Below are positions 1-64,000 of a stretch of DNA of 64,000 bases, piece after piece. The stretch lies in the NCBI RefSeq assembly GCF_002095435.2, contig NZ_MJEJ02000043.1, positions 2,084 through 66,083 of the forward strand, read 5' to 3'. The stretch comes from Williamsia sp. 1138 (lineage in GTDB: Bacteria > Actinomycetota > Actinomycetes > Mycobacteriales > Mycobacteriaceae). The notes under the pieces were generated by a model, which was not told the DNA's origin, ran no database searches, and saw nothing but the letters and a program-made list of their open reading frames with translations. Made by a program: the position numbers and the translations under genes. The stretch's first letter is position 1. The number at the start of each line of letters is the position of its first letter.

Positions 1-63
1 AGCCGGAGGCGGAGCTCGACCATGACGACTGGAGACGAAGCCGGAGGCGGAGCTCGACCATGA
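1..63 (+). CDS. 3' tail of an upstream gene (partial, frame uncertain)
   Basis: The reading frame that starts at base 1 is open to a TGA at 61-63, which overlaps the phosphatase start as ATGA. A second candidate frame reads ...GGGARP and stops at TGA 23-25. Because a 38-bp duplication covers this junction, both frames end with the same short peptide and the true end cannot be decided here. The gene itself lies outside the window. A kinase or other FHA or VWA signalling gene would fit the downstream PP2C and FHA genes, but that is only inference. Confidence 0.3.
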   Translation, partial: SRRRSSTMTTGDEAGGGARP

Positions 64-64
64 C
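1..64. repeat. Short tandem duplication, period 38 bp, at a gene junction
   Basis: Bases 1-26 are repeated exactly at 39-64. Each copy carries a GGAGGCGGAG ribosome-binding-like stretch and an ATGA stop/start overlap. The period of 38 is not a multiple of three, so the duplication changes the frame in which the upstream gene ends relative to the phosphatase start. The copy-1 ATG at 22 would encode only 13 codons, ending at 63. Confidence 0.75.
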
Positions 65-875
65 AATGGAGACGACTGGGACAGTCCGGGATGAGATGCG
101 CAGTGGGGTAGGCGAGTTCGGTCAAGTCGAGATCAGTTGGGCAGTGGTCAGTGATGTGGGTCTGCTGCGGGAGACCAACGAGGATGCGGCTTTGGTCGGG
201 CCTGGCATGGTCCTCGTCGCGGACGGCATGGGCGGGCACGATTGCGGCGAGCTCGCGAGTGAGGCGGCGCTGTCGGCGTTGTCGGATACCGCGATCACGG
301 GGATCAATCGCACTCGTGATTCGGTCATGGGCCTGCTGAGCGAGGCTCAGCGTCAGATCGAGGACATCGACACTGCGGACTCGGGTCGACGGGCGGGTAC
401 GACGATCACCGGGGCGATGCTGGTCGACAACGACGGTGTTCCACACTGGCTGGTCCTCAACATCGGGGATTCCCGGACGTATCGGATGTCTCACGGCCGT
501 CTGGAGCAGGTGACGGTCGATCATTCGCAGGTTCAGGAGCTCGTGGACGCGGGTTTCCTGACCGCCGCACAGGCTCGGGTCGACCCGCGACGAAACGTGA
601 TCACCAGAGCTCTGGGTGCGGGTATGGAGCAGGAAGCCGATTTCTTCACGTTCCCGGTGGATGCGGGCGACCGGATCATGGTGTGTTCCGACGGGCTGAC
701 CGGTGAGCTCACGGACGATTCGATCGCCGCGATCCTCGGTGACCTGACAGACCCTGCCCAGGCCGCGCAGGCGCTGGTGGCGGCGGCGTTGGAAGCGGGC
801 GGGCGGGACAACATCACGGTGGCGATTGCCGACGCGACGGCTGTTCCGAAGGCCGTGGAGTCCACTGAGCCGTGA
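60..875 (+). CDS. PP2C-family serine/threonine protein phosphatase
   Basis: Predicted cytosolic metal-dependent (Mn/Mg) phosphatase that removes phosphate from Ser/Thr, the usual partner of a Pkn-type kinase. The 271-residue protein is a single PP2C domain without a membrane anchor. Visible motifs in order are RETNEDA near the N-terminus, VADGMGGH with metal ligand Asp55, LNIGDSRTYR, ITRALG, CSDGLTGEL with Asp211, and GGRDNITV with Asp250. All expected metal ligands are present, so it should be active. The chosen ATG follows GGAGGCGGAG and overlaps the preceding stop as ATGA; ATG 66 is a possible alternative. An FHA-like gene follows within 8 bp, so phospho-signalling is the likely context. 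The kinase itself is not in the window. Confidence 0.93.
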   Translation: MTMETTGTVRDEMRSGVGEFGQVEISWAVVSDVGLLRETNEDAALVGPGMVLVADGMGGHDCGELASEAALSALSDTAITGINRTRDSVMGLLSEAQRQIEDIDTADSGRRAGTTITGAMLVDNDGVPHWLVLNIGDSRTYRMSHGRLEQVTVDHSQVQELVDAGFLTAAQARVDPRRNVITRALGAGMEQEADFFTFPVDAGDRIMVCSDGLTGELTDDSIAAILGDLTDPAQAAQALVAAALEAGGRDNITVAIADATAVPKAVESTEP

Positions 876-882
876 GACGCGC

Positions 883-1653
883 ATGACCGCAGCGGACACC
901 CCCGATGAGTCACCGATTCTCGCGCAGCAGGCAGATCGTTCGATCCCCGAGACCTTTGTCGACTACTGCGGCGAGAGGTTTCCGGTCAGCCCTGATGAGC
1001 CGTTCCACATCGGCCGCGAGGCCGATCTCGACGTCGACGACAATCCGTACCTTCATCGCAAGTTCCTGATGCTCCACCATGAGGAGGGCTTGTGGTGGTT
1101 GTCGAACGTCGGCTCGCACTTGTCGGCCGGCGTGGTTGCCGGGGACGCAGGATTTCAGGCGACTCTGGCCCCCGGTGCCCGGGTGCCGCTGGTTTCCGGC
1201 GTGAGCGCCGTGGTCTTCTCCGCTGGGCCGACGACCTATGAGCTCGACATTCACTCGGGCACAACACCCTCGGTCACCCTTGAGCCGCCCGTCGAGCCGA
1301 CGCTGAGTGGGGAGACCACGATCGGAGTGGTCTCGTTGACCGAGAGCCAGAAGCTGCTCATCGTGGTGCTGGCCGAGGAAGTGCTGCGCCGCAACGGCAC
1401 AGGTGCGAGTTCGATCCCGTCCTCAGCGCAAGCCGCCAGACGCCTGGGATGGTCCATCACGAAGTTCAATCGCAAGCTCGACAACGTCTGCGACAAGTTC
1501 GATCAGATCGGCGTCTCGGGTATGCGCGGTGGCTCGGGCCGGTTGGCGAGCAACCGGCGGGTCAAGCTCGTCGAGTACGCGGTCGCGTCGCGGCTGGTGA
1601 CGCGATCAGATCTCCCTCTGATCGACGCCGAGGCGAAGGTCAACGGCGTCTAG
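883..1653 (+). CDS. FHA-like domain protein with C-terminal winged-helix-like region
   Basis: Likely phospho-signalling effector, 256 residues from the ATG eight bases after the phosphatase stop. The open frame extends upstream into the phosphatase gene but has no good start there. Residues about 25-130 resemble an FHA domain: Gly44-Arg45 matches the conserved GR, and WLSNVGS matches the N/G turn. The usual SxxH phosphothreonine-binding segment reads YLHRKF, so the Ser and His of a standard FHA pocket are not obvious. After a linker, residues about 155-256 look helical and basic (LTESQKLLIVVLAEEVL, then AARRLGWSITKFNRKLD), like a winged helix-turn-helix. The combination suggests a regulator that reads a phosphoprotein and binds DNA or another partner. 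Target unknown. Confidence 0.8.
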   Translation: MTAADTPDESPILAQQADRSIPETFVDYCGERFPVSPDEPFHIGREADLDVDDNPYLHRKFLMLHHEEGLWWLSNVGSHLSAGVVAGDAGFQATLAPGARVPLVSGVSAVVFSAGPTTYELDIHSGTTPSVTLEPPVEPTLSGETTIGVVSLTESQKLLIVVLAEEVLRRNGTGASSIPSSAQAARRLGWSITKFNRKLDNVCDKFDQIGVSGMRGGSGRLASNRRVKLVEYAVASRLVTRSDLPLIDAEAKVNGV

Positions 1654-1858
1654 CACGCCTCGTCGTGCCCTGCTCTGCCCCAAGGTCTGCACCATTGGGC
1701 AGTCGGGTGGGTTCTCATCGCGAAAAATGCGCTCTAACCTGCGGATATGGGGTGGGTAGTTCTCCCCATCGACACCACTGGGAGGTCGTCTTAGTGTTTG
1801 TGTCACGTCCAGAAGAGCGCGGCGGAGCTAGCCGGCCAATACCTACAGGAGAACTTCG

Positions 1859-2338
1859 ATGACCGTATTGCACAACACCTTTGGCGCGCCGGCTCGCACT
1901 CGGGTCGGGTATCGGCCGGCAACCCCGGCCAGGATGACGCGAGAGGAGGCTCTGGCGCGGCTGGCCCAGCGCACGATGCCGTTGCCGGGCCGACCGGGCC
2001 ACGCCGCGTCGGGTAGCACCTGCGCGACTCCGGGTGCCCCCACGTCGAGCGGTCATCAGTCGCGGGCCATGCACGCTTCGATGCCAACTCAGCCGCCGGC
2101 CGTGGCGTATCCGAAACCGAAGTTGTCGCAGCGGGAGATCGAGGTGCTGCGGGCGTGGCTGAACCTCGATTCGAAGTCCGCGGTGGCCGAGTCCCTGTTC
2201 ATCTCGCTGGGCACCGTGAACACGCATCTCGCCCGAATCCGGGTGAAGTACAACGAGGTCGGTCGCGGCGCGCCCACCAAGGCCGCGCTGGTCGCGCGCG
2301 CAATCCAGGACGGGATCGTGCACATCGACGACCTGTGA
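1859..2338 (+). CDS. Orphan LuxR-type helix-turn-helix regulator
   Basis: Probable DNA-binding regulator of 159 residues. The first ~88 residues are Pro/Thr/Ala-rich and probably disordered. Residues about 89-150 match the LuxR/GerE helix-turn-helix, with LSQREIEVLRAWL, then AESLFISLGTVNTHLARI as the recognition region. There is no receiver or ligand-binding domain, so the signal must reach it some other way, for example phosphorylation by a Ser/Thr kinase (inference from the PP2C and FHA-like genes upstream). The ATG is preceded by ACAGGAGAAC, a good ribosome-binding site. The 205-bp gap upstream leaves room for its own promoter. Targets cannot be read from the window. Confidence 0.85.
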   Translation: MTVLHNTFGAPARTRVGYRPATPARMTREEALARLAQRTMPLPGRPGHAASGSTCATPGAPTSSGHQSRAMHASMPTQPPAVAYPKPKLSQREIEVLRAWLNLDSKSAVAESLFISLGTVNTHLARIRVKYNEVGRGAPTKAALVARAIQDGIVHIDDL

Positions 2339-2409
2339 ACCCGGCGCCATGGTGCGTGGTGATGATCACTGATGACGGTGGGCAATAATCGTTGTCGGAA
2401 AGGGGTCAC

Positions 2410-3267
2410 ATGGCCATGGCGATGATCGAGGAGATCCTGCAACTCGAGGCAATCGAGAAGGACATCTATCGAGGACGCGTACATCCGAGTTTTCTGCAGC
2501 GGACGTTCGGCGGCCAGGTGGCCGGCCAGTCGCTGGTGTCGGCGACCCGCACGGTCGAGGACAGGTTCCGGGTCCATTCGCTACACGGATACTTCCTGCG
2601 CGGGGGCAACCCGAAAGAACCGACGGTCTACCTCGTCGATCGGGTACGGGACGGCCGCTCCTTCTGCACTCGCCGTGTCACCGCGATCCAGGACGGACTG
2701 GCGATCTTCACGATGTCGGCCTCGTTCCACGTCGAGGATCAGGGCTACGAGCACCAGGACAACATGCCCAGGGTGCCCCGTCCCGAAGAACTCCCCGACA
2801 TCCTCGATTCCGAGAACTCCGATCTCACGGCTCCGTATCGTGAGTGGGAGAACTTCGACGTCCGAATCGTCCCTCGTGACCAGCTGATCGGGAGCCGGGA
2901 TCTGGCGTCCCAGCAGCAGGTGTGGTTCCGATACCGCAATCCACTTCCCGACGACCAGGTCTTTCACGTGTGCACACTCGCGTACATGAGCGACATGACG
3001 CTGCTCGGTTCGGCCAAGGTCGCGCACCCCGACGAGGACGCGCAGTTCGCGTCGCTCGACCACGCGATGTGGTTCATGCGCCCGTTCCGGGCCGACGAAT
3101 GGCTCCTCTACGACCAGACGTCGCCGTCGGCCGGTGGCGGTCGCGCACTGACCCAGGGCAGGATCTACGACCACCGTGGAGTGATGGTGGCGGCGGTGAC
3201 GCAGGAGGGATTGACCCGCACCGGACGCGCGGTCCCCAAGGATCAGCACGCCAAGCGGGAGAGTTGA
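2410..3267 (+). CDS. tesB: Acyl-CoA thioesterase II
   Basis: Hydrolyses acyl-CoA to free fatty acid and CoA. The 285-residue protein has the double hotdog layout of Tes[11 protein letters not shown] and [10 protein letters not shown] in the first half, [18 protein letters not shown] and the TQEG end in the second. The Asp of SLDHAMWF (217), the Thr of DQTSPSA (237) and the Gln of TQEG (265) match the Asp/Thr/Gln active site of the family. I chose the ATG after GGAAAGGGG rather than a TTG six codons earlier. It overlaps pdxT by four bases. In mycobacteria a tesB-type gene sits between pdxS and pdxT; here the upstream pdxS is replaced by regulators. Confidence 0.93.
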
Positions 3268-3872
3268 GCGCCACACTGCGGATCGGTGTCCTCGCGCTGC
3301 AGGGCGACGTCCGCGAACACCACGCCGCGCTCTCCGCCATCGGGGTGGAATCTGTCTCTGTGCGCAGACCCGCCGAACTCGCATCGGTCGACGGGATCAT
3401 CATCCCTGGCGGGGAGTCGACGACCATGAGCCGGTTGCTCGTCCTCCTCGATCTCCTGGACCCCCTGCGTGCAGCTCTCGCCGACGGCCTGCCCGCGTAC
3501 GGATCATGCGCGGGAATGATCATGTTGGCGACGAACATCCTCGACACCCGCCCAGACGCGCATCACCTCGATGCTCTGGACATCACTGTGCGTCGCAACG
3601 CTTTCGGTCGGCAGGTCGCATCCTTCGAAACGGATCTCGAACTCGACGGCGTTGCCGGGGGCCCGATGCGTGCCGTCTTCATCAGAGCACCATGGGTCGA
3701 AGCGACAGGGGACGACGTGGAGGTCTTGGGAGTGGTGCCGGACGGGCCCGCGCAGGGCCGCATCGTCGCGGTTCGCCAAGGCGTCGTCATGGCCACGTCC
3801 TTCCACCCCGAGGTCACCGGTGATCGTCGCGTCCACGAGTATTTCGTCGAGATGGCACGCTCGGCACGGTGA
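3264..3872 (+). CDS. pdxT: Pyridoxal 5'-phosphate synthase glutaminase subunit PdxT
   Basis: Class I glutamine amidotransferase that releases ammonia from glutamine and passes it to PdxS, which builds pyridoxal 5'-phosphate from ribose 5-phosphate and glyceraldehyde 3-phosphate. The 202-residue length fits the family. [10 protein letters not shown] is the glutamine-site motif, Cys82 in GSCAGMIML is the nucleophile, and His181/Glu183 in FHPEV complete the triad. The start is a TTG overlapping the thioesterase stop (TTGA); the frame is open further upstream but homology begins at [10 protein letters not shown]. The obligatory partner PdxS is not in the window. Confidence 0.93.
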
Positions 3873-3997
3873 ACCCACCGAGCCTGCATCTACGCACAGA
3901 GGCGCGGGAGTAGGATCGGTCCGCAGTTCAAAGACCCGCCACCGACCACGAATCGACCTCATGCCTACGCCGGGCATCACGAAAGGGGCTTGCGCCA

Positions 3998-4756
3998 ATG
4001 AGCGGCCACTCCAAATGGGCCACCACCAAGCACAAGAAGGCGGTGGTTGATGCCAAGCGCGGCAAGATGTTCGCCAAGCTCGTGAAGAACATCGAGGTTG
4101 CGGCGCGAACCGGCGGCGGTGACCCGAGTGGCAACCCGACGTTGTTCGACGCGATCCAGAAGGCCAAGAAGTCGTCGGTCCCCAACGACAACATCGAGCG
4201 GGCCCGCAAGCGCGGCGGCGGCGAAGAAGCCGGTGGCGCCGACTGGCAGAACATCACGTACGAGGGCTATGGCCCCAACGGCGTCGCGATCCTCATCGAA
4301 TGCCTCACCGACAATCGCAACCGTGCTGCCACCGAGGTGCGCACCGCGATGAGCCGCAACGGGGGCAACATGGCAGACCCCGGTTCGGTCTCGTACCTGT
4401 TCCATCGCAAGGGTGTGGTGACCCTCGAGAAAGCAGGCCAGACCGAGGACGACGTGCTGACGGCCGTTCTCGAGGCAGGGGCCGAAGATGTCACAGACCT
4501 CGGCGACACCTTCGAGATCGTCAGCGAGCCAACCGATCTCGTTGCCGTACGGTCCGCGCTCCAAGACGCCGGGATGGACTACGAATCAGCTGAGGCGAGC
4601 TTCCGGGCGTCCGTCGAAGTACCTGTCGACGCCGACGGTGCTCGCAAGGTGTTCCGCCTGATCGACGCGCTCGAAGATTCCGACGACGTGCAAGACGTCT
4701 ATTCGAACGTCCACATCAGTGACGAGGTCCTGGCCGAGTTGGAGGAAGACGACTAG
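3998..4756 (+). CDS. yebC: YebC/PmpR family protein (TACO1-like)
   Basis: Member of the DUF28 family, 252 residues, the normal length. The N-terminus [20 protein letters not shown] and the later GYGPNGVAI and [10 protein letters not shown] are signature stretches. Family members have been described both as DNA-binding regulators and, more recently, as ribosome-associated factors that help translate difficult sequences; the sequence does not decide between them. Its place upstream of ruvC is conserved in many bacteria. The 125-bp gap before it has a TAGGAT at 3911-3916 that could be a -10 element, without a clear -35. GAAAGGGG precedes the start. Confidence 0.95.
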
Positions 4757-4838
4757 GGGCTGCTGTCCCGGCCGGGTCGGACCGGGGGTGTGCGCTTGTG
4801 TCGCCACGGTGTTTTTTCGCTCCGCTTCGCTGCGCGGG

Positions 4839-4928
4839 GCGTGCGGCCCTTCATCGCGTGCTCTTCCTTCGTCGACTCAGTCGCTGCCCTCCCTCGCTCC
4901 TCCGTCCAGAGCACGCGGGGCCGCACGC
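4839..4928. repeat. Large imperfect hairpin between yebC and ruvC
   Basis: Left arm 4839-4864 and right arm 4908-4928 are complementary over 21 bp: GCGTGCGGCCC at 4839-4849 pairs with 4918-4928, and CGCGTGCTCT at 4855-4864 pairs with 4908-4917. A 5-nt bulge (TTCAT) interrupts the left arm and the loop is 43 nt. No gene is seen in the 317-bp gap apart from this structure, the adjoining tandem repeat and the ruvC promoter area. A run of six T at 4812-4817 lies upstream of the hairpin, not after it, so it is not a standard terminator for yebC. Confidence 0.7.
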
Positions 4929-4946
4929 GGGGCCGCACGCGGGCGG
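4911..4946. repeat. 12-bp tandem repeat, three copies
   Basis: GCACGCGGGGCC is present at 4911-4922 and exactly again at 4923-4934; 4935-4946 is a third copy differing near its end. The first copies form the right arm of the larger hairpin, so either of two registers could pair with the left arm. It is non-coding in any convincing frame. Confidence 0.75.
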
Positions 4947-5019
4947 TGTCAGCGCGAGTCGTTCCGACCGCGGTCGGGACTCGGGTGTGTTGGTACCCCG
5001 GATTGTCTTGGCGTCCGGC

Positions 5020-5025
5020 TACGAT
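5020..5025 (+). promoter_or_regulatory. Candidate -10 element for the ruvCAB operon
   Basis: TACGAT fits the actinobacterial TANNNT pattern and ends one base before the LexA box. No convincing -35 is seen 16-18 bp upstream. Position relative to the operator makes it the best guess for the SOS promoter. Confidence 0.35.
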
Positions 5026-5026
5026 A

Positions 5027-5042
5027 TCGAACAACTGTTCGC
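5027..5042. promoter_or_regulatory. LexA (SOS) box upstream of ruvC
   Basis: TCGAACAACTGTTCGC matches the actinobacterial SOS operator TCGAAC-N4-GTTCGA in 11 of 12 fixed positions, the last base differing. It lies 32 bp before the ruvC start and directly after a TACGAT -10-like hexamer. LexA binding here should repress ruvCAB until RecA-stimulated LexA cleavage after DNA damage. Confidence 0.8.
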
Positions 5043-5073
5043 GTTCGCTCGAGGTCTGGTGAGGTTGTCGTAG

Positions 5074-5643
5074 ATGCGGGTGATGGGTGTCGACCCAGGT
5101 CTGACCAGATGCGGCATCGCACTGGTCGAATCGGGTGCGGGCCGCGCCGTGACCGCCCTGGACGTCGACGTGGTGCGTACGCCGCCGGAGATGGCCCTGG
5201 AGAACCGGTTGCTCGCGATCTACGCCGCCGCTGAGCACTGGATCGAGGTCCACAGTCCTGATGTGGTGGCGATCGAACGGGTCTTCGCTCAACACCAGGT
5301 CAGTACCGCGATGGGCACGGCGCAGGCCGGCGGAGTCGTAGCGCTGGCGGCCGCCAAACGCGACATCCCGGTTCGATTCCACACCCCCAGTGAGGTGAAG
5401 GCGGCAGTCACCGGCAGTGGCCGGGCGGACAAAGCCCAGGTCACCGCTATGGTGACCCGGATCCTGGGAATGCAGCAGGCACCCAAACCGGCGGATGCCG
5501 CGGATGCCTTGGCGCTGGCGATCTGCCATTGCTGGCGGGGTCCGGTGGCCGAGCGGATGGCACAGGCCCAGGCACAGGCTCTGGCACAGCAGAAGGCGTA
5601 TCGAGAGCGTGTCGCCCAGGCGAAGAAGGCGGTTCAGCGGTGA
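5074..5643 (+). CDS. ruvC: Crossover junction endodeoxyribonuclease RuvC
   Basis: Resolves Holliday junctions by paired incisions, working with RuvAB. The 189-residue protein has the RNase H fold residues in place: Asp7 in [10 protein letters not shown], Glu68 in AIERVF, and Asp141/Asp144 in [12 protein letters not shown]. The tail after about residue 160 is Gln/Ala-rich (repeated AQAQA) and probably an extended helix. It is the first gene of ruvC-ruvA-ruvB; its stop overlaps the ruvA start as GTGA. A LexA box upstream indicates SOS control. Confidence 0.97.
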
Positions 5644-6236
5644 TCTCCTCGGTCCGTGGCCCCGTGGTGGACGTGGCCCTCGATCATGTCGTGATCGACT
5701 GCGCAGGAGTCGGTTACCGCGTTCTCGTCACTCCGACCACAGCCGGGTCTGTCCAGCGGGGCGCCGAGGCGACCCTGCTGACGACCATGATCGTCCGCGA
5801 GGACTCGATGACCTTGTACGGGTTCACCGAACCTGACGCACGTTCCCTCTTCACGCTGTTGCAGACCGTGACCGGCGTCGGTCCGCGACTGGCGATGGCC
5901 ACCCTGGCGGTTCTCGAACCCGACGCTTTGCGGCACGCGCTGGCCGGGGAAAACACCAAGGCACTCATGAGCGTTCCCGGGATCGGGAAAAGAGTCGCCG
6001 AGCGTCTCGTCGTGGAACTGCGCGACAAAGTCGACCGTCCGCATTCCGCTGCCGGGACGGCAGCCGGGCCCGGGAGTTCCTCGGTCCGTGATCAGGTCAT
6101 CGAGGCCCTCGTCGGGCTGGGCTTCGCCGCACCGATCGCAGAGAAAACCGTCATCGCCGTCCTGGCAGATCAGCCGGGCGCCGATTCGGCGACCGTGCTG
6201 CGTGCCGGCCTGGCGTCGCTGGGCAGATCCAAATGA
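5640..6236 (+). CDS. ruvA: Holliday junction branch migration protein RuvA
   Basis: Junction-binding subunit that loads RuvB rings onto four-way DNA. The protein has 198 residues: an N-terminal OB fold ([11 protein letters not shown] onward), two helix-hairpin-helix motifs around [13 protein letters not shown] and [15 protein letters not shown], and a C-terminal domain for RuvB contact. The GTG start overlaps the ruvC stop; the frame is open upstream inside ruvC but homology starts here. The ruvB start overlaps its stop as ATGA, so all three genes are translationally coupled. Confidence 0.96.
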
Positions 6237-7417
6237 GCGGCGACACCTTCGACCCCGACGGCGCGGTCGGCCGGGACGGGACGTTTGGTCCCGACGCGGC
6301 GTTCGATCCGGACCGGGCGACCGGTATCGATGGCGCCAACAGGACGGTCAACGCCGGTCGTATCGGTGGTGACGGCGATCTCGACAACAGCCTTCGCCCC
6401 AAATCGCTCGGCGAGTTCATCGGGCAGCCGCGGGTGTGCGAGCAGTTGGACCTCGTGCTCCAGGCCGCCCGTGGCCGTGGTGGGACACCCGATCACATCT
6501 TGCTGTCAGGCCCTCCCGGCCTCGGCAAGACCTCGCTGGCGATGATCATCGCGGGGGAGATGGGTGCCGCCCTTCGGGTCACGTCCGGTCCGGCGCTCGA
6601 ACGCGCGGGGGATCTCGCCGCGATGTTGTCGAACCTCGTCGAAGGTGACGTGCTGTTCATCGACGAGATCCACCGCATCGCGCGCCCCGCCGAGGAGATG
6701 CTCTATCTGGCGATGGAGGATTTCCGCGTGGATGTGGTGGTCGGAAAAGGCCCGGGTGCCACCTCGATACCACTTGACGTCGCGCCGTTCACGCTGGTCG
6801 GCGCGACGACCAGATCGGGCGCGCTCACCGGACCTCTGCGTGACCGATTCGGCTTCACCGCGCACATGGAGTTCTACGACACGGGGGAGCTGGAGCGCGT
6901 CCTGACCCGCTCCGCCGGGATCCTCGGCATCACCATGCAACCCGACGCCGGTGCCGAGATCGCATCCCGGTCCCGCGGTACGCCGCGCATCGCCAACCGA
7001 CTGCTGCGCCGCGTGCGCGACTACGCCGAGGTGCGGGCCGACGGCCTCGTCACCTTACCGATCGCCCGGGCGGCTCTCGCGGTCTACGACGTCGACGAGC
7101 TCGGATTCGACCGGCTGGACCGGGCCGTACTTGCCGCGCTCGTCCGGGGCTTCGGTGGCGGCCCCGTCGGCGTCTCCACGCTGGCGGTCGCGGTCGGCGA
7201 AGAGCCGGCCACGGTCGAAGAGGTCTGTGAACCATTCCTGGTACGTGCCGGGATGATCGCCCGCACCCCCCGTGGGCGGGTGGCCACCGCGGCCGCGTGG
7301 CATCACTTGGGTCTCACGCCCCCGGCAGGAGCTCTCAATGCGGCGTTCGGGGTCCGTGCGCGTGACGAGGGCGCCGGAATGATCTCGCTCTTCGACTCGG
7401 ACGACCAGGACCTCTGA
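6233..7417 (+). CDS. ruvB: Holliday junction branch migration ATPase RuvB
   Basis: Hexameric AAA+ motor that drives branch migration with RuvA. Walker A is [11 protein letters not shown], Walker B is FIDEIHR, and the sensor region [10 protein letters not shown] and a C-terminal winged helix follow. At 394 residues it is longer than the usual 330-360 because of an Asp/Gly-rich N-terminal extension of about 45 residues (with FDPD repeated) before the conserved [10 protein letters not shown]. The ATG is fixed by its ATGA overlap with ruvA. The extension looks disordered and may be lineage-specific. Confidence 0.96.
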
Positions 7418-7518
7418 GAGCCGAATTCGGGCGCTGCGGCGCTGGGATGGCACACTGGTTGTGATTGCGGGCGCTGCTCGTGACCACGAACACACAATCG
7501 AGGATTGAACACACCATC

Positions 7519-7926
7519 ATGGAATTGATATTCCCTATCCTGCTGGTCTTCCTGGTCGGCATCATGTTCCTGTCCGTGCGTCGCCAGAAGAAGGCAGCCG
7601 CGGAGGCCAAGGAGATGCAGGAGAACCTGCAGATCGGCGCACGTATCCAGACGACGTCCGGAATGTACGGCACCATCGCCGGCCTGGCAGACGGCACTGT
7701 CGACCTGGAAATCGCCGACGGGGTCGTCACCCGCTGGAACCGGCTCGCCATCCGTGAGGTCGTCCACGCCGATGACCTGGCCGACAGCTACCCCGGGTTC
7801 GGGTTGATCGACCCCGACTTCGAGGCGAACGGCATCCATGACGATGATGAGGACCTCGACGCCCTGACCGAGAATGATGAGCACATCAGTCTCGACAAGT
7901 CGCGCGGAGACCAAGACAAAGCGTAA
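7519..7926 (+). CDS. yajC: Preprotein translocase subunit YajC
   Basis: Small single-pass inner-membrane partner of SecDF and YidC in protein export. The 135-residue protein has one N-terminal membrane helix (LIFPILLVFLVGIMFLSV), a basic RRQKKAA stretch, the conserved core VQTTSGMYGTIAG-like segment (here IQTTSGMYGTIAG) and an acidic C-tail. I start at ATG 7519 rather than the in-frame upstream codon at 7465, because the membrane helix should begin close to the N-terminus. secD and secF follow, the usual actinobacterial order. Confidence 0.93.
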   Translation: MELIFPILLVFLVGIMFLSVRRQKKAAAEAKEMQENLQIGARIQTTSGMYGTIAGLADGTVDLEIADGVVTRWNRLAIREVVHADDLADSYPGFGLIDPDFEANGIHDDDEDLDALTENDEHISLDKSRGDQDKA

Positions 7927-7939
7927 GACCAACTCGTCA

Positions 7940-8008
7940 CAGGGGCGCCACACGAGTGGTGCCGCGGCATGCTCGTCGCCGTGGCACGTACCGTGGCAGG
8001 CGCCCCTG
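7940..8008. other. Inverted repeat in the yajC-secD gap
   Basis: CAGGGGCGCC at 7940-7949 is exactly complementary to GGCGCCCCTG at 7999-8008, with a smaller nested pairing (GTGCC at 7959-7963 with GGCAC at 7983-7987). There is no T-run after it. In RNA it could form a branched hairpin between the two cistrons, modulating secD expression or mRNA stability. No function is shown by the sequence. Confidence 0.4.
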
Positions 8009-8053
8009 CGGTGCGTACGGGGCTAGTTGAGCAAATGAGGAGACGTAGGCAGC

Positions 8054-9646
8054 GTGGCATCGTCGTCGAACCGTGAGGTACCGCCCTTACGGATGTTGAT
8101 CGTCTTTTTCTTACTGATGATCGTTACGTACGGACTGGTTTTCTTCACCGGTAGCAAGGACCCGACCCCCAAACTCGGTATCGACCTGCAGGGCGGGACC
8201 CGGGTCACCCTGACCGCGCGCACGCCCGACGGGAACGCGCCGAGCCGGGATCAGCTCGACAAGGCAAAACAGATCATCGAGAACCGTGTCAACGGTCTCG
8301 GGGTCTCGGGGTCCGAGGTGATCATCGACGGCGACAACCTCGTGATCACTGTGCCCGGCGACGACGGCAAACAGGCCCGGACACTCGGTCAGACCGCACT
8401 CCTCTACGTACGCCCGGTCGCAACGGTGCAACCGGCGACTCCTCAACCCAACGCCCCACCCCCGCCTGCGGGCCAGACCGCGGAACAAGCCATTGCCGAG
8501 GCCAAATCGCTTCGCCAGGCTCCGAAGGATGCCAATCTCGATGCGTTGACCGCACAGATGGCGAAGATGAACTGCGACCCGGCGGCGCCGGATCCGTTGC
8601 AGGGCAACGATAACCCGGATGAATATCTGGTGACCTGTTCCGAGGACGGCACCCAGGTCTACCTTCTCGAGCCACAAATCCTGCGCGGTAGCGACATCGC
8701 GGAGGCCGAAGCCGGTACCACGCAGGGCGCAGGCGCGTGGATCGTCCGACTCGACTACAAGGGTGGTGCGAGCGAGCGCTGGTCCAGCTACACGGCCCAG
8801 AACATCGGCAAGGCAACCGCATTCACCCTCGACTCCAAGGTGGTGAGTGCGCCTCAGATCAACGGCGCCATCAACGGCACCACCGAGGTCAGTGGCGATT
8901 TCACCCAGACCGAGGCCAAGGACTTGGCCAACGTTCTCAAATACGGCTCGCTGCCGTTGTCGTTCGAGGCTTCTGACGCAGAGACGGTCTCGGCCACCTT
9001 GGGATGGGCGTCGCTACAGGCAGGTTTGATCGCGGGTCTGATCGGACTCATCGCGGTGTTCATCTATGCACTGGCGTACTACCGAATGCTGGGAATCCTC
9101 ACGATCCTGTCGCTGGTGGCGTCCGGAATCATGGTCTACGGGATCATGGTGCTGCTCGGCCGCTACATCAACTTCACCCTCGACCTCGCCGGGATCGCCG
9201 GTCTTGTCATCGGTATCGGTATGACGGCCGACTCGTTCGTCGTCTATTTCGAACGAATCAAGGACGAGATGCGCGAGGGCCGGAGTTTCCGGTCGGCGGT
9301 GCCCCGTGGCTGGGCTCGTGCGAAACGAACCATCTGGTCGGGCAACATGGTCAGCTTGATCTCGGCCGCCGTCCTGTATTTCTTGGCGATCGGCGACGTG
9401 CGCGGGTTCGCGTTCACACTCGGCCTCACCACCATCCTGGACATCGCGGTGGTCTTCATGGTCACCCACCCTCTGGTGGTGTACGCCTCACGGTCGAAGT
9501 TCCTGTCCAAACCGAACGTCAACGGCCTCGGCGCGGTGACAGAGGTCGCACGCGAACGCCGGCAGGCCGCCGACGAGCGGACGTCTGTCACGGCCGGCCC
9601 GGGTTCGTCCACTGATCCGACCTCGGGAGGAGAGCCCAATGGCTGA
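8054..9646 (+). CDS. secD: Protein translocase subunit SecD
   Basis: Proton-driven membrane component that pulls exported proteins to the outer face after SecYEG passage. The 530-residue protein has a first membrane helix ([17 protein letters not shown]), the conserved [12 protein letters not shown], a large external domain interrupted by a Pro/Gln-rich segment ([14 protein letters not shown]), then the five-helix SecD/SSD membrane block with [19 protein letters not shown]. The GTG start has GAGGAG upstream. The gene ends overlapping secF by 8 bp. The C-terminal tail after the last helix is Arg- and Thr-rich. Confidence 0.96.
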
Positions 9647-10817
9647 AGCAGATCGCCTCGCACCAACCAGTGACGCGAACTTCGTGTCCGCCAAGAACCG
9701 CTCGATCCTCTCGCGGCTGTACACCGGCACCGGGGCGTTCGAGATCGTCGGCCGCCGCCGGATGTGGTTCATGATCACTGCCGCGATGGTGGTGATCTCG
9801 CTCGCGAGCATCGGATTCCGCGGTTTCACCCTCGGGATCGAGTTCGAGGGCGGCACGCAGATCTCGTTCCCGAAGACCGGCGAGGTGTCGACCAGCCAGG
9901 TCGAGGACACCTACTCGAACGCGCTCGGAGAAGATCCGCAGACGGTACAGACAGCGGGGTCGGGCGGAAGCCAGACCGTGCAGATCCGCACCGAGACCCT
10001 CAATGCCGCGCAACTGGTCACGATCACCAATGCGATCGCCGAGGAGTTCCAGATCGCCCCGAATGACGTCAGTTCGTCGGATGTCAGTTCCACCTGGGGC
10101 GGTGAGATCACCGAGAAGGCGCTCATCGCGCTGTTGGTGTTCCTCGTCATCGTGACGATCTATATTGCGATCCGCTTCGACAGGGAGATGGCGCTGTCGG
10201 CCATGGCGGCACTGTTCTTCGACATCGCCACCACGGCCGGGATCTATTCGCTGGTGGGATTCGAGGTGACCCCGGCCACCGTCATCGGCTTCCTCGCCAT
10301 CCTGGGATTCTCGCTCTACGACACCGTGGTCGTCTTCGACAAGGTCGAAGAGAACGTCCGCGGCGTGCTGCACACGAGCAGACGAACCTACGCGGAGCAG
10401 GCGAACCTTGCCATCAACCAGACCCTCATGCGGTCGATCAACACGACGGTGATCTCCGTACTCCCGGTGCTCGCGTTGATGGTGATTGCGGTGTGGCTGC
10501 TCGGCGTCGGAACGCTCAAGGACCTCGGCCTGGTGCAGATGGTCGGTGTCATCACGGGTACGTATTCGTCGATCTTCTTTGCCACGCCGTTGCTGGTGAC
10601 GCTCAAAGAACGTCGCCGGGACATCGGGTCGCACACCCGCAAGGTGTTGGCCAAGCGCGCCGAGCGGGACACACGGGGCACTGCTACAGCCGCGACCGAG
10701 ACGGCAGGCACGGGCTCCACGACAACCCTCACCAAATCGGCGCCCGCGACCCGTCGCACGGCAGCCTCGCCGCAACCTGGGGCGCGCCCCTCCGGCAAAC
10801 GCAGGCGCAAGCGCTAG
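9639..10817 (+). CDS. secF: Protein translocase subunit SecF
   Basis: Forms the SecDF complex with the preceding gene. The protein has 392 residues: a first membrane helix around [19 protein letters not shown], the FEGGTQI motif of the SecF external domain, five more membrane helices with [20 protein letters not shown] and [10 protein letters not shown], and a basic Thr/Ala-rich C-tail typical of actinobacteria. ATG follows GGGAGGAGAG and lies inside the end of secD, so the pair is translationally coupled. Confidence 0.96.
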
Positions 10818-10828
10818 CCTCACGGGTC

Positions 10829-12535
10829 ATGGGCACCCGCGCGATCATCGGCGCCGCGCTGGCGGCGGTGTCGGTCGGGAGTCTGCTCGTTGCCTGTTCG
10901 GAGCCCGCCGAGCCGACGATCAACTACGTGATCGACGGGATCGTGCGCACCTACAACACCGAGACGTTGTCCGGCGCGACCGGCGGCGCGGGGATGGCGC
11001 TGTCGCGGGTGCTGCCCGGGTTCAGTTACCTCGGCCCGGACGGCCGGGTCATCGCCGACACCGACATCGGCACAACCGCCGTCGAACAGGTGCCTTCGGG
11101 TGCTCTCACGGTCCGATACGACATCAACCCGCGAGCTGTGTACTCAGACGGTGTCCCGCTGACCTGCGATGCGCTGGTGCTGGCGTGGGCGGCCCACAGC
11201 GGCCGATTCGATGGCTTCGACGTGGTCAGCACGGCCGGTTATCGCGACATCGAACGGGTGGATTGCCGGCCCGGTGCCAAGACGGCGACGGTGACGTTCA
11301 AGCGCGGGCGGGCATACCGCGACTGGCGAGCGCTGTTCGGGCCGGGAACGCTACTGCCACCGCAGGTGATCACCCGGGGCGCCGGTATCGCTGACGTCGT
11401 CCGTCCGATCAACCGGCCCGACCAGCGTGTGCTTGCTGACATCGCCAGGATCTGGAGCACGGGATGGACCATGGTCCCGGGGGAGTTCGACCCGGAGGGG
11501 TACCCGTCGCTCGGGCCGCTGCGGGTGGATGAGTACACCGGCAACGGCGGTCTAGTCCTCCGCGCGAACGATCGATGGTGGGGTCAGCCCGCCGGCGATC
11601 GCCGGATCATCCTGTGGCCGCGACATTCGGCGCTGGCCGACGATCTGGTCGAGGGAAAGGGTGCGGACAGCCTGGACGTCCTCGACATCGCGGCCGGTAC
11701 CTATGGCGTCGACCCGGTGCCGCGTGGCGTCCAGAGTGCCCCGCCTGCGCCTGCGGCCGGGCTCGCCCCCCTGTCGTCACTCGGGGTCGAGCGCCTCGTG
11801 ATGGCCGGGTCCGGTGTCCTGGCCGATCCTGCAGCGCGGCGGGCATTCGCGTCCTGCGTACCCCGTGACGGTCTGGCCCGGGAGTTCGGGCGGGGCGCGC
11901 CGATCAGCAACAACCACATCCTCGGACCCGACGAACTGTTGACCGGCACCATCAACGCAGAGTTCGGCCGCGACTATCTCCGGGCGGATCCGGTGCGCTC
12001 GGCAAACGAGGCGCGTCTCGCGCGTCGCGGCGGCGGAGCTCTGACGATCCGCGTCGGATATCTCGCCCCGGATGGCCGACGAGCACAGATGGTCGCGGCG
12101 ATGGCAGCGAGCTGTCAGGGGGCCGGCATCACCGTCACCGACGTCGCGTCCGACTCGGTCGGACCGGCAAGCCTGGGTGGGGAAGCAGACGCGCTGATCA
12201 CGGCGTCCGGCAACGGGTTCGCGGCGACGGGTGCGGCGGATCCGACGTGGGATGGTTACGCCTTCTATGACGGGAACCCCAGCAACATCGGTGGGTACCG
12301 GAATGCCAGGGTCTCGGCGTTGATCGACCAATTGGCGGTCACGGTGCCCGCCGCGGATCGGCTTCCGCTGGTACGCGAGATCGAGAGCCTGCTGTGGCGG
12401 GACATGCCGGCGCTACCGTTGTTCACCTCGCCCCGAACCCCGCGCGGGGGGGACAATGTCGAACACGTCGTGTCAGGACTGTCACGGTCGGGGACCGGCT
12501 GGAACATAGACCGCTGGATGGTGACCAAACCTTGA
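10829..12535 (+). CDS. ABC-transporter-type oligopeptide-binding lipoprotein (SBP family 5)
   Basis: Predicted surface lipoprotein of 568 residues. The signal peptide ends in a lipobox SLLVAC with Cys23 as the lipidation site. The rest resembles extracellular solute-binding proteins of the DppA/OppA family: VRYDINPRAVYSDGVPLTCDALVLAW early, NDRWWGQPAG in the middle and a late block of interface repeats ending NIDRWMVTKP. No ABC permease or ATPase genes are nearby, so a transport role is not supported by context. M. tuberculosis keeps a similar lipoprotein (Rv2585c) between secF and apt. The long in-frame extension into secF is not coding here; the ATG at 10829 gives a proper signal peptide. 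Confidence 0.88.
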   Translation: MGTRAIIGAALAAVSVGSLLVACSEPAEPTINYVIDGIVRTYNTETLSGATGGAGMALSRVLPGFSYLGPDGRVIADTDIGTTAVEQVPSGALTVRYDINPRAVYSDGVPLTCDALVLAWAAHSGRFDGFDVVSTAGYRDIERVDCRPGAKTATVTFKRGRAYRDWRALFGPGTLLPPQVITRGAGIADVVRPINRPDQRVLADIARIWSTGWTMVPGEFDPEGYPSLGPLRVDEYTGNGGLVLRANDRWWGQPAGDRRIILWPRHSALADDLVEGKGADSLDVLDIAAGTYGVDPVPRGVQSAPPAPAAGLAPLSSLGVERLVMAGSGVLADPAARRAFASCVPRDGLAREFGRGAPISNNHILGPDELLTGTINAEFGRDYLRADPVRSANEARLARRGGGALTIRVGYLAPDGRRAQMVAAMAASCQGAGITVTDVASDSVGPASLGGEADALITASGNGFAATGAADPTWDGYAFYDGNPSNIGGYRNARVSALIDQLAVTVPAADRLPLVREIESLLWRDMPALPLFTSPRTPRGGDNVEHVVSGLSRSGTGWNIDRWMVTKP

Positions 12536-12600
12536 CCGATAGGACATGGCGGACCGGCATGGCTTCGCAACACGACCGACCACAGCGTGAGGACAAGGCG

Positions 12601-13161
12601 ATGAACGCCCAGACACAACCCGGCCGAGAGGCGCTGTCCGCCATCGAGCGTCTGACCCGGAAGGTGGCCGACTTTCCTGCTCCCGGAATCCAATTCAAGG
12701 ACCTCTCACCGGTTCTCGCGGACGCTGCCGGTCTGCGCGCGGTGATCGCCGGTCTGGCCGGATTCGCCGAGGGCGACGTCGACCTCGTCGCGGGAATCGA
12801 TGCCCGCGGATTCCTGTTGGGTTCCGGTGTGGCCCTGCACCTGGACACCGGGGTCCTGGCGGTTCGCAAGGCCGGAAAGTTGCCACCTCCGGTGTTCACC
12901 GAGGCGTACACCCTTGAATACGGAACGGCATGTCTGGAGATCCCCGCCGACGGGCTGGATCTCGCGGGCGTTCGGGTCCTGGTGGTCGACGATGTCCTGG
13001 CGACCGGAGGGACGGTCATCGCCGCGGTCAATCTCCTGCGTCAGGCGGGTGCGGTGCCGGTGGCGATCGCGGTCGTGATGGAACTGGACGGGCTCGGTGG
13101 GCGCGCGGCGATCGAGCAGGCCTGCGGCGACATCGAGGTCTCGGCGCTCGCGCCGGGATAG
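12601..13161 (+). CDS. apt: Adenine phosphoribosyltransferase
   Basis: Salvages adenine to AMP using PRPP. The protein has 186 residues. Recognised motifs are FPAPGIQFKDLSPVL at the N-terminus, GIDARGFLLG, and the PRPP loop VLVVDDVLATGGT. I chose the ATG after GTGAGGACAAGG; an in-frame ATG at 12559 and a TTG overlapping the lipoprotein stop at 12532 would add about 14 or 23 poorly conserved residues. It lies just upstream of rel, an arrangement conserved in many bacteria and often linked to purine and ppGpp balance. Confidence 0.93.
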   Translation: MNAQTQPGREALSAIERLTRKVADFPAPGIQFKDLSPVLADAAGLRAVIAGLAGFAEGDVDLVAGIDARGFLLGSGVALHLDTGVLAVRKAGKLPPPVFTEAYTLEYGTACLEIPADGLDLAGVRVLVVDDVLATGGTVIAAVNLLRQAGAVPVAIAVVMELDGLGGRAAIEQACGDIEVSALAPG

Positions 13162-13251
13162 CGCCCAGCCGTCACGCGGACAATGTGATCGGACGACTAG
13201 GGTTGATCGGTATCGCCTGCAACGGCGAATCGCACAGCAGGAGGTGGTGAG

Positions 13252-15627
13252 ATGGCAGAAGAGACTCCCGGAGCTCTCACGCAGACCTCTGGTGGCGAGA
13301 CCGTCGACTCCGGTACGACATCGGCGCCGGCGGGTGAGCCCGGCAAGAGTACCGCCGGGTCGGTCCCCACGTCGGCCTCCCGCCGGGTGCGGGCCCGCCT
13401 GGCACGGCGGATGACCGCGACCAAGAGTTCGATCCGGCCGGTTCTGGAACCTCTCGTGGCCCTGCACCGCGACGGCTATCCGAAGGCGGACGTCACCGTT
13501 CTGCAGCGCGCCTACGACACCGCGGAGTCGAAGCACAACGGGCAGTTCCGCAAATCCGGTGATCCGTACATCACCCATCCGCTGGCCGTGGCGACGATCC
13601 TCGCCGATCTCGGCATGGACACCACCACGCTGGTCGCAGCATTGCTCCATGACACCGTGGAGGACACCGGGTACTCCCTCGAAGCGTTGTCCGAGGATTT
13701 CGGGCAAGAAGTCGCGCATCTGGTCGACGGTGTCACCAAACTCGACAAGGTCGCGCTCGGGAACGCGGCGGAAGCCGAGACCATCCGCAAGATGATCATC
13801 GCGATGGCGCGCGACCCGCGGGTGCTGGTGATCAAGGTCGCCGACCGGCTGCACAACATGCGGACCATGCGGTTCCTGCCGCCCGAGAAGCAGGCGCGCA
13901 AGGCGCGCGAGACCCTCGAGGTCATCGCACCGTTGGCGCACCGGCTGGGAATGGCGACGGTCAAATGGGAGCTGGAAGACCTCGCGTTCGCGATCCTGCA
14001 TCCGAAACGGTACGAAGAGATAGTCCGTCTTGTCGCCGACCGGGCGCCCTCGCGCGACACGTACCTGGCTCGGGTGCGCGCCGATATCGTCAACGCGCTC
14101 ACCGGTTCCCGGATCGATGCGACGGTGGAGGGCAGGCCGAAACACTACTGGTCGATCTACCAGAAGATGATCGTCAAGGGACGCGAGTTCGACGACATCC
14201 ACGACCTCGTCGGCATGCGTATCCTCTGCGACGACCTGCGTGACTGCTATGCCGCTGTGGGCGTGGTGCATTCGCTCTGGCAGCCGATGGCGGGCCGGTT
14301 CAAGGACTACATCGCCCAGCCGCGGTTCGGTGTCTACCAGTCCCTGCACACCACGGTCATCGGACCCGAAGGCAAGCCGCTCGAGGTCCAGATCCGTACG
14401 CGCGACATGCACCGGACCGCTGAGTTCGGTATCGCTGCGCATTGGCGGTACAAGGAAACCCGAGGAAAGAACTCGGACAAGCATTCCTCCGATGCGGCCG
14501 AGATCGACGACATGGCATGGATGCGTCAACTGCTCGACTGGCAAAGGGAGGCAGCCGATCCCGGCGAGTTCTTGGAGTCTTTGCGCTACGACCTCGCGGT
14601 CAAGGAGATTTTCGTGTTCACCCCGAAGGGCGACGTGATCACGCTGCCGACGGGGTCGACGCCGGTGGACTTTGCCTACGCGGTGCACACCGAGGTCGGG
14701 CACAGATGCATCGGCGCTCGAGTCAACGGACGTCTCGTGGCCCTCGAGCGCACCCTCGAGAACGGCGAGGTCGTGGAGGTCTTCACGTCGAAGGCCGCAA
14801 CGGCAGGACCTTCTCGAGACTGGGCGACCTTCGTGGTCAGTCCGCGCGCCAAGGCGAAGATAAGGCAGTGGTTCGCAAAGGAGCGTCGCGAGGAAGCCCT
14901 CGAGAGTGGCAAGGATGCGATCGCCAAAGAGGTTCGCAGGGGCGGGCTTCCGATCCAGCGGTTGCTGAACAGCGATTCGATGGGCGCCATCGCCAACGAA
15001 CTGCGGTTCGTGGACGTTTCTGCGCTCTACACAGCAGTCGGCGAAGGCCACGTATCGGCGCGCCACGTCGTCAGCAGGCTGGTGGCCCAACTCGGTGGAC
15101 TCGAGGACGCCGAGGAGGAACTCGCCGAGCGGTCGACGCCGTCGACGATGCCCTCTCCTGCACGGCAGACCGGTGATGCAGGCGTCGTGATTCCCGGCGC
15201 CGAGGGCGTGCTGGCGAAGCTGGCCAAGTGCTGCACACCTGTACCCGGCGACGAGATCATGGGTTTCGTCACCCGCGGGGGCGGCGTGAGTGTGCACCGC
15301 ACCGACTGCACCAATGCCAGTGCGCTGCGAGAACAGTCCGAACGTCTCATCGAGGTGAAGTGGGCGCCATCTCCGTCCTCGGTGTTCCTGGTAGCCATCC
15401 AGGTCGAGGCGCTCGACCGCTCGCGCCTGCTCTCGGACGTGACCCGAGTGCTCGCCGACGAGCGCGTCAACATCCTGTCGGCGTCGGTCACCACCAGTCG
15501 CGACCGGGTGGCGATCAGCAAGTTCACCTTCGAGATGGGCGACCCCAAACACCTCGGTCACGTGCTGAACGTGGTGCGCAACGTGGAAGGCGTCTACGAC
15601 GTCTACCGAGTCACCTCGGCCGCCTGA
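13252..15627 (+). CDS. rel: Bifunctional (p)ppGpp synthetase/hydrolase Rel
   Basis: Makes and degrades the stringent-response alarmone (p)ppGpp. The protein has 791 residues. Domains in order are an N-terminal Ser/Thr-rich leader of about 60 residues, an HD hydrolase domain with HDTVED (His133/Asp134), a synthetase domain with [12 protein letters not shown] and [11 protein letters not shown], a TGS domain ([16 protein letters not shown]), a zinc/helical region with [14 protein letters not shown], and a C-terminal ACT domain. Hydrolase and synthetase motifs both look intact, as expected for the single long Rel of actinobacteria. GGAGGTGGTGAG precedes the ATG. Confidence 0.97.
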
Positions 15628-15636
15628 TCTCCAGCC

Positions 15637-15653
15637 GGCCGAGGCACTCGGTC
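15637..15653. terminator. Small hairpin between convergent rel and ppiB
   Basis: GGCCGAG and CTCGGTC pair around a GCA loop (one G-U pair) and reach into the ppiB stop codon. There is no T-run on either strand. With rel and ppiB converging only 24 bp apart, this is the only candidate terminator. Confidence 0.35.
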
Positions 15654-16602
15654 AATTCGTGATGGTGGCGGTGGTGATCTCCACCGGCAGAACTGGTTTG
15701 CCGTCGGTGGGGTTCTCGTCGAGTGATCCGGTCTGCTGGTTCGGACGCAGCCCCGGCGTGATGCCACCTGCGAGCACCTTGTCCAAGACCTGCAGTCCGG
15801 GCTCTTCGACCTTGCCGATGACGGTGTAGTCCGCCGGTAGGACGCCGTCCTGGATCACCATGAAGAACTGGCTTCCACCGGTGCCTGCTCCGGTTTCCTG
15901 GTTCTTGCCGCTGTTGGCGACCGCAATCGTGCCGCGTGGGTAGGTCACCGGCTGCGCGCCGGACGTCGGATCGGGTTCACCGGCGGGAGCGAATCCGGTC
16001 GGCGGCTCGTCGGGACTCTGCCAGCCGGGACCACCGCGGCCTGTTGCCGTCGGGTCGCCGCACTGCAGCACCTTGAGCTGATCGTTGGTCAGCCGGTGGC
16101 AGGAGGTGTCATTGAAGTAGTTCTCTTTGATGAGCCCTTCGAACGCACCGACGTTGCAGGGGGCGTCCTTCCGGTTCAGTTGCACGGGGATGTCGCCTTG
16201 GCTCGTGGCGAAGACGGCGTCGACCGTGCCTTCTTTGAGCTGCTTGTCCCCGGGGATGGGCGCTTTGCGCTGCTTGGGCGCACCGGCTTTGAGTTCGTCG
16301 AGGAACTGCTGAAACTTGGGCTGCTGATCTGCCGGCACCTCGGCCGGAACGGTGTCCGGCAGGCCCGCGAAAGGATCGGTCGGGTCGTCGACGAAGCTGC
16401 ACGCCGTCCAGCGCGCCTTCTCGTTGTCGTCGGCGACCTTCTTGACGATGAGTGTCGTGGCCACCGCGGCGACTGCCACCACCAGTACGACCGAGGTGGA
16501 GATGATGATGATCTTGCGCTTGCGCGCAGCCTGCTGCTGCCGCTCCAACCGCTTCTCCAGCTTGCGTTTAGCCGCCTGCCGTCGTTGCTCGTTGCTCGAC
16601 AC
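15652..16602 (-). CDS. ppiB: Membrane-anchored peptidyl-prolyl cis-trans isomerase (cyclophilin type)
   Basis: Predicted foldase of the cell envelope, 316 residues from a GTG that follows CGGAGG; the frame is open another 82 codons but the extra sequence is not protein-like. The N-terminus is a charged coiled segment (KLEKRLERQQQ), then one membrane helix (IIIISTSVVLVVAVAAVATT), then a linker and a cyclophilin domain outside the membrane. CHRLTNDQLKVLQCGD corresponds to the catalytic FHR...QGGD region, and GGSQFFMVI is present. It lies on the reverse strand between rel and hisS, as in mycobacteria. Confidence 0.93.
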   Translation of the reverse strand: MSSNEQRRQAAKRKLEKRLERQQQAARKRKIIIISTSVVLVVAVAAVATTLIVKKVADDNEKARWTACSFVDDPTDPFAGLPDTVPAEVPADQQPKFQQFLDELKAGAPKQRKAPIPGDKQLKEGTVDAVFATSQGDIPVQLNRKDAPCNVGAFEGLIKENYFNDTSCHRLTNDQLKVLQCGDPTATGRGGPGWQSPDEPPTGFAPAGEPDPTSGAQPVTYPRGTIAVANSGKNQETGAGTGGSQFFMVIQDGVLPADYTVIGKVEEPGLQVLDKVLAGGITPGLRPNQQTGSLDENPTDGKPVLPVEITTATITN

Positions 16603-16807
16603 TGCAGAGATCCTCCGTCGAAGTCGTCGTGTGATGCACAGCCCCGCCTGCCGGGACATCCGGTGCGAGTCTGCCAGCAGTTGCTGAGAGCACGTTATAT
16701 GAGTGGGACGCTGGCGCGCCGTGGACCACTGTCCCGGCCGGGGCCCAGGCGGTTTGAGGTCGCTGGGATGATGGTCGTACACGTTCCCCGACCGAGGAGT
16801 ACAGACC

Positions 16808-17533
16808 ATGCTGATCACGGGCTTTCCCGCGGGCATGTTCGCCACCAACTGCTATGTGGTGGCGCAACACCCCGGTTCCGATGCGATCATCATCGATCCA
16901 GGTCAGGATGCGGCCCCCGGCGTTCGCAAGCTGCTCGCAGAACATGATCTGAACCCGGTGGCGGTTCTGCTCACCCACGGTCACCTCGACCACACCTGGA
17001 ATGCCACCGAGTTGTGCGACGAATACGGGATACCGGCATTCATCCATCCGGCTGACAGGCACATGCTCGCCGATCCGGCTGCCGGCATCGGCCGGGCCCT
17101 CGGCGCGATGATCGGCGACACCGTGTTCCGGGAGCCCGACAAGGTGATCGACCTCGTCGACCGCGAAGACCTCGAGGTCGCAGGCCTGACATTCTCGGTG
17201 GATCTGGCTCCGGGCCACACACAGGGGTCGGTGTTGTTCGGAATCGCGGTCGACACCCCGGACGGACAGGTACCCGTTTGCTTCTCCGGCGACGTCTTGT
17301 TCGCGGGATCGATAGGTCGTACCGACCTGCCGGGAGGCGACCATCAGCAACTGCTCACCTCGATTGCCGAGCGGATGCTGCCATTGTCCGACGAGACCGT
17401 GGTACTACCCGGTCACGGTGAACAGACCAGCATCGGCCAGGAGCGGGCCTCCAACCCGTTTTTGGTCGATCTGCCCGGTGCCGGGCAGGATGGGACGACA
17501 CATGATCGTCAGAAGGGACGTCACGGACTGTGA
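16808..17533 (+). CDS. MBL-fold metallohydrolase (glyoxalase II-like)
   Basis: Metallo-beta-lactamase-fold hydrolase, 241 residues. The metal motif [10 protein letters not shown] (HxHxDH), the APGHTQGS histidine, the [19 protein letters not shown] aspartate and the LPGHGEQT end are all present, so a two-metal active centre is expected. The family includes hydroxyacylglutathione hydrolases; in glutathione-free, mycothiol-using actinobacteria the real substrate is uncertain. It overlaps hisS by 4 bp (GTGA), a coupling conserved in this order. GAGGAG precedes the ATG. Confidence 0.92.
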
Positions 17534-18804
17534 ATGCCGGATTTCAGGCTCCGCGGGGGATTCCCGACTACCTCCCACCGCAGTCCGCGCAGTTCGTGGC
17601 CGTCAGGGACACATTGTCGCGGGCAGCACGGCTGGCCGGCTACTCCCACGTCGAATTGCCGATCTTCGAGGACACCGCGCTCTTCGCACGCGGGGTCGGG
17701 GAGTCCACCGACGTGGTGTCGAAAGAGATGTACACCTTCGCCGATCGCGGCGACCGGTCGGTCACCCTGCGTCCGGAGGGAACCGCCGGTGTGATGCGGG
17801 CGGTCATCCAGCACGGTCTCGACCGCGGACAACTGCCGGTCAAACTGTCGTATGCCGGGCCGTTCTTCCGATACGAGAAGCCACAGACCGGCCGCTACCG
17901 ACAATTGCAGCAGGTCGGTGTCGAGGCCATCGGTATCGACGACCCCGCCCTGGACGCCGAGGTGATCGCGATCGCCGACGAAGGATTTCGGGCGCTCGGC
18001 CTGACGGGTTACCGACTGGAGATCACTTCACTCGGCGACGACACATGCCGCCCGCAGTATCGAGAAGCGTTGCAGCAGTATCTTTTCGGGCTGGATCTCG
18101 ATGAGGAGACCAGGCGTCGGGCGGAGATCAACCCGTTGCGCGTCCTCGATGACAAGCGTCCCCACATCCGGGAGGCGACATCAGGTGCACCACTGATGAT
18201 CGACTACTTGTCCGATTCCGCGCGCGAGCATTACGACGCGGTGATCGTTCATCTTGATCGTCTCGGAGTTCCGTACGAGAAGAACCCGCGGCTGGTGCGC
18301 GGGCTCGACTACTACACGAAGACGACCTTCGAGTTCGTCCACGACGGGCTCGGCGCTCAGTCCGGAATCGGTGGCGGTGGCCGCTACGACGGACTGATGA
18401 AGCAACTCGGCGGAAAACTGGAGTTGTCGGGTATCGGTTATGGGCTCGGTGTGGATCGCACGGTGCTGGCATTGGAGGCCGAGGGCCTGGCCGCGGCGAG
18501 CGATGCGCGGTGCGAGGTCTTCGGCGTGCCGATGGGTGAAGCGGCGAAGAACGAGCTGGTCGCGGTGGCAGGACGATTGCGCGCCAGTGGCGTTCGCGTC
18601 GACATCGCCTACGGAGGCCGCGGTCTCAAGGGTGCGATGAAGGCCGCCGACCGATCCGGGGCGCGGTTCGCATTGGTGCTCGGCGACAACGAGATCGACG
18701 CAGGTGAGGTCGAGGTCAAAGATCTCGGCAACGGAGAGCAACAGCGAATCAGGCTCGAAGACGTGGTGGCGCACATCAGTTCGCGATTGGCGTCGGAAAC
18801 GTGA
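17530..18804 (+). CDS. hisS: Histidine--tRNA ligase
   Basis: Class II aminoacyl-tRNA synthetase charging tRNA-His, 424 residues. Motif 2 appears as [18 protein letters not shown], and the histidine-specific segments [13 protein letters not shown] and GGGRYDGL are clear. The anticodon-binding domain covers about the last 100 residues. The GTG start is set by the 4-bp overlap with the hydrolase gene. Its own stop overlaps the start of a 60-codon lipoprotein gene, again GTGA. Confidence 0.97.
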
Positions 18805-18983
18805 ACCGGCGGATCCGACTGTGGTGGTCCGCACTCGCGCTGAGTGTGGTGATCATGGCCGGATCCGTGGCCTGCACGTTCACCGTCAGCGGTGATCCCA
18901 CTCCCGCTCCTGCGACCGGCCGGACGTGGGGGAGCCAGGCCCACACCCCGACGTTCCCGGTCGCCGAGAACCCGCCCGAATAA
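18801..18983 (+). CDS. Small putative lipoprotein coupled to hisS
   Basis: The protein is only 60 residues. It has Arg-rich residues 1-6, a hydrophobic stretch ([15 protein letters not shown]) and a lipobox GSVAC with Cys25, leaving a 36-residue Pro/Thr-rich mature peptide with no other cysteine. The GTG start overlaps the hisS stop as GTGA, the same coupling used by neighbouring real genes, which argues that it is translated. I recognise no family. Function unknown; it could be a small envelope peptide or a signal precursor. Confidence 0.65.
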
Positions 18984-19019
18984 CCGTCGATCCGACCGGC
19001 GGGGCGGGCAGCGTGAGGA

Positions 19020-20654
19020 TCAGCCGAGCTCGGCTTTCAGGACATCGAGGCTGACGCCGCCGAGCGCCAGCGCTTTGCTGTGGAAGTCCTTGAGCGAGTG
19101 CGTCGGATTGGTGCGGGCGTACGAGTCGCGGGCCTGCTGCCACACCCGTTGGCCGAGCGCGTAGGACGGCGCCTGTCCGGGCCAGCCGAGATAGCGGTTG
19201 AGTTCGAACCTGAGCACGGTGCGGTCCATCGCCACCGCGGCGGTGAGGAAGGCCCAGGCTTTCTCGGCGTCCCAGATGCCGCCGCCCACCGATTCCGGTG
19301 CCCGTAGACCACAGTGCACTCCGATGTCGACCACGACTCGTGCGGCCCGAAGTCGTTGAGAATCAAGCATTCCCATACGGTCGCCGGGATCATCGAGCCA
19401 GCCGAGCTCGCCCATGAGCCGCTCGGCGTAGAGCGCCCAGCCCTCCCCGTGGCCGGAGGTGAACGAGGCGAGCTTGCGCCATCGGTTCAGTTCAGGACTG
19501 ACCATCGCGGACCCGAGCTGCAGGTGATGGCCGGGGACACCCTCGTGGAAGACGGTGGTCGTCTCCTGCCACGTGTGGAAGACATTTTGCTGCGGAGGAA
19601 CCGACCACCACATCCGCCCTGGCCGAGACAGGTTCTCGCTGGGCATCGTGTAGTAGATGATCCCCGTCGCAGCCGGCGCGAGCCGGCACTCGAGTGCGGT
19701 CAGTTCTGCCGGGATGTCGAAGTGGACCTTCCCGACTTCGGCGGTCGCACGGTCGGAGAGGTCTTGCATCCAGGCGACGAAGGCGTTGCGATCGGTCATC
19801 TGGTAGCGCGGATCGGCATTCAGGGTTGCCAGCGCACCGGCAACCCCTTCTCCGGGAGCGATCTGCTCGGCGAGCATCTCCTGCTCTGCCACAATCGAAT
19901 CGAGGAGCGCCAGCCCCCATTCGTACGCATCGTCGACGTCGATGTCGGTCCCGACGAACTCGGCCGAATGCAGTAGATAACGATCTCGGCCGACGGCATC
20001 GGTGTCCGTGGTGCGGGGAAGCACCTCATCGCGCAACACTGCTGCGAGTGTTGTCATCGCAGCGCCCACCCGGCCGCGCAGGTCGTCGAGGAGCTCGACC
20101 TGATCGGTGGATTCGATAGACGTCGCATTGCTGAAGATCGACGCGGTCGCAGTGTCGGCCTGCTCCGCAACAAGTCCGACCTGGCGGCTGGTCAGTGGCG
20201 GACCGGAATCGAGGCGGTACCGCAGGCCCTCGATGATCGATTCGACGCTGCCGGGGATCTGGGCGAGCCTGGCGAGGAAGACGGCCTGTTCGGCGGCGGT
20301 GGCCGTCGGCATCAGATCGAAGACGTCCCGGACCGACTGCAGCGGCGATTCGATGACGTTCACCTCACCGATACGCAGACCCGCATCGTCGACGGCGAGC
20401 GACCGACGGAGCTGATCACTCATGGTGGCCACGGTCACACGATCGACGTCGTCTGCCAACGGTTCACCTGCCAACGCTGCGAGCGCATCACCCCGAGCGG
20501 TGGCCCGGTCGGCCTCTCCAGCAGGGGAGAAGTCGGTCAGCAGATGATCGTGGCCGGTCACGCCGAGGTGCGTGGCCTCGATGGGGTTCAGGGCGCAGGA
20601 ACGTTCGAGATATCCGTCGGCGATGCGGTCGACCCCGCCGGTCCCGCGCGTCAC
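19020..20654 (-). CDS. DUF885 family protein, predicted metallopeptidase
   Basis: The protein has 544 residues and no signal peptide. The C-terminal half holds [16 protein letters not shown], the HExxxxHH motif of DUF885 proteins, followed by the conserved [15 protein letters not shown] with a likely third ligand. The family is assigned to gluzincin-like peptidases by motif; substrates of actinobacterial members are not established to my knowledge. The start is a GTG overlapping the stop of the upstream zinc peptidase gene (GTGA), so two predicted metallopeptidases are translationally coupled. Confidence 0.88.
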
Positions 20655-21514
20655 AGGCTGCTCGCCGCGAACGTGTCGCAGGAGTTCGGGTCACCGGCGC
20701 TGTAGCCGACGTTGAACCAGCGAACCCGCTGATCGGACGAACCGTGAGTCCAGCCTTCGGGGTTGGAGCTGTCGCCCTGTATGGCGTCGTCACCGATCGC
20801 CTTGGCAGTCTGGATGACGTCGTTGATCTGTTGCTGGGTGAGCGGTTCGAGCATCGCATCCGGACCCTTGTCCGCGTGGTAGGCCCAGACACCGGCCAGG
20901 CAGTCCGCCTGCAGTTCTATACGCACCGATCCCGAGGTCGGACCCGCGGCGCCCATGCGCTGACCCTTCTGCAGCGCGCCGGTCAGGTATTCGATGTGGT
21001 GGCCGTACTCGTGCGCGACGACGTACTCCTGCGCCAGCGGTCCGTCGCCGCCGCCGAGGCGATCGGTGAGAACGTCGAAGAAGGACGGATCGAAGTACGC
21101 GGTCTGGTCTCCGGGGCAGTAGAACGGGCCGACGTCCGAGGTGGCCGGCCCACACGCCGTGTCCACGTTGCCCTCGAAGATCTTGGTCTGCGGTGGCTCG
21201 TACCCGGGCATGATCTCGGCCCACACGTCGTCGAGGCTGTTCGTGGTCGCCACGATCCGGCAGACCGTGTCCTCGTTGGCTTTCTCGATGGTGCAGCTCT
21301 GGATCTGCTCGTCGATGGCCGACTGATCCTGCGACGACGTCGACGAAGTCGTGCTGTCGCTGCCGAGACCAAGTACACCGGGATCGAAGCCGAAGAGCGC
21401 GGCGACGATGACGATGATGAGCCCGGCGCCACCGCCGACGGCGAGCTTGCCACGACCACCGCCGCCCCCGGATACGTTGCTCGTGTCGAGTGGTCCGCCA
21501 CCTCGGAAAGTCAT
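20651..21514 (-). CDS. YpfJ-type neutral zinc metallopeptidase, membrane anchored
   Basis: The protein has 287 residues. A Gly-rich N-terminus ([11 protein letters not shown]) is followed by one membrane helix ([15 protein letters not shown]), a Ser/Thr-rich linker and the external peptidase domain. The zinc site is [15 protein letters not shown]; further family marks are [28 protein letters not shown] and [15 protein letters not shown]. The frame is open 21 codons upstream of the chosen ATG, but MTFRGGG matches the family start. Equivalent to the glycine-rich membrane protein found near aspS in mycobacteria. Diverges from aspS; the 96-bp gap must hold both promoters. Confidence 0.9.
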
Positions 21515-21610
21515 TCGACCAGCATCCCACGAGCAGGGGCGTTCTCGGCTGAATGTCGTCGCCGTAGGATGTTGCACGATACGACTTCAGTCAGCTTCGA
21601 GAGGAACACT

Positions 21611-23437
21611 GTGCTGCGCACCCATTTCGCCGGATCACTGCGAGCCGAGAACGCCGGGCAAACGGTGACGTTGACCGGCTGGGTGTCGCGCCGACGCGAC
21701 CACGGCGGGGTCATCTTCATCGACCTGCGCGACAGCTCCGGGCTCGCGCAGGTGGTCTTCCGCGACGAGGCCGTCGCGACGCCGGCGCACCGGTTGCGGG
21801 CCGAATACTGCGTCCAGGTGACGGGATTGGTCGAACAGCGCCCGGCCGGTAGCGAGAACGCGAACCTCGAGTCGGGCGACATCGAGGTCAATGCCACCGA
21901 ACTCGTCGTCCTCAACGAGTCGGCCCCGCTACCTTTCCAGCTCGACGAGAATCCGGGTGAAGAGGCCCGGCTCAAGTACCGCTACCTCGACCTGCGCCGC
22001 GAAGGGCCCGGCAACGCCCTGCGCCTGCGGTCGAAGGTCAATCAGGCCGCCCGCAACGTCTTGCTGGACCACGACTTCATCGAGATCGAGACACCGACGC
22101 TGACGCGTTCGACGCCGGAAGGCGCCCGCGACTTCCTGGTGCCGGCACGCCTGCAGCCCGGCACGTTCTACGCCCTGCCGCAGAGCCCTCAGCTGTTCAA
22201 GCAGTTGCTGATGGTGGCGGGTATGGAGAGGTACTTCCAGATCGCGCGCTGCTATCGCGACGAGGATTTCCGTGCCGATCGCCAGCCGGAGTTCACCCAG
22301 CTCGACGTCGAGATGAGCTTTGTCGAGCAGGACGACGTGATCAAGGTCGCGGAAGAGATCCTGACCGCATTGTGGAAGTTGATCGGCGTCGAGATCACCA
22401 CTCCGATCCCGCGGATCACCTACGCCGACGCGATGCGCCGGTTCGGAAGCGACAAGCCGGATCTGCGCTTCGGGCTCGAACTCGTCGAGTGCGCCGAGTA
22501 CTTCAAGGACACCCCTTTCCGGGTCTTCCAGGCGCCCTACGTAGGCGCCGTGGTGATGCCGGGTGGGGCCGGCCAGCCGCGCAGGCAGCTCGACGCCTGG
22601 CAGGAGTGGGCCAAGCAGCGCGGCGCCAAGGGTCTCGCGTATGTCCTTGTCCAGGAAGACGGTTCGCTGGGCGGACCGGTTGCCAAGAACCTGTCGGAAG
22701 ACGAGCGTGCCGGTCTGGTCGCGCACGTCGGCGCCGAACCCGGGGACTGCGTGTTCTTCGCTGCGGGGCCGGCCAAGGCCCAGCGGGCCCTGCTCGGCGC
22801 CGCTCGTGGAGAGATCGCCCAACGGCTCGGCCTGATCAACGACGGCGACTGGGCTTTCACCTGGGTCGTCGATGCCCCGCTGTTCGAACCGGCGGACGAC
22901 GCCACCGCCAGCGGCGATGTGGCGGTGGGGTCGGGAGCGTGGACCGCGGTGCACCACGCCTTCACGTCACCGAAACCGGAATCGCTCGACGTGCTCGAGT
23001 CGGATCCGGGCGCGGCACTGGCGTACGCGTACGACATCGTCTGCAACGGAAACGAGATCGGCGGCGGGTCGATCCGTATCCACAAGCGTGAGGTCCAGGA
23101 GCTGGTCTTCAAGATCATGGGCATCAGCCCAGAGGAAGCGCAGGAGAAGTTCGGGTTCCTGCTCGATGCCTTCGCCTTCGGCGCGCCCCCGCACGGCGGC
23201 ATCGCGTTCGGCTGGGACCGGATCACCGCCCTGCTGGCAGGCCAGCCGTCGATTCGCGACGTGATCGCCTTCCCGAAGTCCGGTGGCGGTGTCGACCCGC
23301 TGACCGACGCTCCGGCGGCGATCACCCCGGCCCAGCGCAAGGAATCCGGGATCGACGCCAAGCCTGCAGCCGCGAAGGAAACGGCGCCGAGAGAAAGTGC
23401 GGCAAAGCCCGCAGAGGCGGCGACCACCGGTACATAA
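21611..23437 (+). CDS. aspS: Aspartate--tRNA(Asp/Asn) ligase
   Basis: Class II synthetase, 608 residues. It has an N-terminal OB fold for the anticodon ([20 protein letters not shown]), motif 2 [20 protein letters not shown], an inserted GAD domain, and motif 3 [11 protein letters not shown]. In many actinobacteria AspRS also charges tRNA-Asn, with GatCAB repair; the sequence alone does not prove this. A 35-residue Ala/Lys/Glu-rich tail follows the conserved end. The frame is open far upstream over the opposite-strand gene, but GTG 21611 after GAGAGGAAC is the homology-supported start. Confidence 0.96.
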
Positions 23438-23443
23438 TCAGGC

Positions 23444-24385
23444 GTGCTGCATCTGCGGATCATCAGTCCGGACAAGCGGTCTGACGACGTGGTAGCAGCA
23501 TTGCGGGAGTGCCTCGGTGTCACGCATGTGACGCGGGTGCCCGGCGCGGCACTCGAGCCGCCCGGTGACCTGATAGAGGCGGACGTCACGCGGGAAGCCG
23601 CGAACGAGCTGCTCAAGCAGCTTCGTGCGCTGGAACTGCCCACCGATGGCGCGATCGTGGTCGAACTGTTGGACACCGTCCTGTCGAATGCGGCCGAACA
23701 GGCCGAACGCGATGCCCCAGGCGGCGCTTCTGACGCGATCGTCTGGGACGAATTGGTCGAGCACACCAACGAGGACGCGACCCTCAGTGTCACGTTCCTG
23801 GCGTTTCTCTGCCTCGCCTGCCTGCTCGCAGCGGTCGGGGTGGTGACCGATTCGCCGGTGACCGTCGTCGGCGGCATGGTGGTCGGACCCGAGTTCGGGC
23901 CGTTGGCCGGGATCGCGGTGGCGATCGTGCGGCGCAGATTCTCTCTGGCCCGCCGATCGGTCCTGGCCCTCGCGGTCGGTTTCCCGCTGGCGATGGTGGT
24001 GACGGGGGCGGGAGCCCTGGTCGCCGAACGTCTGGGGTGGATCGCGATGAAGGACGTCACCACCGCGGACCAGCTCGACTTCATCTACCAGGTCGGACCC
24101 TTCTCCCTCGTGGTCGCGCTGCTGGCGGGCGCAGCCGGGATGCTCTCGCTCGTGTCGTCGAAATCAGCTGCGCTGGTGGGGGTTTTCATCTCGGTCACCA
24201 CGGTGCCGGCCGCCGGATACGCCGTCGTTGCGGCGACGCTCGGACAATGGCGGGTGGCCGCAGAATCAACCGCGCAGCTGGTGATCAACCTCGTCGGTAT
24301 CGTCGCCGCCGGGATCGCGGTCCTGCTGATCCACCGGGCCCACAGCCGTCGCACGACCCGCAAGGTCGAGTTCAGCAGGCACTAG
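23444..24385 (+). CDS. DUF389 family membrane protein
   Basis: The protein has 313 residues: about 110 soluble N-terminal residues (LHLRIISPDKRSDDVVAAL onward) and then roughly six membrane helices. The first helices carry GGMVVGPEFGPLAGIAVA, the hallmark of DUF389. The function of the family is not established. It begins 6 bp after aspS, and a CATAAT hexamer at 23433-23438 could alternatively serve as a -10 giving an almost leaderless message. It ends 94 bp before the amidoligase-type cluster; a shared operon is possible but not shown. Confidence 0.88.
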   Translation: MLHLRIISPDKRSDDVVAALRECLGVTHVTRVPGAALEPPGDLIEADVTREAANELLKQLRALELPTDGAIVVELLDTVLSNAAEQAERDAPGGASDAIVWDELVEHTNEDATLSVTFLAFLCLACLLAAVGVVTDSPVTVVGGMVVGPEFGPLAGIAVAIVRRRFSLARRSVLALAVGFPLAMVVTGAGALVAERLGWIAMKDVTTADQLDFIYQVGPFSLVVALLAGAAGMLSLVSSKSAALVGVFISVTTVPAAGYAVVAATLGQWRVAAESTAQLVINLVGIVAAGIAVLLIHRAHSRRTTRKVEFSRH

Positions 24386-24479
24386 CGCCTGCCGGTGCCG
24401 ATCAGTGAGCCCGGCGTCATCGCCGAACTTGTGATGAACTTGCAGCCAGGGTTTTACCGGCGCATGGAGGTATTGGTCG

Positions 24480-27400
24480 TTGACCATCAAGGTGGCACTC
24501 GAACACCGGACCACGTACAACTTCGACAGGTTGACGAAGGTCTATCCGCATGTGCTGCGGCTGCGTCCGGCACCGCATTCACGCACTCCCATAGAGGCCT
24601 ATTCGCTGAAGGTCGAGCCTGCTGAACACTTCATCAACTGGCAGCAGGACGCGTTCAGCAACTATCTTGCGCGACTGGTGTTCCCGGAGCCGACAAGTGT
24701 CCTGAGCTTCACCGTCGGCCTGGTGGCCGATCTGACCTCGATCAACCCCTTCGACTTCTTCATCGAAGAGTTCGCCGAGCACGTCGGATTCGCCTACCCC
24801 GAGGAGCTGCGGCGGGACCTCGAGGTCTACCTGCGGCCCGTGGACTCGGCGGGCGACGATCCGCTCGTGACCAAATGGGTAGAAGACCATCGGGTGACCG
24901 GCAAGACCAGGATCATCGACTACCTCGTCGCGCTCAACAGTGCGGTACGCGACGACGTCCGCTACACGGTGCGACTCGAAGCCGGTGTCCAGGAACCAGA
25001 GTTCACCCTCGACAGTGGCATCGGTTCATGCCGGGACTCGGCCTGGTTACTCGTCGCGATCCTGCGCAGGCTGGGCTTGGCCGCCCGTTTCGTCTCCGGG
25101 TATCTGGTCCAGCTCACCTCGGACATCAAGTCGATCGACGGCCCGTCCGGGCCCGATGCCGACTTCACCGACCTGCACGCGTGGACCGAGGTGTACCTGC
25201 CCGGCGCCGGCTGGGTGGGCATGGATCCGACGTCGGGTCTGTTCGCCGGAGAAGGCCACATCCCGCTGGCCGCGACACCTCACCCCGGCGCGGCGGCGCC
25301 GATCACGGGAGCCACCGGCAAATGTCATGCGGTGATGGACTTCTCGAACGAGGTCACCCGATTCCACGAGGACCCGCGGGTGACGCTGCCGTACACCGCC
25401 GACCAATGGGGCAAGATCGTCGACCTCGGCGGCGACCTCGATGCCCGGATGGCCGCCAGCGATGTCCGGCTGACCGTGGGTGGAGAGCCGACCTTCGTCT
25501 CGCTCGACAACCAGGTCGATCCGGAATGGACCACCGCTGCGGACGGTCCCCACAAGCGCTCGCTGGCGTCCGACCTCACGGATCGACTCAAGAAGATCTA
25601 CGCACCGTCGGGCCTGGTGCAGCGGGGGCAGGGCAAGTGGTATCCCGGCGAGCCGCTGCCGCGCTGGCAGATCGACCTGATCTGGCGCGCGGACGGCAAA
25701 GCCCTGTGGAGCAATCCGGACCTCTTGGACGATCCGTGGCCGACGAAGGCCGCCGCGCAGACGACCATCGATTGGCAGTCTCCGGGCGGACTGGGACCGT
25801 CGGATCCGGCGACGGCGAAGTCGCCCAAGGCATTCATCGAAGCCCTGGCACGACGATTGCGACTGCCTGATTCGCAGGTCGTGCCAGCTTACGAGGACCC
25901 GCTGCTGCGATTGGCCGAACTGGTCCGCCTACCGGTCGGGGTGCCGCCGGAGGCGGAGGCGGAGGCGACCGCGGCCGTCGAGAAGGACATCGATCCCGAG
26001 ACAGACACCGACGATCGGCGTCGGCAGCTCCTGGCCGAACTCGATTCGTCGGTCAGTACACCCACGGCGTACCTGTTGCCGATCAGCCGTGCCCCGCGCG
26101 GGACCGGCTGGGTCAGCTCGCTGTGGCGTACCCGTCGTGGGCGACTCGTCCTGAGTCCGGGTAATTCCCCCGCCGGGCTTCGACTGCCGCTCAGTGCCCT
26201 CTTCTGGGAGGGGCAACCGCAGTTCTTCCAGGCCGACCCCACAGCCTTCGACATCGAGCCTTTGCCGGACCTGACAGTGTTGCCGGAGTTCCCTGCACCG
26301 CCGGAAGCGACCGACCCGGCGGCCCAGGAGTCGGACGAACCGGACGCCGCTGCTCCTAAGGCGCCGCCGACCGGGATGGCCGGCGAAATCCTGCCGCGCC
26401 CGCGTCCCGGGACATCGTCGACGCCCGAGGGCACACGCGGAGACGGCGAGCCCCTGTGGATCACCCCGGAGATGCAGATCGAACGGGCCAGGGCTGCGGC
26501 GGTGCGGGCCGCGCAGGAGGCACAGGATGCTGCCGCTGCCGAAGAGGCCGCTCGTGAGCAGGAGTCGCAGGCCGGTACCGTGGATCGGTCCACCGAGACC
26601 GGGTCTCCGGCGGACCTCGTAGACCCCAGTGGGCGTGCGGTGACCGCGCTGGTCGCGGAAGAACGTGGCGGGGTGCTCTACGTGTTCTTGCCACCGACCG
26701 AGACCGGAGATGATTTCGCGGAGTTGCTGAACCTGGTCGAGCGCAGCGCGGCCGAGATCGGGAAACCTGTCGTCGTCGAGGGTTACGGCCCGCCCGCGGA
26801 TCCACGTCTGACCTCCATGACAGTCACCCCTGACCCAGGGGTGATCGAGGTGAACATCCAGCCGACCTCGTCGTTTTCCGAACAATCACAGCTCCTCGAG
26901 ACCCTGTACGACCAGGCCCGGCGGGTTCGGCTCGGCACCGAGTCGTTCGACCTCGACGGCAGCCACGGTGGGACCGGTGGCGGCAACCACATCACGCTCG
27001 GTGGTATCCGCCCGGCCGAGTCTCCGATGCTGCGGCGTCCGGATCTGCTCGTCTCCATGCTCACCTACTGGCAGTTGCATCCGTCGCTGTCGTACCTGTT
27101 CTCCGGGCGGTTCATCGGCACCACCTCACAGGCACCGCGCGCCGACGAGGGGCGCGAGAGTGCGCTCTACGAACTCGAGATCGCGTTCGCCGAGATCGAC
27201 CGGATCTCCGAGGAGATCCAGGCGGGCGCCACCGGATACCACCTGCCGTGGGTGACCGACCGAGCGCTGCGCCACCTGCTCACGGACATCACGGGCAACA
27301 CGCACCGGGCCGAGTTCTGCATCGACAAGCTGTACAGTCCCGACTCCACCCGCGGCAGGCTCGGGCTGCTGGAATTGCGCGGCTTCGAGATGCCGCCGCA

Positions 27401-28199
27401 CCACCAGATGGCCATGGTGCAGTCGCTACTGGTCCGCAGTCTCGTCTCGTGGTTCTGGGACGACCCGTACCGGGCGCGGCTGCAACGTCACGGCGCCGAC
27501 CTACACGGACGACACCTGTTGCCGCATTACGTGATCGACGACATCGCGAACGTGGCCGAGGATCTCCGTGAGGCCGGATACGACTTCGACACCGCCTGGC
27601 TCGCGCCGTTCACCGAGTTCCGCTTTCCGCGCCTGGGAACCGTCCACATCCGCGACGTCGAGATCGAGTTACGTGGCGCGATCGAGCCATGGAACGTCCT
27701 CGGCGAGGAGTCGACCGCCGGTGGTACCTCCCGCTACGTCGACTCTTCGATCGAGCGGGTGCAGGTGCGCGTGCTCGGCGGCGACAACAACCGGTTCATC
27801 CTCACCTGCAACGGGGTCCCCGTTCCGCTGACCGGTACCGGTCGGGCGGGGGAGTCGGTGGCCGGGATCAGGTTCCGGGCGTGGCAGCCTCCGAGTGCGC
27901 TCCACCCCACGATCACCATCGACACCCCGCTCGTGTTCGACCTCGTCGACACACACAACGGTCGCTCGGTCGGCGGTGCCAAGTACCACGTCGTCCATCC
28001 AGGGGGCCGGGCGTACGAGCGCCCGCCGGTCAACGCGGTGGAGGCCGAGTCACGTCGCAACGGCCGGTTCGAGGCCTCCGGTCACCGGGCCGACGCCGTG
28101 GACACGGCCAAGCTGCGCGAATTCGCTGCCCGACTCGCGACCGATTCCTGCGTACCGATGATTCTCGACCTACGGCGAGCACGTACAGTCCTTCGGTGA
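24480..28199 (+). CDS. Transglutaminase-like protease fused to DUF2126 putative amidoligase
   Basis: The protein is very large, 1239 residues. Residues 1-120 match the bacterial transglutaminase N-terminal domain and about 130-270 the catalytic core, with Cys184 (GSCRDSAWLL), His233 (LHAWTEVYLP) and Asp249 (MDPTSG) as an intact triad. About 330-1210 correspond to DUF2126, described in Pfam as a putative amidoligase; E790/N792 in IEVNIQP, N836/H837 in GGGNHITLGG and LLELRGFEMPPH resemble glutamate-cysteine-ligase-like motifs. An Ala/Glu/Pro-rich disordered insert spans about 605-720. The TTG start follows GGAGG by 9 nt. It overlaps the next gene by GTGA. Orthologue-like to Rv2566. Predicted chemistry: peptide cleavage or transfer plus ATP-driven amide bond formation; substrate unknown. 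Confidence 0.9.
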   Translation: MTIKVALEHRTTYNFDRLTKVYPHVLRLRPAPHSRTPIEAYSLKVEPAEHFINWQQDAFSNYLARLVFPEPTSVLSFTVGLVADLTSINPFDFFIEEFAEHVGFAYPEELRRDLEVYLRPVDSAGDDPLVTKWVEDHRVTGKTRIIDYLVALNSAVRDDVRYTVRLEAGVQEPEFTLDSGIGSCRDSAWLLVAILRRLGLAARFVSGYLVQLTSDIKSIDGPSGPDADFTDLHAWTEVYLPGAGWVGMDPTSGLFAGEGHIPLAATPHPGAAAPITGATGKCHAVMDFSNEVTRFHEDPRVTLPYTADQWGKIVDLGGDLDARMAASDVRLTVGGEPTFVSLDNQVDPEWTTAADGPHKRSLASDLTDRLKKIYAPSGLVQRGQGKWYPGEPLPRWQIDLIWRADGKALWSNPDLLDDPWPTKAAAQTTIDWQSPGGLGPSDPATAKSPKAFIEALARRLRLPDSQVVPAYEDPLLRLAELVRLPVGVPPEAEAEATAAVEKDIDPETDTDDRRRQLLAELDSSVSTPTAYLLPISRAPRGTGWVSSLWRTRRGRLVLSPGNSPAGLRLPLSALFWEGQPQFFQADPTAFDIEPLPDLTVLPEFPAPPEATDPAAQESDEPDAAAPKAPPTGMAGEILPRPRPGTSSTPEGTRGDGEPLWITPEMQIERARAAAVRAAQEAQDAAAAEEAAREQESQAGTVDRSTETGSPADLVDPSGRAVTALVAEERGGVLYVFLPPTETGDDFAELLNLVERSAAEIGKPVVVEGYGPPADPRLTSMTVTPDPGVIEVNIQPTSSFSEQSQLLETLYDQARRVRLGTESFDLDGSHGGTGGGNHITLGGIRPAESPMLRRPDLLVSMLTYWQLHPSLSYLFSGRFIGTTSQAPRADEGRESALYELEIAFAEIDRISEEIQAGATGYHLPWVTDRALRHLLTDITGNTHRAEFCIDKLYSPDSTRGRLGLLELRGFEMPPHHQMAMVQSLLVRSLVSWFWDDPYRARLQRHGADLHGRHLLPHYVIDDIANVAEDLREAGYDFDTAWLAPFTEFRFPRLGTVHIRDVEIELRGAIEPWNVLGEESTAGGTSRYVDSSIERVQVRVLGGDNNRFILTCNGVPVPLTGTGRAGESVAGIRFRAWQPPSALHPTITIDTPLVFDLVDTHNGRSVGGAKYHVVHPGGRAYERPPVNAVEAESRRNGRFEASGHRADAVDTAKLREFAARLATDSCVPMILDLRRARTVLR

Positions 28200-30952
28200 C
28201 ATCGCCCAGGGTTGAACCCACCGGAATTCTGGACCGATATCGGTCTGACCGGTTCGGATTGTTCGATCTGGCCGCCATGCCGCGCAACGCGGACGCGACG
28301 TCCGCGGGCACCGTGACCGCACCGCCGACCGGCACCTTCGACGAACTGCTCGACGGGGCCGGGGCGTTGCGTGGCCAATGGGCCGATCTGATCGAAGGTT
28401 ACGAACGCCTCGGCGACGAGGGCTTGCGTCAGGCCGACCGCCGCGTGCGGACACTCGTCGACGACGACGGGATCACCTACAACGCTCCGGCCGGATCCGG
28501 GACTCAGCAGCGACGGTGGCAACTCGACTGCGTACCACTTCTCATCGACGGCGCGCAGTGGCAGGAACTGGAGAAGGCGATCGCGCAGCGCGCACGGGTC
28601 CTCGACGCGCTGCTCTCTGACATCTATTCGGATCAGCGAACCCTGACGGCGGGGATCTTGCCGCCCGAGATGGTCTACGGACATCCGGGCTACATCCGGA
28701 AAGCGGCCCGGTTTCCTCAGACGCAGAGGCACAGTCTGTTCCTGCACGCCTGCGACATCGGCCGTGCGTCCGATGGCGACTACCTCGCCTTCGCCGACCG
28801 GGCGCAGGCGCCGTCCGGTATCGGTTACGCGATCGCTGATCGCCGCCTGATGTCGCGCGCGTTCCCGCGCCTGTTCCAACGCTGCGTCCCGCGACCGACG
28901 GCCGCGTTCGCCGCCACGCTGCGACTGGCATTGTTCGAGTACGCACCGCAAGGTATCGAGGACCCCACCGTGGCCGTGCTCACCCCGGGCTCGTTGTCGG
29001 AGACGGCGTTCGATCAGGCGTACCTTGCGTCGATACTCGGGTTTCCCCTGGTGGAGGCGGCCGACCTGGTGGTCCGCGACGGGGCTGTCTACATGCGCTC
29101 GCTCGGCAAGTTCAAACGCCTCGACGTCATCCTGCGCCGCGTGGACTCGAGCTACTCCGATCCGCTCGATCTGCGGACCGACTCGAGGCTCGGCGTCACC
29201 GGACTGGTCGAAGCGATCTCACGGGGCGCGGTCACGGTCGTCAACACCCTGGGCAGCGCTGTGGTGGAGAATCCCGCCCTGAACACCGTCCTCGCGGCGG
29301 CGAGCCGGTTTCTGCTCGACGAGACCCTGCTGCTGAACTCGGTCGAAACCTATTGGGCCGGCGACAATCTGCAGCGCTCGAAGCTGGTGGCAGAGCTGTC
29401 GGACATGACGTTGACGAACTTCCGGACCGGCGAGGAGTCACTGGGGCCGGAGCTGTCCGGCGGAGACCGCTCAGCCCTCGTCGCCCGCATCGAGGCCGAG
29501 CCGTGGCAATGGGTCGGGCGGCGACTGACGCCGTTCTCGGTGGCCCCGTCGACGACTCCGGGACCGTATCGGCCTACCGCGCTCGGCTCGCCGCTGCGAC
29601 CGGCACCGGTCGGTATCCGGACGTTCAGCGTCGCCCAGGGATCGGGCTACGCGGTGATGCCCGGTGGTCTCGGTCATGTCCTGGCCGACGGACCCGCCGG
29701 ATCGGCGATGACGACCATTGCGGGCAAGGACGTCTGGGTGACGACGGTGGAGCCGTCGAGTACTCAGGCCCGGGTGCCCGAATCGCCGGACCGGCCCGTG
29801 CGGGACGCGGCGATCGAAGGGGGCGGCAATTCCTCTGCGGCGTATCGCGGTTCCGATGCGCCCGTGGTCAGTTCGCCCCGCGTGTTGTCGGATCTGTTCT
29901 GGTTCGGCCGTTACGGCGAACGCGCCGAGCTGACGACGCGGATGGTCAGGGTCGCGCGTGAGCGTTACGAGGATTACCGCTACCGGCCGTGGATGACCGG
30001 GACGGCGTCCATACCCCTGTTCCTTGCCGCGGTCGCGACGACCACCGGAACGGGCGGAATCGTCAGGGGTGCCAAGAACATCGGTGATGACTCCGGTGAG
30101 GGCGCTCCGGAGCCGGACGAGGTCCAGGCGGCGACGCTCCGCCTGCGCGCCATGACCAGTGCGCGCCGGTCCCCGGGGTCTGTGGCATTTGCGGTGGACC
30201 GCATGCAGCAACTCGCCAGGGCGGTGCGGGACCAGCTCTCGACGAGTACCTGGATGGTGCTGGGCGCGGTCGACCGCGCACTCACCGAGCTCGGACCGTA
30301 CCCCGCACTCGAACCCGAAGCCGACGAACCGGATCTGGACGGATCAGGTCTGGGCCGGGCGCAAGACGACATCCTGCACGGATTGCTGGCATTGGCCGGG
30401 CTGCAGGCCGAATCGATGGTCCACGACGCCGGCTGGCTGTTCATGGACATCGGCCGCCGGATCGAGCGCGCTCAGGTGCTCGCCGCGCTCACTGCGGCCG
30501 TCTTGGTGACGCAGCGCGACGCGGACACCGAACAGGGACTGCTCGAGGCATATCTGGTGGCCAACGAATCAGCGATCATCTATCGGCGGCGCAACCGCGG
30601 GATCGTCCGGCTGGGATCGGTCGCGGCGCTCATGCTCTTCGACGAGGGAAATCCGCGAGCGATGATCTACCAGTTGGCCACCTTGCGCGACGATCTGATG
30701 TCGTTGCCTGCCGACGTCCGTTCTGCCGCTGCCGAACGTGTCGCCGAGGACCTGGTCTCCGAACTGCGTCGCGTCGACCCGGTCGACCTCGCAGCCATCG
30801 GTGCCGGCGGCAGGCGGGTCGAACTCGACGAACTGATGCGCACGCTGAACTCGGGTCTGCGGGAGATCTCGGACGTGTTGGGGCGCACCCGTTTCGCTTA
30901 CCCCGTGGAGATGCAGCCGCTGTGGGGAGCGGGATCGGAGGTGCGACTGTGA
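28196..30952 (+). CDS. Circularly permuted ATP-grasp protein fused to alpha-E domain
   Basis: The protein has 918 residues, with the GTG start overlapping the previous stop. Residues about 60-520 match the circularly permuted ATP-grasp family (formerly DUF404/DUF407): MVYGHPGYIR, and the strongly conserved stretch at about 298-362 beginning VYMRSLGKFKRLDVILRRVD and ending VVENPAL. From about 563, DLFWFGRYGERAELTTRM starts the helical alpha-E domain (DUF403), which reaches the C-terminus. In many bacteria these two domains are separate adjacent genes; the fusion resembles Rv2567. ATP-grasp enzymes join a carboxylate to an amine. Comparative genomics has linked this family, alpha-E, transglutaminases and DUF2126 to an uncharacterised peptide-forming or peptide-modifying pathway. 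Confidence 0.9.
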   Translation: MTSPRVEPTGILDRYRSDRFGLFDLAAMPRNADATSAGTVTAPPTGTFDELLDGAGALRGQWADLIEGYERLGDEGLRQADRRVRTLVDDDGITYNAPAGSGTQQRRWQLDCVPLLIDGAQWQELEKAIAQRARVLDALLSDIYSDQRTLTAGILPPEMVYGHPGYIRKAARFPQTQRHSLFLHACDIGRASDGDYLAFADRAQAPSGIGYAIADRRLMSRAFPRLFQRCVPRPTAAFAATLRLALFEYAPQGIEDPTVAVLTPGSLSETAFDQAYLASILGFPLVEAADLVVRDGAVYMRSLGKFKRLDVILRRVDSSYSDPLDLRTDSRLGVTGLVEAISRGAVTVVNTLGSAVVENPALNTVLAAASRFLLDETLLLNSVETYWAGDNLQRSKLVAELSDMTLTNFRTGEESLGPELSGGDRSALVARIEAEPWQWVGRRLTPFSVAPSTTPGPYRPTALGSPLRPAPVGIRTFSVAQGSGYAVMPGGLGHVLADGPAGSAMTTIAGKDVWVTTVEPSSTQARVPESPDRPVRDAAIEGGGNSSAAYRGSDAPVVSSPRVLSDLFWFGRYGERAELTTRMVRVARERYEDYRYRPWMTGTASIPLFLAAVATTTGTGGIVRGAKNIGDDSGEGAPEPDEVQAATLRLRAMTSARRSPGSVAFAVDRMQQLARAVRDQLSTSTWMVLGAVDRALTELGPYPALEPEADEPDLDGSGLGRAQDDILHGLLALAGLQAESMVHDAGWLFMDIGRRIERAQVLAALTAAVLVTQRDADTEQGLLEAYLVANESAIIYRRRNRGIVRLGSVAALMLFDEGNPRAMIYQLATLRDDLMSLPADVRSAAAERVAEDLVSELRRVDPVDLAAIGAGGRRVELDELMRTLNSGLREISDVLGRTRFAYPVEMQPLWGAGSEVRL

Positions 30953-31860
30953 ACGAGGAGAACGGTCGGTCGCAGCAGCCTGCTACCCGCCGCTACCGGG
31001 TCACCCACCGCACGAGGTACGACTACGACAACGTGGTGTCGAGTTCGTACGGTCGCGCGTATCTGCAGCCCCGTGATCTGCCCGGGCAGCGGGTGCTGAC
31101 CAGCGAGATCGAGATCGACCCGGAACCGTCCGACCGGTCGACCGGAGTGGACATCTACGGCAACTCCGACAGTTACTTCCACGTCCGCACACCCCACCGT
31201 CGCCTCGAGGTCACCGGCATGTCCACGGTGGAGGTCGATCCGGCAGACCGCGGGCTGCTGGACTCACCGGCCGCGCGCGGTCCGTGGGAAGACGCCCGGC
31301 CCCTCGGCCCGGCGTCGGCTCGGGCGGTCGAATTCCGGCTGGACCTGTTCCCTCCGGAGATCAGCCCCTCCGTACGCGACTACGCCGCGGCGATCTTCAC
31401 CCCCGGCGCGCCTCTCATCGATGTGGTGATCGAACTGACCCGACGGATCTTTCGTGACTTCACCTATCGATCGGGCTCGACCCAGATCAGCACCCGGGTC
31501 GAGACCGTCCTGGACCGTCGGGAAGGGGTCTGCCAGGATTTCGCCCGGGTGGCGATCGCCTGTCTGCGGTCGCAGGGTCTCGCTGCCCGCTATGTGTCCG
31601 GATACCTCGCCACGGACCCACCGCCGGGAAAGGAACGGATCTTCGGTGCGGATGCGTCCCATGCCTGGGCGGCGGTGTGGCTGCCGGGGGACCGGTGGAT
31701 CGCCTTCGACCCGACCAACGACACCCTGGTCGGCGAACGGCACGTCACCGTCGCGTGGGGACGCGACTACGAGGATGTACCGCCGCTGCGAGGTGTGATC
31801 TACACCGAATCCCGCAGGAGCAAAATCGATGTCTCGGTGGATGTCTCCCCGGTTCCCTGA
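30949..31860 (+). CDS. Transglutaminase-like cysteine peptidase/transferase
   Basis: The protein has 303 residues; the GTG start overlaps the ATP-grasp gene by 4 bp. An N-terminal beta domain (RYRVTHRTRYDYDN) precedes the papain-like core with Cys195 (GVCQDFARV), His238 (SHAWAAVWLP) and Asp254 (FDPTND), an intact triad with the same spacing as in the large fusion protein two genes upstream. It has no signal peptide and so should act in the cytoplasm. In other genomes this standalone transglutaminase accompanies the ATP-grasp/alpha-E pair, where a hydrolytic or transferase step on the amide product is proposed. The cluster ends here. Confidence 0.92.
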   Translation: MNEENGRSQQPATRRYRVTHRTRYDYDNVVSSSYGRAYLQPRDLPGQRVLTSEIEIDPEPSDRSTGVDIYGNSDSYFHVRTPHRRLEVTGMSTVEVDPADRGLLDSPAARGPWEDARPLGPASARAVEFRLDLFPPEISPSVRDYAAAIFTPGAPLIDVVIELTRRIFRDFTYRSGSTQISTRVETVLDRREGVCQDFARVAIACLRSQGLAARYVSGYLATDPPPGKERIFGADASHAWAAVWLPGDRWIAFDPTNDTLVGERHVTVAWGRDYEDVPPLRGVIYTESRRSKIDVSVDVSPVP

Positions 31861-31901
31861 CACGAGTTGCCTTATCGACTATGGTTCGCGGCACAGTTGG
31901 G

Positions 31902-31907
31902 TACGTT
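31902..31907 (+). promoter_or_regulatory. Candidate -10 element, possibly leaderless start
   Basis: TACGTT fits TANNNT and ends 7 nt before the ATG of the kinase-like gene, the distance expected when transcription starts at the A of ATG. GTAGGGG between them could instead be a very close ribosome-binding site. Only position and pattern support this. Confidence 0.25.
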
Positions 31908-31914
31908 GTAGGGG

Positions 31915-33063
31915 ATGACTGTTCTAGCCGATAGCCACATCACCGGCGCGGTGCAGGCAGCCGAGCGGCTTCTGGCCGCTCGCGCCGGCTCCCCGGTGTC
32001 CTTAGCCGACCCCCAAGACCTCGGCGGGAGTGGGCGCACCGAAGTCGTGCGGGTGCGCGTTGCGCAGAACCCGTTCTCCGGCGATCGCACGCTGGTGATC
32101 AAGGTGCTCGGCGACGGCGACGCCATCTCGGGCGAGGCGTTCATCCGTGAGGTTGCATCGTATAAATACGCGACGGCGTTGCCGACGGAGTCGCGCCCGG
32201 GACCTGCCCTGATAGCGTTCGACCTGCGGGCCAGGGTGCTGGTGCTCAGCGACCTCGGCGACGGCAGGTCGATGACCGAGCTGCTCGGCAGCAACGATGT
32301 GGTGGCCACGTCCAACGCGGTCAGTGCATGGGGACAGGCGCTCGGCCGGATGCATGCCGCAACGGTGGGCGGCGAGAACGACTTCGCCGCGCTGTTGCGG
32401 CAGGGCGCCGAGGGCATCGCAGTGGATGCGCTCCGCGCGCAGTTCGATGCTGCGGTCCGCGCCGCTCCGCGGGTGATCGCCGATGTGTTCGGCCTCGCGA
32501 TCGACCCTGAGGTGCTCGGCGCGCTGGAGAAGGCGGGTGAGCTGTTCCGGGAGGGTGAGCACCGTGCGTTCAGCCCCTCCGATGTCGGACCGGAGAACAT
32601 CCTCATCAACGACGAGGGTGTGCAGTTCATGGACTACGAGTGGGGTGGCTTCCGGGACGCCTCGCTCGACATCGCTTACGCGCTGGTGACATTCACCCCG
32701 TGGCTGTCCGGCGACACCGGCGCCCGTCGGGTGGATCTCGAAACCGCGATGATCGATGCGTGGCGCTCCGAGGTCCAAGGAATCTGGCCGGCGTTGGGAT
32801 CGGACCGCGAACTCGCCCGCAAGACCGTGCTTGCTCGGCTGGCCTGGGTGTGGTTGTCCACGATGTGGATGCTTCCGGTGGACGAGTCCGATGTGGGTCG
32901 CGCGGACGAGCCCCACGGCCTCGCGCTGAGTACCTCCGATCCTCGCGTGATCGTGGACCGCTGGGCCGGTCTTGCCGACGCTGCGCGCCGCGCGGACGCA
33001 CCGCGATTGGGCGATTTCGCCGACACCGTGGGTCAGGCGCTCGACTCCTCGTGGCTGCACTGA
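31915..33063 (+). CDS. Aminoglycoside-phosphotransferase-fold kinase-like protein
   Basis: The protein has 382 residues. LVIKVLG near residue 60 supplies the expected nucleotide-binding Lys, and the catalytic region reads FSPSDVGPENILI with Asp223 and Asn228, then MDYEW with Asp240. This is the APH/choline-kinase layout, but the usual catalytic-loop HxD is SxD here. Such proteins phosphorylate small molecules (sugars, choline, antibiotics); no substrate can be assigned and resistance should not be inferred. It starts 54 bp after the transglutaminase cluster on the same strand, so it may be functionally linked or an independent gene. Confidence 0.75.
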   Translation: MTVLADSHITGAVQAAERLLAARAGSPVSLADPQDLGGSGRTEVVRVRVAQNPFSGDRTLVIKVLGDGDAISGEAFIREVASYKYATALPTESRPGPALIAFDLRARVLVLSDLGDGRSMTELLGSNDVVATSNAVSAWGQALGRMHAATVGGENDFAALLRQGAEGIAVDALRAQFDAAVRAAPRVIADVFGLAIDPEVLGALEKAGELFREGEHRAFSPSDVGPENILINDEGVQFMDYEWGGFRDASLDIAYALVTFTPWLSGDTGARRVDLETAMIDAWRSEVQGIWPALGSDRELARKTVLARLAWVWLSTMWMLPVDESDVGRADEPHGLALSTSDPRVIVDRWAGLADAARRADAPRLGDFADTVGQALDSSWLH

Positions 33064-33075
33064 TCAACACCTGTG

Positions 33076-34455
33076 ATGACTGACGATCAGGGTGGCCTGT
33101 TCGCCGCCCCCGAAGCGCCGCCCGCCACGATCACCGCCGGATTGCCACGACCTACCGCCGGCGCGCCGCTGGCCGTGCGCATGCGTCCGGCCACACTCGA
33201 AGAGATTGTCGGGCAAGAGCATCTGCTCGAGTCCGGATCGCCGCTGCGGCGGCTGATCGACGGTTCGGGCGCGGCGTCGGTCTTGTTGTTCGGTCCTCCC
33301 GGGACGGGTAAGACGACGATGGCGGCGTTGATCTCTGCGGCCGCCGGTGGCCGTTTCGAGGCGCTGTCGGCACTCTCATCGGGCGTCAAAGAGGTGCGGG
33401 CCGTGATCGATGCAGCCCGCCGACGGCTGATCTCGGGGACGCAGACGGTGCTGTTCATCGACGAGGTCCACCGCTTCTCCAAGACCCAGCAGGATGCGCT
33501 GCTGGACGCGGTGGAGAACCGGATCGTGCTGCTGGTGGCGGCGACGACGGAGAACCCTTCGTTCTCGGTGGTCGCGCCGCTGCTCTCGCGATCGCTGGTG
33601 TTGCAGTTGCGCTCGCTCGGTGGTCCGGACATCCGAAAGCTGTTGATACGGGCAGCGGCCGACCCACGCGGGCTCGCGGGCGCCGTCACGATCGACGAGG
33701 ACGCGCTCGATCATCTGGAGAAGATCTCGGCGGGTGACGCCCGCCGCGGACTGACTGCGCTCGAGGCCGCCGCCGACACGGCTTTGTCCGACGCGGGCAG
33801 CGGCGACGATGAGGCCGTAGCGGTCACGCTCGCCCACGTGGAGTCCGCGGTCGACCGCGCAGCGGTGCGGTACGACCGCGACGGCGATCAGCACTACGAC
33901 GTCATCAGTGCGTTCATCAAATCCATTCGCGGGTCGGATGTCGACGCGGCCCTGCACTATCTGGCCCGGATGATCAGCGCGGGGGAAGATCCTCGGTTCA
34001 TCGCGCGCAGGCTTGTCGTCCACGCGAGCGAAGACATCGGGATGGCAGATCCGACCGCGTTGCAGACCGCAGCCGCTGCGGCACAGGCAGTACAGCTAAT
34101 CGGTATGCCCGAAGCGCGCCTGGCGCTGGCTCAGGCCACCATTCACCTCGCGACCGCGCCGAAGTCGGCAGGCGTGGTCGCCGCGATCGGGGCCGCGGTC
34201 GCCGATGTGGAGGGGGGCAAGGCCGGAGCGGTACCCGCCCATCTCCGCGACGGTCACTACGCGGGCGCCGCCAAACTCGGCAACGCAGTCGGATACCGCT
34301 ATCCGCACGACGATCCCGGCGGGGTCGTGACCCAGCAGTACCCGCCGGACGAACTCGTCGGAGTCGACTACTACATCCCGACAGACCACGGCCACGAGCG
34401 GGAGATCGGCCCCCGTCTCGGCCGGTTGCGCAACATCGTCCGCGGTCGGCGATGA
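33076..34455 (+). CDS. rarA: Replication-associated recombination ATPase RarA/MgsA
   Basis: AAA+ protein acting at stalled replication forks, related to RuvB and clamp loaders. It has 459 residues. Walker A is [11 protein letters not shown], Walker B is [18 protein letters not shown], and GATTENPSF-like [13 protein letters not shown] is the sensor 1 region. The C-terminal MgsA domain ([20 protein letters not shown]) is complete. A short N-terminal GLFAAP motif resembles clamp or SSB-contact peptides. The start is ATG 33076 or the adjoining GTG 33073; no clear ribosome-binding site decides. Confidence 0.94.
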
Positions 34456-34550
34456 CGGGCGATGACGGACTGGACGCGGTGGTGCCAGTAGGGTGGATTC
34501 GGCTCGTTCGCGGGCGTGTGACAACTGCAGTCGAAACGTGAGGACCCCCA

Positions 34551-37217
34551 GTGCAGACGCATGAGATCAGGAAGCGGTTCCTGGATCACTTCATCAAGGC
34601 CGGGCACACAGAGGTACCCAGCGCGTCGTTGATCCTCGACGATCCGAACCTGCTGTTCGTCAACGCCGGCATGGTGCCCTTCAAACCGTATTTCCTGGGC
34701 GAGCAGACACCGTCGTACGACCGGGCGACGAGCATTCAGAAGTGCGTCCGCACCCTCGACATCGAGGAGGTGGGTATCACCACCCGCCACAACACCTTCT
34801 TTCAGATGGCGGGCAACTTCTCCTTCGGCGATTACTTCAAACGCGAGGCGATCACGTTCGCGTGGACCCTGTTGACCAACCCGGTCACGGAGGGCGGCTT
34901 CGGTATCGATCCGCTACGACTGTGGCCGACCGTCTATCTCGACGATGATGAGGCCGAAGCCATCTGGCGGGACGAGATCGGGGTGCCCGCCGAGCGGATC
35001 CAGCGCCGTGGCCTGAAGGACAACTATTGGTCCATGGGCGTACCGGGCCCGTGTGGACCCTGTTCGGAGATCTTCTACGACCGTGGCCCGGAGTACGGGG
35101 TCGACGGTGGTCCCGAGGCCGATGAGGACCGCTTCATCGAAATCTGGAATCTCGTCTTCATGGAGAACCAGCGTGGACCAGGTGGCGGCAAAGAAGGCTA
35201 CGAGATCCTCGGACCGCTTCCCAAGAAGAACATCGACACCGGGCTCGGTATCGAACGCGTCGCGTGCATCCTGCAGGGCGTCGACAACGTGTACGAAACG
35301 GACCTGCTGGCCCCGGTCATCGCAGTCGCCGAACGCCTGACCGGCCGGACCTATACCGCCTCCAATGCTGCGGATGCGATCCGGTTCCGGGTCATCGCCG
35401 ATCACTCGCGGACGGCAGTGATGCTCATCGCCGACGGCATCACCCCGGGCAACGACGGACGGGGCTATGTACTGCGCCGGCTGTTGCGTCGCATCGTCCG
35501 GTCCGCCCGACTCCTCGGCGCGAGCAGCACGACGATGGGTGAGTTCATCGAGGCCGTCATCGACACCATGGCGAGTTCGTATCCCGATCTGCCGGAACAA
35601 CGTTCACGCATCGTCTCCATCGCGGTCGGCGAAGAGGACGCCTTTCTCAAGACCCTGTCGGCCGGTTCGAAGTTGTTCGACGACGCCGCGGCCGCGACGA
35701 AGGCGTCCGGCGCAACGCGGATCAGCGGCGGCGACGCATTCGCCCTGCACGACACCTACGGTTTCCCGATCGACCTCACGCTCGAGATGGCAGCAGAAGC
35801 CGGGCTCGCGGTGGACCGCGAGGGCTTCACCGCATTGATGGCCGAGCAGCGCAACCGCGCCAAGGCCGATGCCACAGCGAGAAAATCGGGTCATGCCGAC
35901 CTGAGCGTCTACCGCGAGTTCCTGGACCGTGGCCCGACGTTGTTCACCGGATTCGATGAACTCGCCACCGAGGCACGGGTGTTGGGGCTCGTGGCCGACG
36001 GCGGCCGGGTGCGCAGCGCGTCGAAGGGGCAGACGGTCGAGGTGATCCTCGACCGGAGCCCCCTGTACGCCGAAGCGGGCGGGCAGATCGCCGACATCGG
36101 CACGATCACCACGTCGGCAGGCCTACGCGTCACCGTCAAAGATGTTCAGAAGCTCGGAAAGTCGGTCTGGCTGCACAAAGCCGTCGTCGACGACGGTGAG
36201 ATCACCGAAGGTGACGACGTACTCGCCCAGGTCGACAACGCCTGGCGCCACGGCGCGACGCAGGGTCACTCGGGAACCCACCTGGTCGGCGCCGCACTCC
36301 GCCAGGTACTCGGTCCCTCGGCCACCCAGGCCGGATCGCTCAACCGGCCCGGATACCTGCGTTTCGACTTCAGCGCATCGGGACCGGTCACCGAGTCCCA
36401 GCGGGCAGAGATCGAAGAGATCACCAACTCGGCGGTAGAGGCCAACTATCCGGTCAACACCTTCGAGACCGGCCTGACCGAGGCCAAGGCGATGGGCGCG
36501 ATGGCGCTGTTCGGTGAGAACTACGGAGACGTGGTGCGGGTGGTGGAGATGGGTGGCCCCTTCTCGATGGAACTGTGCGGCGGGACGCACGTCTCGACCT
36601 CGGCGCAGGTCGGGCCGGTCACCTTGCTCGGCGAATCGTCGGTGGGGTCGGGCGTGCGCCGGATCGAGGCCTACGTGGGACTCGACTCCTACCGATATCT
36701 CGCCAAGGAACGCTCCCTGCTCGCCGGATTGGCCTCGTCACTGAAGGTTCCGAGCGACCAGGTCCCCGCCCGGGTCGAGAACCTGGTGACCAAGCTCAAG
36801 GAAGCCGAGAAACAGATCGAGAAGATGCGGGCCGACGCCGCCCGCGCCTCGGTCGGATCGCTGATCGACGATGCTCACCGGGTCGGCGACGTCCTGGTGG
36901 TCGCCGGGTCGCTCGACGGGCTGGACGCGGGCGACTTGCGCACCTTGGCGGCTGACCTGCGCGGCCGGGTGGCGTCGGATGTCGCTGTGGTGGCACTGTT
37001 CTCGGCCTCCGGGGACAAGGTGCCGTTCGCCATCGCGACGACTGAATCCGCCCGCAGCGGAGGCATCAAGGCCGGTGACCTGGTACGCGAACTCGCTCCA
37101 CTGGTGTCGGGTCGGGGTGGCGGCAAACCAGACCTGGCGCAGGGCTCGGGGTCGGACGCAGCGGGGATCGGCCCGGCGTTGGCGCGCCTGCGCGAACTGG
37201 TCGGCGAGATTCGATGA
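34551..37217 (+). CDS. alaS: Alanine--tRNA ligase
   Basis: The protein has 888 residues, normal for AlaRS. The class II catalytic core begins at [18 protein letters not shown], with motif 2-like [19 protein letters not shown]. The editing domain has the zinc-binding HSGTHL and CGGTH sites, and a C-Ala coiled-coil and globular domain closes the protein. GTG start after GTGAGGACC. The ruvX start overlaps its stop (ATGA), and alaS-ruvX-mltG-aroE runs in the same order as in mycobacteria. Confidence 0.97.
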
Positions 37218-37690
37218 CCTTGACGCCGCGCGGACGGCGGCTGGCCATCGATGTCGGAAGTGTCCGCATCGGGGTCGCCTCGTGCGATCCCGACGGCATA
37301 CTCGCCACTCCGGTCGAGACAGTGGCGCGCACACCGAAAGCCGACGGTGACCTGCGTCGTATCGCCGCGATCGTAGACGAGTACGAGGCCGTCGAGGTGA
37401 TCGTCGGGCTGCCCAAGACCCTGCGTGACGAGCACGGCCACGCGGCCGCCCTGGCCACAGAGTTCGGCACGGCGCTGGGAGAACGGATCTCCCCGGTACC
37501 GGTGCTGTACAGCGATGAGCGGCTCAGCACGATCACGGCCCAGCAGGCCCTGCGCTCGTCGGGAGTGCGCGCGAAGGCGCAAAAGAACGTGGTCGATCAG
37601 GCTGCCGCAGTCGCGATCCTGCAGGGATGGTTGGATTTACAGACACATCGCCACGATCTGGAGTCGGGCCGTCAGGAAGGTCTCGGGTGA
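37214..37690 (+). CDS. ruvX: RuvX/YqgF family nuclease (Holliday junction resolvase-like)
   Basis: The protein has 158 residues with an RNase H-like fold. [19 protein letters not shown] gives the first catalytic Asp, VIVGLPKTL the strand before the second acidic position, and [10 protein letters not shown] and [11 protein letters not shown] hold the remaining acidic residues. Family members act in 16S rRNA 5'-end processing and have been proposed as resolvases; in this organism RuvC is present, so rRNA processing is the likelier duty (inference). ATGA overlap with alaS and GTGA overlap with mltG. Confidence 0.93.
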
Positions 37691-39465
37691 ACGACGATCG
37701 ATCCGAGGGACCGCCTGACGATCCCGGCCACGGCGACCGCACAGAACAGCAGGAGCGGGCGGCCCACCGCCGACGGCGGTCCGGTGGACACCCGGACCCC
37801 GAGCGGCTGCGGTACTTCACCCATGGCGATGGCGCGCCTCGCTCCGGTGGTCGTCACGGTCCCCGGGTCATCCCGCTGCAAGATCCGGGTGCCTCTCGTC
37901 GTAACCCGCCCGGCCGGGGCAGCCCACCGGCGGCCGGCTCGCCGTGGTCTCCACCCGGGTCCGACGATGGCCGCCGCCCACCGCCGCCGGGGGCTTCTCC
38001 ACCTTCTTCCGCGGCTCCGCCCGCCCGAGAGCGCGGCCCGGTCGATTCCGGGCCCCTCCGGCCACCTGCCACCGGCCACGAACCTCGGTTCGACCGTCAG
38101 GGTCCGCCCCCACACGCCTACGACCCTGCGCCGACGCACGACGCCCCGGGACCGTTCTCTGATCCCGGTCGAGACGAGTACGACCGCAGGCAGGCCGACG
38201 CCCGCGAGCGGAGTTCGCGGGCGCAGGCCGCTGTCGGCGCCTCCACCACCGAACGCGACGGGGGACCGTTGCCGGCCCACGACCGCTCGCCGAAACGAAG
38301 CGCCGCTGCAGAACGCAGACGCCGGCGGCGCCGAGTCGTCATCTCGATCGCTCTCGTTTTCATGGTGGTGCTGATCGGAGGCATCGGTTACGCGGGACTG
38401 CGCGTGGTCGGGTTCTTCGGCGCCGACGACAAGGACTTCACCAACACCGCAGGTACGGCCGATGTGATCGTGCAGATCCCGCAAGATGCGACGCTGACGA
38501 AGTTCGGTGAGATCCTCACGGAGAACGACGTGGTGGCCAGCGTCAACGCCTTCACCACGGCGGCCAATGGCGAACCGATATCGGCGGGATTCTACAAGCT
38601 CCGCACCGAGATCCCCGCCAGCACGGCGGTGGCGATGATGACGAACACCGAGAACAGGGTGGGCAGGGTCGTCATCCCCGAGGGCCTGCAGCTCGACACC
38701 AAGGAAGGTATCGACGGAAAGACGACGCCGGGTATCTTTGCCAGGGTCGCCGAGGCGACCACCGTCGACCTCAACGGTGAGGAAAGCGGCGTCACCGTCG
38801 AAGAACTCGCCCAGGCCGCCGCCACGGCGACACCACAGGAGCTGGGTGTGCCGTCCTGGGCGACGGATGCGGTGACCGCGCTGACCGGTGACCACCGGCG
38901 GATCGAAGGTTTGATCGCGCCGACGTCGTGGGAGGCCATCGACCCATCCCAGACGCCGGTGCAGATGCTCAATTACCTGATCTCCCGGAGCGCGTCCCTG
39001 TTCGCTCAGTGGGGGTTGCCGGAATCGGGAACCTCCACCAGCAATCTGACGCCCTACCAGACACTGGTGACCGCCTCGGTCGTCGAACGTGAGGTGAATC
39101 GGGCGGAGGACTACCCGAAGGTCGCCCGGGTGATCGTCAACCGGCTCGGTGACGACCAGGCGCTACAGATGGACTCGACGGTGAACTACACCTCGGCCAT
39201 CCAGAACATCGACGTCGCGGGCGATGACTTCACCGCGGCAACCAAGTGGAACACCTACCAGCAGAAGGGACTGCCTCCGACGCCGATCGGAGCGGTGGGC
39301 CAACCTGCACTGCAGGCCTCGCTCGATCCACCTGCGGGTAACTGGCTGTACTTCGTCTCCGTCGACCAGCAGGGGACCACACTGTTCACCGAGGACTTCG
39401 AGCAACACAAGCGGAACCGTCAACAGGCGTGCGACAACGGTGTGCTGAAGACCAACTGTGGATGA
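37687..39465 (+). CDS. mltG: Endolytic transglycosylase MltG
   Basis: Cleaves nascent peptidoglycan glycan strands and so limits their length. The protein has 592 residues: about 210 disordered Pro/Gly/Arg-rich cytoplasmic residues, a basic stop and membrane helix (VVISIALVFMVVLIGGIGYAGL), a LysM-like section, then the YceG catalytic domain with Glu467 in ASVVEREVN as the expected catalytic acid. The very long N-tail is common in actinobacteria and may bind divisome partners. GTG start overlaps the ruvX stop. The stop codon lies inside the first unit of a 15-bp repeat. Confidence 0.94.
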   Translation: MNDDRSEGPPDDPGHGDRTEQQERAAHRRRRSGGHPDPERLRYFTHGDGAPRSGGRHGPRVIPLQDPGASRRNPPGRGSPPAAGSPWSPPGSDDGRRPPPPGASPPSSAAPPARERGPVDSGPLRPPATGHEPRFDRQGPPPHAYDPAPTHDAPGPFSDPGRDEYDRRQADARERSSRAQAAVGASTTERDGGPLPAHDRSPKRSAAAERRRRRRRVVISIALVFMVVLIGGIGYAGLRVVGFFGADDKDFTNTAGTADVIVQIPQDATLTKFGEILTENDVVASVNAFTTAANGEPISAGFYKLRTEIPASTAVAMMTNTENRVGRVVIPEGLQLDTKEGIDGKTTPGIFARVAEATTVDLNGEESGVTVEELAQAAATATPQELGVPSWATDAVTALTGDHRRIEGLIAPTSWEAIDPSQTPVQMLNYLISRSASLFAQWGLPESGTSTSNLTPYQTLVTASVVEREVNRAEDYPKVARVIVNRLGDDQALQMDSTVNYTSAIQNIDVAGDDFTAATKWNTYQQKGLPPTPIGAVGQPALQASLDPPAGNWLYFVSVDQQGTTLFTEDFEQHKRNRQQACDNGVLKTNCG

Positions 39466-39505
39466 TTGACGTCGGGATGATTGACTTCGGGATGATTGAC
39501 GTCGG
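39461..39505. repeat. 15-bp tandem repeat, three copies, at the mltG-aroE junction
   Basis: GATGATTGACGTCGG occurs at 39461-39475, 39476-39490 (one base different) and 39491-39505, and a shortened fourth GGATGAGTGAC follows. mltG and aroE share a frame here, and each unit puts TGA then TTG in that frame, giving stops at 39463, 39478 and 39493. The first is the mltG stop. Confidence 0.85.
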
Positions 39506-39507
39506 GG

Positions 39508-40350
39508 ATGAGTGACAACGGGATCAGCGTAATGAAGGGTCCACGCGCGGCAGCGATCTTGGGTTCGCCGGTGTCGCATTCGCGATCACCTGCATTGCAC
39601 CTCGCGGCCTACGAGGCCCTCGGCCTCACCGGCTGGACGTACGAGCGTATGGAGTGCACGGCCGAGCAGCTACCCGCGCTCGTGTCGGGTCTCGATGAGA
39701 GATACGTGGGTCTGTCCGTCACGATGCCGGGCAAGCGCGCAGCCCTGGCGTTCGCGGATCATCGCACCGAGCGGGCGGCGGCCGTGGGTTCGGCCAACAC
39801 GCTGGTCCGTCGCGAGGACGGCTGGCACGCGGACTGTACCGACGTGGACGGCGCCTCGGCCGCCCTTGTCGACCTCGGGATCACCGACGGAGCCGGCTCG
39901 CGAGCTGTCCTGGTGGGGGCAGGCGGCACCGCAGCGCCGGTGGTGGCCGCACTGGCCGCCGCAGGGTTCCGGGAGTTGAGCGTGGTCGCCCGCAGCGCTG
40001 GTCGCGCGAGCGAGGTGCTCGCTGTCGCCGACGCGTACGGTATCGCCGCCGAGGTGCTCGCATTCGAGCCGAATTTCACGCTGCGCGAGCGCACCCGCGA
40101 CTGCGCTGTCCTGGTCAACACGGTCCCGGCCGCCGCAGCAGCTCCCTTGGTCTCGGCGCTGTCGTCCGCGCCGCGCCTTTTCGATGTGATCTACGACCCG
40201 TGGCCGACCCCGCTGGCGGCGGCGGTCGAAAGCGCCGGCGGCCTGGTTGTCGGCGGCCTGGTGATGTTGCTGAACCAGGCATACGGGCAGGTCGAGCAGT
40301 TCACCGGGATGCCGGCGCCACGGGTGGCGATGGCCGCAGCGCTCACCTGA
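39508..40350 (+). CDS. aroE: Shikimate dehydrogenase
   Basis: Reduces 3-dehydroshikimate to shikimate with NADPH, fourth step of the shikimate pathway. It has about 280 residues. The substrate-binding motif LGSPVSHSRSPALH, SVTMPGKRAAL with the catalytic Lys, and VLVGAGGTAAPVVAAL as the nucleotide loop are clear. The Asn-Thr motif SANTLV and the late GLVMLLNQA segment are present. ATG 39508 follows the 15-bp repeats; TTG 39496 and ATG 39532 (with GGGA upstream) are alternatives, and the last may be the true start since homology begins near there. Confidence 0.94.
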   Translation: MSDNGISVMKGPRAAAILGSPVSHSRSPALHLAAYEALGLTGWTYERMECTAEQLPALVSGLDERYVGLSVTMPGKRAALAFADHRTERAAAVGSANTLVRREDGWHADCTDVDGASAALVDLGITDGAGSRAVLVGAGGTAAPVVAALAAAGFRELSVVARSAGRASEVLAVADAYGIAAEVLAFEPNFTLRERTRDCAVLVNTVPAAAAAPLVSALSSAPRLFDVIYDPWPTPLAAAVESAGGLVVGGLVMLLNQAYGQVEQFTGMPAPRVAMAAALT

Positions 40351-40381
40351 TCCGCGAGTTCTCCACAGATCTGACCGCCAT

Positions 40382-40403
40382 CCCCAGAGTGGTGCTCTGT
40401 GGG
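40382..40403 (+). terminator. Hairpin after aroE
   Basis: CCCCAGAG and CTCTGTGGG pair around TGGTG with a one-base bulge (5 plus 3 bp). No T-run follows, so it is a weak or Rho-assisted terminator at best. Confidence 0.3.
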
Positions 40404-40420
40404 AGTGTCCTGGCACGGCG

Positions 40421-40825
40421 ATGGTCGATGGTGGACGGATGCAGCTGGTGCTCCCGATACTTGCGATCTGGTTGATCGCTCTGTCGATATCTGACCTGCG
40501 CGAGCGCAGACTCCCCAACACCCTGACCCTGCCCGCGCTCTTCGGGGCTGTTGTCGGGGCCGTCACTCATCCCGCCGCGATACCGGCGTTGCTGCTCGCC
40601 GCCGCGGCGTACGGCGTGATCCATGCACTGGGTGGCTGCGGGGGTGGCGATCTCAAACTCGTCCCGACGTTGGGCGCGATGTCTGGCTCGCTGCTGGCGG
40701 GGGCCGTACTGATCCTGCTCGCCCAGCTGTTCACCCTCGCCGGTGCTGCGGGGTCTGGCCGGAACCCACAGGCACACGGTCCGCCACTCTGTATCGCCGC
40801 GGCCCTGTCGTGTGGTGTCTGGTGA
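40421..40825 (+). CDS. A24 family prepilin peptidase-like protein (short form)
   Basis: The protein has 134 residues and about four membrane helices. The two catalytic aspartates of GxGD proteases are visible: Asp in SISDLRERRLPN and in GCGGGDLKL. The N-terminal methyltransferase-type domain of full PilD is absent, as in many actinobacterial versions. It would cleave type IV pilin-like (Flp/Tad) signal peptides at the membrane. No pilin or secretion ATPase genes are in the window. ATG 40421 or ATG 40439 could start it. The same kind of gene sits near aroE in M. tuberculosis (Rv2551c). Confidence 0.85.
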   Translation: MVDGGRMQLVLPILAIWLIALSISDLRERRLPNTLTLPALFGAVVGAVTHPAAIPALLLAAAAYGVIHALGGCGGGDLKLVPTLGAMSGSLLAGAVLILLAQLFTLAGAAGSGRNPQAHGPPLCIAAALSCGVW

Positions 40826-40880
40826 GTGTCGCGGCATCTGGTGACGGCGCACCAGTGCAGGCGTGGAACAATTGAGAACT

Positions 40881-42067
40881 GTGTTGCGCTGGAGTACTGC
40901 CGGAGAATCCCATGGTCCCGCTCTGGTCGCTGTCCTGGAAGGGATGGTGGCCGGTGTCGAGGTGACCTCGTCACAGATCGCCGACCAATTGGCTCGTCGC
41001 CGATTGGGCTACGGCCGCGGGGCGAGAATGAAGTTCGAGGCCGATCAGGTGACCGTGGTGGGCGGAGTACGCCACGGACTCACCATGGGTGGCCCGGTGG
41101 CCATCGAGGTCGGCAACACCGAGTGGCCGAAGTGGGAAACGGTGATGTCTGCGGACCCCGTTCCGCAGGAGGAGCTCGACGGGATCGCCCGCAACGCCCC
41201 GCTCACGCGGCCCCGTCCGGGCCACGCCGACTATTCCGGAATGCTCAAATACGGCTTCGACGACGCCCGGCCGGTCCTGGAGCGGGCCAGTGCCCGGGAG
41301 ACCGCCGCCCGAGTCGCCGTGGGCACCGTCGCCAGGAACTTCCTGCGTCAGGTCCTCGGTATCGACGTGCTGTCGCATGTGATCTCCATCGGCGACTCCG
41401 CGCCCTACGTCGGCGCGGCGCCCACGTACCTGGATCTCGAACAGATCGATGCGAGCCCGGTGCGGGCCTACTCCGCCGACGTCGAAGCCGCCATGATCGC
41501 GGAGATCGAGGCCGCCAAGCGGGACGGGGACACACTCGGCGGCGTCGTCGAGGTCGTGGCGACGGGCGTACCGGTCGGACTCGGATCACATGTCAGCGGA
41601 GACCGGAGGCTCGATTCCCGGTTGGCGGGTGCACTGATGGGCATCCAGGCCATCAAAGGTGTCGAGGTGGGGGACGGCTTCGAGACGGCTCGCCGTCGCG
41701 GCAGCGCCGCCCACGACGAGATGGTCCCCGGGCCCGATGGTGCGGTCAGGTCCACAAACCGGGCCGGTGGGCTCGAAGGCGGGATGAGCAACGGTGAGTT
41801 CATCCGGGTACGCGCGGCGATGAAACCGATCTCGACGGTCCCACGTGCTCTGTCGACGATGGACATGACCACCGGCGAGCAGGCCACCGCAATTCATCAG
41901 CGGTCGGACGTGTGTGCGGTTCCGGCTGCCGGCGTGGTCGCCGAAAGCATGGTCGCCCTGGTGCTGGCGCAGGCGGCCCTCGAGAAGTTCGGTGGCGATT
42001 CCGCACTCGAGACCGGCGACAACGTCGCCGGCTATCTCAAACGCGTGGCCGCGCGGCTGCCGCAACC

Positions 42068-42071
<4 letters not shown>
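40881..42071 (+). CDS. aroC: Chorismate synthase
   Basis: Last shikimate step: converts 5-enolpyruvylshikimate 3-phosphate to chorismate using reduced FMN. It has 396 residues from GTG 40881, which gives the family start [14 protein letters not shown]; a GTG six codons earlier (40863) is possible. [20 protein letters not shown] and the C-terminal [19 protein letters not shown] carry conserved FMN- and substrate-binding residues. The stop overlaps the aroK start (GTGA), opening the aroC-aroK-aroB unit. Confidence 0.95.
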
Positions 42072-43707
<1,636 letters not shown>

Positions 43708-43724
43708 CGGCGCGAGGGCCATCG

Positions 43725-43784
43725 CCCACCCGAATTCGCGAGGCCCACCCGACGTTTCGGGTGGGCCTCGCAAATTCGGGTGGG
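43725..43784. terminator. Long bidirectional hairpin terminator
   Basis: Arms 43725-43752 and 43757-43784 are complementary over 28 bp with a single mismatch and a CGTT loop. It fills the 84-bp gap between convergent aroB and the B-4DMT gene, so it could stop transcription from both sides. There is no T-run, as is common for actinobacterial intrinsic terminators. Confidence 0.85.
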
Positions 43785-43791
43785 TGGTCGA

Positions 43792-44298
43792 CTACTTGGT
43801 GAGTCCGACCGGTTGCGTCTGCTGGTACGAGAAGTCGTCGTCGGCCTCGGCATCGCGGGCGGCCTGGTTCTTGCGGTGTTGGCGGCGGGTCAGGAACCGG
43901 CCCAGCGCAGCCCCCACCAGGGCGGGCACGAAGATCAGCAGCGTGGTGAACGAACCACCCGCGAAGATCTCGATCGCGAGCGAGTTCTGACCGATGCCCG
44001 CCATCACCCAGTTACCCAGGATCCAGCAGACGATCGCGCTGATGAGACCGGCGAAGAGACCGGCCTTGAGCCAGACCATGGTCAGGTCGCGGTAGTCGTC
44101 GGGATCCTCGTGTTCGCGACCGTCGACGAGTCCGTCGACACCGCCCCAGATCAGCGCAACGAGGACGACCGCCGCGATGGCGACCGTCTTCCACATCGTC
44201 GATTCCAGAGGCCAGGCGACGATGGCCAGACCCAACAGGACCCGGGCACCGATGTGCACCGCCGACATGACCAACCCACGCAACAACCACGCAACCAT
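43792..44298 (-). CDS. B-4DMT family membrane protein
   Basis: The protein has 168 residues and four predicted membrane helices: LVMSAVHIGARVLLGLAIVAW, MWKTVAIAAVVLVALIWGGV, a third around LKAGLFAGLISAIVCWILG and a fourth near FTTLLIFVPALVGAALG. A polar Gln/Asp-rich tail follows. The family is named as transporters of the bacterial 4-TM DMT type, but no substrate is known. A similar reverse-strand gene (Rv2536) lies beside pepQ in mycobacteria, so position supports the call. Confidence 0.85.
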   Translation of the reverse strand: MVAWLLRGLVMSAVHIGARVLLGLAIVAWPLESTMWKTVAIAAVVLVALIWGGVDGLVDGREHEDPDDYRDLTMVWLKAGLFAGLISAIVCWILGNWVMAGIGQNSLAIEIFAGGSFTTLLIFVPALVGAALGRFLTRRQHRKNQAARDAEADDDFSYQQTQPVGLTK

Positions 44299-44462
44299 GC
44301 GAGCAGACTACCGATGCCCGGCCGCTTTGTGTGGCAGGGCCCACAAATGAACCCTGTGTCCGGCGTTATCGGGACGTTCCGGCGGGGGAAGGCCCAGTTC
44401 GGCTCCGGCCGAACAGCACGCCTTCGGGTACGCCGCGGTCCGCCCCGGCGGGCCCACTCCAC

Positions 44463-44468
44463 TAGCCT
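44463..44468 (+). promoter_or_regulatory. Candidate -10 element of a leaderless pepQ transcript
   Basis: TAGCCT fits TANNNT and ends 6 bases before the ATG, so transcription would start at or next to the A of the start codon. No ribosome-binding site is visible in front of the ATG, which agrees with a leaderless message. Confidence 0.35.
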
Positions 44469-44474
44469 TGACAC

Positions 44475-45623
44475 ATGAGTGCCACCTCACAGACCTCGCA
44501 ACAGTCGGCCGGCGTCGCCCGCGTGGCGCCCGACCTGGGTCCGACCGCACAGAGCGCGAGGCGGGACCTGCTGCGCGCCCAGCTCGATACCGCGGGGGTG
44601 GACGCGGTGCTGATCACCGATCTGATCAACCTGCGGTATCTGACCGGGTTCACCGGGTCCAACGGCGCTCTCGTGGTGACCGCGACCGGGGCTGACACGA
44701 TCAGCACCGACGGCCGCTACCTCACCCAGGTGTCCGAGCAGGCGCCGGATCTGAGCGCGATCATCGCCCGCGATTGTCCGAGGGCTCTGATCGAGGACCT
44801 GTCCGGCTCCGGGGCCAGGATCGGCTTCGAGAAGCACATCGTGACGGTGGCGACCCACCAACGACTGGTCCCTCTTCTGACCGGCGGGGAGACCCTCGTC
44901 GGGGTGGCGCCTCTCGTCGAGGAGCTTCGTATCGTCAAAGACGAGTACGAGGTGGAGCAGATCCGCACCGCGTGCCAGGCGGCAGACCTCGCGTTGGCCG
45001 ACATCATCGCCGACGGATTGCTCGTCCCGGGACGTACCGAGCGGCAGGTGGCACGAGCGCTGGAATGGGCGATGTTCGAGCGGGGCGCCGAAGCGATCTC
45101 TTTCGAGACGATCGTCGCCACCGGGGCGAACTCGGCCATCCCGCATCACCGGCCGACGGACGCCGAGCTCAGCTCCGGCGACCTGTTGAAGATCGATTTC
45201 GGGGCGGTCGTCGAGGGCTATCACTCCGACATGACCCGCACGTACGTGCTCGAGACCGTGCAACCGTGGCAACGCGACATCTACGAGGTGGTCGCGGCCG
45301 CGCAACTGGCGGGACGCGAAGCGCTCGAACCCGGCGTCGAAGCGGTCGGGGTCGATGCCGCCGCTCGTTCGATCATCGATGATGCGGGGTTCGGCGAGTA
45401 CTACGTCCACGGCCTGGGCCACGGCGTCGGCCTGCAGATCCATGAAGCGCCGTCGATCGGGGCTCTCAGCACGGGTACACTGCCATGCGGTGCAGCTGTA
45501 ACCGTCGAGCCCGGCGTCTACCTGCCGGGTAGGGGCGGTGTCAGGATCGAGGACACCCTCGTGGTCCGTGACGGCGAACCCGAACTGCTCACCACCACCG
45601 ACAAGACATTCACCGTCATCTGA
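44475..45623 (+). CDS. pepQ: M24 family aminopeptidase P/Xaa-Pro dipeptidase
   Basis: Cleaves peptides next to proline. It has 382 residues, with a creatinase-type N-terminal domain (about 25-150) and a pita-bread catalytic domain. Metal ligands are visible as the two Asp of DFGAVVEGYHSDMTRTY, the His of HGLGHGVGLQIHEAP, and the two Glu of VEPGVYLPGRGGVRIEDT. It is cytosolic, with no signal peptide. Divergent from the B-4DMT gene across a 176-bp gap, and followed by efp and nusB as in related genomes. Confidence 0.93.
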   Translation: MSATSQTSQQSAGVARVAPDLGPTAQSARRDLLRAQLDTAGVDAVLITDLINLRYLTGFTGSNGALVVTATGADTISTDGRYLTQVSEQAPDLSAIIARDCPRALIEDLSGSGARIGFEKHIVTVATHQRLVPLLTGGETLVGVAPLVEELRIVKDEYEVEQIRTACQAADLALADIIADGLLVPGRTERQVARALEWAMFERGAEAISFETIVATGANSAIPHHRPTDAELSSGDLLKIDFGAVVEGYHSDMTRTYVLETVQPWQRDIYEVVAAAQLAGREALEPGVEAVGVDAAARSIIDDAGFGEYYVHGLGHGVGLQIHEAPSIGALSTGTLPCGAAVTVEPGVYLPGRGGVRIEDTLVVRDGEPELLTTTDKTFTVI

Positions 45624-45698
45624 TCGCGCGCCCCGGCGCGAGCAGCAGATGGGCGCAGCAACAACATGCCCGGGGCGGGTGAGAGGAAGAACAGCAAA

Positions 45699-46262
45699 GT
45701 GGCAAACACCTCGGATTTCAAAAACGGCCTGGTGCTCAACATGGAGGGCAACCTCTGGCAGATCCTTGAGTTCCAGCACGTGAAGCCCGGCAAGGGGCCG
45801 GCCTTCGTCCGGACCAAGCTGAAGAACATCCTGTCGGGCAAGACCGTCGACAAGACCTTCAACGCGGGTGTCAAGGTCGAGACCGCAACGGTCGATCGGC
45901 GCGACATGACCTACCTGTACAACGATGGCACCGACTACGTCTTCATGGATGGCGAGACGTTCGAGCAGCTCAACGTCAGCCCGGAGATCGTCGGGGACAG
46001 CGCGAACTTCATGCTCGAGAACATCAAGGTCCAGGTCGCGACCCACGAAGGCGTGCCGTTGTACGTCGAGTTGCCCGTCACCGTGGAGTTGGTGGTCTCG
46101 CAGACCGATCCTGGCGTCCAGGGCGACCGTTCGACCGGTGGCACCAAGCCCGCGACCCTGGAGACCGGCGCCGAGATCGCCGTCCCGCTGTTCATCAACA
46201 CCGGTGACAAGCTCAAGGTCGACTCGCGCGACGGTGGCTATCTCGGCCGCGTCAACTCCTGA
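45699..46262 (+). CDS. efp: Elongation factor P
   Basis: Relieves ribosome stalling at proline runs by entering the E site. The 187-residue length is exact for EF-P, from a GTG after GAGAGGAAG; an upstream in-frame ATG is not used. Three beta domains are present. The tip loop is VKPGKGPAF with Lys32. A Lys between two prolines is the arrangement described for actinobacterial EF-P that works without lysine modification, and no modification-enzyme genes are nearby. nusB follows after 5 bp. Confidence 0.96.
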
Positions 46263-46267
46263 CGCTG

Positions 46268-46759
46268 GTGAAACAACCAGGTACCCGCCACAAGGCACGC
46301 AAGCGTGCCGTGGATCTGCTGTTCGAGGCCGAGGTCAAGAATTGCTCGCCGGTCGATCTGATCGTCCAGCGCCGCGAGTTGGCGATCGGCGACGACAGCG
46401 TCGGCAAGATCAACGACTACACCGCCCAGATCATCGAAGGCATCGCCGGCGACACCGCGGGCGTGGACGCGGTCATCTCCTCCCATCTCAAGGAGTGGAC
46501 GCTGCCGCGGTTGCCCGCGGTCGACCGGGCGATCTTGCGGCTGGCGACATGGGAGCTGTTCAACACCGTCGACGTTCCGACCATGGTGGTCGTCGACGAG
46601 GCGGTCGAATTGGCCAAGGAGCTGTCCACGGATGACTCGCCCGCGTTCATCAACGGAGTCCTCGGCCGGATCGTGCTGCTCGCACCGCAGGTTCGGGCCG
46701 CACTCACCGCGGAACGGTCGAGCGGGTCGACGACAGACCATCGATCGCAGGGGTCGTAA
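46268..46759 (+). CDS. nusB: Transcription antitermination factor NusB
   Basis: RNA-binding partner of NusE (S10) in rRNA transcription antitermination. The 163-residue all-helical protein starts with the Arg-rich [17 protein letters not shown], the typical RNA-binding N-terminus, and contains [21 protein letters not shown] and [23 protein letters not shown] start. A 129-bp gap with the PyrR-type RNA element separates it from the pyrimidine operon. In M. tuberculosis nusB and pyrR lie far apart. Confidence 0.95.
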
Positions 46760-46828
46760 CCACGCCTGATAACGTATGGCGAAGAAATTGTGATGGCGAC
46801 CGATACATCTACGGATGGGTGGCCATGA

Positions 46829-47466
<638 letters not shown>

Positions 47467-47467
<1 letters not shown>

Positions 47468-48411
47468 TGCGACATCTGCTGTCCGTGGACGACTTGACCG
47501 TCGACACCGCCACCGAACTCCTCGACGAAGCGGAGCGATTCGAGCAAGCCCTGGTCGGGCGCGAGGTTCGTAAACTCCCGACCCTCCGGGGCCGCACGAT
47601 CATGACGGTGTTCTACGAGAACTCAACACGCACAAGGGTTTCCTTCGAGGTTGCCGGTAAGTGGATGAGTGCCGACGTGATCAACGTCAGCGCGTCCAGC
47701 TCGTCGACCAGCAAGGGGGAGTCGCTACGCGACACCGCGAAGACCCTGCGAGCGGCAGGCGCCGATGCCCTGATCGTGCGCCACCCCGCGTCTGGCGCCG
47801 CGCACCAGATCGCCCAGTGGACGTGGGAGGACGGCACCGGTCCGTCGGTCATCAACGCCGGCGACGGCACCCACGAACATCCCACCCAGGCGCTGCTCGA
47901 CGCCCTCACCCTCCGTCAGCGCCTCGGGTCGCTCGCCGGTCGCCGGATCGCCATCGTCGGGGACGTCTTGCATTCGCGGGTGGCCCGCTCGAATGCGCAC
48001 CTGCTCGCGAAACTGGGTGCGCAGGTGGTGCTCGTCGCGCCACCCACACTGTTGCCCGTCGGGGTCGAGACGTGGCCTGTCGAGATCTCGCACAGTCTCG
48101 ACGCCGAACTCGCCGCGGTGGACGCAGTCATGCTGCTGCGGGTGCAGGCCGAGCGCATGAACGGCGGATTCTTCCCGTCGGCTCGCGAGTACTCGATCCG
48201 CTACGGCTTGTCCGATCGGCGTTCGGCTCTGCTGGCCGATCATGCGGTGGTTCTTCATCCCGGTCCCATGCTGCGCGGCATGGAGATCGGATTCTCGGTC
48301 GCGGATTCGTCGAAGGCGACTGTGCTGCAACAGGTATCCAACGGAGTGCATATGCGGATGGCGGTGTTGTTCACCTTGCTGGTCGGAACCGAGAGCGAGG
48401 GTCCGGCGTGA
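47467..48411 (+). CDS. pyrB: Aspartate carbamoyltransferase catalytic subunit
   Basis: Joins carbamoyl phosphate and aspartate. It has 314 residues. [17 protein letters not shown] is the carbamoyl-phosphate site, and [13 protein letters not shown] and [17 protein letters not shown] are further conserved blocks. [11 protein letters not shown] near the end closes the active site. No pyrI regulatory subunit is seen, so feedback control is probably through PyrR and carbamoyl phosphate synthase. It is coupled to pyrR and pyrC by overlaps. Confidence 0.97.
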
Positions 48412-49709
48412 GCGGTGAACTCCTGATCAAGAACGTCCGGCCGTACGCAGGCGATCTCGTCGACATCGTGGTCCGAGACGGCGAGATCGCCGAGATCGGC
48501 CCGGACCTCACCGCTGCCCCCGAGGTAGAGGTGCTCGACGGAGCCGGGGCGATCGCGTTGCCGGGCTTCGTCGACATGCACACCCACCTGCGCGAACCCG
48601 GTCGCGAAGACACCGAGACGATCGAAACCGGTTCGGCCGCGGCGGCTCTGGGCGGCTACACGGCAGTGTTCGCGATGGCGAACACCGATCCCGTCGCCGA
48701 CACCGCGGTGATCACCGACTACGTGTGGCGCCGTGGACAAGAAGTAGGCCTCGTCGACGTGCACCCCGTCGGTGCGGTAACCGTCGGACTGGCCGGCAAA
48801 CAACTGGCCGAGATGGGCGCGATGGCCGCCGGTGCGGGCAAGGTGCGCGTGTTCAGCGATGACGGCAAGTGTGTCGACGATCCGCTGCTGATGCGCCGTG
48901 CGCTCGAGTACGCCAAGGGTCTCGATGTGCTGATCGCCCAGCACGCCGAAGAGCCGCGGCTGACGGTCGGTGCCATTGCGCACGAAGGTTCGGTGGCCTC
49001 TCGACTCGGCCTCGCGGGCTGGCCACGTGCCGCCGAGGAGTCGATCGTCGCGCGGGACGCGCTGCTCGCCAGGGATGCCGGTGCCCGCGTGCACATCTGT
49101 CACGCCTCCACCGAGGGCACCGTCGAGCTGCTCGAGTGGGCGCGCGGACAGGGGATCTCGATCACCGCGGAGGTGACTCCCCACCACCTGCTGCTCGACG
49201 ACACCCGACTGAACACCTACGACCCGGTCAACAAGGTCAATCCACCGCTGCGTGAGGACCGCGATCGCCTCGCCCTTCGCCGCGCCCTTGCCGACGGCAT
49301 CGTCGACTGCGTCGCCACCGACCACGCGCCCCATGCCGCACAGGACAAGTGCTGCGAGTTCGCCAACGCCCGCCCAGGAATGCTCGGACTGCAGACCGCG
49401 CTCTCGATCGTGGTGGAGACGATGGTGCGGCCAGGGCTGATCGACTGGCGCGGCGTCGCCAAGGTGATGAGCGAACGCCCGGCCCAGATCACCGGTCTGC
49501 CCGATCAGGGACGGCCGATCGCGGTTGGTGAACCTGCCAATCTCGCCCTGATCGATCCGGACACCGAGTGGACCGTCGAGTCCGGAGCTCTGGCGAGCCT
49601 GTCCGAGAACTCACCGTTCGACGGGTTGACGCTGCCTGCGGTCGTGGTGGCCACGGTCTTGCGTGGTGAGGTGACCAACAACGGCGGAAAGGTCCGGTCG
49701 CCGCGATGA
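48408..49709 (+). CDS. pyrC: Dihydroorotase
   Basis: Cyclises carbamoyl aspartate to dihydroorotate. It has 433 residues, from a GTG overlapping the pyrB stop; the long upstream open frame lies inside pyr[20 protein letters not shown] holds the HxH metal motif, further ligands lie in [10 protein letters not shown] and VHICHAS, and VATDHAPHA supplies the catalytic Asp. This is the long (type I, amidohydrolase) class typical of Gram-positives. ATGA overlap with the next gene. Confidence 0.96.
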
Positions 49710-50206
49710 CGGGCGTGGTGGTCGTGCTGATCGTGGTCGCGGCGTGGGGCGGCATCGTCGGTTTGATGCTGCTCGGCTGGCGCGGTCGGGGCAGGCGACA
49801 GGAGCAGCTGCTGGGCGCCTTTCCTGAGGTCCCGGCGGCGCTCGGCGCCCGTCGACTCGGTCCGCACTCCGGCCTGTACGTCGGGTCGACGATCGCGCCG
49901 AGCTGGCAGGACCGCGTCGCGGTCGGCGACTACGGCGACCGGGCGACTGCCGAGATCAGCCGGTTCGACACCGGCATCCTGATCGAACGCAACGGTGCGA
50001 ACCCGATCTGGATCCCCGACGACCAGATCACCGCGATCCGCACCGAACGCGGCCTGGCAGGCAAGGTCATGACGGCCGACGGGGTCCTCGTGATCCGCTG
50101 GCTGCTCCCGTCGGGTACCGAGATCGACTCGGGTGTGCGCGCCGACGACAAAAGCATCTACCCACATTGGGTGAAACCTCTAGAGCAGGACGGAAAGAAA
50201 TCGTGA
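49706..50206 (+). CDS. PH-like domain membrane protein of the pyr operon
   Basis: The protein has 166 residues: one N-terminal membrane helix ([20 protein letters not shown]), a basic RGRGRRQ stop, then a soluble domain of beta character including [15 protein letters not shown] that resembles a PH-like fold. It lies between pyrC and carA and overlaps both by 4 bp, exactly where mycobacteria have Rv1382. Its tight coupling to pyrimidine enzymes is conserved, yet no role is known to me. Anchoring or sensing are possibilities only. Confidence 0.85.
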
Positions 50207-51356
50207 CATCAGGTAATCCGGGAAATCAGGCCGTGTTGGTCCTGGAGAACGGCGAGCGCTACGTCGGCACCAGCTTCGGAGCCCGGGGCGAAACGCTGGG
50301 TGAGGCGGTCTTCTGCACGGCGATGACCGGGTACCAGGAGACGCTGACAGATCCGAGTTATCACCGTCAGATCGTGGTCGCCACCGCACCGCAGATCGGC
50401 AACACGGGCTGGAACAAAGAGGACGGCGAGAGCCGTGCAGGGTCGGATGACTCGGGGAAGATCTGGGTTCGCGGCTACGCGGTCCGGAACCCGACCCGCC
50501 GGGTGTCCAGCTGGCGCGCCACCGGTTCGCTCGAAGACGAGCTGATCGAGCAGGGAATCGTCGGGATCGCGGGCATCGACACCCGCACCGTCGTACGTAC
50601 CCTGCGTGATCACGGGTCCATGCGGGCGGGCATCTTTTCCGGAGATGCGCTCGCCGGGACCGACGAATTGTTGCGGCGCGTCGTCGAGGCGCCGCAGATG
50701 GCGGGTGCGAACCTCGCCGGCGAGGTCTCGACCACGGACGGATACGTCGTCGAACCGGATGGCGAGGTGAGGTTCACCGTCGCTGCGATCGACCTCGGGA
50801 TCAAGACGAATACCCCGCGTATGTTCGCGCAGCGCGGGTTCCGGGTGCATGTGCTGCCGGCAGGCACCGCGTTCGACGCCATCGAGGATCTGAAGCCCGA
50901 CGGCGTCTTCTTGTCGAACGGGCCCGGTGACCCGGCGACCGCGAACCAGGTCGTCGATTTCACCCGCGAAGTCCTCGGCGCCGACATCCCGCTCTTCGGC
51001 ATCTGTTTCGGAAATCAGATCCTGGGCCGTGCACTGGGCCGCGACACCTTCAAGATGAAGTTCGGTCACCGCGGCATCAACATTCCCGTGATCGAGCACT
51101 CCACCGGTGCGGTCTCCATCACGGCTCAGAACCACGGGTTCGCACTCGAGGGAGAAGCGGGCGAGGAGTTCGCCTCGGATTTCGGAACCGCGCGCGTCAG
51201 CCACGTCTGCGCCAACGACGGCGTCGTCGAGGGCGTCGAATTGGCCAGCGGCAGAGCGTTCTCCGTGCAATACCACCCGGAGGCTGCGGCCGGCCCGCAC
51301 GATGCGGCCTACCTGTTCGACAAGTTCACCACCCTGCTGCAAGGAGCACGTGCCTG

Positions 51357-51357
<1 letters not shown>
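50203..51357 (+). CDS. carA: Carbamoyl phosphate synthase small (glutaminase) subunit
   Basis: Hydrolyses glutamine and channels ammonia to CarB. It has 384 residues from a GTG that overlaps the previous stop. The N-terminal CPSase domain starts [16 protein letters not shown]; the class I amidotransferase domain has Cys268 ([10 protein letters not shown]) and His358/Glu360 (QYHPEA) as the triad. The 36-bp upstream extension of the frame is not needed. The stop overlaps carB by one base. Confidence 0.97.
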
Positions 51358-54695
<3,338 letters not shown>

Positions 54696-55550
54696 ATGAG
54701 TGTGGATCTGAGTGTGGCGCGGACGTTCCGGTCTCGCTACCGCGAGGTGGTGGCGGACCGTGGCCGGTTGTGCGCCGGCGTCGACCCGCATCCAGAACTG
54801 CTGGAGCAATGGGGGCTTCCCGTCAGCGGGGCCGGCGTCCACGCGTTCGGAGAGATCTGCGTCGAGGCGCTCGGTCCGGTCGCCTCGGTGATCAAACCGC
54901 AGGTCGCCTTCTTCGAGACGTTCGGGTCGGCCGGTTTTGCGGCTCTCGAATCAGTGATCGCCGGCTGCCGCGCCGAGGGTGCGCTTGTGATCGCCGATGC
55001 CAAACGCGGCGACATCGGCTCGACGATGGCAGCGTACGGACGCGCCTGGCTCGATCCGGCGTCGCCGCTGTCCTCGGATGCTGTCACCGCGTCGCCCTAC
55101 CTCGGATTCGGTTCGCTGGAACCGGCCATCGATCTGGCGCGCAAGACGGGGCGGTGTGTCTTCGCGCTGGCCCGCACCTCGAATCCCGAAGGCGCGCCGG
55201 TGCAACTCGCTCACCGTGACGGCGTCAGCGTGGCGCAGCGGATCATCGATGCCGCAGCGTCGGCCAACACCGATGGTTCGTCGACGCTCGGCGTGGTAGT
55301 CGGGGCGACCCGGGAGCACGGACTGGACCTCGGCGGCCTGAACGGCCCCGTCCTCGCGCCGGGCCTGGGGGCACAGGGGGCGAGCGCCGACGATCTGCGT
55401 GGTGTGTTCGGCGGTTCCGATCTGTCGTGGTTACTGCCTGCCAGCTCGCGCGCGGTCCTGCGGGCAGGACCCGACCCACAACAGTTGCGCACTGCCTATC
55501 AGCAGGCCCGCGACGAGGTCGAGACGGCCTTGGGGCGATCGATCAGCTGA
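54696..55550 (+). CDS. pyrF: Orotidine 5'-phosphate decarboxylase (type 2)
   Basis: Last step to UMP. It has 284 residues. RLCAGVDPHPELLEQWG at the N-terminus and VIADAKRGDIGSTMAAYG with the catalytic Lys/Asp network identify the longer actinobacterial type. GATREHGLD and APGLGAQGA are the phosphate-binding end. It is the last gene of the operon; pyrD and pyrE are not in the window. Its 3' end overlaps the opposite-strand hydrolase gene by 8 bp, leaving no space for a separate terminator. Confidence 0.95.
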   Translation: MSVDLSVARTFRSRYREVVADRGRLCAGVDPHPELLEQWGLPVSGAGVHAFGEICVEALGPVASVIKPQVAFFETFGSAGFAALESVIAGCRAEGALVIADAKRGDIGSTMAAYGRAWLDPASPLSSDAVTASPYLGFGSLEPAIDLARKTGRCVFALARTSNPEGAPVQLAHRDGVSVAQRIIDAAASANTDGSSTLGVVVGATREHGLDLGGLNGPVLAPGLGAQGASADDLRGVFGGSDLSWLLPASSRAVLRAGPDPQQLRTAYQQARDEVETALGRSIS

Positions 55551-56691
55551 GAGCCGCAACAGGCAACGCGTCGAGGAACCCGTCGATGCGCGGCCAGGTG
55601 TCGCGGGCCGCGTCCGGTCCTGCAATCAGGCCCAGGTGACTGGACTCGACAGTCGTGAAATGCACCTGTGGCGACGACCCGAACAGTTCCACCCCGTGGT
55701 GGGCCGCCTGCCATGGCACGATTGCATCGCGGTGACTCCCGAACAGCTGGATGGGCACGGCGATCGACGTCAGGTCGATGCTCCGATCTCCCAGCGTCAC
55801 CACCCCGCGAGCGAGCTCGTCGTGATAGATCAACCGCTCCCACATCTGCTCGACCAGGAGCCCCGGGTAGCCGGGGAACTTCCGCTGGAAACGGTTCACG
55901 ACCTCCATACGGGCGAGGGTCTCCGTCTCGCCGAGGTTGTTGAGGATGAACCATGGCTTCTTCAGTTCGCGCTCCCAGGCGGTCGCGCGGTAGGCGAGCT
56001 GAACCAGCGGCGCGGGGATCCCGCCGAGCGCCTTGAGCACAGCCGTGACGGCCCGGCCTCCGGTGGGGGCGGTCATGGCCCGGACGACGGGGTAGGGCGG
56101 CACCAGCGCGTAGTTGAGTGGGGTCCCGACGGCGGTGATCGATCGCACCGGCAACTCGGGATGCGCTGCCAGGCTCAGGAAGCTGACGGTTCCGCCCAGA
56201 CTCCAGGCGATCACGTCGACCTCGGTTCCCGCGGGACCGTTGAAATCGGCGAGCACCCGATCGACGGCCTGCGGGACGATGTCGTCGATGAAGTCCTCGA
56301 AACCGATCTTCCGGTCTGCCCGGGTCATCTCGCCGTAGTCGACGACGTAGGGCACTCGTCCCGTGTCGAGGAGGTGTCCGACCAGCGAGTGTGCCGGTCC
56401 CAGGTCGTAGCACGTCGCGGGAGCCGCCAGCGGCGGTATCAGCAACACCGGACCGCGGCCGTCGCCGCGGGCGCGCTGGAGGCTGCTCAGGTCACCGTAG
56501 CGGCGGAGCTCTCGATGTGGCTCGGAGTGCAGGACGACGTGTTCGGTCCGGAACTCCGGGCGGATCCCGTCACCCACGGTCAGGGCGCGCAGGTTACCGA
56601 GCTGAGCTCGCAACCGATCGAGAAGGGGGCTCGAGTCGCCGTCGATCCCCGAATCGGCTGCTTCCTCCGCCTCGATCATCGTGCCTGTCAT
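55543..56691 (-). CDS. PhaC-like alpha/beta hydrolase
   Basis: The protein has 382 residues. It has the layout of poly(3-hydroxyalkanoate) synthases and related hydrolases: GPVLLIPPLAAPATCYDLGP, a nucleophile elbow VIAWSLGGTVSFL with Ser in place of the synthase Cys, GSHRDAIVPW with the acid and ESSHLGLIAG with the His. Because the nucleophile is Ser and no phasin or phaAB genes are near, an esterase or lipase is more likely than a PHA synthase. ATG 56691 follows GGGCGGAG; a GTG 16 codons upstream is possible. It converges on pyrF. Confidence 0.82.
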   Translation of the reverse strand: MTGTMIEAEEAADSGIDGDSSPLLDRLRAQLGNLRALTVGDGIRPEFRTEHVVLHSEPHRELRRYGDLSSLQRARGDGRGPVLLIPPLAAPATCYDLGPAHSLVGHLLDTGRVPYVVDYGEMTRADRKIGFEDFIDDIVPQAVDRVLADFNGPAGTEVDVIAWSLGGTVSFLSLAAHPELPVRSITAVGTPLNYALVPPYPVVRAMTAPTGGRAVTAVLKALGGIPAPLVQLAYRATAWERELKKPWFILNNLGETETLARMEVVNRFQRKFPGYPGLLVEQMWERLIYHDELARGVVTLGDRSIDLTSIAVPIQLFGSHRDAIVPWQAAHHGVELFGSSPQVHFTTVESSHLGLIAGPDAARDTWPRIDGFLDALPVAALS

Positions 56692-57188
56692 CGACTCCGC
56701 CCTCGTCGTGTGAATGTCTGCGTCGTCATCTAACACCACCCGCGTTCGTCACCGGTGTGCTGACCCGCCGGCCGGTATTCGCGGAGCTCGCGACGCCTCC
56801 GTGCAGGTCACACGCGCAGCCGACACGCGCGTGCGAGCAAAAATCTCAGAAAGATCCCGCCGCGGAACTCCCGTCACAGGCGTATCGGCGATGTGACCTA
56901 CGTCATGTATGTTCACCTTTACCGGCGCCATCCCGAACGCTGTTGTACCGCAGCAGATTTGACGATATCGAAGCATCTGAACCCCGAAATTCCCGATCTG
57001 CATACTCAGCTCCACGCCAGCTCGTTCGAAAGGCTTACAACACCGGTTTTCGTGGGGGAATGCCGGGGTGGGGGTCGCAAATCCCTGCTCACGTGGGTAC
57101 GGTCGCATTCGCTGCCCCCACACAAGGGCAGCCGCCCCGGCACCACCGGTGACGGGGCAAAGAACACACAGACGAAATCGGAGGAACC
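56692..57188. other. 497-bp intergenic region upstream of mihF
   Basis: This is the longest non-coding stretch of the window. It separates divergent hydrolase and mihF genes and is clearly more AT-rich in its middle than the flanking genes. I see a palindromic TGAC-N4-GTCA site and an in-frame but unconvincing ORF running into mihF. No tRNA, riboswitch or repeat is recognisable. It probably carries the mihF promoter(s) and a long leader. Confidence 0.6.
56892..56907. promoter_or_regulatory. CRP-like palindrome upstream of mihF
   Basis: TGTGACCTACGTCATG matches the TGTGA-N6-TCACA CRP/FNR pattern in 8 of 10 fixed positions and contains a perfect TGAC-N4-GTCA dyad. It lies about 280 bp before mihF and 200 bp before the hydrolase start. 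Pattern only. Confidence 0.3.
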
Positions 57189-57506
57189 GTGGCCCTTCCC
57201 CAGTTGACGGATGAGCAGCGTGCAGCTGCCTTGGAGAAGGCAGCTGCCGCTCGCCGGGCCCGGGCGGAGCTCAAAGAGCGCCTGAAGCGAGGCGGCACCG
57301 ATCTGCAGCAAGTGCTCAAGGATGCCGAGAACGATGAGATCCTTGGCAAGATGAAGGTGTCGGCCCTGCTCGAGGCTCTGCCCAAGGTCGGCAAGGTCAA
57401 GGCGCAGGAAATCATGACCGAACTCGAGATCGCCCCGACCCGCCGCTTGCGTGGCCTGGGTGATCGCCAGAAGAAAGCTCTCCTGGCCAAGTTCGACTTT
57501 GCCTGA
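57189..57506 (+). CDS. mihF: Integration host factor, actinobacterial type (mIHF)
   Basis: Small nucleoid-associated DNA-bending protein, essential in mycobacteria and unrelated to enterobacterial IHF. The 105-residue protein has a basic N-terminal helix (AAAARRARAELKERLKRG) and a helix-two-turn-helix region around SALLEALPKVGKVKAQEIM and RRLRGLGDRQKKALL. GTG start after CGGAGGAACC; the longer mycobacterial annotations with extra N-terminal residues are probably misannotated. It begins the mihF-gmk-rpoZ-coaBC-metK-priA-fmt run. Confidence 0.96.
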   Translation: MALPQLTDEQRAAALEKAAAARRARAELKERLKRGGTDLQQVLKDAENDEILGKMKVSALLEALPKVGKVKAQEIMTELEIAPTRRLRGLGDRQKKALLAKFDFA

Positions 57507-57518
57507 TCGCTCGCATAC

Positions 57519-58109
57519 GTGAGCCGAGATCAATCACAGAGGGGCCGGCTGCTGGTTTTGGCCGGCCCTTCTGCTGTCGGCAAGTCGAGTGTTGTCCGAC
57601 GGCTTCGTGAACTGTTACCCGACCTGATGTTCAGCGTGTCCGCGACGACCCGGGATCCACGGGCCGGAGAAGTCGATGGGCGTGACTATCTCTTCGTCGG
57701 ACCTGACGAGTTCGATCGGCTGATCGAGGCCGGTGAATTGCTCGAGTGGGCGGAAATCCACGGTGGACTGCAGAGATCGGGCACTCCGGCGCGACCGGTT
57801 TTCGACGCAATGGAGCAGGGGAGACCCACTCTCGTGGAGGTCGATCTGGCCGGTGCCCGCAACATCCGGGACGCCGTCCCAGAGGCCGTGACGGTCTTTC
57901 TGGCGCCCCCGAGCTGGGACGTTCTGGTCTCGCGGCTGCGCGGTCGAGGCACCGAAAGCGACGAGATCATCGAGCGTCGACTGGAGACCGCACGCGCCGA
58001 ACTGGACAGTGCGCACGAGTTCGATCACGTCGTGGTGAACGACGAAGTCGACTCGGTGGCCAAACAGTTGCTATCCTTGCTGGTTGAATCCCATTTGAAT
58101 AATTCGTAG
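57519..58109 (+). CDS. gmk: Guanylate kinase
   Basis: Phosphorylates GMP to GDP. It has 196 residues. P-loop [16 protein letters not shown]-binding [19 protein letters not shown], then a lid with RLRGRGTES. One oddity is that the segment after [10 protein letters not shown] reads [11 protein letters not shown], where most guanylate kinases have a YGTP motif. The GTG start, 12 bp after mihF, fits the conserved N-terminus; no strong ribosome-binding site is seen, so coupling to mihF is likely. Confidence 0.95.
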
Positions 58110-58116
58110 GAGAACT

Positions 58117-58419
58117 GTGAGCAGCTTGACCCAACAGGACGAGTTCATCGGCGAGGTCGACGCGACTGCGTACGACACACCGCTGGGCATCACGAACCCG
58201 CCGATCGATGAGCTGCTGGAACGGGCTTCTTCGAAGTACGCACTGGTCATCTTCGCGGCCAAGCGTGCGCGTCAGATCAATGATTACTACAACCAGCTCG
58301 GCGACGGGATCCTGGAGTACGTCGGACCTCTGGTCGAGCCCGGCCTGCAGGAAAAGCCGTTGTCGATCGCCATGCGCGAAATCCACTCCGACCTGCTCGA
58401 GCACACCGAAGGCGAGTAA
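58117..58419 (+). CDS. rpoZ: RNA polymerase omega subunit
   Basis: Helps assemble RNA polymerase by clamping the beta' subunit. The protein has 100 residues. The conserved core [20 protein letters not shown] and the [18 protein letters not shown] helix are intact, with the long C-terminal half usual for actinobacteria. GTG start after TAGGAGAAC, 7 bp downstream of gmk, the standard gmk-rpoZ-coaBC order. Confidence 0.97.
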
Positions 58420-58449
58420 TTCCACCTCGGTTCCGAAAGGCGAGAGTTC

Positions 58450-59727
58450 GTGGGCGAGAACGTCGGCACTACGCGTAAGAACATCGTCATCGGAGTGGGT
58501 GGCGGGATAGCCGCGTACAAGGTGGCGTCGGTGATCAGGCATTTCACCGAGGCAGGCCACCATGTCCGGGTGATACCGACCGAGGCGGCGCTGAAGTTCG
58601 TCGGCGCCGCCACCTTCGAGGCCCTGAGCGGAAACCCCGTCAGCACAGCTGTGTTCGATGATGTGCCTCTCGTTCCGCATGTCCGCCTCGGACAAGAGGC
58701 GGACCTCGTCCTGATCGCGCCCGCGACAGCCGATCTGATGGCTCGCGCGGCCGGCGGTCGTGCCGACGACTTGTTGACCTCCACACTCCTGACCGCTCGG
58801 TGTCCAGTGGTGTACGTACCGGCGATGCACACCGAGATGTGGGAGCACCCCGCTACCCAGGCCAATGTGGCAGCTCTGCGCGAGCACGGCGCCACGGTGC
58901 TGACCCCGGCCTCGGGCCGGCTGACCGGTGCGGACACCGGAGCCGGCAGGCTTCCCGAACCGCAGGAGATAGCCCTACTCGGTGATCTGCTCCTCGAACG
59001 GCCGGAGGCACTCCCGTACGACCTGGCAGGCCTCAAATTCCTGATCAGTGCAGGCGGAACGCGCGAACCGCTCGATCCCGTTCGTTATCTGGGCAACCGC
59101 AGTTCCGGCAAGCAGGGTTACGCGCTCGCCCGCGCGGCGGCGCAGCGCGGTGCCCAGGTGACACTCGTGGCCGGTGCCACCGCCGATCTGGCCGACCCCG
59201 CCGGCGTCGAGGTGATCAAGATCGCCACCGCCGCGCAGCTGTCCGACGAGATCGGAAAGCGTGCACCCGAGACCGACGTGGTGATCATGGCCGCCGCAGT
59301 CGCGGACTTCCGCCCGGTGCACCTCTCCGGCGCAAAGATCAAGAAATCCGACAAGGGACCTGCCCCCATCGAGCTGACCACCAACCCGGATATCCTGGCC
59401 GGCCTGGTCGCGGCGCGCAGGGCCGGCGAGATACCCGACACGACCTCGATCGTCGGTTTTGCCGCCGAGACCGGCGACGAGCATCACGGCGTGCTCGACC
59501 ACGGGCGGGCAAAACTTGCCCGCAAGGGCTGTGACCTGTTGGTCGTCAACGCCGTCGGCGAGGGTAAAGCCTTCGGGATGGACCACAACACCGGATGGAT
59601 ACTGGCTGCCGGCGGTGACGAGACGGCCCTGCCGCTCGGTTCCAAAACACTCATGGCGAGTCGAATACTTGACGCGGTGACTGTTCTGCGCCCAGATGGT
59701 GGGGGCACAGATGGTCGATGTAACTGA
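58450..59727 (+). CDS. coaBC: Bifunctional phosphopantothenoylcysteine decarboxylase/synthase CoaBC
   Basis: Two consecutive coenzyme A steps: CTP-dependent joining of cysteine to phosphopantothenate (CoaB, C-terminal) and FMN-dependent decarboxylation (CoaC, N-terminal). It has 425 residues. [10 protein letters not shown], the [11 protein letters not shown] motif and [11 protein letters not shown] mark Coa[23 protein letters not shown] and [11 protein letters not shown] mark CoaB. The clamp that reads ACGDxGxGRM in E. coli Dfp is [10 protein letters not shown] here, so its Cys is absent. GTG start after GAAAGGCGAGAG. Confidence 0.95.
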
Positions 59728-59807
59728 CACCACCACCCCTGTGTAATTTGAGGTCCGCGGGTTTTCGCGCACCGTGCCGCCAGGACAACCGTTCCGAGAG
59801 GAAATCC

Positions 59808-61016
59808 ATGACCGATTCCCGTTTGTTCACCAGCGAGTCCGTCACAGAAGGCCACCCCGACAAGATCTGTGATGCGATCAGCGACTCCATCCTGGACGCG
59901 CTGCTCACCGATGACCCCCGTGCCCGGGTCGCCGTGGAGACCCTGGTGACCACCGGTCAGGTCCACGTCGCAGGCGAGGTGAACACCACTGCCTGGGCCG
60001 ACATCCCCAAGATCGTGCGGGACAAGGTTCTCGAGATCGGCTATGACTCGTCGGCCAAGGGTTTCGATGGCAACTCATGCGGTGTCAACATTGCGATCGG
60101 TGCCCAGTCGCCGGAGATCGCCCAGGGTGTCGACAATGCCTACGAGTCCCGCGTCGAGGGCATCACCGAGGACGAGATCGCCCGCCAGGGTGCCGGTGAT
60201 CAGGGCTTGATGTTCGGTTATGCCACGAACGAGACCCCCGAGTACATGCCGGTGCCGATCGCTCTGGCCCACCGCCTCGCCCGGCGTCTGACCGAGGTGC
60301 GCAAGACCGGTGTGCTGCCGTACCTGCGGCCGGACGGCAAGACCCAGGTCACCATCGAGTACATCGATGACAAGCCCGTGCGCCTCGACACGGTCGTCGT
60401 GTCCACCCAGCATGCTGCCGACATCGATCTGGAGAATCTCCTCACCCCGGACATTCGCAACCAGGTCCTGGAGTCGGTGTTCAACGACCTGAACCTCCCC
60501 ACACTCGACACCGATGACGTGCGACTGCTGGTCAACCCGACCGGCAAGTTCGTCCTCGGAGGTCCGATGGGTGATGCCGGGCTGACCGGCCGGAAGATCA
60601 TCGTCGACACCTACGGCGGCATGGCTCGGCACGGCGGCGGCGCCTTCTCCGGCAAGGACCCGTCGAAGGTCGACCGCAGCGCCGCCTACGCGATGCGTTG
60701 GGTTGCCAAGAACGCGATCGCCGCAGGTCTGGCCGACCGCATCGAGGTGCAGGTTGCCTATGCCATCGGCAAGGCCGCTCCCGTCGGTCTGTTCGTCGAG
60801 ACCTTCGGCACCGAGCATGTCGATCGCGCCAAGATCCAGTCGGCGATCACCGAGGTGTTCGACCTGCGTCCGGGCGCCATCATCCGTGACCTGGACCTGC
60901 TGCGGCCGATCTATGCTCCGACCGCGGCCTACGGCCACTTCGGGCGAACCGACATCGATCTCCCGTGGGAGCACACCGACCGCGCCGAGAAGCTGAAGGC
61001 CGCTGCCGGCGTGTGA
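59808..61016 (+). CDS. metK: S-adenosylmethionine synthase
   Basis: Makes S-adenosylmethionine from methionine and ATP. The protein has 402 residues. [32 protein letters not shown] and [19 protein letters not shown] are family signatures and hold the metal, K+ and ATP ligands. ATG after GAGAGGAAATCC; the frame is open 20 codons upstream without conservation. The 80-bp gap before it shows no SAM riboswitch. A 7-bp hairpin follows before priA. Confidence 0.97.
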
Positions 61017-61020
61017 GCGT

Positions 61021-61038
61021 CGCGGCGGGCTCGCCGCG
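61021..61038. terminator. Compact hairpin between metK and priA
   Basis: CGCGGCG and CGCCGCG pair perfectly around GGCT, ending two bases before the priA ATG. No T-run follows. It could attenuate transcription after metK, or hide the priA start, which lacks a visible ribosome-binding site. Confidence 0.35.
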
Positions 61039-61040
61039 GC

Positions 61041-63077
61041 ATGAGCACAGTCACAAAGGGTCGGGAACTCGCGCCTGACCTGCCGATCGCCCGGGTACTA
61101 CCTGCGCTCGGACTTGCCCATCTGGATCGTCCGTTCGACTACCAGGTGCAGACGGATCAGCACCTGGACGCCCAGCCGGGTGTCCGGGTGCGGGTGCGAT
61201 TCTCGGGGCGACTCGTCGACGGGTTCATCCTCGAGCGCGTCGCTGCCAGTGAGCACCCGGGCAAACTCGGTTGGCTCGAGCGGGTGATCTCTGCCGAGCA
61301 GGTACTGACCCCCGAGCTGGCCGTACTCGCACGCGCAGTCGCCGATCGCTACGCGGGCACCATGACAGATGTGCTGCGGCTGGCGATACCCGCACGCCAC
61401 GCCCGTACCGAGCAGGCGGTCGGCCCACCACCGGGCACACCGAAGCCTCCGACGGTCGACCTCGACGCCTGGGATGCGTACCAGCACTCTGACTCCTTTC
61501 TCACCGCGATCGCAGAGGGAAAGGCGGCGAGGGCGGCCTGGCAGGTGCTGCCGGGGGAGGACTGGCCGGCTCGCCTCGCCGAACTCGCGTGCCACACCGT
61601 CGTCCACGGGCGCTCCGCGATCATCGTCGTCCCGGACCAGCGAGATCTGGTCCGGTTGGAGACCGCGTGTGAACCGTTGCTCGGTGATCGGGTGGTGTCG
61701 CTGTCCGCGGGACTGGGTCCGTCGGCGCGGTATCGACGCTGGCTGCGGGCGTTGCGAGGCCAGGCGTCGGTGGTGATCGGTACGCGGAGCGCCGCGTTCG
61801 CACCGGTGCCGGATCTCGGTCTGATCGTCGTCTGGGATGACGGCGACGACAGCCTCTGCGAACCGCGTGCACCCTATCCGCACACGCGTGAGGTGGCGGT
61901 GTTACGTTCGCATTCAGAGACCTGCGCCCTCGTCCTGGGCGGTGCGGCGCGGACAGCCGAGACGCAGGCATTGGTCAACGCGGGTTGGGCACACGATCTC
62001 ACCGGCGCACGCGCGACCGTCCGGCAGCGCACGCCCAGAGTTCATGCCCTGTCCGATGAGGACAATCGAATCACCCGCGACCCGCTCGCCCGCTCCGCCA
62101 GGATCCCGGCCGTGGCCTTCGATGCGGCGCGAGCAGCGATCGCCGCCGACGCCCCGGTGCTGTTCAGTGTTCCCCGGCGTGGTTACCTGCCGTCACTGGC
62201 GTGTGAGCGTTGTCGCGCCCAGGTCCGGTGCCGACGCTGTCACGGGCCGATGCAGGCAGACGGTCCGGGTGTGGGCGGTGCCCACGCGGGTTCCGTCGGC
62301 TCTCTGAGCTGCCGTTGGTGTGGGCACCCGGAGACCGATTTCCGTTGTGCCGAGTGTGGGTTCACCAAAGTGCGGGCGCTGACGACCGGGGCCCGGCGCA
62401 CCGCGGAAGAGTTGGGGCGTGCTTTCCCCGGAGTCCCGGTGCTCACCTCTGGCGGCGACAAGATAGTCGCTTCGGTCGATGCCGGGGCGCGAGTTGTCGT
62501 CTCCACGCCAGGCGCAGAACCGGTCGCCGACGGCGGGTACGGCGCCGTGGTGTTGCTCGATACGTGGGCTCAACTCGACCGACCGGAACTCCGGGCCGGA
62601 GAAGAAGCCGTCCGCCGGTGGCTCTCGGCCGGTCTGCTGGTCCGTCCTCACGGTGAAGGCGGTGCGCTCGTCATCGTCGCCGATGCAGGTCTGGCGCCCG
62701 TGCAGGCGGTCATTCGCTGGGACCCGGTCGGATTCGCCGACCAGGAACTGTCTCAGCGCACCGAATTGGCCTTTCCGCCTGCGGTGACGATGGCGTCCAT
62801 CGATGGCGAGGGTCCGGCGATCCTCGCGTTCGCAGAGACAGTCGAACTCCCGGCCGGCGGGGAGATGCTGGGTCCCGTCGAACTGCCACCCGGCGTCCGG
62901 CTTCCTTCCGGGCTGAACCGCGACGAGGTGTCCGACCCGCAGCGGATCTTGCTTCGATGCACACGCGCCCAGGGGCGTGAACTTGCCGCGGCCTTGCACG
63001 CTGCCCAGGTCGCGCGCAATGCCCAGCACGAATCCGCCCCGATCAGGGTCCAGATGGATCCGCCCACCATCGGATAG
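61041..63077 (+). CDS. priA: Primosomal protein N' (PriA), degenerate actinobacterial form
   Basis: Replication restart protein, 678 residues. The N-terminal DNA-binding domain (LDRPFDYQV, VRVRFSGRLVDGFIL) is recognisable. The helicase core keeps VIGTRSAAFAPV, but the Walker A position reads LPGEDWPAR instead of GSGKT, and the DEEH box reads WDDGDD. The eight zinc-binding cysteines are all present (CERC, CRRC, CRWC, CAEC). It is therefore probably a structural loader without ATPase activity, as noted for other actinobacteria. The downstream fmt neighbour is the common order. Confidence 0.92.
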   Translation: MSTVTKGRELAPDLPIARVLPALGLAHLDRPFDYQVQTDQHLDAQPGVRVRVRFSGRLVDGFILERVAASEHPGKLGWLERVISAEQVLTPELAVLARAVADRYAGTMTDVLRLAIPARHARTEQAVGPPPGTPKPPTVDLDAWDAYQHSDSFLTAIAEGKAARAAWQVLPGEDWPARLAELACHTVVHGRSAIIVVPDQRDLVRLETACEPLLGDRVVSLSAGLGPSARYRRWLRALRGQASVVIGTRSAAFAPVPDLGLIVVWDDGDDSLCEPRAPYPHTREVAVLRSHSETCALVLGGAARTAETQALVNAGWAHDLTGARATVRQRTPRVHALSDEDNRITRDPLARSARIPAVAFDAARAAIAADAPVLFSVPRRGYLPSLACERCRAQVRCRRCHGPMQADGPGVGGAHAGSVGSLSCRWCGHPETDFRCAECGFTKVRALTTGARRTAEELGRAFPGVPVLTSGGDKIVASVDAGARVVVSTPGAEPVADGGYGAVVLLDTWAQLDRPELRAGEEAVRRWLSAGLLVRPHGEGGALVIVADAGLAPVQAVIRWDPVGFADQELSQRTELAFPPAVTMASIDGEGPAILAFAETVELPAGGEMLGPVELPPGVRLPSGLNRDEVSDPQRILLRCTRAQGRELAAALHAAQVARNAQHESAPIRVQMDPPTIG

Positions 63078-63086
63078 TCCGCCGAG

Positions 63087-63191
63087 CGTGCCTTTCTGGG
63101 CGCCGACCGTGCTTTTCTTGACGCCGATCGTGCCGTTCTGGACGTCGAGCGTGCCTTTCTTGACTTTGACCGCAGATTTTCGCACCCGACG
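63087..63191. repeat. 21-bp tandem array, forward orientation
   Basis: Four clear units begin CGTGC at 63087, 63108, 63129 and 63150, and a degenerate fifth follows at 63171. The first reads CGTGCCTTTCTGGGCGCCGA plus C. Units diverge by several bases, so it is an old array. It starts 9 bp after the priA stop. Spacing by 21 allows open frames in several directions, none of them convincing. Confidence 0.8.
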
Positions 63192-63267
63192 ATGCGCTTT
63201 CACCTGTGGACACCGGTTCGTCGGGGCCCTGGCGGTTTGCCGACGCTGGCCGGGTCAGGCACGGCAC

Positions 63268-63349
63268 GTCGGTGGTCAAGGGCCCGGTCGGCGACCGAAA
63301 GGGCCCGGTCGGCGACTGAAAGGGCCCGGTCGGCGACTGAAAGGGCACG
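63268..63349. repeat. 21-bp tandem array, inverted orientation
   Basis: Units at 63287, 63308 and 63329 read GTCGGCGACTGAAAGGGCCC plus G with one or two changes, and a shorter diverged unit starts at 63268. The reverse complement of a unit (CGTGCCCTTTCAGTCGCCGA plus C) matches the first unit of the forward array in 16 of 21 positions, so the two arrays belong to one repeat family facing each other across 76 bp. The rest of the 381-bp priA-fmt gap holds no gene; GGAGG precedes the fmt start. Confidence 0.8.
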
Positions 63350-63458
63350 CTCGGGGTGGGGGTGAGGCAACAACGCGAATGGGTTCCCCGGGACCGGCCA
63401 ACTACGCTGTTGGCTGGCCGGACGAGTGTTCGGCAGGCGCACACTTTGGAGGTTGCAC

Positions 63459-64000
63459 ATGCGGGTGGTGTTCGCGGGCACACCTGAGCCCGCAGTCGGT
63501 CCACTGCAAGCGTTGATCGACTCACCGCGACACGAGGTCGTCGGCGTCATCAGCAGGCCCGACGCCGCCGCAGGACGGGGACGCAAGGTGACCCGTTCAC
63601 CGGTGGCGCAACTCGCCGACGACAACGGCATCCCGGTCATCACCCCGCGGAAGTTGGCTGATCCCGATTCGGTGGCGCAACTCCAGAAGTGGGCGCCCGA
63701 GTGCATTCCGGTCGTCGCCTACGGGGGACTGGTGCCGGCGTCACTCCTCGACCTGCCGACCCACGGATGGGTCAACCTGCATTTCTCTCTGCTGCCTGCC
63801 TGGCGCGGCGCTGCGCCCGTCCAGGCGGCGATCGCCGCAGGCGACGAGATGACCGGCGCGAGCACCTTCCGGATCGAGGCCGGCCTCGACACCGGACCGG
63901 TGTTCGGAGTGGTCACCGAGCGCATTCGTCCCGACGACACCGCAGGCTCTCTGCTCACCAGATTGTCCGAGTTCGGTGCCGGGCTGCTGACGGCGACCTT
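63459..64000 (+). CDS. fmt: Methionyl-tRNA formyltransferase (3' truncated by window end)
   Basis: Formylates initiator Met-tRNA. About 180 codons are visible and the frame is open to the window edge, so the C-terminal tRNA-binding domain is missing. The start [14 protein letters not shown], the folate-binding [20 protein letters not shown] with catalytic Asn/His, and the later GLDTGPVF with Asp are all as expected. [13 protein letters not shown] is the hydrophobic strand before them. ATG with GGAGG 10 nt upstream. The priA-fmt order is conserved across bacteria. Confidence 0.95.

Follow-up and report, generated by a model that had tools for sequence, protein, structure and literature searches.

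The ruvCAB genes of Williamsia sp. 1138 lie behind a palindrome that the original prediction read as a LexA box placing the whole unit under SOS control, and the question raised by this locus is whether ruvCAB is simply SOS-induced or whether its promoter receives further inputs. The window analyzed here is the whole stretch of 64,000 nucleotides in which the locus lies, and the genome searched amounts to 6.08 Mb in 54 contigs. The features of the locus, with window coordinates and strand, are the following.

3998..4756, forward strand: yebC/TACO1-family gene upstream of ruvC (Pfam PF01709, PF20772)
4986..4994, forward strand: third element TGTGTTGGT, near -46 to -38, a candidate site for WhiA on the reverse strand (conservation)
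5003..5025, forward strand: RecA-NDp/PafBC-type promoter TTGTCTTGGCGTCCGGCTACGAT, whose -26 motif has its TGTC core at 5004-5007 (spacing, conservation)
5020..5025, forward strand: -10 element TACGAT (TANNNT) (sequence; conserved spacing to the box)
5027..5042, forward strand: LexA operator (SOS box) TCGAACAACTGTTCGC, spanning roughly -5 to +11 relative to the predicted start (palindrome match; conservation)
5074..5643, forward strand: ruvC, Holliday-junction endonuclease (Pfam PF02075, E 2.3e-55)
5640..6236, forward strand: ruvA, GTG start, 4-bp overlap with ruvC (Pfam RuvA_N, RuvA_C)
6233..7417, forward strand: ruvB, ATG start, 4-bp overlap with ruvA (Pfam RuvB_N, RuvB_C)

The LexA box upstream of ruvC

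The prediction that ruvCAB forms one transcription unit is plausible because each stop overlaps the next start by 4 bp, and 317 bp (window coordinates) separate the yebC stop from ruvC. The RuvC of the window is 98% identical to that of Williamsia limnetica, the nearest named one among the best 80 of 376 relatives. The same window contains, between alaS-like and mltG-like ORFs, an ORF at 37214-37690 that we take to be ruvX-like, the start of which was without a LexA-like box in the palindrome scan of the window (at most two mismatches).

The LexA-type box is present at 5027-5042 on the forward strand, having a single mismatch (the last base) to TCGAACNNNNGTTCGA, and the TACGAT described as a -10-like element beside it is found at 5020-5025, one base upstream. 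The predicted distance of 32 bp to the start was correct within one base, with 31 bp between the box and the ruvC ATG (5074) and 47 bp when counted from the first base of the box. Palindrome matches with at most two mismatches number 18 in the window against a shuffle mean of 4.75, and only two have at most one mismatch, namely the ruvC box and ACGAACCTCGGTTCGA at 38078-38093, which is located within a long ORF and was put down to chance. In the whole genome, the 15-base form TCGAACNNNNGTTCG gave 21 rows, corresponding to 19 places (two of them on both strands), against 1 for the reversed control, and several of the 19 places fall within long ORFs. The stricter form TCGAACANNTGTTCG is found in only 5 of the 21 rows, which are the ruvC box and four sites adjoining ORF starts. 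These four belong to L091, L093, L094 and L100, ORFs that are mutually 64-99.7% identical and presumably resemble the DUF222/13E12 family. The genome has one lexA gene (TIGR00498 above cut-off), its best PDB match being the LexA repressor 6a2q (E 1.2e-60).

That the box is more than chance is decided by its conservation in ruvC upstream regions, which is the strongest evidence. The close set comprised the best 80 of 376 confirmed ruvC relatives plus the window (81 in total), thus the nearest part of the tree, and includes a few MAG records with doubtful titles. Within this set, the TCGAAC and GTTC of the box are invariant in 81 of 81 upstream regions, and a TANNNT lies 0-2 bp upstream of the box in all 81, at exactly 1 bp in 72 of them. 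In the order, RuvC was found in 292 of 298 genomes, and a wider set was assembled from 60 same-order loci (among the matches listed) and 35 from outside the order, giving 95. At the looser threshold of 9/11, the box is present in 82 of these 95 loci; the 13 loci lacking it include two of four in g7, two of four in f15 and all three in f30. Together with four loci without TANNNT, these 13 make up the 17 of 95 rows left out of the motif counts in the wider set. In the f30 loci (L246, L247 and L248), where the LexA palindrome is absent from the ruvC upstream region at the 9/11 threshold, all three have instead TTGTC[AG]GT...TAGCCT, a RecA-NDp/PafBC-type promoter.

The PafBC-type motif at -26

The original prediction was silent on both the TGTC at 5004-5007 and the element at 4986-4994. 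The genome encodes pafB and pafC side by side, PafC matching 7p5x (E 5.9e-97) and PafB being assigned by its WYL domain and its place next to PafC; the ORF before pafB presumably corresponds to the pafA end, which it resembles. From TGTC to TACGAT, the window reads TGTC-12N-TANNNT, which is the exact PafBC spacing, the motif being given as TGTCGG-10N-TA-3N-T in a published passage (PMC8151990). The -26 motif of the window is partial, because the two bases that follow TGTC are TT (TGTCTT), against TGTCGG, TGTCAG and TGTCAC in the same passages (PMC8151990), and this counts against the PafBC reading. Searched over this genome, TTGTCNG-10N-TANNNT gave 14 matches against 19 for the control, so that the motif alone has no genome-wide excess. 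A sigma-70 -35/-10 pair was not found between 4700 and 8100, a weak negative as shuffles yield only 0.3. A layering like that of ruvC, with a LexA-like palindrome after a PafBC-type motif, was also observed at an imuA'-like gene (named from its ORF) in this genome (L108, G000:C24:167562-167584).

One could still regard ruvCAB as an ordinary SOS gene with LexA as its sole damage regulator, a TGTC that arose by chance or survives as a fossil, and a promoter that is otherwise constitutive. The box is indeed the most conserved part of the promoter, 19 Nocardia without the -26 core still keep it, and in Streptomyces venezuelae a LexA ChIP signal as well as mitomycin induction are described for ruvC in parts of PMC9380542. 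The position of the -26 core is nevertheless hard to explain by chance: in upstream regions from the best 80 of 376 relatives, YGTC stands at the PafBC position in 45 of 80 (27 of them TGTC), against 0 of 80 at every one of the eight upstream shifts (-8 to -1) and no more than 4 when the position is moved downstream by 1 to 8 bp. One locus of the 81 (L018), having too little upstream sequence, was left out of these upstream-motif counts. By taxonomic groups drawn up from record titles, YGTC is found in 25 of 31 Mycobacterium and leftovers, 11 of 12 Gordonia, 7 of 11 Williamsia including the window, 2 of the 7 Rhodococcus-like loci scored and 0 of 19 Nocardia, and PafBC control is thus not universal, given the Williamsia and Nocardia counts. 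Also opposed to LexA as the sole regulator is the loss of the RuvC protein upon pafBC knock-down in Mycobacterium tuberculosis (passages of PMC8151990), and this explanation is considered unlikely.

Mitomycin C induction cannot separate LexA from PafBC control. The M. tuberculosis ruvC is reportedly induced RecA-independently despite its SOS box, according to the title of Dawson 2010. In the passages of PMC8151990, on the other hand, neither a recA deletion strain nor the pafBC knock-down has the RuvC protein, with some doubt there as to whether the latter strain still had recA, and the two accounts of M. tuberculosis, RecA-independent induction (Dawson 2010) and RuvC missing without recA, disagree. 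The loss of RuvC in both strains fits a need for both inputs, whereas the RecA-independence in Dawson 2010 does not. Excerpts of other studies include RuvA and RuvC in the PafBC regulon of M. smegmatis, in which some genes carry both motifs (PMC8223512), and class ruvC, ruvA and ruvB as "mixed" (PMC10609372). The prediction that the LexA box makes ruvCAB SOS-induced therefore holds for its first part, the LexA operator being well supported by conservation and by the lexA of the genome, while plain SOS induction is too simple given the PafBC-type motif, the third element and these papers.

A third conserved element upstream of the -10

When the relatives are aligned on the -10, a further consensus of about CGTGTC, then T, is found upstream. 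In 77 of 80 regions (from the best 80 of 376 relatives), the distance from the best CGTGTYSNT match to the -10 is 33-34 bp, and 73 of the 80 score at least 7/8, against at most 13 in 200 shuffles. In the wider set, GCGTGTC at 6/7 or better lies at -37 to -32 in 38 of 49 loci of the same order and 22 of 29 outside it, with shuffle means of 1.0 and 0.7, respectively (maximum 5), and 0-3 in five shifted windows. These counts are to be read against the shuffles and shifted windows that served as controls, as neither pattern was blind: the same 81 sequences had supplied CGTGTYSNT, and GCGTGTC was picked after viewing the wider-set regions. The element of the window, TGTGTTGGT, scores 7/8 on CGTGTYSNT and 5/7 on GCGTGTC, with the weaker core GTGTT, and is weaker in Williamsia generally, since only 5 of 11 pass GCGTGTC at 6/7 and the window does not. 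Among 79 elements (80 relatives and the window examined), the core is GTGTC in 59, GTGTT in 16, ATGTC in three and GTGGC in one; among the 78 of the wider set, it is GTGTC in 29, GCGTC in 12, GCGCC in nine, GTGTT in eight, GTGGC in seven and ATGTC in three, in addition to singles. The element was not seen before the -10 of the three f30 loci.

The combination CGTGTC-gap-TANNNT-gap-CGAAC is present in 164 of 298 genomes, and 25 of 30 loci fetched from that search were ruvC; the genome of the window has no such match because its core is GTGTT. The composite matches listed for the family of the window number at least 47, with 33 at ruvC and 14 elsewhere. When one mismatch was allowed, the composite promoter pattern matched 11 rows in this genome and its control 14, hence no sign of further genes with the element. 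One of the 14 matches elsewhere is a second copy of the ruvC-type promoter in L303 (G142:C12:401562-401608), which has the LexA box, is followed by no ruvC, lies 3 kb from the true ruvC promoter and appears to enter a yebC-like fragment; it is either a rearrangement or an assembly fault. That the element is left over from the 3' end of yebC was ruled out for the window, in which the yebC stop is at 4756 and the element at 4986. Four other loci (L267 of f19 and L283, L285 and L286 of g44) do have a GTGTC at about the usual distance that comes from the VS codons of a yebC-like gene, the stop codon of which overlaps the -10. The reading of CGTGTC...GTC as an ECF-sigma promoter was dropped, its spacing being unlike that of ECF promoters.

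The consensus of RecA-NDp promoters is TTGTCRGTG. As CGTGTCGCTG resembles it, the upstream CGTGTC might be a second contact of PafBC, without any third factor: TGTC is common to both elements, and the tandem copies, about 15-16 bp apart, are repeated at about 1.5 helical turns. The distribution of the element speaks against such a contact, which is judged quite improbable. The upstream element is kept in 19 of 19 Nocardia, none of which has the PafBC -26 core, and at the same distance from 13 other PafBC-type sites of this genome no score reaches 7/8, the best being 6 (L108 and L115), with 3 of 8 at the recA-like L117 and 4 of 8 at the uvrA-like L112. Moreover, the core drifts in the wider set to GCGTC, GCGCC and GTGGC, unlike TTGTC. 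Because it is kept in the 19 Nocardia and stays below 7/8 at the 13 other PafBC-type sites, the third element looks independent of PafBC.

The genome contains a WhiA gene and six WhiB-like genes. Here it is tentatively suggested, as a possibility with less than even chances, that the third element is an old actinobacterial activator site, mostly 32-34 bp upstream of the -10 both within the order and beyond it and independent of PafBC. Its reader would be a factor new to Holliday-junction repair, perhaps WhiA together with a WhiB-like protein, and ruvCAB would then answer to the program of cell division and chromosome segregation in addition to two damage signals. WhiA as the reader is a lead drawn from five letters of sequence. 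No description of the element was found in the open-licence literature, which leaves out the key M. tuberculosis ruvC paper.

Proposed control of ruvCAB and comparison with known systems

ruvCAB is probably driven by a single promoter that receives two or more DNA-damage inputs, PafBC activating this SigA promoter and LexA blocking its start site. From the sequences, spacing and conservation observed here and from the genes for LexA, PafB, PafC, WhiA and WhiB-like proteins, we infer where transcription starts, which proteins bind, how the inputs combine and what the third element does at this promoter, as follows. The SigA polymerase would recognize the -10 (5020-5025), there being no clear -35 hexamer, and PafBC on single-stranded DNA would make the promoter accessible to it by way of the -26 motif, the core of which is 5004-5007. 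Passages of PMC11804915 have PafB reading the -26 motif and PafC meeting domain 4 of SigA. LexA bound to 5027-5042 would block the polymerase at the start, since the box would extend from roughly -5 to +11, until LexA undergoes RecA-dependent self-cleavage; single-stranded DNA would thus be the signal reported by both inputs. The third element (4986-4994) may be bound by another factor, probably an activator touching the polymerase at about -42. That PafBC alone drives the induction of ruvCAB, with LexA bound and mattering little, is very improbable: the title of Dawson 2010 on M. tuberculosis ruvC, the membership of RuvA and RuvC in the M. smegmatis PafBC regulon (passages of PMC8223512) and the three of three f30 ruvC loci with a PafBC-type motif but no LexA palindrome would suit it, but an effectless box would hardly remain invariant in 81 of 81 regions (best 80 of 376 relatives plus the window), and RuvA, RuvB and RuvC are all missing in the M. 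tuberculosis recA deletion (passages of PMC8151990).

The LexA box at ruvC is real and ordinary, and dual damage control is already known in mycobacteria. Like the window, M. tuberculosis has an SOS box at ruvC, and passages of the papers above have both LexA and PafBC acting on the unit; unlike the window, the third element goes unmentioned in the published passages compared. The mycobacterial recA, uvrA and uvrC, described with RecA-NDp and an SOS box in parts of PMC8223512, resemble the ruvC of the window in having a PafBC-type -26 motif and a LexA box, hence two damage inputs. This genome has the two elements of its recA-like gene further apart: the PafBC-type promoter is at C51:94167-94189 and the box, at C51:94259-94273, lies some 70 bp upstream of it, whereas the ruvC box abuts the -10. 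For S. venezuelae, an initial search suggested that the PafBC motif is not conserved (passages of PMC9380542). What is added here is the placement of probable dual control in Williamsia and a box/-10 geometry that is fixed in the best 80 of 376 relatives, together with a proposed promoter code in which a LexA box overlies the start site, a PafBC motif lies at -26 and the third element stands further upstream. The 19 Nocardia lacking the -26 motif constitute a natural experiment.

The third element is the part most deserving pursuit, and its closest likeness is to the WhiA/WhiB targets of Streptomyces (GACAC/GTGTC). Read on the opposite strand, its core GTGTC becomes GACAC and the variant GCGTC becomes GACGC, the latter being present in the WhiA footprints at treZ (passages of PMC3781837), a paper whose main text has no words beginning with "ruv". 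Unlike the WhiA motif, the ruvC element exceeds five letters in length, has the core GTGTT in the window and is not seen before the -10 of the f30 loci, and the wider-set variants GCGCC (9 of 78) and GTGGC (7 of 78) fit WhiA less well. If WhiA and a WhiB-like protein were its readers, Holliday-junction processing would be tied to division control in actinobacteria.
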